Shown: positions 1 through 64,000 of the stretch, piece after piece
Position numbering within the stretch: position 1 is the stretch's first letter
Layout: each line of letters opens with the position of its first letter
NCBI GenBank assembly: GCA_961205875.1
Contig: OY540812.1
Span: 12,586,001-12,650,000, forward strand
Length of the DNA: 64,000 nt
Reading direction: 5' to 3'
Source: Sialis fuliginosa
Taxonomy: Eukaryota; Arthropoda; Insecta; Megaloptera; Sialidae
Program-made: the position numbers and the translations under genes
Notes under the pieces: generated by a model
Databases searched by the model: none
Seen by the model: only the letters and a program-made list of their open reading frames with translations
What the model was told of the DNA's origin: nothing

Positions 1-253
1 CTGACTGGCTGTTTCTTTAATAATGAACGTATATCGATATTTTAGGCTACAATCATATTAAAAAGCAACCTTCAATAACTGCTACATTTTGTTTGGTAAT
101 ATATGCATCATATATAACCGCAAAGCTACATGAATGGATAATTCCATCAAAATCCGGATTTCGAAAAAAATCAACTTGACAATATACTTACTTATACTAT
201 ATGTATATTTCATATATGTACATGGGTATAAGAAACTAAAATTAATGCAAAAC
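1..253. other. AT-rich stretch, nothing identified
   Basis: No coding exon, RNA gene or terminal repeat was recognised here. It ends at the TAA target duplication of the next element. Confidence 0.5.
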
Positions 254-256
254 TAA

Positions 257-588
257 TGCCCGGTATTATAAAGGACCTAACAAAATTTGTTAGCTAGCAA
301 TTACATTCAAATGGGGTATTAATACTGTACTAGTATCTATGGATTAGTTATGGAATTTAGAGCAGTGACACTTCAACTAATTGTAACACAGTTGGCATCT
401 TTCACCGTACAAAATAATTTTCATAACATCACCACTGTTTTAATACCGTTTGTATTTACCTTCAACGCGTGCGCGAAACTTGTCAAAGTCATCAACAAAC
501 TCCAAAAGAACTGTCATATAAGTTTGATATCTCAGTTGAAAGTGTTTGTTAGCTAACAAATTTGTTAGGTCCTTTATGATACCGGGCA
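257..588. mobile_element. PIF/Harbinger-like MITE with TAA duplication
   Basis: The element is 332 bp. It starts TGCCCGGTATTATAAAGG and ends with the near-perfect inverted complement; the inverted ends are about 40 bp long. TAA flanks both sides (254-256 and 589-591), which fits the 3-bp TWA duplication of PIF/Harbinger elements. It has no transposase, so it would need one in trans. A diverged relative with the same flank lies at 51800-52043. The superfamily rests only on the duplication length. Confidence 0.7.
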
Positions 589-740
589 TAAAGGTAACTA
601 ATTTTATTATAAAAAAAATATTTTTAGTTAACGTTGAGTATAGAAAAAATTAATGGTAAAATTGTTACTATTTCGTCCTTTAAATTATTCAGGTAGATAT
701 ATGTATTTATTAAATCGGTCAATAAACTTAAAGTGTATAA

Positions 741-786
741 TTATTATATTGTAAACAGTATCATCATACTGTTTACAATATAATAA
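741..786. repeat. Perfect 20-bp-arm palindrome
   Basis: Two perfect inverted 20-bp arms (TTATTATATTGTAAACAGTA and its complement) are separated by a TCATCA loop. It sits just left of the foldback at 794 and could be a cruciform or a tiny MITE. Confidence 0.75.
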
Positions 787-793
787 CACAATA

Positions 794-1530
794 TACAGGG
801 TGAGTCATTTTAATCAACGCAGTCAAATAAGCGAAATTGAGAAAAACGTTTCAAACAAAAGTTACTTGGTTTCAAGGGGGTCAAACAACGGTGACCTTGC
901 GGTTGACCTTCAAACCATTTTCAAGGTCAAATCAAGGTCAACTTTGATTTTTTAAATGAAAACCTATATTTTTTATTGCATATTCGTATTCTACGTGAAA
1001 AAATGAGTATCTTTCGTAGGAAAAATTTTTCTTAAAAATGCTTTCTTCTCTTGGTGGAGGGCGCTGTAAGATTTATTAACGAACTCAAATATCTGAAAAA
1101 AGTTGCACCTAATAGCTCAAACTACTTTTAGCATTACCCAAAAACAACGGCGTGGACGTAGTAGTTGTTTCTGGCTAATGCTCAAAGTAGTTTGAGCTAT
1201 TAGGTGAAACTTTTTTTCAGATATTTGAGTTCGTTGATAAATCTTACAGCGCCCTCCACCAAGAGAAGAAAGCATTTTTAAGAAAAATTTTTCCTACTAA
1301 AGATACTCATTTTTCACGTAGAATACGAATATGCAATAAAAAATATAGGTTTCCATTAAAAAAATCAAAGTTGACCTTGATTTGACCTTGAAAATGGTTT
1401 GAATGTCAACCGCAAGGTCATTATTGTTTGGCCCCCTTGAAACCAAGCAACTTTTGTTTGAAACGTTTATCTCAATTTCGCTTACTTTTCGAGATATTTG
1501 ACTGCGTTGATTAAAATGACTCACCCTGTA
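794..1530. mobile_element. Foldback element, ~340 bp arms (TACAGGGTG ends)
   Basis: The left end reads TACAGGGTGAGTCATTTTAA and the right end is its inverted complement. The arms pair nearly throughout, with a short spacer near 1140-1175. No transposase is encoded; the ORF at 1297-1524 lies within one arm and is not a gene. TACAGGGTG termini recur at 21372 and in relics at 22.7 and 48.9 kb, so this is a local non-autonomous family. A transcript through it would form a ~340 bp hairpin. Confidence 0.8.
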
Positions 1531-1532
1531 TA

Positions 1533-2587
1533 TACAGGATGATTCAGTGCTGTCGTGCCAAACTTGAACAGTAAATTAAAAAAATATTTTAAGCAAAAAA
1601 TATTATATGAACATGTGTCCGGAAATTTTTCATAAGGGGGCTACAGCCCTCCAAAGATTTTATTCAAAATTAGTTTTTATTTAATATCTGGAGACCCCAT
1701 TGTGCTAAAGTTATGAAATTTGATACAGAGTTTAGTATTAATAAGTTTTATCGATTTCCAGTATTGATCAATTATAATTTAGATCAGGGCTGTATGGGGC
1801 CAGTGGGCCCATCGATTTTTATCTAGTATTTTTTTTTCTTTAATTTTTTCCTGAATTAGACATTAAAATAAGATTGTATGGCACAAAATACACAAAAATA
1901 TACTTTGCTCATTTATCATAGGATAAACCGTTTACGAGAAATATGGATGCAAAAGAAAAGATGCAGAATTTTATTTAATACGGATGCTTCAAATTACAAA
2001 AAATATTTTTATATTCTTGTTCTATGATAAAAAATAAAACAAAAAAATAGTAAAAATATACCTTCAAAAATTCATCCTTACCAACAAATAGCCATTTTAA
2101 GTATCACTTTCTAGTTGTTAGTAAATTATTTGCAACATTAATAGAACTGGCTATAGGTCTAAGAGGACACGTATTAGGTGATATATGTACATGAACTTTT
2201 TTCTTACTTTTAATCAAAGAACAGGAATATAAATTTATTTTGTTTAATTTGAAGCATCCGTATTAAGTAAAATTCTGCATGCTTTCTTTTGCATCGATAT
2301 TGCTCGTAAACGGTTTATCCTATAATAAATGAGCAAAGTATATTTTTGTGTATTTTGTCTCATACAGTCTCATTCAAATTTTTAACTCAGGAAAAAATTG
2401 AACAACAAAAAATACTGGATAAAAATCGACGGGTCTCCTGGGCCCATACAACCCTGGTCAAAATTACTATACTATACAAAATTACATGACAAATTTCCGG
2501 ACACATGTTTATATAATGTGTTTTGTTTAAAATATTTTTCTCGATGTACCGTTCAAGTTTGGCACGACAGTGCTGAATCAGCCTGTA
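1533..2587. mobile_element. Second foldback, abutting the first
   Basis: It starts TACAGGATGATTCAGTGCTG and ends in the inverted complement CAGCACTGAATCAGCCTGTA in near-matching form. The left arm runs to about 2000 and the right arm covers about 2240-2587. The right arm lacks roughly 200 bp present in the left (the GC-richer 1640-1760 part), so the palindrome is asymmetric. Only two bases separate it from the preceding foldback. A truncated relative lies at 57525-57800. Confidence 0.75.
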
Positions 2588-3119
2588 TATATACTATATA
2601 ATATATGGTGTTCGCAGGATCTAGGTAGAACATAATTATAATATGTAGACTGTAGACGTGTTGTCGAAATATACATACTTGAGAAATATAATTACCTGCG
2701 TATTGTGTATCACACAGAATCGTCTATACCGGTAACGTGAACTGCAAAATAGATATGCTTTATCTTAAATTAATGAAGGTAAATAAATACGTACATTCCT
2801 TTATTCCATAGCAGTGGTTTGTTAACGATTTTAGTCGAATGCACTCTAATTTAATGTATGTAAGACCAATAACGACGTTTTAGTACCTAGGTATTTGAAA
2901 GAGTGACCGCAAAAAGGCTGTTTTTTAGCATATTTTTTAGACCCCGCTAGTGACCTGGGGAAGAAATATAAAAATATGTTACAGGTACCAAATTACTCGT
3001 CATTGAAAACCAAAGTGAGAATCGCTTTTCGTTTTTTGAAAATTAATAAAAATTAACTCTATTCAGGGGTTGAAAAAATTAAAAAAATTAAAAAATCAAA
3101 AATATTAAATTTTGACAGG
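2588..3119. other. Unannotated AT-rich stretch
   Basis: No exon or structured repeat was recognised. The last ~200 bases may belong to the Helitron-like repeat that ends at 3303. Confidence 0.4.
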
Positions 3120-3303
3120 GAGATAGCTTGCACCTGAGGAAGGACATAAACTTTTGTATCCCGAAAATTTATTAGATAAAAAAATGTGTGATATTTGTAG
3201 CGTGCAAATGCGAAACTAACAACCTGTTTTATCGACTGGCATAACAGAAATCTGTATTATCTAACCTATATTTCACGTGAACGAAGTCGCGGGTAACAGC
3301 TAG
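3120..3303 (+). mobile_element. Helitron-like 3' end
   Basis: The segment ends ACGAAGTCGCGGGTAACAG followed by CTAG and then T. CTRR followed by T is the 3' signature of Helitrons, and GC-rich tails of the GAAGTCGCGGG type are common on insect Helitron-type repeats. The 5' boundary was not found. No Rep/helicase coding sequence is present. Confidence 0.45.
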
Positions 3304-3775
3304 TTAATAAGACAACTTACAATACAACAATATAGGTAATTATTTACATTTAACAGAATCACAATACAGAACTTTTGATTTAATGCAAATTTAAGTTAGT
3401 TAAAACCCGATTACATTAGTATAAATAAATAATAGATGTAAAAGTTAAATATTTCCTATTATTTTATAAAATACCTAGGTATCTAGTTGTAGTTTAGAGC
3501 ACACACATAATGTATTATTAACGCCTGCAGTTTGTACATCAAGCTCGTATGCTGAGCTTAGCGAACACTTCTATTGATGTTTGAAATGCATATATCATAT
3601 TAACAAGTTATAATTACTCTTAGAGTTAGAACTTGCACACGTGTACATTGTAGAATTCATCATGTTTCATAGTTTTATGAAATATTAAAGTACATAAAAT
3701 TATCAATCAAGTTACAATTGTGAATGGTAGGTATACACAGTGTCGGAGTTATAGTTGCATAAGTTCTTTTTGACG
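3304..3775. other. Unannotated stretch
   Basis: AT-rich sequence with no supportable feature, lying between the Helitron-like end and the hAT foldback. Confidence 0.4.
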
Positions 3776-3783
3776 CCCATATT

Positions 3784-5046
3784 CAGGGCCGTCTTTAATC
3801 TATTGGAGGCCCTGGGCAAATTAGGATAAAGGGGCCCCTATGACCTTGACAGAGCACTATTTTGTTAGGATAGACAAAGAAAGTAGATAAGCATAAATTA
3901 ATAGATCAGTGTCGAAGCGTCCATGGAAGCAGGGGAAGCAGTGCTTTCCTTACTTTAAGGGTAAATTAATACAAATATGTGTTTTCAGTTTTTCAGTTAA
4001 TAAATAATTTAAAAATATTATTAAAATATTCATCTTTATGCGCAACTCAAACATTTTAACCAAAAATAGCATTTAATATTAATTTACACGCTCAACTATA
4101 AGACTATAATACCTCTACGTCTTATTTTCTTGTATTTTAGTCGATATTTGTATGACGAGTTGAAGTTCACTGCAGGAAATTTGACTAAAAAATTTCGAAT
4201 TTTTGATTTCGTTAAAAGTATGTTTATTGTATAGAAAATGACGTGAAAAGTTGAATGCTTCAAACCGCAGGTCTGTATCTTTAACCGTTCTCGAGATATA
4301 GCCTCTCAAAGTTTCAATTTTTTCAAAATTTTGAAGAAAAATGGCCCTAACTTTTGAACGCGTAGTCGGAATTGATTTTAGTTGACGGATTTGGAATCAG
4401 CGTATCAAAATCTATATAATGACATTTATAATACCTTAAAACTCGAAAAAAAAATACTCGAAAAATCGAAAAAATTCATACCTTAAAAAAATGTCGATTT
4501 TTGGCAAAAATTTTTTTGTCGGATTTTAAAGTATTATACATGTCATTATATAGATATTGACACGCTGATTTCAAATCCGTCAACTAAAATCAATTCCGAC
4601 TACGCGTTCAAAAGTTATTCCCTTTTTTCTCCAAAAATTTGAAAAAACTAAAACTTTGAGAGGCTATATCTCGAGAACGGTTTGAGATACAGACCTGCGG
4701 TTTGAATCAAACAACTTTTCACGTCATTTTCTAAACAATAAACATACTTTTAACGAAATCAAAAATTCAAAATTTTTTAGTGAAATTTCATGCAGTGAAC
4801 TTCAACTTGTCATACAAATATCGATTTAAATACAAGAAATAAGACGTAGATACAGTTTTAAAGTTGAGTTGACTCATTTAGTTACTATATAAATATATAA
4901 GAATTTATTTAAAAAATTAATTTAATTTCGAAATAAATATGTTTTTCGGTAATAAATATCGGTTATCGTTTGGTGATATGGGGGCCCCTATCAATCGCGG
5001 GGCCCTGGGCACGTGCCCAGAGTGCCCAGTGGGAAAGAGGGGCCTG
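3784..5046. mobile_element. hAT-type foldback, 8-bp TSD CCCATATT
   Basis: The 1263 bp element begins CAGGGCCGTC and ends GGGGCCTG. A perfect 8-bp duplication CCCATATT lies at 3776-3783 and 5047-5054, diagnostic of hAT-class insertion. Subterminal GC-rich blocks (GGGGCCCCTA and related) occur at both ends. Most of the interior is a long palindrome, with arms about 4090-4465 and 4500-4868 meeting near 4480. No transposase is encoded; the ORF at 4115-4309 is a palindrome-arm artefact. Confidence 0.8.
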
Positions 5047-5060
5047 CCCATATTAATTAC

Positions 5061-5390
5061 TGGGGGCAATTAGAAGTGTTGTAGTAACCTTTGGTCAAAT
5101 TTAACGATGTTTGATTGGCGCATTTTGAAATGCCGCCACAAAATTTAATAAAATAGGAATTAGTATTTTGTTTTCAAATTTATATCTGCCAAAAAAAATT
5201 GTTATAATTTTATCTAGGATGCTTATTTTAATTTCATTAATGTATTTTATTCTTTATAAAAGTTCAAAACAAAATACTGTTGATTAATTTAAAATTTATC
5301 AGTTAGTTTCGAGGCGGCATTTCAAATTGCACCAATGACAGGTCGTTAAATTTGACCAAAGGTTAGGACAACATTTCTAATTGTCCCCAT
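5061..5390. mobile_element. Small foldback MITE
   Basis: Arms of about 80 bp (5062-5142 and 5308-5389) start GGGGGCAATTAGAAGTGTTG and its diverged complement. The ~165 bp centre is AT-rich. No clear target duplication was seen, so the superfamily is open. Confidence 0.65.
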
Positions 5391-6065
5391 GTTAAATTTC
5401 CTATGTCTTAATCAACTTGGAATACACTGTATAAGGCGGCTTGAGTTTTAAATAAAAAAGCGAGAGCTTATTAAATACTCCTCAACCCAAAAAATTATTG
5501 AAAGGAGTAAATTGTTAACATAAATAATAAATAAATTTAAATTGGAAAAACTGAAATTAATCAGCGGTCGCTATTCATGTTATGGTGACTTTATACCTTT
5601 TTCTGTCTTTGTTTTACTAAATGGTCACATTTGGAAAATTAAGTGGAAAGCGAAATAGAGAGTGCAAATGAGATTTGTTTGGTCATTTTAATCACTTATT
5701 AGTGTTTATGTCAGATGTTTCAATACAATTGTCTAAAACTAAAAGAAAGTATGGTTAAGTTTATGTGTTTATTCTTCCGTTTTATTGTTAGTATACAAAA
5801 CTTTTCTCTCGCAAGTTTGAAACTTTCACATAAAATCACAAAATGAGAATATTATTCAACAAGCTTCGATTTCACTTGAGATCCTCATCAAGAATCTTAG
5901 TTTTCACAATTATTTTTAATTAAATAAACTGTAGAACTTTTTTGATTCCTGATTATTTTTTGAGAGTAAAACAATTTTTACTATATTGCTAGATTAAAAA
6001 TCCATACACGTACACGCTTTCCTTAAATGTGTTTTTTTTTTACGAATAGATTTCTCCCATATGTG
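5391..6065. other. Unannotated AT-rich stretch
   Basis: No supportable exon, RNA or repeat was found before the dispersed repeat at 6066. Confidence 0.4.
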
Positions 6066-6695
6066 ACTGTTTTTGTTTCCTCGCAATATACGAGAGGCTT
6101 TGTGTCATTTTAAAATGAGACAAAAAAAATGTCCTCCGATTTCAAAATTTTAAATTGATCTTTCCGTTTCAGGTCAAGACAAACACTTTTCGTTTCGTGT
6201 CTGTTTGTGTGTCTGTCGAGTGAATTTTTATCAGACGCATAACTCATGAACCACTGCACTAAACCAATATTAATCAAACTTAGTTGGATAGTTGAGTTTG
6301 GCTTGAGAACGATCCCATTACAAAATCGTGTGTAAGGTGGAGGGGTAACGTCCCAAAATATTTATTTTTTCAAGAAATTCTCAAGAACGACACATGTCAC
6401 GAGGAAATTGAATAGAATATTTTTTTGTAGAGCATTAAATTTTCTATAATATAGGTCACATTGTATAATATTCCCTTACAAAGATTTATTTAAAAAATTA
6501 AAAATATAAGAAAAAATAATCAGGTGCGTCTTAAGAAAAATTTTGAGCTAATCTTTTTTTTGTAAAATTTTATAAAAATTAAATGTAGGCAATTTATTTG
6601 AATAGTATCGGTTTTTATTTAAATTGTTAAATAATTGACTACTTTTTGTGAATTTAGCACGAGGAAGCACTGTGCATTTACTTGGCAGATATTTT
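6066..6695 (+). repeat. Dispersed repeat, copy A (downstream of gene)
   Basis: It shares long blocks with 9023-9592 in the same orientation: TTTGTTTCCTCGCAATAT near the start, CATAACTCATGAACCACTG in the middle and GCACGAGGAAGCACTGTGCA near the end. The copies are diverged by substitutions and indels. It has no coding capacity; the ORF at 6548-6733 only overlaps its end. It lies about 200 bp past the stop codon of the minus-strand gene. Confidence 0.75.
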
Positions 6696-6895
6696 TTTAG
6701 TAAGCATGGCTGGTCTGTTTGGAGAAGTTTCACTATACATATATATGTGGAATTAACTCAAAAACACAATAAAATTAGTATCTACTATATATTTATACAA
6801 AATACATATTTTTTGTCATAATAATTCTTAAATTTCTAAAAAAAGGAATTCGATATAAAATAAACAGACCATATTTCAATATTTAATTTTCAGCA

Positions 6896-7194
6896 TTATT
6901 TCTTGATTCTTGAAGTTTCGTCAATACTGGCAACACTTTCATCAAGACGCTGTTTTTGTTTTGTGGTGCTGTGGCTGGTCCCAGATATCGGAGAGAATCC
7001 AGAATAACGATATTTACAATAAATAATTGTAAGGATTATTCCGACGAGGAACAAGACAATAAACACTATGAAAAGGACAATGTAGAGTAGGTCATGTGCA
7101 TCATCATTGCCATAGTGATCGCCAGTGTGGTTCATGAATGATCCATAATGTGTACTTACATCAATGTAATCAGTCGTATGATGTACTGGTTCAT
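6896..7194 (-). other. Exon 2 of the membrane-protein gene
   Basis: This coding exon holds the last two bases of codon 39, 98 further codons and TAA. The acceptor is TTATTTTCAG just above 7194. The open frame extends upstream of its internal ATG (7135) to the acceptor, which supports a spliced rather than intronless gene. Confidence 0.62.
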
Positions 7195-9899
7195 CTGAAA
7201 ATAAACAATAAAATCAAATAATTAAATTTGTTTCTTTTTACAAAAAATATTTTATTAGACTCCTCCGGAAATTTTTAGTTATATTGTCTCATACAGTAAG
7301 AAAAATGATTAGTTATCCGAAATCAATGTATTTAGTTAGTGTGTTTTCGAAAATGTTTGTTAATTCTTAAAAAATTTAATAAATGTTATCAATTTAATAT
7401 TTGGTAACAACACAACGATATAGCCCCAACATGGGATTTATTAACAGTAAAAATATCATATTCACCATTAGCCACTATATATTGTTAACTAATGTATTGG
7501 TACCAGTTATGGCCGCTGAAAAAGCAAGGTTTACTGTTTTTGTGATTGACGGGCTTCTTTTTTGTAATTCTCATGAACTTATGTTACTAATAAAACAAGT
7601 AACTCTTTATTTAGTTAATTTAATTACCAAAGTGCGCAAATATAGTTTTTTTTAAATTATAACCTTTTATTTTGTTTATGTTTTTTGTCCAGTAATGGAT
7701 AAAGTAAAACCAGTAATGAACACGGAGTGAGGGACACTAGCTAATGATTACAAAATGATACATAAGTACTACGACAGAAAAGATATAAAAGAAATAATCG
7801 TCAAATTTGAAACAATGTAAAGCAGTTGCTATGATAATATAATTATTAATAAATCATACTAATAAATTAGTTTAAATGTCCACAATTTTGACACATATTG
7901 GCCGATTAAGAAATGGTAATAATCAAATATCAACAAATATTTCTAATTCAGTACATTTAATTAAAAAATAGCCATTACTGGGGTCATATCCAAGACTGGT
8001 ACCAGTCATACCTTATAACCAAATCTTGTTATTTATAAATAATCTATTTTCTCAGTGATGGTAGTTTTTTTTTGTTTTGATTAGTGGCAGTAAAAATATT
8101 AAATCAAACGTTAATTTAATATTTTTGAAGTGTTTTTACTATTAACATAATTAAAAAAATAATAACTTTTGAATCAAAAATAGGGGGTACAACTTTAAGC
8201 CAAAACCTTCGGAATGATGATACCTAGTTTGTCTAATTTATATTGAAAATATTTTACAATAAAAATGTATTTGAGTAAAGTTGATATTTTAACTCAACAA
8301 AGGAAATGTCGAACCCAAGCGTTCGTGATAAAAAAATACCCAGAAAATAACTACTATTAAGTATTTCTATGTATTAAAAAAGAATTAATAATTAAAATGA
8401 AAAATTCTATTTAATAACTCTTATCACTGATGACAAATCCCATAGTTCATTCATTGACCTACTTTTTACAGCCATACGTGCAAAAAAAGGTAAAACTAGT
8501 TAGAAACATTCTGATTCAATTTATCGAGTTATTAGAAATTTTATGGTGCAATTTTTGATTGTTTTAATATACTTTTTTCCTCAGGATATGTCAGTATTTG
8601 AGATTTGGATATAACCTTTAAAATCTGATTCACATTATCTTTACCAAAATTTAAAAATTAACTAATACGTATGAGGTAAAATCAAATGAAATACATATTT
8701 TACAAATATTTTAATTAATAATAAATTATATGAATATAATTTCAAAAATACAAAATAAAAATAATATATTATCTTTATTCTATTTTTTTACATAATTATT
8801 AACAGACAGGAAATATAAAGGTGTATTTCCGTAAAGTGGTTAACCAATAAATATTATTTTATTTCATGGACATATTCTATCAAAATGTGTTGAAATTATT
8901 TTAAATGCTTTTACCGAACATTATACTGGCATAATTTGTGTGTATTTGCTAATATTATTTTACAGAATATCAATATTTCACTTTTATTAATATCTGTTTA
9001 TATGCATAAAATTTAAGTACTTTTTTGTTTCCTCGCAATATCGAAGATACGAAAAGCTTTGTGATCGTTTTAAAATGAGACAAAAAAATTGTTCTCCGTT
9101 TTCAAAAACTTAAATTGATAATTCCGTTTCAGGCCAAGACAAACACTTTTCATTCCGTGTTTGTCTGTCTGTCCCCTTGTCACACGCATAACTCATGAAC
9201 CACTGAACCGATATTAATGAAATAAACTTGGTTAGATGGTTGGGTCTGACTTGAGGACGGTCCCATTTTTAAAATCATCAAAATCGTGTATAAGGGGGAG
9301 GGGCGACGTCCCAAAATATATATTTTTAAATATCTCAAGAACGACACAAGTAACGTGAAAATTTTATAGAATATTTTTTGTAAAGCATTTTGCTTTAAAA
9401 AATCGCTATTTCTTTTTTAAAATTAATATTTACTTTTTGTATAAAATTAGATTTAGATTGAAATTGTCAAAAAATTAAAAAAAATACGAAAAAATAATCA
9501 ACACTATCGGTTTTTATTTAAATTGTTCAATAATTAACTACCTTTGGTGTATTTAGCACGAGGAAGCACTGTGCATTTACTTGGCAGATGTTTTTAATTT
9601 AAATAATTTACAAAATTACATAGATCTTATTCCAACGCTAGTTCAGCGTGTTTATACTATTATATACGAACATTTATGGTATTTAATTCTAAATAACTAT
9701 TTTTTGTTGCGTTTTACATACATTATTAAATATTAATCTTAATATAAATTATAAGTAACATACATATGTATATATAAAAAATACCTGTAATATAAGGTGC
9801 AGGAGTTGTTGAATGTTTCATAATATCTTTTATAATGCCTTTTACATTTTTGACCACACTGTCCACTGTCTCAGCATCTTCATTATGTAAGTTTCCCAT
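6896..9899 (-). CDS. Two-exon single-pass membrane protein, unrecognised
   Basis: CDS is complement(join(6896..7194, 9785..9899)), predicting 137 residues. Exon 1 starts at an ATG with an in-frame TAA 12 bases upstream and ends ACAG|GTATTT. The 2590-bp intron ends TTTATTTTCAG. The split codon (G + AT) keeps the frame open, and exon 2 runs to TAA. The N-terminal half is hydrophilic and His/Asp-rich (MGNLHNEDAE; NHTGDHYGNDDAHD). Residues about 74-97 form one strong membrane helix (LLYIVLFIVFIVLFLVGIIL). The basic C-terminal tail (CKYRYSGFSP to the end) suggests a cytoplasmic C-terminus. There is no cleavable signal peptide. MGN could allow N-myristoylation, but residue 6 is Asn, so this is doubtful. 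The family is unknown to me. Further 5' UTR exons are possible. Confidence 0.62.
7195..9784 (-). other. Intron of the membrane-protein gene
   Basis: A GT-AG intron of 2590 bp, very AT-rich. It contains dispersed repeat copy B (9023-9592). No other exon-like segment was seen inside it; the ORF at 7401-7655 on the other strand looks like chance. Confidence 0.5.
9023..9592 (+). repeat. Dispersed repeat, copy B (in intron)
   Basis: It matches copy A at 6066-6695 in direct orientation, with the same beginning, middle and end blocks, including GCACGAGGAAGCACTGTGCA. It is about 60 bp shorter because of internal indels. It lies in the intron about 190 bp from the exon 1 donor. Confidence 0.75.
9785..9899 (-). 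other. Exon 1 (initiator exon) of the membrane-protein gene
   Basis: This exon has 38 codons plus one base, from the ATG at 9899 to a consensus donor CAG|GTAT. It encodes a short amphipathic stretch (VVKNVKGIIKDIMKH) followed by TTPAPYIT. It is short and was inferred from splice sites and frame continuity with exon 2. Confidence 0.55.
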
Positions 9900-11320
9900 T
9901 ATTTGTTTTTAAAATTAAAAATTAGTATTTTATAAGACGGTATTAAACACAGTTGTCCGCTATATCTTGACAAGTAGTCACTGAAATGATAGTGTTTAAA
10001 TTTATATAAATATAAAAATATTCATTTGTGATTAAAAACGATTCAGTGAAATATGTATTTCGATTCATTTCCTTTGTAGATAATGCTGCTTTTATAAAAC
10101 AATTTAATTGCAAAAGGTTAAAACCGCAAATGAATAATATTTTAAACAAACCTACATGACGGCAACTTTAATAACTTTGCGGAATTTAAAAAATATTTTA
10201 TAATATTAACATTGTTACGAACCTAATTAAGACCTACGTGAAAACAGATAATATATTTTATACATGTATAATTTATTTCATGTACTTAGGTACCCTTTAA
10301 GGCTGATAACACAAGTAAAGATATATTTTGCGATGATCTGTTGAGATGAGATGAAATAAATATAAAATCATATATTACCATGTGGTTTACCTGCACTGTG
10401 TTCGTAACTTTAACCAATTATTGTTCGAAAATTATAAAGGAAAGTGGGGGTAAAAAAAGATAAATCTGATTATAATAATAACATGTTTAGAAAAACTTTT
10501 TTTGTGAGTTAACCACAGGACTTTCGACATATCGTTACACATTTACTATGAACTATATGTATATTAAGTGTAAATTAAAAAAACCGATATATTTTTATAT
10601 GTAATTTTTTACGTGATTTGGCGAACTTATTGGGATAAGATAACAAATTAATAAAAAAATTACGTCATAAAAATTTATTTACAATTCCGTAGTTGTAATA
10701 TTCTTTGTGCGATACTTTAATGACAGCTGCTAAAACAGATCTAATTATTACAACTTGGTAATTTTCTTTTAATTAATAACGTATGTATTAATACTTTTAT
10801 ATTCGGATATTAATTATTAATATTTAATTTGTTACAAAATAGATTTTATTAATGAATCTATTTTCATAAATAAATCATTGAATTATATGAATAATATTTT
10901 TTAATAAAAAAAAAATCAAAGTTTAAACGAGAGATAGCTGAAATATGTACAAGAAAATAATATTAATTGTAAATAAAATAATAACTGTAATTGTAACATA
11001 TAAAATATAACAATTTTTAGAATTAAATATCCTAATTAATAATGAGCATTTAAATAAATGCTCGAACACATGTCTTTTTATTTTTATTCTAGTTTCAGTT
11101 TAATGTTTAATACATTTATAAAATTATCTTGAGTGCCATCGCATAGTACATAAAAAAATTACAAAAAAAGAATATCCCTCTACCATTTGTATTTTTATTT
11201 TTAAATGTGTTTTTAGCCATTTTGAATTGGAACTTGTCACACTTACATATTAATAATCATAAGGAATATCTTTCCCCAAAATTTTATTAAAATCGATTTT
11301 ATTGGTCGTTGTAAATAGGT
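9900..11320. other. AT-rich stretch upstream of the gene
   Basis: This should hold the promoter and any 5' UTR exons of the minus-strand gene. No convincing TATA box, CpG-rich block or splice pair could be assigned. Confidence 0.35.
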
Positions 11321-11780
11321 TCTGTAATAAAATTATAAGATTTTTAAAAATTTAGTTTTTAGGGAAATTCATAACATGATTTTTAAAATGATTTTTTTAT
11401 TTTTGCAATCCGGCCAATAGAATTGGAGATATTTAAAAAAAATCGTAAACGAAAGACCGTAAAAATGGTCGTTTTTTCAACAAGGTACAAAACATTTCGC
11501 TAATATGACTGCACTATAAATCGAGTTTTATGCAGCTCGATATAAGGAATTATTGTTTGTTTTTTCAAAAAAATTATTTACTGGTTTAGTTTTCATTGTC
11601 TAGAAAAAATATTAATAATTAAAATTTGAAAGTATTCAGTATTCACATTTCTATTGAAAAACTTATTTTTTCGAAAATAGTCACATACTTCAAAATTGTT
11701 AAAAAAATGTGGGGTCTCTCGATCACCTGCTGCCCCGGGGCACCCGAGCCTCTAGACAGTGAGCCAGAAAACGATAACTC
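11321..11780. mobile_element. Possible decayed hAT tail
   Basis: An AT-rich segment ends in an abrupt GC-rich patch (11715-11760, containing CTGCCCCGGGGCACCCGAG). That patch resembles the subterminal GC block of the hAT element ending at 16670. No target duplication or second end was found. Confidence 0.2.
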
Positions 11781-12141
11781 TCGGTAGAAAGAGAAAGAAC
11801 AAGATTGTGGATCACAGAATAAAGATACTCCAGAATCGACAGTCCACGTCGCGTAGATACCTAATATTTTCTATCTCTTATTATTTATGATTGACACTGA
11901 CTTACATAAAGTGCAATGGCTCACATAATCTATGTCATGCAATGTCTTTGGTCACATACGTATATGTAAAAAGAATAAAGAACACGCATACTAACATAAC
12001 GATAAGTTAAACAAAAATAAACAAAACACACACATTTTTTCGTTAGAACCAATAAAGTAGTAATAATGTACAAAGAGTTGTTGTGTGCCAGCTGCGATGA
12101 TATACACATTACACAAAACGAATGGGTTCTTTTGCAATGAA

Positions 12142-12250
12142 TATAAATATGATACTTTAAAGAAACTGCGCGCGAGTCCGAGTGGCCGAGCTCGCGCTGA
12201 GTTACGGCCGGCCAGGAACAGGAATTTCAATTCTTGCTCGCTGTGTAAGT
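12142..12250 (+). promoter_or_regulatory. Candidate TATA promoter and non-coding first exon
   Basis: TATAAATA at 12142-12149 is followed about 25-30 bp later by a CpG-rich patch that stands out from its AT-rich surroundings. The patch contains a 7-bp stem GCGCGAG/CTCGCGC and ends in a perfect donor, CTGT|GTAAGT at 12245. No downstream exon could be linked, so this may be chance. Confidence 0.22.
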
Positions 12251-12565
12251 TTCCAACATATGTTACACACACATACACATATGAGTGCGCGTATATCGGG
12301 ACGGGTACGAATTATTACAGGTTTTATTAGTTTTCCTTACATTTAATTATATTACATGAAAAAGAATTGTAGTGATTAATCTCATGCTGACTTTCAGTTA
12401 CAGGTTTATGAGATTTTGTAATATTTTGAAAGATGTGATGCTTTTCATACAGATATTTGAACAGTTCTTGGCTTCTGGGTGTAATATCTGTATTTAATAA
12501 TATGATGAAGATGTAACAAATCATCACATAATAAATCGGTGGTTTTATTAACATGGAAATATTAA
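12251..12565. other. Unannotated stretch
   Basis: No supportable feature lies between the CpG-rich patch and the Helitron. The minus-strand ORF at 12327-12554 has no recognisable content. Confidence 0.35.
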
Positions 12566-12881
12566 TCTTAATATATAAAAACGTCGGTGCGTATATGTGT
12601 TCTCATCACGCCTAAACCACTGGACGTATCGAAGCCATATACATACCATATGTTCGCTGGAGTTGAGAAAGTGTTTTAATGGTCCGATTTGGCTCATATT
12701 CAGAATATATGTTAGTTACGTGGAAAGAAATATTTTTACCAAAAATAGACCCATTATGTGTATTTATGATTTGATTTTTAAACAAATTATTTTTGGTCGT
12801 TAGCTAAAACAATTACAACCCTCTATACGTGACACAGGGTGAAATATTAACTCCCTTGCGAAGCCGGGGCGGGTCTGCTAG
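12566..12881 (+). mobile_element. Non-autonomous Helitron, 316 bp
   Basis: It begins TCTTAATATATAAAAACG after an A and ends GGCGGGTCTGCTAG before a T. This is the expected TC...CTRR structure with A|T insertion. A GC-rich block (GCGAAGCCGGGGCGGG) precedes the 3' end, where Helitrons carry a hairpin. There is no Rep/helicase; the ORF at 12597-12803 is not a gene. A diverged relative lies at 36498-36745. Confidence 0.7.
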
Positions 12882-15157
12882 TAACATAAAGGTATATATA
12901 GTGAGTACAATACCGGGATTCCAGAGTCTTGGATCATTAACTTTCAATTTGTTTATCTCAAGTTAACTATGATATGACAAAAATAGTAATGTATGTATTA
13001 AAAAGTAAATTAAAAATTCCTTATATTCCAAACCGAATTTCAATAAAATATAATTGTGTTATTATTAAAATTATTTAAATAATGAATTAGAGAAATTGTT
13101 TAAAAATATAATAATACCTTTAATAATATAAATTATAAAATCTTTCTAAAAAGTTCAAGAACAGCTAGAAGAGAAAAATAAATTGATAAAAAAACCTATA
13201 ATAATATGCTTTAAACTTTAAAATATTTAATAAACTTCTCAGAAATATAAAATAATAAATTGAAATCTTTTAAATCTTGGTATTGAACAGTTAATTTATG
13301 TTTATTAATTATTTTGTTTATCATTATTTTTCTTTTTCGTTTTTACTATATTCGTTTACTGTTTGTTTCCCAGAATGAGCAAATAAATTTAAACAGAAAT
13401 TTAAAAACAGTTTAAAAATAAACAAAAGTACTTTTTTACCCTTTCGTAAAAACATTAAGTTTCAATATATTTGTTTTATCGTTTTTGTTAATTTAACACA
13501 ACTGAATTTAAAAATAATTCTAAATGACAAAAAATAATTAAGTTTAAAAATAAAAATAGGTAGCAGGTGAAAAATCAGTAAATAAATAATGATTATGTGT
13601 GGAACATTTTGCGAGGGTTGAATAAAAAATGTAAATTGAATTTTTTCAGAAAATGTCGACGTTATTAATAATTAAAACTACTTTATTATGTGCAGTCAAC
13701 GGTTCAAAATATTTAATTTCTTTTTCAGGAACAAGCGAGTAAATGTGTAAATTTTCAAATGTTATTAAAGAGAGTTATGATGAAAATTTTCATAATGACT
13801 AAATTTTATTTCAGGTAGATTAATGGGTAACATTAATAATGATAAAAATATTGGTGAAAAGTTTAAATTATGATCATTATTATATAAATTATATTTTCAT
13901 ATTTCACATTTCTGTTTCAAAATATATTATTTTCAGGAATACAAGAATCAAAAAATACATTTATGTGTTTTTGTATTAAGTAAATATTAATTATAGGTTA
14001 CTATTTTTTCGAAAATCAATTAATAACAGAAACACGTGTTTAATTTCAATTACATGTTTTATTAAATTTAAAAGTATGTATTTTGACATATTTCAGTTTA
14101 ATTAAAATAAACAAAGCCAATTACATTTATTAAAAAACAAACGTTCTCTAACATTTAATCAATCGATTTCAATCAAAGCTACATTTTTTCAGTTTTTTAT
14201 TTTCAAAGGTTTCTGTAAATTTCTTTTCTTCTTCTTTTTATGATTGTGACATTTCAATTATATATTATTCGGTAGTCATAGCACCGATAATCGAAATAAA
14301 TTACTTTTCTTACATTCCTAAGATTGTACACAGTAATAGATATTACAATTTAAAAAAAGAAGAAGATATTTTATTAAAATCTTTATGTACGATATATAGA
14401 AGAGAATTGTAAAAGTGTAAAAATGAACATTGAAAAAACTCATTTAATTGTATAAAATATTTATATTATCCGTAGTATTTCATCGTATTTACATACATAT
14501 GTATTTTATTGTTCGTATATAAAAATATTATTAGTAATTTTTCTTATTCATTGCAGCAAATTAATTTGACTAATTCTTGACTGCAGGTATGATGAAGATA
14601 CTTTCAGATTTCCAAATCTGCCGTTGGAATTTTTTTTAGGATTATTTGTTATCAGTTATACTCCCGTCCTAAACGAAAAGGACTTATGTCGAAAAAATTC
14701 AAAATACTGTTTTTTCCGTATAGTATAGCTTGTAGGGTCACACATCCAATTATGTAAGCAAAAAAGTCATATATTTATTACAATATGAAAATTGGTATAT
14801 ATGTAGCTTTATGCCTGCACTTTAAGAAACTGATTAACGTAGTTGACCAAGGTGTGCAGGGGTAGTTTGGCAATGGGTGAAAGGAGTGAAAAAGTGATTT
14901 TTTATGAATAATATCAAAACGGATAATTTAAAATGTAGAAAAATGTTTAAATTATTTTTTGTAAGCATTAATTGGGTTTTTATTTTATTTCAATACAATA
15001 AAAATTGACCGAGATACAGCCATAAATATAGATAGTTATTTTGTTGTTTAAAGTTAGATTACTTTTAGTTTATAAGATTTTTATTATCTATGATCAGAGG
15101 CAAGATCTTAATGATTGTGATAAAAATTAGAATTGTTGCAGTGAAGCTATGCATGTT
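12882..15157. other. Very AT-rich stretch, nothing identified
   Basis: About 2.3 kb of A/T-dominated sequence with no open frame of note and no inverted-end element recognised. Several TTTTCAGG-like strings look like splice acceptors but have no coding sequence beside them. Confidence 0.4.
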
Positions 15158-15342
15158 CAGTGGCATAACCAGCGAAAAGATGGGGGGTCTGGCCCCTCCA
15201 CAGTGATTTTACCAGCGAGGGGCCAGATAGTAATACCTTATCCGTAACATATATATAAATAAAAAAGTATATTTTCTAAACACATAGAATTTCTTAAAAA
15301 TAAATTTAGCTATCTCCTCTAAAAGTTCTGGTTACGCTACTG
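15158..15342. mobile_element. hAT MITE, 185 bp
   Basis: The left end is CAGTGGCATAACCAGCGAAA and the right end is TTCTGGTTACGCTACTG, its diverged complement. Flanking 8-mers TGCATGTT (left) and TACATGTT (right) match at 7 of 8 positions, consistent with an aged hAT duplication. A GC-rich block containing GGGGCCAGAT lies inside. Confidence 0.65.
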
Positions 15343-15660
15343 TACATGTTATATTACATGTAGGTGTAGGTACCTATATATGCATATATGGGAGGAGTAA
15401 GTAAACTTAATTACGACTGACTTTTTGTCTACGCCACTGCATGTCAGTGTAAGATCTTTATAATGAGATTAATATCTTGTTATTTTAAGATTTTAATGAG
15501 ATGTCAATAAAAAGTATTTGCATACAGTCTTTATATTTAATTCAATAGTAACAAAGCTGATCTTTTAATGCTTTTGTACCATTAACGAATATGTTTGAAT
15601 ATTAGATGTCTTATTATTCGCTGAGATTAGAGTTCTGTAAGATATAGGTACTCGTACGTC

Positions 15661-16670
15661 CAGAGCCGGCGCCCTGTGCGAGATTTATTTTTCCGCCCTC
15701 TTTCCCCTTAAAAAGATCACCGAAAATGTCAATTAAAATTGATAAATTAACAAATAATTTGAATAGTTGATATCTCAGCTTGGTGCGATCCTACAGACTC
15801 CAACTTTTTTTTAAAATATAGCTTACATCATTAACTTTAAGACTGTCAAATGCCCTAAGACCGTCGATACCCCTTTCCCCTATTATTAAGAAATTAAAAA
15901 AATGATAAATTAACAAATAAGTTGAATAATTAATATGTCAGTATATCATCTCACACATTTTTTAACGACTCTGATGAAAAAAAAATCATAGAACTTAATT
16001 TATACTAGACTACATTACGAATAATTTAACAGATCAAAACTAGAATGATTGATTGACCATATCTACTTAATAATTAAATATAGTGAGTTCATTTTTAATT
16101 TCTTTTCTTTGTAATTTTATAGAGAACAAAAAGTATTTACAATTTTGATTGATTTCGCGATAGGGTTGCAGTTAAAACACAAAACGTGAAAAATCGTACA
16201 TATACATATGTGCATTTTCTAATACATTTTTCAGCTCTGGGGATTGGCCTAACAGTGCTTGTACTTTTTTCATAAAAATGAATCATTTTTAGAAGAATTT
16301 GAAGAAAATATTTAAGAAAAATAGATAGTTTGAAAAAATAAACATTAACAATTAACCTTTGCTCTAAAATACCTTATTAAAGGTTTTCTGGGTTGCTGAG
16401 TAAGGATTTGTTAGTTAGCAGCTATCAAATCAAAATAAATTTCATAGAATTTAAAAAAAATTAACTTTGTTTATATTTAGCAATATTTTTTTGCTAAATC
16501 GGGTTTAACAGATCGACAAAAAATTTAAAGATTAAAAAAAAGTTTATTAAAAAATTACAGCCTGCACACTGATTTTAACCAAAAAAGTCACTTATGTCCC
16601 ATTGTGCGCCGCCCCACCTGGTCTGGTGCCCCGGGGGGTCGCACTGGTTTCCCCCCTAAAGCCGGTGCTG
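15661..16670. mobile_element. hAT element, 8-bp TSD CGTACGTC; satellite progenitor family
   Basis: The 1010 bp element starts CAGAGCCGGCGCC and ends AAAGCCGGTGCTG. A perfect duplication CGTACGTC lies at 15653-15660 and 16671-16678. No transposase frame remains. The interior holds two diverged direct sub-repeats (about 15720-15815 and 15880-15985). The reverse complement of 15747-15842 aligns with the satellite monomer of 40678-45101. The CAGAGCCGGC terminus is the same as that at 39007. Confidence 0.85.
15747..15842 (-). repeat. Satellite-homologous segment inside the hAT element
   Basis: Read on the minus strand it contains TCTTAAAG, GTAAGCTA, TTTTAAAAAAAA, GGAGTCT, GATCGC and CCAAGCTGAGATAT in the same order and spacing as the ~184 bp array monomer. 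By eye about 80-85% of bases match over ~95 positions. It is a single unit here rather than an array. Confidence 0.8.
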
Positions 16671-16678
16671 CGTACGTC

Positions 16679-17550
16679 AATTAATGAAATATTAAACTAA
16701 TTATGTGTCTTTTTATAAAGAAACATTCCAGTGTATCATTTAGAAAAAAGTATGAGTGATTACAAATATCAATAAACATTCTTTTTATTATGCAGAGGGT
16801 ACGAATTATCCATTTTGTACTGCTTGTGCTATTTTTATACAAGAAGTATAACAATTTTTTAACTACAAATTAAATAACGAACGTATTCTTACTGATAAGC
16901 GAATAGAACATTAGTTAAAAACTAAAATAGCCATTTTAATAAGACCATACGAGTTAACAATAACAAACATTATACTTGTTAACAATTAACACATTAGATG
17001 TTGGACAAAAGCCACGGAGCTCTAAAATCAAAAACGTCCACACCGACAAAGTGGCCGCGTATGTAACATCAAAGTAGGGGGACGCGATATTTCTTTGTCA
17101 CAGGATGCCAAAACAAATATCTGGCTACTTTAATGTGGTAATGGACACACATTCACTAGGCCATTGTAGCATTCCTTCAAGCCATTAACACATGGCGCTG
17201 CCTTTGATCAGCGGACGGTACTAAAGTCGCCCGCCAATGCTTACACATTCTTATTTGACGTTTGTTGTGCACAATGAATCTCTCGACAAATGCTTCCAAG
17301 TTATTTCACGCCGATGAAGATAATGAAAATAATGCATGTCTACACCTGCCTCACATACATTTCTATTGTCTTCACACAAATGTTATTTTTTATCATCGTT
17401 TATAAACATGTCCAAGGAGCGTGTTGCTAAAATTCATTTTATTAGATTTAACGCGTTCTATATAGAAATTAAGAACTTTTATTTATTGGAATAAAGTAAT
17501 ATAGTTTCCCAAAAAAACAATTAAAAAAATAGCTTTTGTTATTCAAGAAA
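16679..17550. other. Unannotated; GC-richer non-coding block at 17.0-17.34 kb
   Basis: 16990-17340 is more GC-balanced than its surroundings and contains no long frame. It could be a conserved regulatory element or a decayed exon. Nothing in it was recognised. Confidence 0.25.
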
Positions 17551-18193
17551 GGCTGTAACCGGGTAAACATGCTAAACATGTCTTTGCATAGCTTTGACTG
17601 ATTTTTTTCGGAAGTCACATTCTATGTAATTTTCAACCTGACCAAATATTAGCTTCCAAAAATTGATAGTTTTCGAAAGTTCAGCACTGTTTAGCAACAA
17701 ATTAGAGATGTTTTAAAAGTACTAAGACACTTGCACTCTTTAGAGTTCGCTCGCTCCGCGCCGATACGACCGTATGCGAATTTATATGAGTATGTTATAC
17801 CCTTTGAATCAGTTTGGGATTTTGATATGTTGTTTGGGTACATACAAGGTATATTTTATGAAAAAATGGCAATTGCCCTCAGAGTACAACATGGTGTTTT
17901 TTTATTTTTTTTATTTTGTTAATTTTTTTTAAGGTTTACTATGTACAGAGGATCATAAATATATTACCTCTGATGAGTCTTAAGTACCTCTATAATATAC
18001 TACAAACGCCATCAAATTCAATTGACGAATTATAAAAAAAAAAATAATTTTTAATAGAAATATTTTTTTCGAAACCTATAAAATTTTGGAAGCTAATATT
18101 TGGTCAAGTTGAAAATTACATAGAATGTGACATTAAAAAAAATCAGCCAAATCTATATTAAAACATGTTTTGCATGCTTACCCGGCTATAGTC
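17551..18193. mobile_element. Foldback element, ~125 bp arms
   Basis: The ends GGCTGTAACCGGGTAAACAT and its diverged complement (ATGCTTACCCGGCTATAGTC) bound arms at about 17551-17680 and 18065-18193. The spacer contains a small GC-rich island (17735-17780). The ORF at 17731-17922 lies within the spacer and has no recognised content. No clear target duplication was seen. Confidence 0.7.
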
Positions 18194-18217
18194 TAGAAAA
18201 ATTATGATATAAAAATC

Positions 18218-18360
18218 TAAAGGTGGTTTTGTAACAAAAATATAAAACACCAATACGGTGTTTTTTGATAAAATGACAACAAAACCTTCATATTTTAAAT
18301 TCGAACTATTTTAAAAACACCGTATTTGTGTTTTGTCATGTTGGTGTAAAACCACTATTA
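18218..18360. mobile_element. Short foldback MITE, 143 bp
   Basis: Arms of about 48 bp start TAAAGGTGGTTTTGTAACAA and the complement of TGTAAAACCACTATTA, with ACACCNNTACGGTGTTTTT near the centre on both sides. It lies 25 bp right of the preceding foldback. Confidence 0.6.
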
Positions 18361-19078
18361 CTTTTCTAAGAATAGAAATGAACGAGACATTAATAATATT
18401 TTTTGTATATGTGCAAATTAATTGAAAAGTAAAACATAAGAAAAAAATTATTGTTCAACTAAACTAAACAATTTTAAATTCGACTTACTTGTTAGTTATT
18501 AAATCATAATTTAGAATTATTACACCATTTATGAAGATTCTTAAGCCTTTGCAAGTACCTACATCCACAAGTAAATTATAGAAACATAAATATTATGAAT
18601 TAAAACGTTGGGACACTAGGGTTTGCCATTTAATTCAATTTCAAATACAATTACAGTAAAACCTCTTCATTAATTGCAGCATTTAAACCTGATGTATATT
18701 GTAATAAACAAAACATATTATGTTATAGGTATAGTACGTTTCATAAAGTCTACAAACTTGGAAGCTCGTTTTAACATTGTTTTAAGTAACAGCCAACTAG
18801 TTAGTTGTGCTTGTTAAACTTTGTTGGTACACAATGGCGGCTCATGATAAAAATTATTTGTTAAAAATATAATATATTAAAATAGTTTTAGGTTTTACAA
18901 GTAAGTCTGAATTGAGGATCAAAGCCAGTGGCTTTTAACCAGTGTGCCGCAACTAATGAATTAAATATGAATCACTAATTAATTATTTCCCACAATATGA
19001 GTATTAACATCACTTTCCACGAACCGAACGTAGAACTACTTCTATATCACTGTGAATTTCTGACTGAATAAACAAATA
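18361..19078. other. Unannotated AT-rich stretch
   Basis: No exon, RNA gene or element end was recognised. Confidence 0.4.
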
Positions 19079-19080
19079 TA

Positions 19081-21335
19081 CACTCACGGAAAAAATTAAA
19101 GGACCACTTTTATTTTTCGAAAAAATTGCTCATTTTCAAAGTAATGCCGATAGGTCAAATATGATCCATTTTTTACTTATAGGATATGAAAATTGAAGGA
19201 AATTTTATCATCTTTTCGAATTTAGGGGTATATTTGTTTTATTAAACTTATTATTGTGACCAAATCGCGGTTTAATAAAAAATAAAAAAATTGATTTTTT
19301 TTTGCAATTTTGAAAGATACCCACGGGGATGTTAAATTTTTTTTCTAAAATTTCAAGATAACCATTCTGCAGGAAATTTGTACAGCTTTAAAACGCTTTT
19401 TCAAATTTGTTTTATAATTTTTTGGTGTTACGATATTCGAGTTTGAATGAAAAAAGTACCAAAAAGATTTAAACGACCATAAAGGGCCTAATGTTAGTCG
19501 CACAGAAAAGAAAAAAAAAGAATATTAAAGCTTAAATAATCACATATTGTCTAGTAGCATTTATAAAATGTTTAATTTTAACTTAACCCTTCAAATACGA
19601 AAAACAAAACAGTGTTCGAATTTAAATAATCCTGTAAAAATAACCTTTTTTAAATCATAGATCTAATGTTTAGAATGTATCCAGAAATAAAGTTCTATCA
19701 AAGAATATGAAAATTAGACTTATTACCTTCTATGTGAACAAAGGTTCCAGTAAAAATCTTTTAATTTGGCTGAGAAATTGCATTTTGAATTTTTTGTATA
19801 CGTTTAGGATTTGACCGTACTTTTTATAACAAGTTTTTCTTTGGGATTTTTTTTTTGAGAAAAATTGTAAGAAGGAAAAAGTTTTTCTTTTTTGTTAAAG
19901 AATATTCATAATTTTTTTCAGATGTTTTATATCAATATTGTGGGATTAAATTTATTTTGAATAGGGTACTTTTTCATTCAAACTTGAATATCTTGGCATC
20001 AAAAAATGTGACAATCATTTTTTAAAAAGCATTTTGAAGCTGAGAAAATTTACTAAATGATGAATATCATGGAATTTTGAAAAAAAATAATCATACATCC
20101 CCGTGTGAAACTTCCATAACTACAAAAAATTTCAATTTTTAATTTCAGTCAACTGCGTGTGGTCATGAAAAAACGTTCAACAACATATTAAAGACTCTTG
20201 ATTTCGACAGTTAAATTAATTTTCATTGAATTTTCACCGCTTATTCGTTCAAAGTAACTGAATTTTTTTGGTCCACACGTAGTTGACTAAAAAAAATTAA
20301 TTATTTATTTGCAGTTATAGAATAGGGATGTACGATTATTTTTTTTCAAAATTCCATGATATTCATCATTTAGTAAATTTTCTCAGCTTCAAAATGCTTT
20401 TTAAAAAATGATTGTCACATTTTTTGATGCCAAGATATTCAAGTTTGAATGAAAAAGTACCCTATTCAAAATAAATTTAATCCCATAATATTCATATAAA
20501 ACATCTGAAAAAAATTATGAATATTCTTTATTTTTATTCAAAAATTGATTGTTTTTCGAAAAAAAAAATCCCAAAGAAAAAATTGTTATAAAATGTACGG
20601 TAAAATCCTAAACGTATACAAAAAATTCAAAATGCAATTTCTCAGCCAAATTAAAACATTTTTACTAGAACCTTTGTTCACATAGAAGGTAATAAGTCTA
20701 ATTTTCATATTCTTTGATAGAACTTTATTTCTGGATACATTCTAAACATTAGATCTATGATTAAAAAAAGGTTATTTTTACAGGATTATTTAAATTCGAA
20801 CACTGTTTTGTTTTTCGTATTTGAAGGGTTAAGTTAAAATTAAACATTTTATAAATGCTACTAGACAATATGTGATTATTTAAGCTTTAATATTCTTTTT
20901 TTTTCTTTTCTGTGCGACTAACATTAGGCCCTTTATGGTCGTTTAAATCTTTTTGGTACTTTTTTCATTCAAACTCGAATATCGTAACACCAAAAAATTA
21001 TAAAACAAATTTGAAAAAGCGTTTTAAAGCTGTACAAATTTCCTGCAGAATGGTTATCTTGAAATTTTAGAAAAAAAATTTAACATCCCCGTGGGTATCT
21101 TTCAAAATTGCAAAAAAAAATCAATTTTTTTATTTTTTATTAAACCACGATTTGGTCACAATAATAAGTTTAATAAAATAAAATATACCCCTAAATTCGA
21201 AAAGATGATAAAATTTCCTTCAATTTTCATATCCTATAAGTAAAAAATGGATCATATTTGACCTATCGGCATTACTTTGAAAATGAGCAATTTTTTCGAA
21301 AAATAAAAGTGGTCCTTTAATTTTTTCCGTGAGTG
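19081..21335. mobile_element. Giant Tc1/mariner-type foldback, ~1.1 kb arms
   Basis: The element is 2255 bp. It starts CACTCACGGAAAAAATTAAA and ends with the perfect complement, with TA on both sides (19079-19080, 21336-21337) as for Tc1/mariner insertions. Left arm (to about 20176) and right arm (from about 20250) are nearly identical throughout, including GC-poor unique landmarks such as ACATTAGGCCCTTTATGG. Only ~75 bp of spacer separates them. No transposase is encoded. The near identity implies recent origin or ongoing arm homogenisation. Confidence 0.88.
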
Positions 21336-21371
21336 TAATATTCAGGCTATTTTGTTTAAATTATTATATTA

Positions 21372-22227
21372 TACAGGGTGGGACATTTAAAGTGTTACAG
21401 TTGATTATCTCAGAACCGTCGCATATTTTCAAAAAATGTTTCAACCAAAAAATGTTTGGTAGTAAGGGGGTAATCGAATAGTAATATTTATTTGCTATTT
21501 TAACGTGGCCTTTCTAGGATATTTGAAGGTAAACATAATTTTTTAAAATAGGAACCTATAATTTTTATTTAGTAATCTTATTTTTCGTCCAAAAACACGA
21601 ATCTTTTATTAAAAACTTTTTTTGAGCAACCAAAGCTTTCCTAAATATCTAACAAAATAATTCGAGATTTTGAACTTTCAAGAATTTTTTACTCAGAAAC
21701 CATAAACTTTAGAAAAAAGTACAAGATACAATTAGTTTAATGAAACTTGGAGAATTATTTTAGAATTTTTTTAACATTTCGTACTTTTTTTTGTTTTTGC
21801 TCAAATAAAATAAATATAAAAAGTTTTTTAAATAATTGTCCAAACTTTATTAGACCAAAATAAATATTTTGTGTATCCTGTACTTTTTTTCTAAAGTTTG
21901 TGGTTTCTGAGTAAAAATTTCTTGAAAGTTCAAAATCTCGAATTATTTTGTTAGATATTTAGGAAAGCTTGGGTTGTTCAAAAAAAGTTTTCAATGAAAG
22001 ATTCGTGTTTTTTCACGTATAATAAGATTACTAAATAAAAACTATAGGTTCTTATTTAAAAAAATGTTAACCTTCAAATATCCTTGAAGGCCACGTTAAA
22101 ATTGCAAATAAATATTACTATTCGATTACCCTCTTACAACCAAACATTTTTTGGTTAAAACATTTTTTTCAAATATACGATGGTTCTGAGATAATAAACT
22201 GTAACACTTTAAATGCCCCATCCTGTA
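21372..22227. mobile_element. Foldback element, ~400 bp arms (TACAGGGTG ends)
   Basis: It starts TACAGGGTGGGACATTTAAA and ends TTTAAATGCCCCATCCTGTA. The arms pair through most of their length and are a few per cent diverged. The termini are shared with the 794-1530 element, so they belong to one wider family. It begins only 35 bp after the 2.26 kb foldback. Confidence 0.8.
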
Positions 22228-23772
22228 TAGTACAAGGTTTTATGATAACCAATTTGTTTATCAGCTCTGATATTCGAGATGTAAGAAAAGTTATTTTCAG
22301 AATCTTAACAATTTTTAAATTGAATTGATGAAATAAAATATAAAAATAAAAATAAAACCGCCGACAAACATAACAAAAGTAGTCTGGCTAAGTCTTACAC
22401 ACCATTTGGGATCATCCATAAATTACGTCACACAAATTTAATGATTTCCCCCCCCATTCCCCCGCCTTGTCACAGGTTGTCACATTCGTGTGACCCCCTC
22501 CCTCCTATTGTGACGTCAAATATATATCGAAACAATAAGTAGGTACTCAAAATCAACGAAAAAAAAACAAAATTAATAATTTTTTTATTTATATAAAATA
22601 TTTTCGTTTATTAATAAAAATTATATGAACTTTTACCCGGCAAATGATATCTACATTAAGTACTTTGCAGGTCATAAATCCACGTAAACAGAACTAAAAT
22701 ATTTTTAATTTTCTTTGTATTTTAATATATAAGCAGTCATTATATTGAACGGTTTGACCCCAAAATGACCTTCAAATCTCCACTCAAGGTCAAAATTGTT
22801 ACCTCCATTGATTTTGCCCCTCTAAATCCTGAAACTTTTGTAACAAATATTTTTCTTAAAAATCCATAGTTTTCCAGATATAAAGCAATCTCAAGATTAA
22901 GATTAAAAAATCATCCTGTATACATACTTAGATTTCCTGAATTGTATAAATTTTTTAAGAGTTATAAAGAAATAATATAAAATAAAGTGAGTGTTTTTTT
23001 TTCAATTTGAAGCATTTTAACTAACAATAAATGGAGTTGAGTTCTTTTAAATTAATAACAAATGTAATTGTTGATTTTGAAAGTGGGTTAACTCCATTTG
23101 TGGTAAAGAAACACATTTTATTCATTTAATAATTGGGGTTATTTTAATAGTAATTATAAATTTAACTCTCTTAGAAACACTTAATCAATGTGGAACATTG
23201 ATATCTTACACGTATATTTTTAATTTTATTGAAACGCAAACTCTTTAATATCTCGTTTAAACATAAATGGAATTAGGCCACTTTCAAAATAAACGGCTCA
23301 TATATTTTAAGGATTAAGGATAATTAAAACAACATTTTAAAAATAATATTTCCCCCTTTACTAAATTACGAACCCGTCACTGGTGTATCTGACCATGTGT
23401 ACTTTTCTCCTAGGTCTATGCGCCGCGGATGTTTAACCGGAAATTAATTATCTCCCGAGGGAAGATACGCAACGTACATGTTTTACATATTTGTACTTAA
23501 CGTTTACACCTGTGGCATGTATTGAGAGGCACCGATTGTAAATGTTTGATACATGTGCCTTGGTTATTGGGTGTAAGGGGAATTGTTAATCTATGTTTGT
23601 TGAAGGATATTTGAATCATGATAAATATAGTTTTAATTTAGGTAAATGTTAATTATTTTAAAGTGAAACTTTCTTTGTTTGCATTAACCATGCGAATTAA
23701 ATAAATAAAGTAAACGATTATTAAATTAATAATCTAATGTATTATTTTAACACAAAAACTATTTACAAAACG
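22228..23772. other. Unannotated; possible solo arm and regulatory-like block
   Basis: 22440-22500 is C-rich (CCCCCCCCATTCCCCC-type run). 22740-22925 resembles one arm of a TACAGGGTG-family foldback and ends ATCATCCTGTATAC. 23375-23600 is GC-balanced and non-coding, with CGCCGCGGATG and TCTCCCGAGGGA motifs; it could be regulatory. Confidence 0.3.
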
Positions 23773-24373
23773 AAGTGGCGTACCGTAGATTTCTGAAGCC
23801 CCTCCCCCCAATACTATATGATAAATATGAAAATTGAAGACCTTTTTTTTCGTTGTTACCTCAAAGCCGCCCCCAATCCACAAAATTTCGCTTTCTACTA
23901 ATTTTGATGACCTTTTTTTGTTTCACAATATTGCGCTTTCTACTAATTTTGATCATCTTTTTTTCGTTGCTACTTCAACTTTATCGTCTTTAATCCACAA
24001 TGTTGTGCTTTTTACTAATTATTATAATTATATAATTTTATATTTATATATATTTATAAAAAACAACAGACAAAAACTATGGTTATGACTTATCAAATAC
24101 AAATCCCCTAACCATAAAAATTGTAAGAGTTTAGACTTACACGTGTTTTAATAGCAATGCTATCATCACCAGAGTCCTAAAGAGTGTTTTTATCATCATC
24201 AGAGTCCTAAAAACACTCTTTAGGACTCTGGTGATGATAGCATTGCTATTGAAACACGTGTAAGTCTAAACTCTTACAATTTTTATGGTTAGGGCATTTG
24301 TATTTGATATATATTTAATTTTTTTATAAATTTACCGCCTCTACCAAAGTGCCCCCGCCACGATACGCTACTG
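23773..24373. mobile_element. hAT element carrying a 100-bp-arm hairpin
   Basis: Left end AAGTGGCGTACCGTAGATT and right end CGCCACGATACGCTACTG are diverged complements of the CAGTRGCGTA hAT type. Flanking 8-mers ACAAAACG and ACAAAACA match at 7 of 8. The interior has three degenerate copies of a ~60 bp unit (CGCTTTCTACTAATTTTGAT, 23875-24020) and the hairpin at 24092-24308. There is no transposase; the ORF at 23834-24088 crosses the internal repeats. Confidence 0.7.
24092..24308. repeat. Near-perfect hairpin, 100-bp arms, 17-nt loop
   Basis: Arms 24092-24191 and 24209-24308 pair with only a few mismatches. The loop is ATCATCATCAGAGTCCT, which itself repeats part of the arm. It is much more conserved than the ends of the element that carries it. 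Transcription would give a long hairpin RNA suited to siRNA processing. Confidence 0.85.
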
Positions 24374-24848
24374 ACAAAACACGTTACCAATGCAAAATGA
24401 CTTTTTACATTCATCTATCTTTCTCTTATACATTTACTCATTTCTCTCTCACGCATAACCGATGTTTAGTGACTTATACGCTATTCATCCATCATTCTCT
24501 TGTACATCTATTCACGCATTTTATTTATTATTTTATTTATTATTCTCCTTAACATTTCATCTTTAAAACGTGTCGAATATTAAAATCTATTGAGGTAATT
24601 TCAATTCACTAGTCTCGTTAAAGAAGTTTCACTTCAAAAAATGATTCGTCGTATTAGAAACTCAAAATTTAGGATTTATAGGTATTTCTACGTTAATCTA
24701 TGAAATATTTTCTTTGGTGGTTGATTTTTGGTAGAAAAAATTTACTGACTTTTTATAATCCAATTTTTCTTCTTCATCAATATGTTTCTTGTCAACTGGA
24801 TCATCTCCTTTTCTGACAGCTTCTTGTATACAGTGTGTCTTTATAATA

Positions 24849-24884
24849 TATGTATTATGTGTGTTTGTGTGTGTGTGTGTAACT
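24849..24884. repeat. GT-rich microsatellite
   Basis: An interrupted (GT)n run. The ORF spanning it (24789-25007) is driven by the repeat. Confidence 0.7.
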
Positions 24885-25111
24885 GTCTGTCAAGGAGCAC
24901 AAGGGCACAATGAATATTTTCTTTTTTTTATATGTTACAGTTATTTACAATTATTCCAATTTTTCACAAAATATAATAATATAGGTAATATTTATCAAAA
25001 AATGTAGGTATGTACTACATGTAGGACGTAGGTATTCCTAAAATGTAATTTTGTGAAAATAATTTCTTTATTGCAAATGAGAAACAATTCTAAAGATTAT
25101 TATATGAGTAC

Positions 25112-25150
25112 GTGTATACATATGTATGTATGTATGTAAGTACGTAAGTA
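25112..25150. repeat. ATGT/AAGT tetranucleotide repeat
   Basis: Repeats of TATG and TAAG/TACG tetramers. It is a simple repeat. Confidence 0.6.
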
Positions 25151-25319
25151 CCTTCGTAGACTCAATGTACTCAACGTAAGATAGATATATTTCCATTTGA
25201 AAAATATCATAAAATAGACGGTATAAAATACCAGATAATAACAAAGTAACCATTTTGCACACGACTATAATATAGTTTCAGATATTACAAAAATTTGCAG
25301 AGATCCCATTAACAATAAA

Positions 25320-25537
25320 ATGTTATTGCTAACATTATTTGAAACCGACGTAACAAGTAAACATCAAAAACAAAGTTTAAGCACATTTGGGCCACCATTA
25401 TCAACACTTATTGTGATTTGCGTGTTGGGTGTCTGTGTTGTAGTTTCAAATATTCCTAGTTCAATACCCAAAGTACTACAAACTACGCACATTTGTGTTA
25501 TAACATTCAGACAAATTGCTTTACGGTTCCAGAATTT
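25320..25537 (+). CDS. Possible coding exon, hydrophobic, unrecognised
   Basis: From an ATG a frame runs through STLIVICVLGVCVVVSNIPS, a plausible membrane segment, to NFIN just before a donor-like AAT|GTGAGT at 25538. An acceptor-like TTTGCAG lies at about 25295-25301. Base composition is less AT-biased than its surroundings. No partner exon was found and I do not recognise the sequence. Chance is a real alternative. Confidence 0.22.
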
Positions 25538-25539
25538 CA

Positions 25540-26190
25540 TTAATGTGAGTCTTATTTTAACTACTTAACTATGAATATGTTGTCGTTTTTCTTTGAATTG
25601 CTATTTGTGTATTGTATTCTGAAGCTAATATGAAATTATAATTAATAAATTATTATTTTAATTTGTTAATATATTTAAAAGAACTTAATTGAGGATTTTA
25701 AATTTTAAATTTAAGAATGTTAGTTTTATTTTAACGGTGTCAAAACTTTTATAGAAAAATCGCTATTTAAATTTTTTTAGTGTTTCGGACTAAAAAATAA
25801 AAATAAAAAACACTAATGGAATCAACAATGTGTACAGACTAGTGTTTTAAGACGGACAAACGGGTCACCAATTTTTTTTTACGTTACGGGACAATAGTAC
25901 GCGCTACTCGACTCACAGTTGACAAAAAGGTAAAGCTTTTACTGCAGAATTATTTTATGATTCATAAATATTAAAAGAAAGTTGAACATTATTGTAATGT
26001 CAAATAATATATGTTTATAATGCTGACTATATGTATATTTATTAATAAGAATTAAATTATATATCTTATATTATAAACATGGAACAGAATATAAAAATTT
26101 AATTATAAAAGCAATTGAAATTCGCAGAATTTTAATTTATTTACAATTATGTAGTTGACAATTTTTAAATGTGGTACTGTAGATTTATAT
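25540..26190. other. Unannotated AT-rich stretch
   Basis: No supportable feature was found. Confidence 0.4.
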
Positions 26191-26700
26191 ACGGGGTGTT
26201 TTTGTATATATATTTCGAGCGGATTATTTGCAAAATAACGAATTTTCAGGAAAAATGTTTTAGACAAAAGTTTCATGGTTTTGAAGACGCTGAATATTGA
26301 AATTTTAGATTGACATTGAAAAGGTCACCTTGATAGGTTTTAAGGTTCAACTTTTTTTTTCAAAACTAAACCCGTAACTAAACAAAATTAACTATAAAGA
26401 AAAAAAAGATTTGAGAATCCTTGCTTAAATCTAAGCACTTTTTAAAAAAGTAATAGTTTTCGAGTAAAAATTATTGAAAATCAAAAAAAAAATTTATTTA
26501 CTCTTTCTCGTAGGTTAAGAATTACTGCTACAAAAAATATGAGTTTCCATTTGAAAAAAAAGTTCAACCTTCAAACCTATCAAGATTACCTTTTTAAGGT
26601 CAGCCTATACTTATGTCAATATTCAGCGCCTTTAAAACCATCATACTTTTGTCTGAAACACTTTTTCTGAAAAAAAACCCCGTTATTTTGGAAATAATAC
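26191..26700. mobile_element. Foldback element, ~150 bp arms, ends eroded
   Basis: The left arm (about 26222-26365) and right arm (about 26545-26690) share AGGTTTTAAGGTTCAACTTT-like and CGCTGAATATTGA blocks in inverted orientation. The left terminus ACGGGGTGTTTTT resembles the TACAGGGTG family; the right terminus is degraded. Confidence 0.6.
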
Positions 26701-28614
26701 ACTGGAAAGTATTGAACAAAAACGATATAAGAATGTTCAGTTCTTTTTAAGTTTTTCAATTTAAAACAAGTATAATATATGTAATGAATTTTCTTGGAAA
26801 TATTAAAATCAAAATATATTATTTTATCCTTGTATTAAAGTAGTAAAAATAAAAAATCTTATTAAAAACCAACATTTGATTAAATGATCTAAGTTTACAT
26901 TTTTTAAATGGGATTTATGTATTTTTTTGGAGATTATGTGATTTAAACTAGATACATATTAAAAAATTCCACGAACTTTACCAAAATATAATTTTATTTT
27001 GAATAAAAAAAAGAACAACAATAAATTAATATACTTACTTATACTTATGTACTTTCGAATATCATATATGAGTATGATGATATTATCTTTATCGGAATTT
27101 CATTTAATCATATAAAAATGTACTCTTACTAAAATATATGAAGCAGGCATCCTTGAAGTAAATGAAAAGAATCTTTTATTTTGTTAGATTGAAAAGAAGT
27201 CCTTTGTGGCCCATATTAGTTTGTAAGGGAATCTCGAATCACTGAAACGTTGTCAATGATGTTTTACCCTAGTTCTTGAATAGTTGTAGGTTTAACTGAG
27301 AAAACTTTGTTTTGTAAGTCTCTCTAAAACTACTGATCTAAAGGATTTTGGTTAGGTTGTCATGAATGAAGTTATTTATGATTCTAACTCTTGATATATA
27401 TCTATTCCTACAATTTCGTATGACTTATTGTTAGATTATTATCGTCAGAAAAGTTTATACACGCATTGGTGTCTTCAATATGATTTGAACCTAATTGAAA
27501 TACAATTTACAGTTTATTGATATAAATACAAACGAAATATTTAAAAATTAAATAGTGGAAAGTTCTTATATGATTTGGTGGGTGTGCGGGGGGAGAGTGG
27601 TAGCGATTATATATTGACGACTTAACACATGAGAACTGAGACACATAAATCTTAAACACAATTTAAAACCCACAAAATATGCCATTATAATATTACACAA
27701 CATATAAAATACGATTATATCTAGCTACGCCAATTAGTAAATGGAAACGATCCAAGGCGGGCTAGATCGCGAGTGACGTTATCGCTGTTTGATACTCTGC
27801 ATTTACATTCATGACTGACACCGAAAATTAGATTCCCATAATACGGTTTCCGAGAAATAATGTTTGCAAACGAAAAAGAAGACAAAAACAATAACAGTAG
27901 CATCAAACGAAATGAGAAACTCGAACACACACATACATATGTACATAAATATACATATGTATGTATGCACATACACAAACACATATGTAGAAACAGATAC
28001 ATTATATATATATTATACATATATACAAGCGTGTAGATATTGCTCTTTACAATACAGAAACGGAATGAAAAAGGTTACATTATTAGGATGGATGTTTTAT
28101 CTGCATGGCGTTATAAGTTATTTTATGTTTTTGATTTTACAATAAAACTTATTTGGTCGTGTCTTAAATTATTTTTTTGCGTTCTATCAGTTAGATATAT
28201 ACATATTTTTATTTTCTTATACCTATATATACATAATATGTATAGTATAAGTAATAGTGAAGTCGATTTTTTTCGAAATCCGAATTTTTATGAAATTATC
28301 CATTTTGATCTTTCCTGAATACATTCTGACTATTTTCGCCATGATGTCTGTAAACGCTGCGCTGTACAAACAAATCGTAGAAGAATGAAATTTTATATTT
28401 AAGGTTAATTTTTGTCTGGGAAGAAAACATAATATTTTTGAAAACGATCTTTCAACCGGATACGGATGTTTACCTACGTCGATTTTTGAATTTTTCGAAT
28501 TATAGTGCGAAATAGAGAAAAATGGTCAAGTTAAAAATTGTAGGTAATATTATTATCTATAGTTTATGTTCTATTATTTTTTTCGAAAAAACGAATTTTT
28601 GAAAAAAATTAATT
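26701..28614. other. Unannotated; includes ATGT/CACA simple repeats
   Basis: 27925-28025 is a degenerate ACATATGTATGT/ACACAC simple repeat that generates the spurious ORFs on both strands around 27721-28145. Nothing else was recognised. Confidence 0.4.
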
Positions 28615-28970
28615 ATAATTCAAATGGTTCATAACAGAGGACCTTCTTATATTTATTACAGAGACTGAACAGTGTGGGTGATTCTAAATAATTATTAAAA
28701 AAAATATTTCTGACTAAATCATAAATGTTGGAAAAAAATGTATGGGGAATAAATTATAGATAATAATATAATCGACATTTTTTATCCATAACATTTTTAT
28801 TTTATTTCAAATTTGGTAGTTATTACATATTAAAAAAATCATAGGATACAAAATGTAGAAAATAATAATAATAGTTTATGTTTTAATAAAATAAGAATTG
28901 CGTACACTGTTCACTGTCAGGATTACGTATAAGAAAGTCCCGTGGCTCCCATGGAAGATATTTTAATTTG
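28615..28970. repeat. Dispersed repeat shared with 40.3-40.5 kb
   Basis: 28615-28795 is the reverse complement of much of 40272-40525 (TTCATAACAGAGGA, TGTTGGAAAAAAATGTATGG). 28902-28970 repeats the same end in the other orientation (ACTGTTCACTGTCAG, ACGTATAAGAAAGTCCC). It therefore forms a small foldback with ~45 bp arms. Confidence 0.6.
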
Positions 28971-29224
28971 ACGTTATTGAGGAAAGTGGGGAAACGGATT
29001 GCACCTAAGCAAGACTTATTTTTGTAGTAATGAACCCTTTGCAAATTAGTTATTTACTAAAATGTTCATACGTCCACAATTTCCATTAGTTCGACTCTGT
29101 TAACTAGTGCACAACAACATCACCACCAACAAGATGGGCGTTAAAGGCACAGGGGCGGTTGCAATAATAGTTTTATTTATTCTTGTGAAATGTAGTATAT
29201 TACATTTCCGTTAAATCCATTACG

Positions 29225-29350
29225 AAAGCTGTCTGCTTGAATCAGTGCCGTTGCTCACTCCGCGGGCCGTCGACTTGTGACGCGTCACCCCCACCCTCGG
29301 TTTGCGTGTACCCTCCCACCCATTCACCCTTGCGCACTGTGAAGAGATGT
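29225..29350. promoter_or_regulatory. CpG-rich patch
   Basis: A short GC-rich, CpG-rich block (CTCCGCGGGCCGTCGACTTG, ACGCGTCACCCCCACCC) stands out from AT-rich DNA. No coding frame was recognised. It could be a promoter, enhancer or old insertion. Confidence 0.2.
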
Positions 29351-29770
29351 CACCTATAGCGGGTGAAATAACATTACTGACCTGTCAAGCGGGAAATAAG
29401 AAAACCGAAAACTAGTCAAATATTTCCTTTTGTTCTTATCCGTTTCCAAATTGTAGGTATTATCTGATGATTTTTTCCAATTAATATGCGTGTACCTCTG
29501 TGTGCATGGGTGTGTGTTTGTATACTTATGTAGATTTGTGTGCATATTGCGCTAAATATGCATCCCGATATTGGAATATGCATATTAAATACACTGTTGC
29601 CAGATTGTGACATGGTTAGGTTTATATTTTTCGGGTATGTATGTATGTCATCCATTAAGAGTGAAACAACTTTGAATTTAAATAAAACAAGTTGTATTTG
29701 AGATATAGCGAATCTTTTTATTTCAAGTTAAAGAGCATTTGATACAATTATGTTTTAAAAATAATATCGT

Positions 29771-30418
29771 TCAAATGGCTTCCATTGCTTTGCTTGACAG
29801 CGGTCATCCGAGAGATCTAATTTTGGATGACTCGGGCACATAAGATGGCCTTAATACGCTAATGATGTGAACAACGTTATCCTCAAGGTCGGGAATTGTT
29901 GCTGGGTTATTGGCATAGACCAGAGATTTAACATAACCTCAAAGAAAAAAATCTACGGGCGTCAAATCGTACGATCTTGTGCTTCGTCACTGAAAATGAT
30001 TTTTTGGTCAAAATTGGGATTGGTTTACAACTGCTCCAGAGCAATCAGTGAATACACGGCGCGTGGAATGAACAGTAGGTTTCAGTTCTTGGGCAATTTG
30101 AATTTTGTACAGATAAAAGCCCAAGTTTTTTTTCGCAAAATTTGTCATGATGAAGTGTACAAAAGGGTTGAGTTTTGGCAAATGAGGCGAAATCGAGACG
30201 TTTTGGTTCTGGCGCACATTCTGTGTTACCGTAGCAACTGCTCAATCAGCCACTGAACCACTTTTCTCGAATTTCTTCATAATTCGCCGAATGGTGAGCT
30301 TGGTAGGACGACCGTAAATCGTACGTAACTCGCTGAACGTTTTGCGAACAGAATTCGAATTTTGATAACATTTTTTTACGATTTCGACGCGTTGTTGAAT
30401 CGTGTAGCGCTTAATGGT
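29771..30418 (-). pseudogene. Mariner/Tc1-type transposase, internally deleted
   Basis: The minus strand encodes an N-terminal helix-turn-helix region (IQQRVEIVKKCYQN ... RPTKLTIRRIMKKFEKSG), then LGFYLYKIQIAQELKP. It then jumps from the first catalytic Asp region (the FSDEA-like position) straight to DLTPVDFFLWGYVKSLVYAN, the third-Asp block. The middle of the DDE/D domain is missing. There are also in-frame stops and frame changes. The family is one widespread in insects. Non-functional. The 129-aa plus-strand ORF over it is an antisense shadow. Confidence 0.85.
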
Positions 30419-30569
30419 AAAATGGTGACTATGACAGAATACAATGACAGCAAAATAATTTCAAACATGGCCGCAGTTGGCTGTCAAAATTCAATCATAG
30501 CTATTTATAAGAACACTGAATATATGTATGTAAATGTGAGTCACTATATTGTGGTGGTCCTAGGTTAAA

Positions 30570-31330
30570 AAGATAAACTTTCAAAATCGTAGTTTTTGAG
30601 AAAATAGCAACAATACCTATATATTATATTTTGTACTTTGGTGTAAAAACACCATTTTAATTAGTAGATTTAATCAACGGCACACTAATTGTTAGCAAGA
30701 CTGCGTTGAACGTTTTGTGTAATGACTTTAATTTATTTAAATGTATTAATTTTAGTATTATGTTTTAGTTTTTATTAAGATTGTTATTATATATTTTAAT
30801 TTATCAATCTAAACCAGGGGTGATCAACTTTTGTGATCCTAGTTTATCTTTTCTTTAATATATGATGCGACATACTACCTATTTTAATTGTACAGTATAA
30901 AAAATTGTCAAGTACGAGTCGAAAGACAATAAGAGTAGATAACACTAACATTATAGATTTAAAACCTTTAAAATGTTAACAAAGTTCAGAAACGATATGT
31001 ACCGATGTTTCAATTAGTAGTAATTTAAATATTATCAAAACAATGGCAGCACAATGCATTTTCCATCTGTATTATATTATGTATTTCGGCAGCATTATAA
31101 ATATACATACTCGTATTTCTATTTTTGTGATAACCCATTTGCTCCCCTTAAAAAGCAACAAATACTTTTATTTTTGGAACTGACAGGTATATTATTGGTC
31201 GACCATTTACCACTTAATCAGAAGGCTGTGATAGACAAACAGACAGATAGATAGACACAGTTTTGATTCGGATTTCGGTACAGAACACTAAAAAATTGGA
31301 ATCGTGAATTTCATAACCATACATAAACAG
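30570..31330. other. Unannotated stretch
   Basis: A possible lone element end CAGGGGTGATCAACTTTTG occurs at 30816. No partner end was found. Otherwise nothing was recognised. Confidence 0.35.
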
Positions 31331-31935
31331 GTTTGGGTGTAGGGCATACAAACCGGTTTTAACCGAAACCGGTTAACCGGTTTTTTGTTAAAATTTACCA
31401 AAACCGTAAAACCGGGGTTTTCCCGAAAACCCGAAAGTCAATTATATATATATTTTTTTGTTTCTTTAAATGACAAATAATTTTATTTTTTTATTTTTAT
31501 TTTGTTATTCATAACGCGCAATGTGTAAATAAAAATATTATAGCGGAGTAAATGGAATTTGAAGGTCATTCGTGAAGTGTATAATAATATGTTAATAATA
31601 TTATTAATTATACCATCAAATTGGGAATTGTAAATTCCACATTTGAGATGAAAATAAATAAATAATTTATTTCAATATAATATAATGTATTACAATACAA
31701 AATATATTTGCTATAGCTGCAATTATGGCTTCCACATACTATCACGAACCCCCAGATTGGAATTGTTGGCGGACCCCATAAGAAATTTTTTCTTGGCCAG
31801 GCTTTTTTTCGGCCATTCAATTAATAATTTAAATACGTAAATATACCATTCACTGACTTTTATTTTTGCTCGCCAGGCCAGATCACCCTTAGTCCTAGAC
31901 CCCCAGGCTAGATCCTTGCCCCCCCCCCCTCTCAA
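31331..31935. mobile_element. Possible hAT remnant with CCGGTT palindromes
   Basis: 31340-31430 is a cluster of ACCGGTTAACCGGTTTT-type motifs after TAGGGCATACAAACCGG, similar in style to the TAGGGTTTGCAATC terminus at 33009. A C-rich tail lies at 31890-31935. No matching second terminus or duplication was found. Confidence 0.3.
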
Positions 31936-32544
31936 CGCACTCATATAGGGGTCAATGTTACAATTATAATTTAACTTATTATTGTTACGAATATTAATTA
32001 ATTAAGTTAACATATATTAAAGATTTTTAATTTCATCTTTGTATTTCATAATCTAATTAGACCACTGAGAAATTCTACACTTAAAACAATATTTGGAACT
32101 ATATTCATCACATATTGGAAATCAAATAGAAATTTCCAATTAAAATTATTAACCAATTCAAACGTTGTTTGTCTGGTTTGTAAGCGAAGAATAACAATAC
32201 CTATAGAAAATGTAAAGACACATTAATACCGTCTGTCATTGTCAGTAGAGTTTACGTGCTTGATATGAACAAAATACAAATATAACAAGTTTGAGTGTGT
32301 CAGATTATCTACTTTTGCTAGTCAACGAACGAATATAATTAAAGGCCCGTGCGAATTAGTTTCGATCAGAAAGTTGTGCTCACGTACACCCCTACTAATA
32401 AATAAGTTAAGCTGTTGATACAATGACGGCGGGGATTGACTTTGAGTATAGGCACGTACACAGGAATCTAGCGATTTGGTCAGCGTGTTCTCTGGCGGAG
32501 GTCTTACGAACTACATAGCAGGATTATTTTATAAAATAATGTAA
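31936..32544. other. Unannotated stretch
   Basis: Nothing supportable was found. A slightly GC-richer block at 32260-32520 has no open frame. Confidence 0.35.
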
Positions 32545-32729
32545 TCATAGACATAGAGCATGGATCGCGCATCTGACTCGAAAACAGAACCGTGTCAAAA
32601 GAAAGAGATAGAAATTGGTTTGGGATATACTTGTCCTTTTTTAAACATGAGTGTCTATTTCATTCTTATTAGAAAAAAGAAAACTATTATGTTAATACAG
32701 AATTCACAGTCCATGCTCTATGTCTATGA
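32545..32729. mobile_element. MITE with perfect 20-bp inverted ends
   Basis: The ends TCATAGACATAGAGCATGGA (32545-32564) and its exact complement (32710-32729) enclose 145 bp. No clear duplication was seen. The ORF at 32560-32799 overlaps it and is not a gene. Confidence 0.65.
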
Positions 32730-33008
32730 CTGTAATAGTTATGTATTATCAGACATGGATCCTAAAAGAAGGGTCAGTTGTATTTACCGTATGTGTTAAT
32801 AATAATAATAATATAAAATATTGTCTGTGTATACTAAGTCCCCCCCCTCTTTTCTGAGCCTCATCTCAGATTTTATAATAATGTATAATATATAAACTCA
32901 TAAAAAAAATTAAAGGGTCATTTTTAAAAAGCAAATTTTTAAACAGTTATATCTCAGCGAAAAATGATTGGATTTGCATGATCTAAAGTTCATTCGTGAG
33001 CTTGTACG

Positions 33009-34256
33009 TAGGGTTTGCAATCGCGCAGACTTTTTTTTCCCGCGGGAATTTTGCGGGAAATTCTCAAATCCCGCGGGATTCCGCGGGATCCCGCAGTTTT
33101 TCCAAAAATTTTGTTATTCATACTTAAAGTTACTATTATTTAGTTAACAAAAAAAAAAGTTAACTGTCCCAAAATTTCAAACTCATAGGTCAAACCTGTG
33201 AATGGCTCAAACCGAGTCTTTTTCCCATTTGATTAACATGGGAAAAATTACTTTTTTACTTACGCGTGAATATCTCGTTGAAAACAATTTTGTTTGAAAA
33301 TTTCTCAAGGGAATATTTTGTAGAGAATTAAGTGTTCAATTCATAAATCCAATAAATTTTACGAAATAATTGTTTAAAAATTATCATAAAAATTGGATTT
33401 TACTTTTTATGATAATGTTTAAACGAACATAGCTTTAAAAATATTCGATCTATGATTTGAGCACTTGGGATCTTTTTTGTAATAAATTTAATTCTCTATG
33501 ATATGCTGCTGTAAGAAATTAAAATAAAAAAAAATTTCAACGAGATATTCACGCATAAGTAAAAAAGTAATTTTTCCCATGTTAATCAAATGAGAAAATG
33601 ACTCGGTTTGCGCCGTCCACAGGTTTGATCTATGAGTCTGAAATTTTGGGACAATTAACTTTTGATCTAAAGCTAAAACATAGGCTAGCGGGACCGAAAA
33701 AATAAAAATAAAAATAAATTTAAAAAAACACCCTAGTATATAGGTACGGTATGTCACGTAAAACTAAACCACTAAATATCATTATTTACGGTTGTATTTT
33801 AGGGATAATACTGTTACAAAAATATCGTGTAGATCGAATTTTGTGTATTAAATTTTTGTGGTTAACTTTTATTTAATCTGCTATTCTTCTTCTAAATTTT
33901 TGTATTTTGTATTTTTTATGTTTTTTTTTGTAATCTGGGGGCTGTTCGAGCTTCTTTCGTCGCCTGAGTCGTACTCATTGTCAGTGTAACCACTTAACTA
34001 ATCGTGAACAAGAGATATAATTTACTTCACTAGTTTCATATTCAGTCATCTCAACCTTAATTTTTTTTTTCAAAATTGTTACCTTTTTTTATTCATATTT
34101 ACGCTTTAAAATTATTCAAATCGCACGCGACCTACAAATTCAATGTTCAAAAATTCCGCTTGGATCCCGCACTGAAAGTGCGGGATCCGCAGATCTCCAA
34201 AACGTGCGGGATCCCGCGGGAATGCGGGATCCCGCATTGCGGGATTGCAAACCCTA
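33009..34256. mobile_element. hAT element, 8-bp TSD CTTGTACG
   Basis: It starts TAGGGTTTGCAATC and ends GATTGCAAACCCTA, 14-bp perfect inverted ends. A perfect duplication CTTGTACG lies at 33001-33008 and 34257-34264. Subterminal clusters of GCGGGATCCCGC-type motifs (33040-33100; 34160-34245) look like repeated transposase-binding sites. The interior holds a foldback (33160-33665). No transposase is encoded. Confidence 0.88.
33160..33665. repeat. Foldback inside the hAT, ~125 bp arms
   Basis: Arms 33160-33285 and 33530-33660 carry TTAACTGTCCCAAAATTTCA, AATTACTTTTTTACTTACGC and complements. The spacer also has weak inverted structure. The minus ORF at 33488-33757 runs through one arm and is not a gene. 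Confidence 0.75.
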
Positions 34257-35000
34257 CTTGTACGTTCTAGTTTTTGAATTAAGAACTCAATAACTTTTAT
34301 CATCCTCTGTTGCTCTGTGTCAAGGGTTAAAAGAGTTAGAAAAATTATACCTTAATATTTTATAAACTTTGAAAGTGCAAAAAACGGTGTTCTCTTTAAA
34401 ATGATTCCATAGGATTTTGTAAAAAAGTATTTATTCCTTCCATGATTTCCTTTTTTAAAACATCTAAAAAAACGGTATTTTCTCATTTTTTAGTTTTCTA
34501 GCCACCATTTTGTCAAAAATAGCGAAACCTTAAATGCAAACGTGTTTTTTTAAGTTAATGGTGTCCCAAAAAGTTACCCAAAATTGCAAGTTGCTGTGAT
34601 TTTTTTCATGTTTATAACTGTCAAATGTTTGATTTAAGTAAAGGATATTGTTTTCCATCGTTGAAAAACAATAAGAAACGGAAATTTTTTAAACTACCAT
34701 ATTTCCGCGAAAAATGATTTAATTTTAATGAGCTAGGGCTTTCTTTGAAGTTGATACTTTCTAGTTTTGGAATAATAGACTCAAATTTTTTTTATCATAC
34801 CCCATTATTCCGCACCAAACGTTCAAAGAAAAAAAAGTTAAAAAAAAAATGATTTATGGACTCTGAGAGGGTTTGAAGAGTACAGAAACAATTTTGAAAA
34901 AATGTCTCTACGACATTTAACCATTTAAAAGAAAAGAAATTAAAAGCTATATTAACATTATACATTTTACGCAGATGAAGAAAAAAAACAATTTATTCAC

Positions 35001-36497
35001 GAAAATAACAATACATAGATGTTTTATAAAACAATGATTAAAGTTTTTGGTTGGAAATTCAGCCTATATTCTTTATCCAAATGAACTTTATGAGTTCGTT
35101 CTTAAATCGTTCGTCTGACAGTTAGTTCATTAGCACTAGTCTAGTCTGATGTGAACAAAATCAATGATATTGTTCAGATGAAATAAAAAAAATAAAATAA
35201 TTCAATATTATTCAACCACTAAATTAAAAAATCTAAGAGTAGTGAAGTATTAATGATATTTGTATTTATTAAAATAATATAACTTTATAGTCAATTCCTT
35301 ATTAATCATGACATAAATGTAATCATTGAATAATGTAACACATGATTAGTTTCTAGTTTCATATCAAATCTATGATATCGTTAAATGTTAATTTACGTTT
35401 GTGTATCAATTATTACCATATTAATTATTGTATTAATTATAATATAAATGTGCGCTTATGATTTAAATAAAGCTGGTTTAATTATTATTGTATTGTCTGT
35501 ATAGGGAATGTAAATATTTTTTGCATTTTATAGAAAATATTTAGTTTAATAGTCAGACATCTGAAAAAATTTATGAATAAAAAAAAAAACAAAACTATGC
35601 AATAAAATTTGTGTGTGTGTTTTTCAAGATTTTTTATAGTAACAGTTAATCTCAAAGATTCAATAGGAAGCCATTCTTGAGCCAAGTACAACGAAACGTA
35701 TTAATAGTTTAACAATTGAATGAATTATTTTAAGTCTGTTAGAAAAAAATAATTACAAACATTTCTTATTATCACTAAATAAAACAAAGTTGATGATTTC
35801 TACGCAATCAAAACGTTTGATTCCTGTACTGTTTTGTCGTTCGGAAAAGGCCTCCAAGTCACGATTGTGAAGTGATTAGCTCGATTGTGCCAGATCCTGG
35901 AATTAAAAGTAAATGGCTTTACGTGATTCGCAGGTACCTCAACAATTTCGATATTTCTGTGTCATTTTTATAGATCTATTAGGAATTACAACATACAGTC
36001 AATTGTCTATTGTTGACGTTCTTTAAAATATAAATGTGACGTATTGTTAAAAATTGTTTTGCATAAATAAAAGTTTGAATTCACAATTTTACAACGTGTT
36101 AGTTTCAAAAATGTAAGAAAACTGTCGCAATTACTCAGATTTTTGTAAAAAAAGTAAGTAAAAATAATTAATCATTAATCATTAATCATTAAGTCAATAG
36201 TATTTCAAAATGTACATGAATGTAATGTTCGACAAACATGTATTTATTTCTACAAAATTAGAAATGAGGTTTCAAGAAATAAAATAGTAGTAAAAGAGGG
36301 GGTAAGATGATGGATAAAGGATGAGACACAAAAACATTTCATCTTCAATATAGTTATATATTTAAATTTGTTGATGTTATTTTGCAGTTTTTTTTTGTTC
36401 AAGTAAGGATTGCAATCAAGTTTTATTATTTATAAATAGTGTTTTAACTTTTTAACATATCTACTACGAATCATATACTAAAAGTAAAACATATATT
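35001..36497. other. Unannotated; heptamer repeat and GC-balanced block
   Basis: 36168-36192 has about 3.5 copies of TTAATCA. 35820-35935 is GC-balanced, non-coding and unrecognised. No exon was supported. Confidence 0.35.
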
Positions 36498-36745
36498 TTG
36501 ATACAAACTAAAAATGACATAAAAAGCAAAACGGGTGTGTTAATTGGTGCTCCGTTAGGTTTATCTTTTTGTGGACCCGGTAGGTGGCGCTGGAGTAGAG
36601 ATATTTACGAAAATGTGTATAATGGTCTGATTTTTAAACAAATTATTTTTGGGCAGAATAACGTTTTCCGGGTCAGCTAAAACAACAAGAACAACCCTCC
36701 ATACGTGACAAGTGATGAAATATTAACTCTCGTGCGAATTAATTT
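36498..36745 (+). mobile_element. Decayed Helitron relative
   Basis: It shares GATTTTTAAACAAATTATTTTTGG, in part, plus ACAACCCTC-ATACGTGACA and GAAATATTAACTC blocks with the Helitron at 12566-12881, in the same orientation. The GC-rich tail and CTAG end are lost. A GGTAGGTGGCGCTGGAG block precedes it. Confidence 0.6.
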
Positions 36746-37645
36746 ATATATGTAGAAAGTACGTACCCATCCATACATTTTTTAAATTAAATTTATATTT
36801 ACCTTTATTTAATTAATAAGTAATTACTGATTATATTTTTTTGTCGTTACAATTTTAGCCTATATTGTCATATATTCGATAACAGCCCCCCCTCCTAAAT
36901 ATTAAGAAGTAGTATAATACTACTGAAAATTTAAATAAAAGTTTGAAGTTCATCGTCAGTATCAAAGTAAAATAAACTACATTTCATTTTGTTATTTTTT
37001 ATTTCACTCATACGGTCTTATTATGAATAAAGTCAATTATAAATAAAAATGTTTGTTTGAGGACTTTCTGCCACCCTGTAAAGTTGTGTTATGTTATTTG
37101 ATTGAAGTTTTTAATGTTTCTTTGGATATCAACAGTTTATTAAATTCAAACATGCGACCTCTTTGATGTTACAAATTAATGAGTTTTAAATTTAGGCAAG
37201 TTTGTGGTAAATATAAAGTTTCACATAAAGCTTGTAAATGAACAAATTAGTTATTGCTTCGAATTTTCAAGTATCTTAACGCAAGTAGATTTTATATTGT
37301 AAGTATTTAGTTTCCATTTCATCGATATCACAAATTAAATACCTTTAAGTACCTACCTACCTATATACAAATGAAAATTGATGATGATAGATATTGATGT
37401 CAGATGAATGGTGACCTTTATCGACACTTCCTTCGCAAAAGAAAATATATCAAATAAATTTTTAATGCCCAATTATCAAAATTTATCGTTTAAAAAGTGT
37501 TTTTATTTTCTTAATGTATGTAGGTATGTGATGTTTATTTTAAAATTTGAAAAACTTTTATTTATTTATTTAATAGAATTTCAATCAATGTTTTTTTTCA
37601 TGTTTTATATTCATTATTTAGTGTGTGACTAACCTAGGGATTCAT
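36746..37645. other. Unannotated AT-rich stretch
   Basis: No supportable feature was found. The ORF at 37408-37632 has no recognisable content. Confidence 0.35.
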
Positions 37646-38000
37646 TTTTTAGGTTTCCGTAGAAGAAACTAGGAAACCTTATAGTTTCGCCATGTCCATC
37701 CTCAAAAATTTTAAGCCGATTAAGATGAAATGTGGTATACGGACGAAGACTGATAACACAAAAACAGAAATAATAAGATTTTTGAAAAAAAAAACTTTTT
37801 TTGGACCTCCATTCTATAGACTGAAAAATTAACTCACATTTTTTTTAGATAGTCTTAAAATGAAACAAAAAATATTAAATGACCTTTTGATTTTAACCCT
37901 TCAGTCACGATATATTTGCATTTAAATGTTGTTATCAGAGCGTCCCCCCACCCTAATTTCTAAACTATCTATTCAAAAAATCTGAAAAAAATTATAACGA
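37646..38000. repeat. Degenerate TTCCGT-type insect repeat
   Basis: GGTTTCCGTAGAAGAAACTA followed by CCTTATAGTTTCGCCATGTC resembles a repeat widespread in insect genomes, in which a TTCCGT start is followed by a CCTTATAG and C(A/G)CCATGTCTGTC-like region. The assignment is from memory of the pattern and boundaries are uncertain. Confidence 0.35.
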
Positions 38001-38329
38001 ACACTGTAGCTAGAATAGTTTATAAATTTTTTTAAATAACTCTTGTTTATAAATCGTAATGATTACGGACACCTACCCGTTTTATTATTTTATTTTGAAT
38101 TTCTTTATAACAAGTCATTCATTCTATAATATTTTGAAATTCATATAATTTTTGTAAATATTTTCACACCAATAAAGTTGAACCAGTTATACTGAACATT
38201 AACTTTACATAATTTTTTCGTACCTGTAGGCTGTAATTTTACTGTTCATTTAATGTACAAACTTTATTACGAGAAAATAAAATCGCTCTCGAAATGACCG
38301 CTGTATACAAATGAAAAAAACCACAAAAT

Positions 38330-38470
38330 GCCAATTTACAACGAGGTACTTCAACTGTTAAGGACTTAAAAACGTACAAGTTTAGTTTCTCCTCGTGGCA
38401 ATTAACCCGCGCGGCAATGAAAACTTAAGGATTCAAGACAGCAAACGAACATTTTAAAGATAATCTATTT
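38330..38470. other. GC-balanced non-coding block
   Basis: It includes TTCTCCTCGTGGCAATTAAC and CGCGCGGCAATG in AT-rich surroundings with no open frame. It may be a regulatory element; unproven. Confidence 0.15.
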
Positions 38471-39006
38471 GCTTCTGTAGATATTTTTGAACTTGTGTTT
38501 ATATAAATTGTACAATAAAAATAAGATATCAGTAATAATTGTAAATGAAAACAACACTTCATTTTTTCGAATGTTTAATTTTTATAGTTGGTTTCTGCGT
38601 TTGAAAGCAGACTAAGTAACGATTGAATAAATGATATGAAGAACATACGTAATAGAAAATACATTTTTTTTTAAATATCAACATTGTAACATTTTGAAAT
38701 GAAATTTTTGCATGTTGAATGAAACAAAAGTAAAATATTGCATACTACAAAGATTTTAAAAAAAATTTAATGTAGGGTAAAGTGAGTTAAATGCAAATTC
38801 TGTATAATAATAAACAGTTTTCCATCTCTTGAAAGTTTTAAATATTTTATTTTATTTATTTTAAAGTTCCCAATAAAAAAATTTATTTAAAATTGTGAAT
38901 TTTATTTCTGTAGCTACTAATTAAATATAATTCACTAGTAAATGGTACTGCAGTTTATTGTTTTATTTTTTTAACTTTTGATACATGAGATGTTTTGTAT
39001 TCTATC

Positions 39007-39685
39007 CAGAGCCGGCCTTTGCGATTTTTTTTGACGCCCCCCCACCCCCCTCCACCGCCACAGTGACGATCATTAAAAATTATCCGCACAAAAAAAAAAA
39101 AAAAGCGTGAGAAAATTATCTTGTTATTAATTCATTAGTGTAATATAATAATATAATATAACATATAATTGATAAATAATATATAATATAACTAAAATTA
39201 TATAAAAGATTTCTTCCTGGCTTTCATATCTGCAAAATTATCGATTGCTGTCTCAAAATTGAGGTTTGCTACAACCTTATTTTCAATTGAAAGAATAGCC
39301 AAATTATTCAACCTATCTTCTATCATAGCCGATTGCAAATAAGTTTTTATGAATTATTTTAATTTACTAAAACTTCTTTCACCACTAGCTACACTAACCG
39401 GAATTGTTACAAGAATTAGCAAAGCCACCCACAGATTTGGCACTGTGCTTTTCAAGTTTTGTAAAAAAATGTTTAATAAATAATTTATTTTTGATATTAA
39501 GCATTTTATTAAGTAAAATGAATTATTTTGCAGAAAAAATCAAAACTATTATTCAAAATATATATATAGCTTAAATTTGGCGCCCTAGAACAGAACATAG
39601 AAAAAAAGTTTAAAATAATTGGCGCCCCCACGAAATTAGCGCCCCAGGCTGTCGCCTGGGTCGCCTGGCCGTTCGGCCGGCCCTG
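39007..39685. mobile_element. hAT derivative, copy 1 (intact ends)
   Basis: It has both termini, CAGAGCCGGCC and GGCCGGCCCTG. Only its left flank carries ATTCTATC; the right flank is a T-run. It carries a C-rich run near the left end and a relic of the transposase C-terminus. It is nearly identical to copy 2. Confidence 0.85.
39198..39467 (-). pseudogene. hAT transposase C-terminal (hATC) relic, copy 1
   Basis: The minus strand reads LKSTVPNLWVALLILVTIPV then SVASGERSFSKLK, a stop, then FIKTYLQSAMIEDRLNNLAI and LSIENK, ending MKARKKSFI and TAA. The SVASGERSFSKLK plus downstream LAILSIE pattern marks the hAT dimerisation domain of TTF-finger/ZMYM1-like transposases. The in-frame stop after SKLK and the absence of the catalytic N-terminal part make it non-functional. 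It would be the 3' end of an ancestral autonomous gene. Confidence 0.85.
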
Positions 39686-40271
39686 TTTTTTTTTTACTTA
39701 TCCAAGTATTAAACCAATCTATAGATTCTAATAAATTGAAAATTTATCAATAATGATGAACGGATGGCATATTAAAAAAAATATATTGTTACATTCATCA
39801 GAGTAACCGTTTTTTTAAATTAGAGCGAATTGTCGCTGAAGAAGTATCGACTATCGTCTAATTTTTATAATACGCGTGATTTTGCTAATTAACTTTTTGT
39901 ATAGTGTTTACCAGGTATGTACATTGTGATTCATATTATTTATTTGATTTTTTTGTTTCGGTTCTGATATTTATGTAATGGTTTTTATTTGTTAACGTAT
40001 GTTTACATCATGCACTTGTCGAAAGAGCAATAAAACTAAGTTTTGTTAACGAATGTACATATCCTCATTGTTTATAGTTAATAATAATTATATAATTTAT
40101 AAAAATATAATTTTAATAATAAAAAAAAGGTAATATTATTCTCTCCATTATATAACAAGTGATTTTTTTTAACGTAATAACTGAAATCAGATGTTTACTC
40201 TTGTAAATTTTTGAATTAACGAATTATTTTTGAATTAAGAAAAAATGTTTTAAATAAAAAATGTCGAGTAT
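39686..40271. other. Unique AT-rich spacer inside the composite
   Basis: No homology to other parts of the window was noticed. It starts with a T-run directly against the hAT terminus. Confidence 0.4.
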
Positions 40272-40525
40272 GTTATTATCTATAATTTATTCCCTATACA
40301 TTTTTTTCCAACATTTATAATTTAGCCAGAAAGAAATTTTTTATGTAATTATTTAGATTCACCTACACTGTTCACTATCAGTATTACGTATAAGAAAGTC
40401 CCATGGTACCTATGGCAAACAAGCACACTGTTTAATCTCTGTACTACGTATAAGAAAGTCCCATGACACTCATGGCAGATATTTCTCCTCTGTTATGAAC
40501 CATTTGAATTATAATAAAACTGCAT
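40272..40525. repeat. Dispersed repeat with duplicated ACGTATAAGAAAGTCCC motif
   Basis: It is the reverse complement of 28615-28795, but with an extra ~60 bp tandem duplication (about 40372-40432 and 40433-40490). Each duplicate holds ACACTGTT and TACGTATAAGAAAGTCCCAT. The motif also appears at 28922-28945. Confidence 0.6.
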
Positions 40526-40664
40526 GACGTTAACATTTGTTTACAAAGTCAAAAAAATGAAATAAACTTTTATTTTCAAAAAAAGATTTTTTTTACTATT
40601 TTTCCCTTAAATCTAGCCTACTTCTGCTTCAAAAAATTAATATTTCGTTAAAATAAAAAAAATC

Positions 40665-40681
40665 ATGCAATTAAGGGTTAA
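40665..40681. repeat. TTAA-adjacent inverted motif, left of array
   Basis: ATGCAATTAAGGGTTAA is the inverted counterpart of the motif right of the array. CCCTTTAATTGC next to TTAA looks like a piggyBac-type terminus, here oriented as the right end of an element lying to the left. Confidence 0.4.
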
Positions 40682-43600
40682 AGATAATAGTGTAAGCTAC
40701 ATTTAAAAAAAAACTGGAGTCTCCTCGATCGCGCCAAGTTGAGATATTAACTATTCAATTTACTTCTTTGTTAGCGTATGAGTTTTAGTTTGTTTTTTTA
40801 GTTTTAACTTGTTTTTAAAAAGGGAAGGAGCACGCGAAGGTCTTTAAGTGCGTGATGCTCTTAAAGATAATAGTGTAAGCTACATTTTAAAAAAAACTGG
40901 AGTCTCCTCGATTGCACCAAGCTGAGATATTAACTATTCAATTTACTTCTTTGTTAGCGTATGAGTTTTAATTTGTTTTTTTAGTTTTAACTTGTTTTAA
41001 AAAAGGGAAGGAGCACGCGAAGGTCTTTAAGTGCGTGATGCTCTTAAAGATAATAGTGTAAGCTACATTTAAAAAAAAAACTGGAGTCTCTTCGATCGCG
41101 CCAAGCTGAGATATTAACTATTCAATTTACTTCTTTGTTAGCGTATGAGTTTTAATTTGTTTTTTTAGTTTTAACTTGTTTTTAAAAAGGGAAGGAGCAC
41201 GCGAAGGTCTTTAAGTGGGTGATGCTCTTAAAGATAATAGTGTAAGCTACATTTTAAAAAAAACTGGAGTCTCTTCGATCGCGCCAAGCTGAGATATTAA
41301 CTATTCAATTTACTTCTTTGTTAGCGTATGAGTTTTAATTTGTTTTTTTAGTTTTAACTTGTTTTTAAAAAGGGAAGGAGCACGCGAAGGTCTTTAAGTG
41401 CGTGATGCTCTTAAAGATAATAGTGTAAGCTACATTTAAAAAAAAAACTGGAGTCTCTTCGATCGCGCCAAGCTGAGATATTAACTATTCAATTTACTTC
41501 TTTGTTAGCGTATGAGTTTTAATTTGTTTTTTTAGTTTTAACTTGTTTTTAAAAAGGGAAGGAGCACGCGAAGGTCTTTAAGTGCGTGATGCTCTTAAAG
41601 ATAATAGTGTAAGCTACATTTAAAAAAAAAGCTGGAGTCTCTTCGATCGCGCCAAGCTGAGATATTAACTATTCAATTTACTTCTTTGTTAGCGTATGAG
41701 TTTTAATTTGTTTTTTTAGTTTTAACTTGTTTTTAAAAAGGGAAGGAGCACGCGAAGGTCTTTAAGTGCGTGATGCTCTTAAAGATAATAGTGTAAGCTA
41801 CATTTAAAAAAAAAACTGGAGTCTCTTCGATTGCGCCAAGCTGAGATATTAACTATTCAATTTACTTCTTTGTTAGCGTATGAGTTTTAATTTGTTTTTT
41901 TAGTTTTAACTTGTTTTTAAAAAGGGAAGGAGCACGCGAAGGTCTTTAAGTGCGTGATGCTCTTAAAGATAATAGTGTAAGCTACATTTTAAAAAAAAAC
42001 TGGAGTCTCTTCGATCGCGCCAAGCTGAGATATTAACTATTCAATTTACTTCTTTGTTAGCGTATGAGTTTTAATTTGTTTTTTTTTAGTTTTAACTTGT
42101 TTTTAAAAAGGGAAGGAGCACGCGAAGGTCTTTAAGTGCGTGATGCTCTTAAAGATAATAGTGTAAGCTACATTTTAAAAAAAAACTGGAGTCTCTTCGA
42201 TCGCGCCAAGCTGAGATATTAACTATTCAATTTACTTCTTTGTTAGCGTTTGAGTTTTAATTTGTTTTTTTAGTTTTAACTTGTTTTTAAAAAGGGAAGG
42301 AGCACGCGAAGGTCTTTAAGTGCGTGATGCTCTTAAAGATAATAGTGTAAGCTACATTTTAAAAAAAAACTGGAGTCTCTTCGATCGCGCCAAGCTGAGA
42401 TATTAACTATTCAATTTACTTCTTTGTTAGCGTATGAGTTTTAATTTGTTTTTTTAGTTTTAACTTGATTTTAAAAAGGGAAGGAGCACGCGAAGGTCTT
42501 TAAGTGCGTGATGCTCTTAAAGATAATAGTGTAAGCTACATTTAAAAAAAAAACTGGAGCCTCTTCGATCGCGCCAAGCTGAGATATTAACTATTCAATT
42601 TACTTCTTTGTTAGCGTATGAGTTTTAATTTGTTTTTTTAGTTTTAACTTGTTTTTAAAAAGGGAAGGAGCACGCGAAGGTCTTTAAGTGCGTGATGCTC
42701 TTAAAGATAATAGTGTAAGCTACATTTAAAAAAAAAAACTGGAGTCTCTTCGATCGCGCTAAGCTGAGATATTAACTATTCAATTTACTTCTTTGTTAGC
42801 GTATGAGTTTTAATTTGTTTTTTTAGTTTTAACTTGTTTTTAAAAAGGGAAGGAGCACGCGAAGGTCTTTAAGTGCGTGATGCTCTTAAAGATAATAGTG
42901 TAAGCTACATTTTAAAAAAAAAGTGGAGTCTCCTCGATCGCGCCAAGCTGAGATATTAACTATTCAATTTACTTCTTTGTTAGCGTATGAGTTTTAATTT
43001 GTTTTTTTAGTTTTAACTTGTTTTTAAAAAGGGAAGGAGCACGCGAAGGTCTTTAAGTGCGTGATGCTCTTAAAGATAATAGTGTAAGCTACATTTAAAA
43101 AAAAAACTGGAGTCTCTTCGATCGCGCCAAGCTGAGATATTAACTATTCAATTTACTTCTTTGTTAGCGTATGAGTTTTAATTTGTGTTTTTTAGTTTTA
43201 ACTTGTTTTTAAAAAGGGAAGGAGCACGCGAAGGTCTTTAAGTGCGTGATGCTCTTAAAGATAATAGTGTAAGCTACATTTTAAAAAAAAACTGGAGTCT
43301 CTTCGATCGCGCCAAGCTGAGATATTAACTATTCAATTTACTTCTTTGTTAGCGTATGAGTTTTAATTTGTTTTTTTAGTTTTAACTTGTTTTTAAAAAG
43401 GGAAGGAGCACGCGAAGGTCTTTAAGTGCGTGATGCTCTTAAAGATAATAGTGTAAGCTACATTTAAAAAAAAAACTGGAGTCTCTTCGATCGCGCCAAG
43501 CTGAGATATTAACTATTCAATTTACTTCTTTGTTAGCGTATGAGTTTTAATTTGTTTTTTTAGTTTTAACTTGTTTTTAAAAAGGGAAGGAGCACGCGAA

Positions 43601-45101
43601 GGTCTTTAAGTGCGTGATGCTCTTAAAGATAATAGTGTAAGCTACATTTAAAAAAAAAAACTGGAGTCTCTTCGATCGCGCCAAGCTGAGATATTAACTA
43701 TTCAATTTACTTCTTTGTTAGCGTATGAGTTTTAATTTGTTTTTTTAGTTTTAACTTGTTTTTAAAAAGGGAAGGAGCACGCGAAGGTCTTTAAGTGCGT
43801 GATGCTCTTAAAGATAATAGTGTAAGCTACATTTAAAAAAAAAACTGGAGTCTCTTCGATCGCGCCAAGCTGAGATATTAACTATTCAATTTACTTCTTT
43901 GTTAGCGTATGAGTTTTAATTTGTTTTTTTAGTTTTAACTTGTTTTTAAAAAGGGAAGGAGCACGCGAAGGTCTTTAAGTGCGTGATGCTCTTAAAGATA
44001 ATAGTGTAAGCTACATTTAAAAAAAAAACTGGAGTCTCTTCGATCGCGCCAAGCTGAGATATTAACTATTCAATTTAGTTCTTTGTTAGCGTATGAGTTT
44101 TAATTTGTTTTTTTAGTTTTAACTTGATTTTAAAAAGGGAAGGAGCACGCGAAGGTCTTTAAGTGCGTGATGCTCTTAAAGATAATAGTGTAAGCTACAT
44201 TTAAAAAAAAACTGGAGTCTCTTCGATCGCGCCAAGCTGAGATATTAACTATTCAATTTACTTCTTTGTTAGCGTATGAGTTTTAATTTGTTTTTTTAGT
44301 TTTAACTTGTTTTTAAAAAGGGAAGGAGCACGCGAAGGTCTTTAAGTGCGTGATGCTCTTAAAGATAATAGTGTAAGCTACATTTAAAAAAAAAAACTGG
44401 AGTCTCTTCGATCGCGCCAAGCTGAGATATTAACTATTCAATTTACTTCTTTGTTAGCGTATGAGTTTTAATTTGTTTTTTTAGTTTTAACTTGTTTTTA
44501 AAAAGGGAAGGAGCACGCGAAGGTCTTTAAGTGCGTGATGCTCTTAAAGATAATAGTGTAAGCTACATTTAAAAAAAAAACTGGAGTCTCTTCGATCGCG
44601 CCAAGCTGAGATATTAACTATTCAATTTACTTCTTTGTTAGCGTATGAGTTTTAATTTGTTTTTTTAGTTTTAACTTGTTTTTAAAAAGGGAAGGAGCAC
44701 GCGAAGGTCTTTAAGTGCGTGATGCTCTTAAAGATAATAGTGTAAGCTACATTTTAAAAAAAAACTGGAGTCTCTTCGATCGCGCCAAGCTGAGATATTA
44801 ACTATTCAATTTACTTCTTTGTTAGCGTATGAGTTTTAATTTGTTTTTTTTTAGTTTTAACTTGTTTTTAAAAAGGGAAGGAGCACGCGAAGGTCTTTAA
44901 GTGCGTGATGCTCTTAAAGATAATAGTGTAAGCTACATTTAAAAAAAAAACTGGAGTCTCCTCGATCGCACCAAGCTGAGATATTAACTATTCAATTTAC
45001 TTCTTTGTTAGCGTATGAGTTTTTATTTGTTTTTTTAGTTTTAACTTGTTTTTAAAAAGGGAAGTAGCACGCGAAGGTCTTTAAGTGCGTGATGCTCTTA
45101 A
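40678..45101 (+). repeat. Satellite array, 24 units of ~184 bp
   Basis: Counting successive GATAATAGTG starts gives 24 units with periods of 183-186 bp (mostly 184); length changes lie in A and T runs. Array and units are bounded by TTAA. Each unit has GGAGTCTC(C/T)TCGATCGCG, CCAAGCTGAGATATTAAC, and a closing imperfect hairpin GAGCACGCG...GCGTGATGCTC. Units are nearly identical. Edge units carry variants: units 2 and 24 have GCACCAAG where the core has GCGCCAAG, and GCACCAAG is also the state in the hAT at 15.8 kb. The pattern is that of core homogenisation with older edges. There is no coding potential. Confidence 0.95.
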
Positions 45102-45115
45102 CCCTTTAATTGCAT
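45098..45115. repeat. TTAA-adjacent inverted motif, right of array
   Basis: TTAACCCTTTAATTGCAT mirrors the motif at 40665-40681. It resembles a piggyBac-type left terminus pointing away from the array. Confidence 0.4.
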
Positions 45116-45180
45116 CTTGTTAACATTCGTGAACAATGTTTTCAGAGGTATCTATTAGCAAAAATGTACAATATTTTTTA

Positions 45181-45862
45181 GCCTTTGCGATTCTGGCGCC
45201 CCAGGCGAGATTTCTTTTGACGCCCCCCCCCTTTCCATCGCCACAGTGACGATCATTAAAAATTATCCGCACAAAAAAAAAAGCGTGAGAAAATTATCTT
45301 GTTATTAATTCATTAGTGTAATATAATAATATAATATAACATATAATTGATAAATAATATATAATATAACTAAAATTATATAAAAGATTTCTTCCTGGCT
45401 TTCATATCTGCAAAATTATCGATTGCTGTCTCAAAATTGAGGTTTGCTACAACCTTATTTTCAATTGAAAGAATAGCCAAATTATTCAACCTATCTTCTA
45501 TCATAGCCGATTGCAAATAAGTTTTTATGAATTATTTTAATTTACTAAAACTTCTTTCACCACTAGCTACACTAACCGGAATTCTTACAAGAATTAGCAA
45601 AGCCACCCACAGATTTGGCACTGTGCTTTTCAAGTTTTGTAAAAAATTTTTAATAAATAATTTATTTTTGATATTAAGCATTTTATTAAGTAAAATGAAT
45701 TATTTTGCAGAAAAAATCAAAACTATTATTCAAAATATATATATAGCTTAAATTTGGCGCCCTAGAACAGAACATAGAAAAAAAGTTTAAAATAATTGGC
45801 GCCCCCACGAAATTAGCGCCCCAGGCTGTCGCCTGGGTCGCCTGACCGTTCGGCCGGCCCTG
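45181..45862. mobile_element. hAT derivative, copy 2 (left end truncated)
   Basis: It lacks the first 8 bases of the terminus (CAGAGCCG) and starts GCCTTTGCGATT. Near its left end it keeps an extra CTGGCGCCCCAGGCGAG block that copy 1 lacks. From there to GGCCGGCCCTG it is almost base-for-base identical to copy 1. Its right flank carries ATTCTATC. Confidence 0.85.
45376..45645 (-). pseudogene. hATC relic, copy 2
   Basis: The same hATC-domain relic as in copy 1, including the same stop after SKLK. One difference is Arg for Thr in ILV(T/R)IPV. The plus-strand ORF at 45527-45751 is its antisense shadow. Confidence 0.82.
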
Positions 45863-46260
45863 ATTCTATCATTGGTCGATGTGCAAATATATTTTTATTG
45901 TTGTACTAGCCTCGAATAGCTGTCACTCTATTTTCATATATTTAGAAACTCTAAAAATAACCGTGTAAGTGTTACGATAGTTTTATAGAAGGAAGTTTGC
46001 ATTTATTTCACTTTACCCTAAATTTTTTCTAATAAATGCTTTAGAATTCAGATAGTATCCGCAGTTGAAATACACATTTAAACTCTACAATTCAACAAAC
46101 TCTTCTATTTCAACAAAAACTATTTAAAATCAATAAAATCATACATGATACATATTCAATTAAAATGCAAATATTATTTATATCTTACAGATAATAATCC
46201 GTAACAAATGCACATTCTAAACCGATCGGTAGGATTTCAGAAAGTAGCAGGAACAAGTCC

Positions 46261-46480
46261 AATTAGTGCCTGGAATACATCAGTCCAACAGCGCGTCCGC
46301 GTCGTATCCACCCCATACGGACCAGAATAGGGCTTACGTAAGCGACAGTCGTACGTCTGGATTTGTCCGGCGGTAAATCCTCCGCACACTCGCTCCCCGT
46401 CTTGTTTGGCGATGCAATGCGTGCACTGTGCAGACGGTGCATTGTAAAAACGTCACTTATTAGCATTTGCATCAGGTAAC
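46261..46480. promoter_or_regulatory. CpG-rich patch
   Basis: GC-rich, CpG-rich block with CAACAGCGCGTCCGCGTCG and a palindromic CTTACGTAAG. The 69-residue minus-strand frame across it is unrecognised. It may be a promoter or exon, but is unproven. Confidence 0.2.
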
Positions 46481-46482
46481 AA

Positions 46483-47836
46483 CAGTGGCGGGGCTGAGAA
46501 GATTTTCTGGAGGCGATGTCATTTTATTTACATATATTTTTGGTGTAAAATTATATAAAAAAAAATATATTCCTCTTGGCATATGTTTTCAATATTATTT
46601 AGAGAAGCAAGGCTAGTTGTTTATTTTGCCATTTGGTACGCATCATAATATTTACTTCTTTTAGTAAAAAAATGTATTTCTCTAATTCATAATACATTGA
46701 TTTACATATAGTACATATATTTGTTATCTTAGCCGGCACTTTATAGAAGTTATTATACCTTAAAGTACAGAAATGTTCTAGTATATCTCCTATTTTCGTT
46801 TTACATTGCAGCTTCAGTGAATATAGTTTACTCTTGCAACAATGTGACTACCAGCAATAAAACTGTTCCTTATAAACGTTGCTTGAGTGTATGGACAAAA
46901 AGTTTCTCACTGTTCTCTTGCTACTTACTATAGTTGCTCTAGTTCAGTAGTCTTCATATTGAATAAACGTGGGGGCTACTTTTAAAACTTATCTAGTGAT
47001 GAGTCATACAATTTCTACATACTATTAGAACTTTTAGAAAAAGAAAAAATAATATTAGATTTCCAGTTATTGGTAACCCGTAACTGAGAGTTTTGTAACT
47101 GCTACTCTAGCTTATTGTGTTGTTACAGTGTTATCTGATCTACCATTAGCTGTAAATATTTCAATAAAAATAAATGTATCTATATACTAGACTTGCTAAT
47201 AAAACATGAAAAACAGATTATGAGAATGTATCTTTCGATGTTCTAGTATAAATATAAGATATTGGCGTTCGTTTATCTATAGTATTTTATATATACGGTT
47301 TATATTTTGATCAAATTACCTATACATTTTATGTAGAAAAATGAGCTAAGATACACGGCGTATGCTATTAGAATTCCGTCGGTAGGTACTGCGTACGTGG
47401 ATACTAAATATTTCACTATTTTATTTGAAAAAATATATATTTTTAAATTTTTCCGAAATTTGAATGATATTGTTGAGGTATTTTTCGTTGAAAATATCAC
47501 CAAAGGCCTGTTAACATTTTTAATTTATAAGAGGGAGGCGGATGAAGCGACTGTTTTGAGCCTTTTGCTGACAGCATTTTTGAGTTCTATTGATTAAAAA
47601 GAGTTTTATCCTAACTAACTTTAGTTCAATGGTAGCTCCTCGAATTTTTTCCAAAATATTTATAACAATATCTAGGGGGTGATAACTTTATACGTTTAGA
47701 TAAAATTTCAAATATTTCCGACATATTTTAGTCAGATGGACGACAAAGTGATATTAATAGGGTCCGGTCGTAATATTGCGAGATTTAATTTAAGAAAAAG
47801 TGAATCCTCAAATATTCCTTCCTAGATCCGCTACTG
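46483..47836. mobile_element. Possible hAT pair of ends, no TSD
   Basis: CAGTGGCGGGGCTGAG at the left and AGATCCGCTACTG at the right are hAT-style diverged inverted ends. The flanking 8-mers do not match, so these may be ends of two different elements. Confidence 0.25.
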
Positions 47837-48400
47837 GATGTACTCAGGCACGTCTTAGTCAGGGTTTTACTTCATTGCTGCCACCAGTTCCCGTACGTTT
47901 GCATTGTTGCGATTTAATTAAAAACAATACCTGGTTTGATTATGATGATCGAATTTGCATATCGGTTTAAATCAACTTTGTTTCATTTCTGCGGTATTAA
48001 ATTATATATTTAAAATATATATATTTATGGGTTTGTTAAAAATAGAATATAATAGATATGAAGTACATAGGTACTTACATTAATTTTGTGGTTTGTGGGT
48101 AGAAGGCATAAAATAAAAATAATAACGGTTAAACCAAAAAATACATATAAATATATACACATATAACTATTATTTTTATTAACTTTTAATAATTTATAAC
48201 CATTACAGTTATTATTCAATAAGTCAATATAAAAATTACAATTGAAAATATGCATTATATTATTATCTGTAATAAACACTAAAATAAAAAACTGGAAAAC
48301 GTTTTATAAACCTACATAAATCTCGACAAATTTAAAACATTAGAATTTTAATTACATAATTACAAAACTATTAATTTTATCCATACAATTAAAAACTATT
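47837..48400. other. Unannotated AT-rich stretch
   Basis: No supportable feature was found. Confidence 0.35.
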
Positions 48401-48487
48401 TAAAATACCTTAGGATGAAAGTCGCGTTATGCTTGTTGTTTTTTTTTCACCGACAACCCGACTACTGAAAAGCGTTTGCGCTCCTGC

Positions 48488-48620
48488 TATAAAAAGCAGT
48501 CTGGTTGCTGCAGTGCAACCTAATTCTGTACGTGAAAACAGATGCGACAAGGTGCTGTTTCCTTTTTGTGGCACTTGCAGGGAGACTTTGGAAATATAGG
48601 AAAAAAACATACACATGTAC
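48488..48620 (+). promoter_or_regulatory. Candidate TATA promoter
   Basis: TATAAAAAG at 48488-48496 is followed by a GC-balanced segment (GCAGTCTGGTTGCTGCAGTG), then an ACACATGTACATACAC simple repeat. No downstream coding exon was found. Weak. Confidence 0.18.
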
Positions 48621-48934
48621 ATACACACATATTCATACATACAAAAGATTTGTAACAAGTAATGGCAGTTATTGCTTATTAGTCTATATATCTCTCCTCG
48701 CATGAACATTTATGTCTGTAGTGTATATAGAATGTAAAAAGATCGGTTATTCTATCAATGTATCGAATGTGTTAACAATGTTAACATACGTTAAGTTAGG
48801 AAAAATATGCGGTAAGTATTAAAATATATTAGAATTTATAATATAAACATATTTGCTATTATTTTCGAGAGTTCACCTAAATTAATTAACTACTTATCTA
48901 CTACGTTTAAATGTAGTTTCTATACAAGATACAG

Positions 48935-49105
48935 TGTGTCCCAAGATATACCTGTATGTAACAAGAGGTGTAAGGTGTAATGAACAAAAATTTTCAAATT
49001 TCTGAATGATATTTGGTGATCGAGTCCTGCTTGATGTATAACTAAGGTATACCAAAAATTAGTTGGTTTGGTCTTCTACAGGATGTTTTATAATAATACC
49101 TAATA
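48935..49105. repeat. Relic of an ACAGTGTGTCCCA-ended element
   Basis: ATACAGTGTGTCCCAAGATA at the left and CTACAGGATGTTTTATAA at the right look like the two worn ends of a TACAGGGTG-type element. Confidence 0.3.
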
Positions 49106-50109
49106 TTTATGCTTTCACTTTATTTGAAATATGTACGTGTCGAAATTGGAGTTTTAATTAAAACATCAAACGGTATCAACAATATCTTTCATCTTATAGT
49201 GCGTCTAGACTTGAGTATTTTACTACGAACGAATCAAACGAGACGAGTGCGTCAAGTAATATTCGGCTAGTCAGTATTTTTCTCCGAACTCAACGAACAC
49301 GCCGAATATTTGGGGTGATCCGAATAAGAGATGTTTATAAGACTCATGGGTTGGTGGCTACTATAAGATTACATACGCGGTACTTAAATTATCTTATTGT
49401 ATACACATTCATTACATATGTATATACTGACGTTCTTACTTTATATAAAATGCTAAATTCCATGCCATTTAATTTTTAAATAATTTGTGCTTTGTGTACT
49501 TACTTCTTGTACGTGAAAAACATGGTTCAGATATGCTTCTGATTTTTATCACAACTGCAAAGTTCGCTTTCGCATTTTTAAATTTTGTATATATATTTTT
49601 TTGTTTAAAGCTGAATTTATATCGTTTTAGTTCTAAATAATTTGTTAAATAGAATTTAGATTTTTAAGTGATCGAAGAAGATCTACATTAAAAAAATTAA
49701 TACATTATTTGCTGTAAAAATTATAATCGTTAAATTAAAATATATGTATATAAATACACCAGCATTTTAAATGTACTTTACTTAAAGGGCTGTATTAATT
49801 AAACAAATCATCAAAATAATTTCAAAGTGTAATTCCACTTTTTTTTATCCACCCGCTATATTTTCTTTGGGTGATGAATTGGTAAAACAGTATAGGTCAA
49901 AAATGAAAACTTATTATTAGAGAAATCGAGATTTAATTTTTTTCACATTTAACACAAAATTTATTTTAGCTTACCATTGTACTGTTTTTTCATCCTACAA
50001 ATCTAATATATTATACATATACGGTAGATAAAACATTACAATTTATTACTAAAAACAAGTAAACATACCTTACATATAATATATAATTGTTTGTGTATGT
50101 ATTTGTACA
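49106..50109. other. Unannotated stretch
   Basis: Mostly AT-rich, with a GC-balanced block at 49200-49340 (GACGAGTGCGTCAAG) of unknown nature. Confidence 0.35.
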
Positions 50110-50400
50110 CTTATAACAAGTGAGTCACTGCTACACTAGAGAACGGAGATGTGAGAGTGCGCGCAAGATCCGTCTCTGCATCTTGCCGCGGGCCGCCATT
50201 CGTATTCGAGTGTTATTTCCGTTGACACTGTCGACGACACGCGACGAATTTGAAACGTTATTTTGTCGACAACTTGATGATAACATACACAGTGTGTGGG
50301 GAGCCCGTGCGGCTTTACATTTAGCACGGCTACGTTATTGTAATAACAATACAATTGCGACGTCATTTCTACATCTTTTGCTCTCTCTGACGTCTTGACA
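50110..50400. promoter_or_regulatory. CpG-rich island, ~290 bp
   Basis: This is the longest CpG-rich block in the window. It contains TGCCGCGGGCCGCCATTCG, TCGACGACACGCGACG and two CRE-like sites (GCGACGTCAT, TGACGTCT). Frames on both strands (92 and 76 residues) are probably by-products of composition. It could be a promoter with first exon. Confidence 0.3.
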
Positions 50401-50535
50401 AGTTACAATTTTTATTTTATTTTGGAAAGTATTGGAAGGTGGTTAAATGATGAAGTATTACTGTTTGTGTATTTAACGATAGAAATAGAATGCATATAAC
50501 AGTCACTCATGGTGGTTTGCACAAAACAATAAATT

Positions 50536-50578
50536 ATATCCACGATTAGTAAATAGTTTGTTTACTAATCGTGATTAT
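50536..50578. repeat. Palindrome, 18-bp arms
   Basis: ATATCCACGATTAGTAAA and its near-complement are separated by 7 bases. Confidence 0.6.
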
Positions 50579-50719
50579 ATTTTTGTTTATGTCCTTTGCA
50601 ATCTACCATTAAATTAATGTAAATTACGGTTTGTAAGCGCGACTGTTGGCTAGCCTTGATTTGTTTTGCGATGCAATCGAACAAGTTCAGAGTTATGCAG
50701 ATTAGGGTAGAGCGAAAAA

Positions 50720-51170
50720 CATATTTTTTAAGGTTCTGAAGAACTCTATTAATCTCGCTTGTCGTCCGCCCGTCCGTCCTTTTCAGTCAAAGCAAAATAT
50801 CTCGTAAACTATATAATCTAGAAATTTTTACTGAACATGTAAAATGACGCCCTCTAGTAAAATATGTACAAATTTGTTGAAAGAAATAACTTTTCAGGGG
50901 GGGGGGGGGGCGTGCTAAGAAGCTAAACCTATGTAAAAAAATAATTTTTATATCAAGGCATGTGGCATGTCAAAACGTATAACCAAACCAGTAGAATTTG
51001 ACCCTTTTTCTTATTTTTTTAATAGAAAAATGACGCCTGTTGGGGGCTTTAATGTAAATCCACAAAAAATTGTATACCGAGACGTGTGGGGTATCATAAT
51101 ATAGATCTCTATTAGTAGAATATGAATATTTTTTATTTTTTTAGCTCAAAAATGGCTAAAAGTACATAGT
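50720..51170. repeat. Probable dispersed insect repeat with 14-G run
   Basis: AAGGTTCTGAAGAACTCTAT followed by CGTCCGCCCGTCCGTCC resembles the (G)TTCCGT...CTGTCCGTC style of insect repeat seen at 37.65 kb. A run of 14 G lies at 50897-50910. Boundaries are unclear. Confidence 0.35.
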
Positions 51171-51796
51171 ATTTTATTTTTCCCCACTTACCTATCATTT
51201 ATATTAGATACAATATAACTTACAATATATGTATTAGTACAAGTGTTGTAAAAAATAATTTCATTTATATGTAATATACAGTATATAGTATATAGAACTA
51301 TTTTCTGTGAAGCTTCTCAGAAGTTTAAATAATACTATAACACCCAAGCGGAATTTATTGCAAAAAGTAAATTATTTCACGAACATATTATACAAAGCTC
51401 TAAAAAGTGCACGTCGAGACAGTACATTACTTTCACTAGAAAATACAACAACTATCAGTAAATCCTATGTAAGGTTCATAATCTCATATACCGTTATGGT
51501 TATTTACTCGACAACGAACTAGCTTATTGTATGTAAACGTATGAGAATGTAAGTCTACCTAATAATAAAGATATTAATATTTATTATATATTTATGTTGC
51601 AGGTCATGACAATAATAATTGAATAAACAAGAGTTTTTAATGTAAATATAAAATATTAAATGCATTTGTGTACTTTTAATTTCAAATACAGAATAGCTCA
51701 TTTTATTTTTTATAAACAACTATTCCACGTAAAGCAGAAAAATTGAAACAATCACTGAAAACAGAGATTAGATTCTAATATTGGTATTTATTTGAC
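51171..51796. other. Unannotated stretch
   Basis: The ORF at 51307-51522 is unrecognised. Its composition fits chance. Confidence 0.35.
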
Positions 51797-51799
51797 TAA

Positions 51800-52043
51800 T
51801 GCCCGGTATTATCAACCAATTTAAAGCTCCTTTAGCGCTAAATATTCTTTAACTTAAATGTATATTACAAACGTGATTTAAATCAATATTTAAGCTCTCA
51901 ATGAAAAATGTACATAATATGCGATGTAAAAACATAATGCAGAAAATTAAAAATCCATTTAATTAAATGTATTATGCTTGGTTATGTTAATAATATGATA
52001 GTTAGTTAAAGGAGCATTTAGTTAAACTTGATAATACTGAACG
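51800..52043. mobile_element. PIF/Harbinger-like MITE, second copy
   Basis: It starts TGCCCGGTATTATCAACCAA and ends with the diverged complement TTGATAATACTGAACG. TAA lies on both sides (51797-51799, 52044-52046). It has the same terminus as the element at 257, but a different, shorter interior (244 bp). Confidence 0.65.
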
Positions 52044-52046
52044 TAA

Positions 52047-52734
52047 AAGTTAAAAAAAGCGAAACGATTGACTCAAAATATCTGCACATGTAATCCATTA
52101 TTAAGTTATTATGTTTATCGACTGTTAAGTGGTATTTATTTCTTAATTTTTTACCTGAAGGCTAGTAAAAATGAAGAAATAATTGAATTATTTTAGTATG
52201 TATAATGAATTTAATTAACACTCCCATATATTTTTAAGGAAAAGTATCTTTACAATTCTCATTTACAATGAGTTCTGTTTGTACACTAGCAATAGAATAG
52301 AGTATTCGTTTCTTGTTTTTCAGTTTTCAGTTTACTACTGTGAGTCTACAGATAATAAATTATCATTACAAAGAACAGAGGACACCCACTGTACTTCATT
52401 TAATGTTTATATGTATATATGTATTTTAGATAAAAATTAAAATGCATGCATTGTGCATACATATGTACTATATATGACAGGAATTGCAGAAACTTATGTT
52501 TTTAAATATTTATATGTCGTTGAAGAGTTAAATGTTAAAAATAATCAATAGGAATAAATTTAATCATTAATACACCGTCACAATTATATTCTGATACAAC
52601 TCTTTATCGACGATGTACCGTATTGGTGTTATTTTAGCAACTCATTCTTTACCAAAAAAACAATAAAAAGTAAAACAATTGTGCAATTTAAATTGCATGA
52701 AAGTAGGTATATCGAGAAATAATATTTAAAAAAT
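52047..52734. other. Unannotated AT-rich stretch
   Basis: No supportable feature was found. Confidence 0.35.
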
Positions 52735-53297
52735 GGCTTGGCATGCTGGTGTTGAATTTATATTTTCTGATGAGAAGTTATTTGTTCTGGAGCAATCCCA
52801 CAACTCCCAGTATGACAGAGTTTTGGTCTGCTAGAAATGAAGATATCCCGGAAGACAAAAGACATGTTCTAAGGTTCTAGAATACTGCATCGGTCATGAT
52901 TTGGAGCGCCATCAGCCCAAGAGGTAAATTACCCTTAATTTTTAATGATAAAGGCGTAAAAATCAATGCAATATTGAAGAATAATATCATGCTAAATCTA
53001 CACAACAAACATTATTCAAGCATGGTGTAAGGATAATTTGGTTGATTTTTTGTTGAAGAATGAATGGCCGCAAAGCTCTCCTGATTGCAATCCTCCGATT
53101 ATTTTGTATGGTCATATATGTTGTCTAAGATCCCAGATTACAAATTCTCAAATTTACAGCAATTTAAGAATGTTATTCTCAAAATTTGGAACAAAATGCC
53201 AATGAAAACAGTGCGTGCCGCTTGCAATGACTTTGAAAGAAGATTAAAGCTAGTTTTCAAAGTTAAAGGAGGAGTTATTCCCAAACGCTTATTATAA
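52735..53297 (+). pseudogene. Mariner-type transposase C-terminal half
   Basis: Across frames the plus strand encodes FSDEKLFVLEQSHN (first catalytic Asp block), then SVMIWSAISPRGKLPLIF, a decayed middle with the second Asp lost, then DYFVWSYMLSKIPDYKFSNL to a stop at 53297. The last ~70 residues are open. The DNA-binding N-terminus is absent, and there are several stops and frameshifts. The type is Tc1/mariner DDE/D. No terminal repeats were found. Confidence 0.85.
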
Positions 53298-54265
53298 ATT
53301 TTCAATAAATATGTTTACTTCAAGAATTTAATAAAAACTTAACTGAAACTTTTAATATTTTAGTGTTTTCATTTGTATCAAAATATAATTGTTACTGTGT
53401 AAATATTATTTTACATTCCTTCTGAATACTTTTTAGTTACACCTGTGATTTTCAAGAGAAGCTTAAAGAGTTGAAATTTGATACGTGAGCATATAAGGAA
53501 GGAATCTCTAAGAGATAATTTCTACTACGAGCGTACTTAAAGAAAATATTGTTATATAAGTTTTATATGAAACCACGTCTCTTTGAATCTTTTTATATTC
53601 TAATTTTTTGTTATTAAAAAAAATATAGTTCAGCTTCTACGAGTACACAACTTGATGTTTCCACATCTGGAGATGAACTAATGTATATACATTTGCATAT
53701 CTCGTATACTCTTTGTTTCCCTTGAGGCTCGACTTACATAAACTCCGCTGTATATAAAGTATGTATAATAATATTAAAAAAACATCTTAATGATCACGTG
53801 CAATCTGTCATATTTCTTCCATTACACAAAGGACAGGCAAACGTTGAAGCAACATGCAAACCATCGACAACGAATTAAACAGTGTAGGGCATGTTATTGT
53901 GTTCTGATTTGCAATGCCCACGAGGATCGATGTTTGCAGTTTACATGAATGTATTACAATCATTCTATTGTGTTTGTATGTGTGTGTGTGTGTGTGTGTG
54001 TACAGTGGTGGATTTATCAATTGGCGATAGCTTGAGGCCTTTAAAGCAATTTAGTCTCAAGGAGTCTTTGGGCTAATGTCGACTATGTATATAATATATG
54101 TAGGTAAACATAATATACAACATTTAACTATGTTTGTGGACAAGGGTTAGGAAATCTATACAATATACATATTTTACATATATAGGAAAGGTACTGGCAT
54201 CTTGGATATGATCTCAGTAATGGCTATTTAGTTCGCACTTTAGTTGTTATTTGAAAATTTTAGTG
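53298..54265. other. Unannotated; contains a TG microsatellite
   Basis: 53979-54001 is a clean (TG)n run of about 11-12 repeats; ORFs across it are artefacts. Nothing else was recognised. Confidence 0.4.
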
Positions 54266-54765
54266 AACATTTTGTGCACCACAATTTATTCCTTCGGATA
54301 TAGCTACCCTAAATTTTAAAAATATACATTTTTTTACACATCGTATCTAGACAATTCGTGGAACTTTTTTTTCTTCCTTTCGTAAAATAAAAGAACCACA
54401 TATGGTCTTTCATCACCGGTAAAATGAAAACTACACCATCAGAAACGTTCCAGATCAATTCAATTAATCCAAGCCAAACTTATGAATAACTAGTAAATTG
54501 TCCATGGCTACCTACATTCGTAATCTAATTTCCAATAAAAAATTCTAAAACAGGAAGCAAACATTGCTAAAGGGTAGTTTCTGATATTGTATACTTTTAA
54601 TTTTACCCGTGAAGAAAGACCAAATGTGGGCCTTTTATTTTTCGAAAGGATGACAAAAAAATTCCACTAAATCTCTAAATACGATGTTTTAAAAAAAGTG
54701 TAATTTTTTGAATTAAGGGTAGCTACGTCCGTGGGGATGAATTAGGATACACACAATTTTTACAT
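54266..54765. mobile_element. Foldback element, ~165 bp diverged arms
   Basis: The left arm (54266-54430) and right arm (54595-54765) share, in inverted orientation, GTAGCTACCCT/TAGCTACCCTAA, ACATCGTAT and TGGTCTTTC. Divergence is high, so this is an old copy. Confidence 0.65.
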
Positions 54766-57524
54766 AAATATCCATTTAATAGCTTTAATTTATTTTTAAT
54801 ATAATTATACTTGAATAAATTGTGCAACCCTATTTTCCTGGATGGTTTTGTTTATAAGGGTTGATACCTACCCTTGTAATTTATTTTTGATTTTTAATAT
54901 ATGGACTTATTGTGTACATTGTTTACTATGTATTTTATAAATTTCAGGTCTTTGTCTTTACTTACGTTGCTCGAATTAATTGTAATACACAGGGGGTTGA
55001 AAATTATTCGATTTTATTGAAATTGTAAATTTATATTTATGGTGATTATTTATAACAACCACAATAATGATTTTTCTGAATTTTCATATTAATATGACAA
55101 ATTTTAACAAAACTGTGTTACATTGAAAAAGTGTCCCACTAATTGTGACAAGCAGTGTATATACATATATACTATATACTATATACTATGTATGTAGATG
55201 AAATGCTTATACAAATAAATTATTATTCCCTTTTTATTTTTTTTAGATTTCCGATGCTTAACGCCGCCTCTGTGCATAAGTGTGTGACAACATGGTGTCT
55301 GTACGAATAACATATAATTGAAGTCTTGTTTTATTGACGCCTGTACATCGAATTCTCTATAGATTGCAATCGAGGAAAATAAATATTTTAATAGCATTCA
55401 CGCTTTACATCTAGCTGCATTACTAAACTCTTTGGAAATGTGTTTTATTGTATTTCATTAATCATCATTGTGTGCAAAGAAATGATGCATTATATTAAAT
55501 TTGAACGTTGTAAAAACCAATTCTCTTATAATTTAAATAATTCTGCAATTATTACATGGATTAATCATATTTTCTAAATTGTTCAAATAGAAAAGCTATT
55601 CATTGGAAATGTATTGAGAAAATTGTATAAATAGAGTTAGACGCCTGAGTATTTTTTGCTCACAATCACGCATGCTCACGAATAAAATATTTTTAATTAC
55701 ACCCGCCACTCTCGGTTACTGAAGAAAACAGAATCACGAACGCTCACAAATTGCGCGTCACGCTTATTATCTGATTTAATTATTATCTGATTATATTATT
55801 ATCAATTAAATTTTTAAATGTTGAAAATATTTTTTATGAGAAATTTTATATGTATATAATATATTATATTCTTATTAATTTTTTAAATTTCAGTTCTAGA
55901 GTCAGTAATAAGTAGCGAACAAAAATGAAAAGAAAATATTTTTTTTAGCGTACTAGCATATTTTTAGGTTTTAAGTTAAAATAATTAACCATGATTATGA
56001 GTTTCTTATATAAAATTACACTTGTTTCTTTTCAGATAAAAAGAAAGTTATTTTCTATACTGTATTTTTTATTTTATAAAGTCGTTTTAATAAGTTATTA
56101 TATTTATGCTTTATGAGTTTTAAAATTAAAATTATTTGTATACCTAGTGCGTAAAATGACAGTTTTTTCTCACGAGAGCGAATGAACCACTCGAGTGCGA
56201 AAAACATATTTTACGCACAAAGGAATATCAGCAGATTCACAGTGACACTCGATTGTAGTTTCTTGCATGAAAAAAAGTTGAAATTTTCTTCTATAAGAAA
56301 TCCTTACTTTGATATTTATTTTGATTGATTTAAAAGAGAATAATGTGTTTTGTGTCATGACAGATGGGGAGAGTGGCGCCATACATAGTGCGTGGTATTC
56401 CTTGCATCGTCCTCTAACCGGCTCTGTATGTACCTACTTTACAACTACCTATTTATTTTTTAATGTTTGTTTGTAGTAAAGATAAATGAGGAATTATAAT
56501 ATCTGTATACAGATTCTATAATCAAATTGAAAATGTGCCTGTATTTTACTGGTAAATACAGTAAAAATAATATTTATATACTTTTTGTTTTAATTGTATA
56601 CAGGAGCGTCAAAATTTCTTATTACAGCTCTGTATTTATTCATAATATTGTATGAATTACCAAATATTTTTGAATGTACACGAAATGTACAGTTTTTTTG
56701 TATTTTTTTCTAGCGATGAATATTGTAATAATTCAGGTCTTTACAAGCTTTGGTATTTTCTAAAAAAAAAGTATATTAGTTTACAGAAGTTTACTATATA
56801 TCTAAATTTAGATTTTCGGCTATGAAAATAGAAGTTATAAATAACTAGGCTTAATTACAAAGTCGAATAGCGTACCTAACACATCACACATAGGTTAAAA
56901 GTGGAGTGATTTATTACCAAAAGTATTGCGGTTGTTTGTAAATTCAGTTTGTTTACTGTTCAGTTTAGAAAAGCTTCCAAATATTTTCCTAAGTCTGGTG
57001 TTTCACACCTAAAAGTGTATTTTAAGACATGTTTAGATTAAAATTACTAAACCGACGTATAACATTATTAATTCACAGGTCTTCTTTAGTTATTCAATTT
57101 AAGCCTATGATAAAATGTCTTATGAAAAGAATTAATTTTTGCTAACGTTAAGTGAGTTATTGTAACATTCGGGAACTTTCTGTAAAATAACTAAAATAAC
57201 AAAAAAGGTAAATATTAAACAATTTTGTTTTATTATTAGCAACTGAAGACAAATAGACGCAACAGAGATAGTAACAAGATAAATATTTACACAAGTTGCT
57301 ATTAAATATTAAAAATGTACTAGCTGCATTACCTGGTATAGCCTTAATGATACTCATAGTAAGTTTAAGAGTTTAGACAGCCTGTCGTATTTTCTGATTA
57401 TATAAGTCTGTATCATTAAATATACTTCATATTATTACATTATGTTAAATTTTAATTTATTTTTTTATACTTGCTGAAAATAATACATAAATTAATTTTT
57501 GAATAAATCACGTCAATAGTTACA
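54766..57524. other. Unannotated; small hairpin at 56.15 kb
   Basis: 56147-56218 is a hairpin with ~28 bp arms ending GTGCGTAAAAT/ATTTTACGCAC around a CACTCGAGTG core. 55158-55190 is an ACTATAT simple repeat. No exon was supported. Confidence 0.35.
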
Positions 57525-57800
57525 TTGGATAAAAGTTGACGGGCCCAATGAGCCCATACAACCCTGGTATAAATTACTATTGGTTGATACTGGAAACCGA
57601 TAAAACTTATTAATACTAAACCATGTATCAAAATTCATAACTGTAACACAATGGTTTCTCAAGATATTAAATAAAAACTAATTTTGAGTAAAATCTTTCG
57701 AGGGCTGCAGTCCCCTCACGAAACATTTCCGGACATATTTTCATATAATGTTTTTTGCTTAAAATATTTTTTCAATTTATTTTTTAAATTGGCATGGCTG
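57525..57800 (-). repeat. Truncated relative of the 1533-2587 foldback
   Basis: The reverse complement of roughly 1550-1835: GGGCTGCAGTCCCCTC vs GGGCTACAGCCCTCC, ACAACCCTGG, GCCCAATGAGCCCATAC, TTTCCGGACAT. It keeps the GC-richer block that the right arm of the 1533-2587 element has lost. Only one arm is present here. Confidence 0.75.
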
Positions 57801-59460
57801 TATTGAAATGGACAAGCAGTCATAGGAGGTAAGTAACATGGTATAATTAATTAATTGAATTAGGTCTGCCAGGTACTTAATAACGACAATCACGAGGCAG
57901 ACAAAATTTTTCTTAAATTATATATCATTTTTGATTAAGTTACGAAATTTCAGCGAGTAGTTATGCAGGGTAAGAAACCCTCTTTTTTAGTGACTTCAAA
58001 AATTAATTAAAAATATTAATTAACGTACACCTATCGGTCTGCCACCGGATTGTTATTACCGCGGGTATATTTGCTATAATTAAGCCGAGTTTCATAGAGT
58101 AGTCATGTGAAGTAAATTAAATGTCATGGGAGCTTGGTCTATAAACTATACACAGTTTTGATAATAATATACATATATTATCACATATTTATACGTGATC
58201 TGAACGACATATTTTTCATACTGTTTATTTTATACATACATATACCAAGTTTGATAGGTTTTCTGTTATAAACGTGTTATATTTAAAAGCATAAATTTGA
58301 CTAACGTACGTATTTAGTAATAGGTAGTTAAAAAAGGTATTAACGTATTATATAATTACAGTATATGTATATGTTTGTAATTATGCTACATATGCAGGGA
58401 TTTAGTAAATGTCATATAACTACATAATGGTAAAATAAAAGCTTTAGCCAAATCATGTTTGTATCGTAAATGAAATAGATTAAAATAAGCTAGTGTAACA
58501 ATGTACATATATGCATTTTTACAATTAGGTACGTTTATACAATCCCAAAATTTGTAGTGTTGCTGTTTAAAAATATAATAGTTTTAAGTGTTTGTTTTGA
58601 TAATAAAATATGTTAATAAATAAATAGACTTGAATTGTTATTATTCGATTTTGATGAAAAATTTTAATTCACTAATGCGCCAGTGACTGAATTAAAAATG
58701 ACTGATTAAAAATTCATATTTAAAAAAAAAATGCTTATAATATTTTTATTGAAATGTTTTAGCGTAGTCGAGTTTCAGGTTTTTAAACTTTTATTAAGAT
58801 TTTTTTGTAGATCTTTTTAGATATATTAACAAGCTACCTAAATATTTATATATAATTTTGGGTAATATTAATAGGCAATCAAATATACAATGGTATCTGA
58901 AATAATAATAATAAAGAGATAAAATTTAAGCATAAGTATCGGTTTTGATTAAAATTTTTGATTTACATTATAAACATATATTTTTTAAATCGTCTCTTGG
59001 AGCCATATTACTTTGATACCTTTTATGATGTTTTTAAAAACATTTTTTATCTATAACAATATGGCGTACCTCGACTGGTATTTTATATTTTCAAAAAAAA
59101 ATGTTACACAACACGGGCAAACAAAACGAATCAAATGTTACCTCATTTGTTAAAATTGATCAAGTAGCTTATTATTAGTCACTGTGACTCATACCATGAC
59201 CCCCCTCTTTGGTAACGCAAAGCCGCGGGTAAAAATTTTGTAAATTTATTTTATTTTTTTATATTTCTTCAAATGGTATTACATATACAAACAAAACAAA
59301 TACGTTCCCTATTTATAACACACACATTTTTTAAAATTTTTAATACACTGCTCGTGAGTGATACTGACATTTTAAAATATCAACCCAATTTTGTTTCATA
59401 GATATAATACGTACAAACATTGTCGTATGTACAGTACATATATCCGTTACTGTAGATATG
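57801..59460. other. Unannotated AT-rich stretch
   Basis: No supportable exon, RNA or element was found. Confidence 0.35.
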
Positions 59461-59464
59461 AAAG

Positions 59465-59665
59465 CATCACCTTTGATGTTTTGGAACCAGTGCAGTGCCT
59501 CCCTTCCAATTATCCCATGACATACCACAGCAGCAGCCCCTACTCCCGTAAACAAATCCCTACCGTGTCGCGTTGTTGCGAGAAGAAGGACACACGGTGA
59601 GACGCAAGGGGTGGGATGCGCGTGGGAGGCAGAGGGTTGTTGTCAAGGGCGTCGACTAAGGGTTG
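59465..59665. promoter_or_regulatory. GC-rich patch
   Basis: A GC-rich block with ACCGTGTCGCGTTGTTGCG and GGGTGGGATGCGCGTGG. Short frames occur on both strands but nothing was recognised. Confidence 0.2.
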
Positions 59666-60650
59666 GGGGTAAAAGATGCGTGTCATTCTTTAATAATAAT
59701 TCTATTACGTTCGTAAAATTTAGGGCTTCATGACGAGAAAAGTTTTAAAAATGTTTTACAAAAGAAAACTGGTTTAAGTTTTTTCATTGTTAATATTAAT
59801 CTGATTGTTTATCTAACAAGTAAAACCTACCCAAGTGCCACTCGCCGATATTCTTGAAACTTAGCACATACCTAGTACATCGAAAAATATTAAACACGTG
59901 TTTTTTAGTTTGACTAACAAAGCGTTTTAAGGTTAGAAAACGCATTCGAAAGTTTAACACCATTTAACATAAAGCTATTCATGTACAGTTTTTTGCCATT
60001 TCTCTATCGTAATTTCATTGTCTGCGTGTTTTTGAGATCGCTAATGACGATTTTGACATTAGTTCACTTACGAAGTTTTATAGATACATGATTACGATTT
60101 TGGCAACAGTTATATCAATCTAGATGTAGCGGTTGAAAAATTCAATATGACGTATCCAAATGGCGGAAATTGGACAAATAACGGTGGGCAAAATTCTTAA
60201 CACAAGATAGAAACAATAAGCAAATCACGAAATTTTAAGAAATTTAACTTTATGAAGATATGATTAATAGGTATTTTTAAAATTTCCAATTATACAATCT
60301 GACATATAGTGATCGGGTATAGTACCACTATCTTGCCTTCACTGATTGGGCCGGTAGACCTTCCCATTACCTTTAGTTTTATTTAATTTATTAGAAAATA
60401 AATCCTTAATATGACCTAACAATTAAAATTTGTGAAAAATTGCATTTTTTTTTTACTTTGGTTACTGTCTTGATGATTTTCACACACGTTATGTATGATT
60501 ATACTTAGGTCGTAACATATTTAAAAATAACTGTATCGGATGTCAAATTAACTCTTTATTGATAAATTAAAAAACTTATAGGTACCTTAAATATAATATG
60601 AAGACTTGTGTAGTAATATTAGTATCGAAAAATATCAATAAGTATTGGTA
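59666..60650. other. Unannotated stretch
   Basis: No supportable feature was found. Confidence 0.35.
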
Positions 60651-60654
60651 TTTT

Positions 60655-61030
60655 GTTTGTACGTCGACGCCTATGGAGAGAACAGCAACGACACACCTGA
60701 CTCCCGCGCTCTTAAATTACGTGGTCGAATTACACAAGAAAATAACGATTCGCGCGCACACACACGTATTTATGTTATTCGGTTTTATACTTCTCGCTCG
60801 AGGGGGTAATCCGACATCCAGCGACTGCTAATTTTCTCCCACTTTTCTGTATCGGTATTATTTATGTTCCGGATTTTTTCCGTAGCTAAGCCGTGGTTTT
60901 TGTGCTGCTGCTAAATACTCGTGTTACACATCTTTTGTATCTATGGTTACGCACGGAGAAAATTGAATTTGAAATGTAACCGTGCGCGGCAGATATTTTT
61001 ACGTGTTCACGTGAGGAAATCGTGTTGCAT
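60655..61030 (-). promoter_or_regulatory. CpG-rich region with minus-strand TATAAAA
   Basis: The minus strand has TATAAAAC (60782-60789) followed by a CpG-rich tract with GTGCGCGCGAATCG and a donor-like CAG|GTGTGT near 60700. The right part (60950-61030) is also CpG-rich. It could be a promoter and first exon. The plus-strand ORFs here (60598-60831, 60921-61250) are unrecognised. Confidence 0.22.
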
Positions 61031-61528
61031 GCTTCGAAAATTAATTTTTAATAAATATTTATTGGATACATTTATTGGTGGAGCATACAAAAACAAAATT
61101 ATGTCAATGGATGAAACGAAATATTCAATAAGAAGTTTGAAGTCATACATACCTATGCATACGTTGTATATATACAATATACTCGTATTATGTAGTTTCA
61201 ACATAGGTATACAGTTGATGGAACGTTTTGTACAGCTTGGTCAATCATAGCCCACTATGAAATGAGATAGATTTTACCATTGTCGTGAAAACCGCGGTCA
61301 TATTAGACTGGTTGCTGTTACATTATTTAGCTGGTTTACTAGCCGCTAATTGTTGCTGGCTGTATAGTAGTTACAGCAACTACTACATTTAAATTTGTAT
61401 AACTAGCGTTGGTTTATTATATGAATAAAATAAAAATTTTAACAAAAATATGAACTTGTGTTAAATATTTATTAACAAAATAAAACTTATGTTGGATATC
61501 ACCGAATGTGTTAATTAATATAATACAT
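61031..61528. other. Unannotated stretch
   Basis: No supportable feature was found. Confidence 0.35.
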
Positions 61529-61751
61529 TGGATCTTAGCTTCTGGGTGTAAGACGCGTCAGTTTTGTCGTGTTATCGGCCAACGTTTCGTCACACATTGC
61601 AGTGGACATCTTCAGGGATCTTCTAAAAGTGTAATTTTTTACACTCCGCACTTTTAGAAGAGCCCTGAAGATGTCCACTGCAATGTGTGACGAAACGTTG
61701 GCCGATAACACGACCAAACCGACGCGGCTTACACCCAGAAGCCAAGATCCA
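61529..61751. mobile_element. Foldback, 103-bp arms, 17-nt spacer
   Basis: Arms 61529-61631 and 61649-61751 pair with few mismatches; the outer end is TGGATCTTAGCTTCTGGGTG. Each arm holds CCTGAAGATGTCCACTGCAA and GACGAAACGTTGGCCGATAA. The spacer contains TGTAATTTTTTACA. No target duplication is evident. The minus ORF at 61535-61717 is an artefact of the palindrome. Confidence 0.8.
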
Positions 61752-61884
61752 TATCAAGATCACTGCGGAAGCCTCAAGACTTGTATAATATAATACATTA
61801 TTTAGAAATAACTATTTTTATTTGTTACTATTAATCAAAAGTACAGAGCGCGCGCGATATATTGGCAAAATTTTACTAAAACTG

Positions 61885-62215
61885 GCTTCTTCTAAGAACA
61901 TACGATCTGTATCTGATATCTTCAATAATCAGCTTCGTCTTCAACAATAATCTTGTGAACCGTTACATACGACATCTGCAGTTCTCTTGCTATGGAGCGT
62001 ATTGACTTTCCTGGATCTTCATTGATAATTCCTGGATTATGTGAACTTTTTTTCTGTGTACTCTAGACTTGTGCGATCATACACTTTCTTCACGTTGTCA
62101 ACTGTACGTGAAGGAATATATTGAAGTCCGCAACTTCATTAGCAGTTCGCCCTGCACGCAGTCCTGAAATTATGGTTGCTCTGAATTCTAACATCGTATT
62201 CCTTCGTCATGATGG
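61885..62215 (-). pseudogene. Mariner-type transposase N-terminal fragment
   Basis: The minus strand, across frames, encodes LRAGRTANEVADFN, VKKVYDRTS, NEDPGKSIRSIAREL and a VTVHKII-like segment, the two helix-turn-helix parts of a mariner-family DNA-binding domain. Stops and frameshifts are frequent. The catalytic domain is absent. No terminal repeats were found. Confidence 0.8.
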
Positions 62216-64000
62216 TTGCTCTCAGAATTGAATACTTTATATCTGAAGCAACGAAGTATAATCATAATCTTAGAAACATAAATCCACAAAATTAATAAGA
62301 AGCACCCTATATTGTTATAACATTTATTTACCGAATGTAAGTCATTTTTATTTCAACCATTATGCGCAGTGAACACCCAGAAAATTTACGAGGAATATTT
62401 TTGTTTTGTTTACTGAACTGTGTTCATCAAATATGAAGCTTTATACATATATATTACATTAAATCTCTCAGAGATAAGGCTCGTTTATATCCTTGTCTAT
62501 CTTAATTAGATTCTGGTTTTCATGAGATTTAAAAGAAGTTCAAAGAAAAAACATTACAGGGCCCTGAGGCGACTAGAAATTTTATTACAATGACAAAGAC
62601 AAACCAGATATTATATAACATCGACCGTCTGTTTTCTTATATTTATGTATAAACATACATGTACACAAGTCTTCATAATATATATAGGTATATAATGTTT
62701 TAATATGATATAACTTTGTGTGACTATGTACAAAAATAAATGAATTAATATTTCTGGAGCTTATAATGAGACATTGTTTCTAACAAAAACACACACTGCA
62801 TATATACATTATACATATATTTATATACATACATAATATGGCATTAATACCAGGCATTTTGTTTAGTTTATTCCGAAAAGGTTGAACAAGAAATATTGCT
62901 GATTTTTCCACGTGTCATCTAAATTCATATATTACCATTCAACTTTTTTTTTATTAATAAGAATAGTATAATTTTTATTAATAATTTATATTTATTTACA
63001 TGTATATCTATAATTTTGTATAAAATATTTTCTCCTAAAGCAAAACTGATATTTGTTATTTGAATGTTTTTAATATAATCTATAGAAATAAATTTTTGGT
63101 ACTATAATAATACCAAATCCTGTATATTCTAATATAAATAATTAGATAATTATATAAGAAGTAGGTATGCGTGAAAGTTCGATGTATTAAAAAAAATGAT
63201 TAGAAATGTTATTTTTAAATATGAATAGATGAAAACGTCACGAGTACAAAAGAATTATAGGAGAACATGTTTAATGATGTTTCTATTGTTATTGTAAGCG
63301 GTTTTGTTATTAGTTTGAATTTTTTTACATACAGCTTTATTAAAAATAAATGAATGGAAATATATACGTACTTGATATCAAATAAATTAAATATGTGTAC
63401 GTTTGTACATATTCGTGTGTGTTAAGAAATAATACTAATTTATTTTACATAATATAATTAATTCTTGGAAAAATTTGAAATATAATTTTTTTATGAAAAA
63501 AGTCCAATAAAAATAATCAACGTTAAAGCTAAGATTATAAAACAACAGTATAAATATATAAATACATGACCGTCATAAGCGATTTTGTCATGGGACAAAA
63601 TCTTCTTTTAAAAAAATCATAAAGAGAGGTAATAAAGCTACATGAAAAAACTTTTTTTATGTTTTAGCTGTTTATTGTTCCACAGGAATACATTTGGTAT
63701 TTCCATGAAAATATACCAACGAAAGCTTTAAATAAACTTTTATTGTGCGTTTTTGATCTTCGTCGTATTCAGTTTTATTTAACATAAAAGTGATTTTATA
63801 TTATTTTTTGTTCTTGACGATCAGGACGTAAAAATTTAGTTATATGTATATTGTTAAAATAACAGATATTTTTGAATAATAGTGATTAAATTCAAATCAA
63901 ATAATTCATCATTGTAATAAAAAACAAATACAACCTATCAATTTTTAAAAGATTCAAGTTATCAATGTGACATATTTTTCTATTGATATTTTAAAAAATC
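62216..64000. other. AT-rich stretch, nothing identified
   Basis: Simple-sequence TATATA/ACATATAT tracts are frequent. A lone AATACCAGGCAT at 62848 resembles a worn end of the TGCCCGGTATT MITE family. No exon was supported. Confidence 0.4.

Follow-up and report, generated by a model that had tools for sequence, protein, structure and literature searches.

Structure of the locus

The window (the whole stretch of 64,000 nucleotides analysed here) contains a 6.86-kb structure whose outer hAT ends are bracketed on both sides by the 8-bp duplication ATTCTATC. On the left this 8-mer (38999-39006, + strand) abuts CAGAGCCGGCC, which starts at 39007, and on the right (45863-45870, + strand) it abuts GGCCGGCCCTG, which ends at 45862; the original prediction of a perfect duplication directly outside the hAT ends is borne out. 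Across the window the 8-mer is present four times, always on the + strand and never on the - strand, and two random 8-mers of the window would agree by chance with a probability of about 1.4e-4.

Between the duplications, all on the + strand, lies first hAT-L (39007-39685), a non-autonomous hAT in which both ends (CAGAGCCGGCC...GGCCGGCCCTG) were read. It is followed by a segment which comparison with other loci delimits as the right part of a piggyBac-like element (pB-right, 39686-40677; T-run, ACTTATCC ... CATGCAATTAAGGG). Next comes the satellite array (40678-45097), in which the 24 predicted units are indeed present, head-to-tail and near-identical (98% matches), each 183-186 bp long and beginning with TTAA; the first four letters of the array are the TTAA that adjoins the end of pB-right. 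A further TTAA (45098-45101) marks the junction of the array with the left part of the piggyBac-like element (pB-left, 45102-45180; CCCTTTAATTGCATC ... ATATTTTTTA). The structure closes with hAT-R (about 45181-45862), a copy of the same element as hAT-L, with a damaged left and an intact right terminus. The two hATs are in direct orientation and 97.4% identical over 666 columns.

Elements of the hAT superfamily have short terminal inverted repeats of the type CAG...CTG, and those found here (CAGAGCCGGCC / GGCCGGCCCTG) differ by one mismatch in 11. About 20 bp near the left end of hAT-L are missing in the window copy and present in the 7 other left ends compared. On its minus strand (39357-39539), hAT-L matches PF05699 (E 1.9e-6; score 28 bits, cut-off 21.4), a fragment of the C-terminus of a hAT transposase with a broken reading frame; a family search with the neighbouring piece gave no match above the cut-off. 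Five frames from the window, scanned against Pfam, likewise returned no match above the cut-off, and neither Rfam (gathering thresholds) nor ARAGORN (bacterial code) had a match anywhere in the window. For the motif CCCTTTAATTGCATS on its own, the window yields 3 matches when up to 3 mismatches are allowed; as 3.65 would be expected, this does not exceed chance.

The recipient of the insertion is an older repeat (38773-46021), at the ends of which lies a 29-nt inverted pair (TAGGGTAAAGTGAG.../...CACTTTACCCTA) that is 90% complementary. In all four paralogues of the flanks that were fetched (L036-L039, taken from 45 matches because they cross the insertion point), the alignment continues through this point and the insert is absent.

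A family of composite copies

We counted 22 copies of the composite: that of the window, the 20 best-scoring places outside it (L009-L028) and L035. These 20 places, the best of the 40 scored among 470 candidates, are those most closely related to the window copy, and L002-L008 cover smaller portions of seven of them. The set excludes 19 further scored places, of which L029 and L030 were fetched in part. L035 was chosen, together with L029 and L030, for odd-looking junctions, and the latter two, being partial, stand outside the count. Both outer ends are readable in 21 of the 22 copies, the right end being lost in one. The outer 8-bp duplications, compiled by hand from separate end readings, are perfect in 19 of these 21 and match at 7 of 8 positions in the remaining two. 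The 19 perfect duplications comprise 18 distinct 8-mers, L011 and L018 representing one common event. The unit is therefore found, as had been anticipated, at other sites with different duplications.

The order hAT, pB-right, array is constant in all 20 places outside the window, with a shortened pB-right in L014. The left end lies inside the stretch in 19 of them and was taken from L006 for L013. Within the fetched stretch, pB-left and hAT sequence come after the array in 16 places, and beyond it in L019 and L016. In L021 and L028, pB-left is absent through one common deletion, and only about 156 bp of hAT-R are left, with an identical junction; yet the two copies have different perfect duplications, which indicates that the outer ends are what moves. 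In the copies examined, arrays range from 7 to about 100 units and elements from 3.7 to 21 kb. Long near-identical arrays are difficult to assemble, and one might ask whether repeats were simply collapsed or misjoined. Such an artefact is hardly credible, as the order of parts is constant across copies and 18 different 8-mers match on either side of arrays that vary between 7 and about 100 units.

Pattern counts extended these observations to the whole genome; for the stated mismatches, the junction counts are complete. There are 177 satellite/piggyBac-left junctions and 154 piggyBac-left/right-hAT junctions. The inner left hAT end is damaged in 110 of the 154 and kept in 44; set against the 177, the inner states resolved are these 110 and 44 plus 3 others, and 20 fall into none of these classes. 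The left-end pattern has 340 matches, inner ends included; the window's own left end deviates from the pattern.

Resident or mobile hAT ends

Could the outer duplications be older than the interior? The original prediction had allowed for a resident hAT that later gained its interior, and, extended to the family, such a model would have pB-right, satellite and pB-left spreading to solo hATs already in place at many sites, with ectopic recombination or gene conversion as the mechanism. Solo hATs exist in this genome: L042 is one, of 633 bp, bordered by its own perfect duplication CTTCTATG. Direct hAT repeats also seem to recombine, as in L035, where one perfect duplication (CCTACAAT) encloses four hATs and three arrays. 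Finally, the cores of hAT-L and hAT-R show no fixed difference across copies except the length of an A-run, so that exchange between the two is possible. Against this, diversity between copies is no higher in the hAT parts than in the interior: the mean difference is 0.39% for pB-right (21 composites), 0.35% for hAT-L and 0.43% for hAT-R, the hAT comparison being limited to matches over 550 columns (20 L, 15 R, 14 pairs). The two other hATs read differ by about 14% and 4%, although they were picked for a stop-free frame and are a non-random sample. The deletion junction common to L021 and L028, which lie at separate sites and have distinct perfect duplications, also speaks against this model. 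The resident-hAT reading is thus disfavoured, and we regard a spread of the interior alone as unlikely.

The stop-free hATs come from a search for an autonomous partner. No partner with composite-like ends was present among the four loci read, which were drawn from 20 PF14291 matches and from the 150 scored of 613 first-look PF05699 candidates. Two loci were read among the PF14291 matches: L040 (C8), which has a DUF4371 frame of 770 aa, and L041 (C14). Each lacks composite-like ends (at most 1 mismatch) in the 5.5 kb read, and both were therefore discarded as sources. Of the two PF05699 loci fetched, L042 was rejected because it is the solo hAT described above, and L043 as a partial hAT (504 bp matched) with a right end and no left end found. 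Nor did the places examined include a tandem donor that lacks an outer duplication.

Probable nesting of a hAT in a piggyBac-like element in a satellite

A piggyBac-like junction free of hAT occurs at three places genome-wide, and both of those read (L033 and L034, chosen for matching across the joined query) sit in satellite. Elements of the piggyBac type have inverted ends starting with CCC. In L033, CCCTTAATTGCAT is found at both ends, and in L034 the right end carries one change; the TTAA target duplication is present on both sides in L034, and in L033 the left side reads TTTA. By this target duplication and these CCC-type inverted ends, the inner layer is, judging from its sequence, a piggyBac-like element. 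The composites group apart from L033 and L034 with a support of 87/85, below the starred level.

The uninterrupted piggyBac-like element contains a single TTTTTTAC. All 44 junctions with a kept inner left end show TTTTTTAC-CAGA, with TTTTTTAC preceding the right hAT; this is the duplication expected from a hAT entering the piggyBac-like element. The predicted lack of a duplication on the inner sides consequently holds for the window copy in its present state, where hAT-R is preceded by TTTTTTA and hAT-L is followed by ten T plus AC, and fails by descent, as TTTTTTAC is kept in 44 of 44 junctions and found once in the uninterrupted element.

The composite is a circularly permuted combination, hAT - pB-right - satellite - pB-left - hAT. 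Since the piggyBac-like element is permuted around the hAT in the window and uninterrupted elsewhere, a circle of satellite and piggyBac-like DNA might have integrated once, by homologous recombination, into a hAT resident at this locus. The permuted unit, however, also lies at 20 other loci and in L035, nearly always with its own outer duplications; a one-off event at the window locus is very unlikely and this model was dropped. Circular permutation is retained as the origin of the composite, and a circle could still have played a role in founding it.

The satellite itself bears on this origin. Among 426 units in 21 copies, a first-unit signature is carried by 19 of 21 first units and 1 of 405 others, and a last-unit signature by 15 of 17 last units and 3 of 409 others (only units of 170-200 bp were kept, and the arrays of L016, L019, L021 and L028, with no pB-left end in the stretch, were omitted from the last-unit test). 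The last-unit signature is absent from at least 32 of the 177 satellite/piggyBac-left junctions, so that one founder array is supported for the close copies only.

Origin of the composite and comparison with known systems

We consider it highly probable that the structure in the window is one copy of a dispersed family of composite (macro-)transposons of the hAT type; the satellite-carrying composite hAT of the original prediction gains its support from this family of copies with outer duplications of their own. A piggyBac-like element would first have entered the satellite at TTAA, and a non-autonomous hAT would then have entered the piggyBac-like element at TTTTTTAC. Recombination within the satellite array may have set two such hAT-bearing units in direct orientation, whereupon a hAT transposase acting in trans would have treated the first hAT's left end and the second's right end as a pair. 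Everything between the paired outer ends, satellite included, would have moved as one unit. Copies would afterwards have changed in unit number, the commoner subfamily carries the damaged inner left end, and one copy (L035) would have multimerised, probably via exchange between direct hAT repeats.

A broader reading, to which we give an even chance, is that of a natural eukaryotic composite family in which two non-autonomous hATs, having captured satellite DNA, became one element. Here the damage to the inner left end in the commoner subfamily (110 of 154 junctions), by leaving the outer left end as the sole partner of the right hAT, would have tied the two hATs to each other. Through its direct terminal repeats the element would be able to multimerise, and the family would be a main seeder of this satellite genome-wide.

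It is a standing question by what route satellite arrays come to lie at dispersed sites, and the composite family suggests, step by step, how satellite DNA can scatter through chromosomes. Every capture layer is marked by its own target duplication, and the hAT-free piggyBac-like layer persists in the same genome. The more than 100 junctions make a ready series in which array growth, the selection of end pairs and the consequences of a damaged inner end can be measured. A literature search, judged by titles and the beginnings of abstracts and with subscription papers mostly outside its scope, found no satellite-carrying hAT composite.

In bacterial composite transposons, two copies of a small element bracket a cargo and move it jointly. 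The likeness lies in the paired small elements that flank and move cargo; here, in contrast, these are non-autonomous hATs, and the cargo is satellite DNA with pieces of another transposon. In the Ac/Ds macrotransposons of maize, according to PMC9910405 (which lists Huang and Dooner 2008 and Wang et al. 2022 among its references), linked hAT termini of different elements serve as the ends of a single large unit. This unit can excise, leaving behind an 8-bp target footprint, and insert again. Paired hAT termini from separate elements would likewise bound the mobile unit here. Whereas the maize cases are events followed at loci, the family described here occurs naturally, carries satellite as its cargo and offers 154 resolved inner junctions, and in one of its subfamilies the inner end is damaged.

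Reviews, in the parts available to us, name transposons as satellite carriers, with Helitron-like and MITE-like examples (PMC12628747, PMC9659126). Among such carriers are the oyster Helentron CgHINE (PMC7492417, PMC9659126), the MITE miDNA4 of Xenopus tropicalis (PMC9659126) and Tetris of Drosophila virilis (PMC4079207). In all three, as in our family, a mobile element carries an internal tandem array and scatters it. By the descriptions available there, however, these are single elements with an inner array, whereas the satellite of the composite appears as captured cargo between two elements of the same family, and the steps of its capture, at TTAA and then at TTTTTTAC, seem to be still legible.

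Structure of the window copy

In the window, the 8-mer ATTCTATC stands at 38999-39006 and again at 45863-45870, directly outside the terminal CAGAGCCGGCC and GGCCGGCCCTG, so the outer target duplication of the original prediction was borne out; chance agreement of two random window 8-mers has a probability of 1.4e-4. These 8-mers are embedded in an older repeat, which has an inverted pair of 29 nt. Between them lie the left hAT copy (hAT-L, 39007-39685), a T-run, about 1 kb, 24 satellite units of 184 bp, 79 bp and the right hAT copy (hAT-R, about 45181-45862), the hAT containing a broken transposase C-terminus (PF05699). The array has TTAA at both its start and its end, and each of the two bounding sequences terminates in a similar inverted piece (CCCTTTAATTGCAT or close to it) that points away from the array. 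Motifs of this type were not above chance in the window (3 found against 3.65 expected, with 3 mismatches allowed); their meaning rests on other loci and not on window frequency. We call the piggyBac-like sequences adjoining hAT-L and hAT-R pB-right and pB-left.

Other copies and probable mobility of the composite

The window lies at C4:12586001-12650000 in a 392-Mb genome (20 contigs), which was searched with hAT-L; 40 of the 470 first-look candidates were scored, and 10 kb were taken at the best 20 non-window places. All 20 of these best-scoring loci have hAT, pB-right and array in one order. The left end lies inside the fetched stretch in 19 of them and was taken for L013 from a shorter cut, L006. 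The array is followed by pB-left and hAT sequence within the stretch in 16 of the 20 loci and farther out in L019 and L016; pB-left and most of hAT-R are missing from L021 and L028 through one common deletion, and the right end is lost in L015. The elements range from 3.7 kb with 7 units (L010) to 21 kb with, by coordinates, about 100 units (L016, C6:12775331-12796379).

Target duplications were counted over 22 copies, namely the window, these 20 loci and the multimer L035, with both ends readable in 21. The check named with the original prediction, recurrence of the unit elsewhere with different 8-bp duplications, came out positive: 19 of the 21 readable copies have perfect ones, 18 of these different, and L009 and L026 match at 7 of 8 positions. 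L011 and L018 have the duplication CCAATATG in common and flanks 99.6% identical, and are therefore counted as one insertion moved by a larger repeat. Their composite rides inside this larger dispersed repeat, and the different inserts of about 0.9 kb that split hAT-R came later in each. In a partial locus, L029, a right flank of the L011/L018 type stands directly after a hAT. Across the insertion point, the insert is absent from the four fetched paralogues of the window flank (L036-L039; 80, 71, 79 and 70% identical), which read ACCATA or similar versus TCTATC in the window, a target thus similar but not identical.

The derivative at L021 and L028 keeps about 156 bp of hAT-R and has two different duplications, which shows that the outer ends suffice. 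We think that a hAT transposase acting in trans would pair the left end of hAT-L with the right end of hAT-R. No autonomous source was found among 20 PF14291 matches and 150 scored of 613 PF05699 candidates, with four loci read.

Origin of the composite

A 173-nt query joining the outer interior parts without the hAT matches two genome places across the join, at 98% (L033 and L034). Both hold the element uninterrupted, about 1.05 kb long, and its two ends are CCCTTAATTGCAT, with a single change in the right end of L034. It is bounded by TTAA, except for a TTTA at one side in L033, and sits in arrays of the composite's satellite, in matching unit phase. By pattern count the uninterrupted piggyBac junction occurs at 3 genome places, two of them read. 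The hAT site, TTTTTTAC, is present once in L033 and L034; the inner side reads TTTTTTAC-CAGA in 44 of 44 intact-end junctions, and downstream of hAT-L comes extra T, then TTTTTTAC-TTATCC. With TTTTTTAC on both sides of the hAT and once in the uninterrupted element, the hAT produced an 8-bp duplication on entering the piggyBac-like element. This, together with the structure of L033 and L034, makes the composite a circularly permuted product of successive layers, satellite first, piggyBac next and hAT last, with a second hAT at its far side. We infer both the manner in which the copies multiplied and the creation of the first hAT pair, which recombination in the satellite would have brought about. 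On the sides read (right of L033, left of L034), the arrays abut sequence of another kind that has no hAT ends.

Another hAT-like element, distinct from that of the composite, lies at 15661-16670 of the window (CAGAGCCGGC...GCCGGTGCTG; perfect 8-bp duplication CGTACGTC). Part of it matches the satellite unit at 81% identity, and on this resemblance the monomer may partly derive from a hAT. At L040 (C8:1452800-1458300), a locus read and rejected as transposase source, two satellite-like units (24-142 and 386-491, at 88-90% identity) lie about 350 bp apart; a DUF4371-containing frame of 770 aa is at least about 1.1 kb away from them. The two units are relatives of the satellite, and older ones. 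At 28465-28963 of the window, sequences related to the 60-bp repeats and to pB-right occur in both orientations (72-97% identical over short stretches).

History after founding

A first-unit signature is found in 19 of 21 first units versus 1 of 405 others, and a last-unit signature in 15 of 17 last units versus 3 of 409 others, so the close copies come from one founder array whose length changed inside. The last-unit change is absent, however, from at least 32 of 177 satellite/pB-left junctions, which counts against one founder for all. Satellite units diverge no less within a locus (1.24%) than between loci (1.28%, from 6000 random pairs). For pB-right, mean divergence is 0.39% among 21 composites and 1.4-1.5% from L033 and L034; 5 substitutions plus a 7-bp indel, together 12 columns of the alignment, have a state found in at least 80% of composites and absent in L033 and L034, and tree support for this split is 87/85, below the starred level.

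Divergence between hATs is 0.35% (left-left), 0.43% (right-right), 0.39% (left-right) and 0.30% within a copy's own pair (14 pairs), and the comparison gave no fixed difference between hAT-L and hAT-R apart from A-run length. The inner left end of hAT-R has one common damage in 110 places and is intact in 44; both kinds moved, since L019, whose inner left end is intact, is flanked by a perfect duplication. The multimer L035 (C12:14903001-14913000) contains four hATs and three satellite arrays in one perfect 8-bp duplication, with internal deletions partly common to its blocks, the pattern that unequal exchange among direct repeats would produce. Two junctions 7.5 kb apart (C5:15847157 and C5:15854686) may represent another multimer.

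Relation to known systems

A search of titles and abstract openings, incomplete in coverage, found no hAT composite with satellite cargo. Helentrons, MITEs and foldback elements are known satellite carriers (PMC12628747, PMC9659126, PMC4079207), macrotransposons are cited (PMC10175614), and those of maize Ac/Ds move in experiments as a unit through linked hAT ends (PMC9910405). The likeness to the Ac/Ds macrotransposons lies in outer hAT ends that act as the ends of one large unit.
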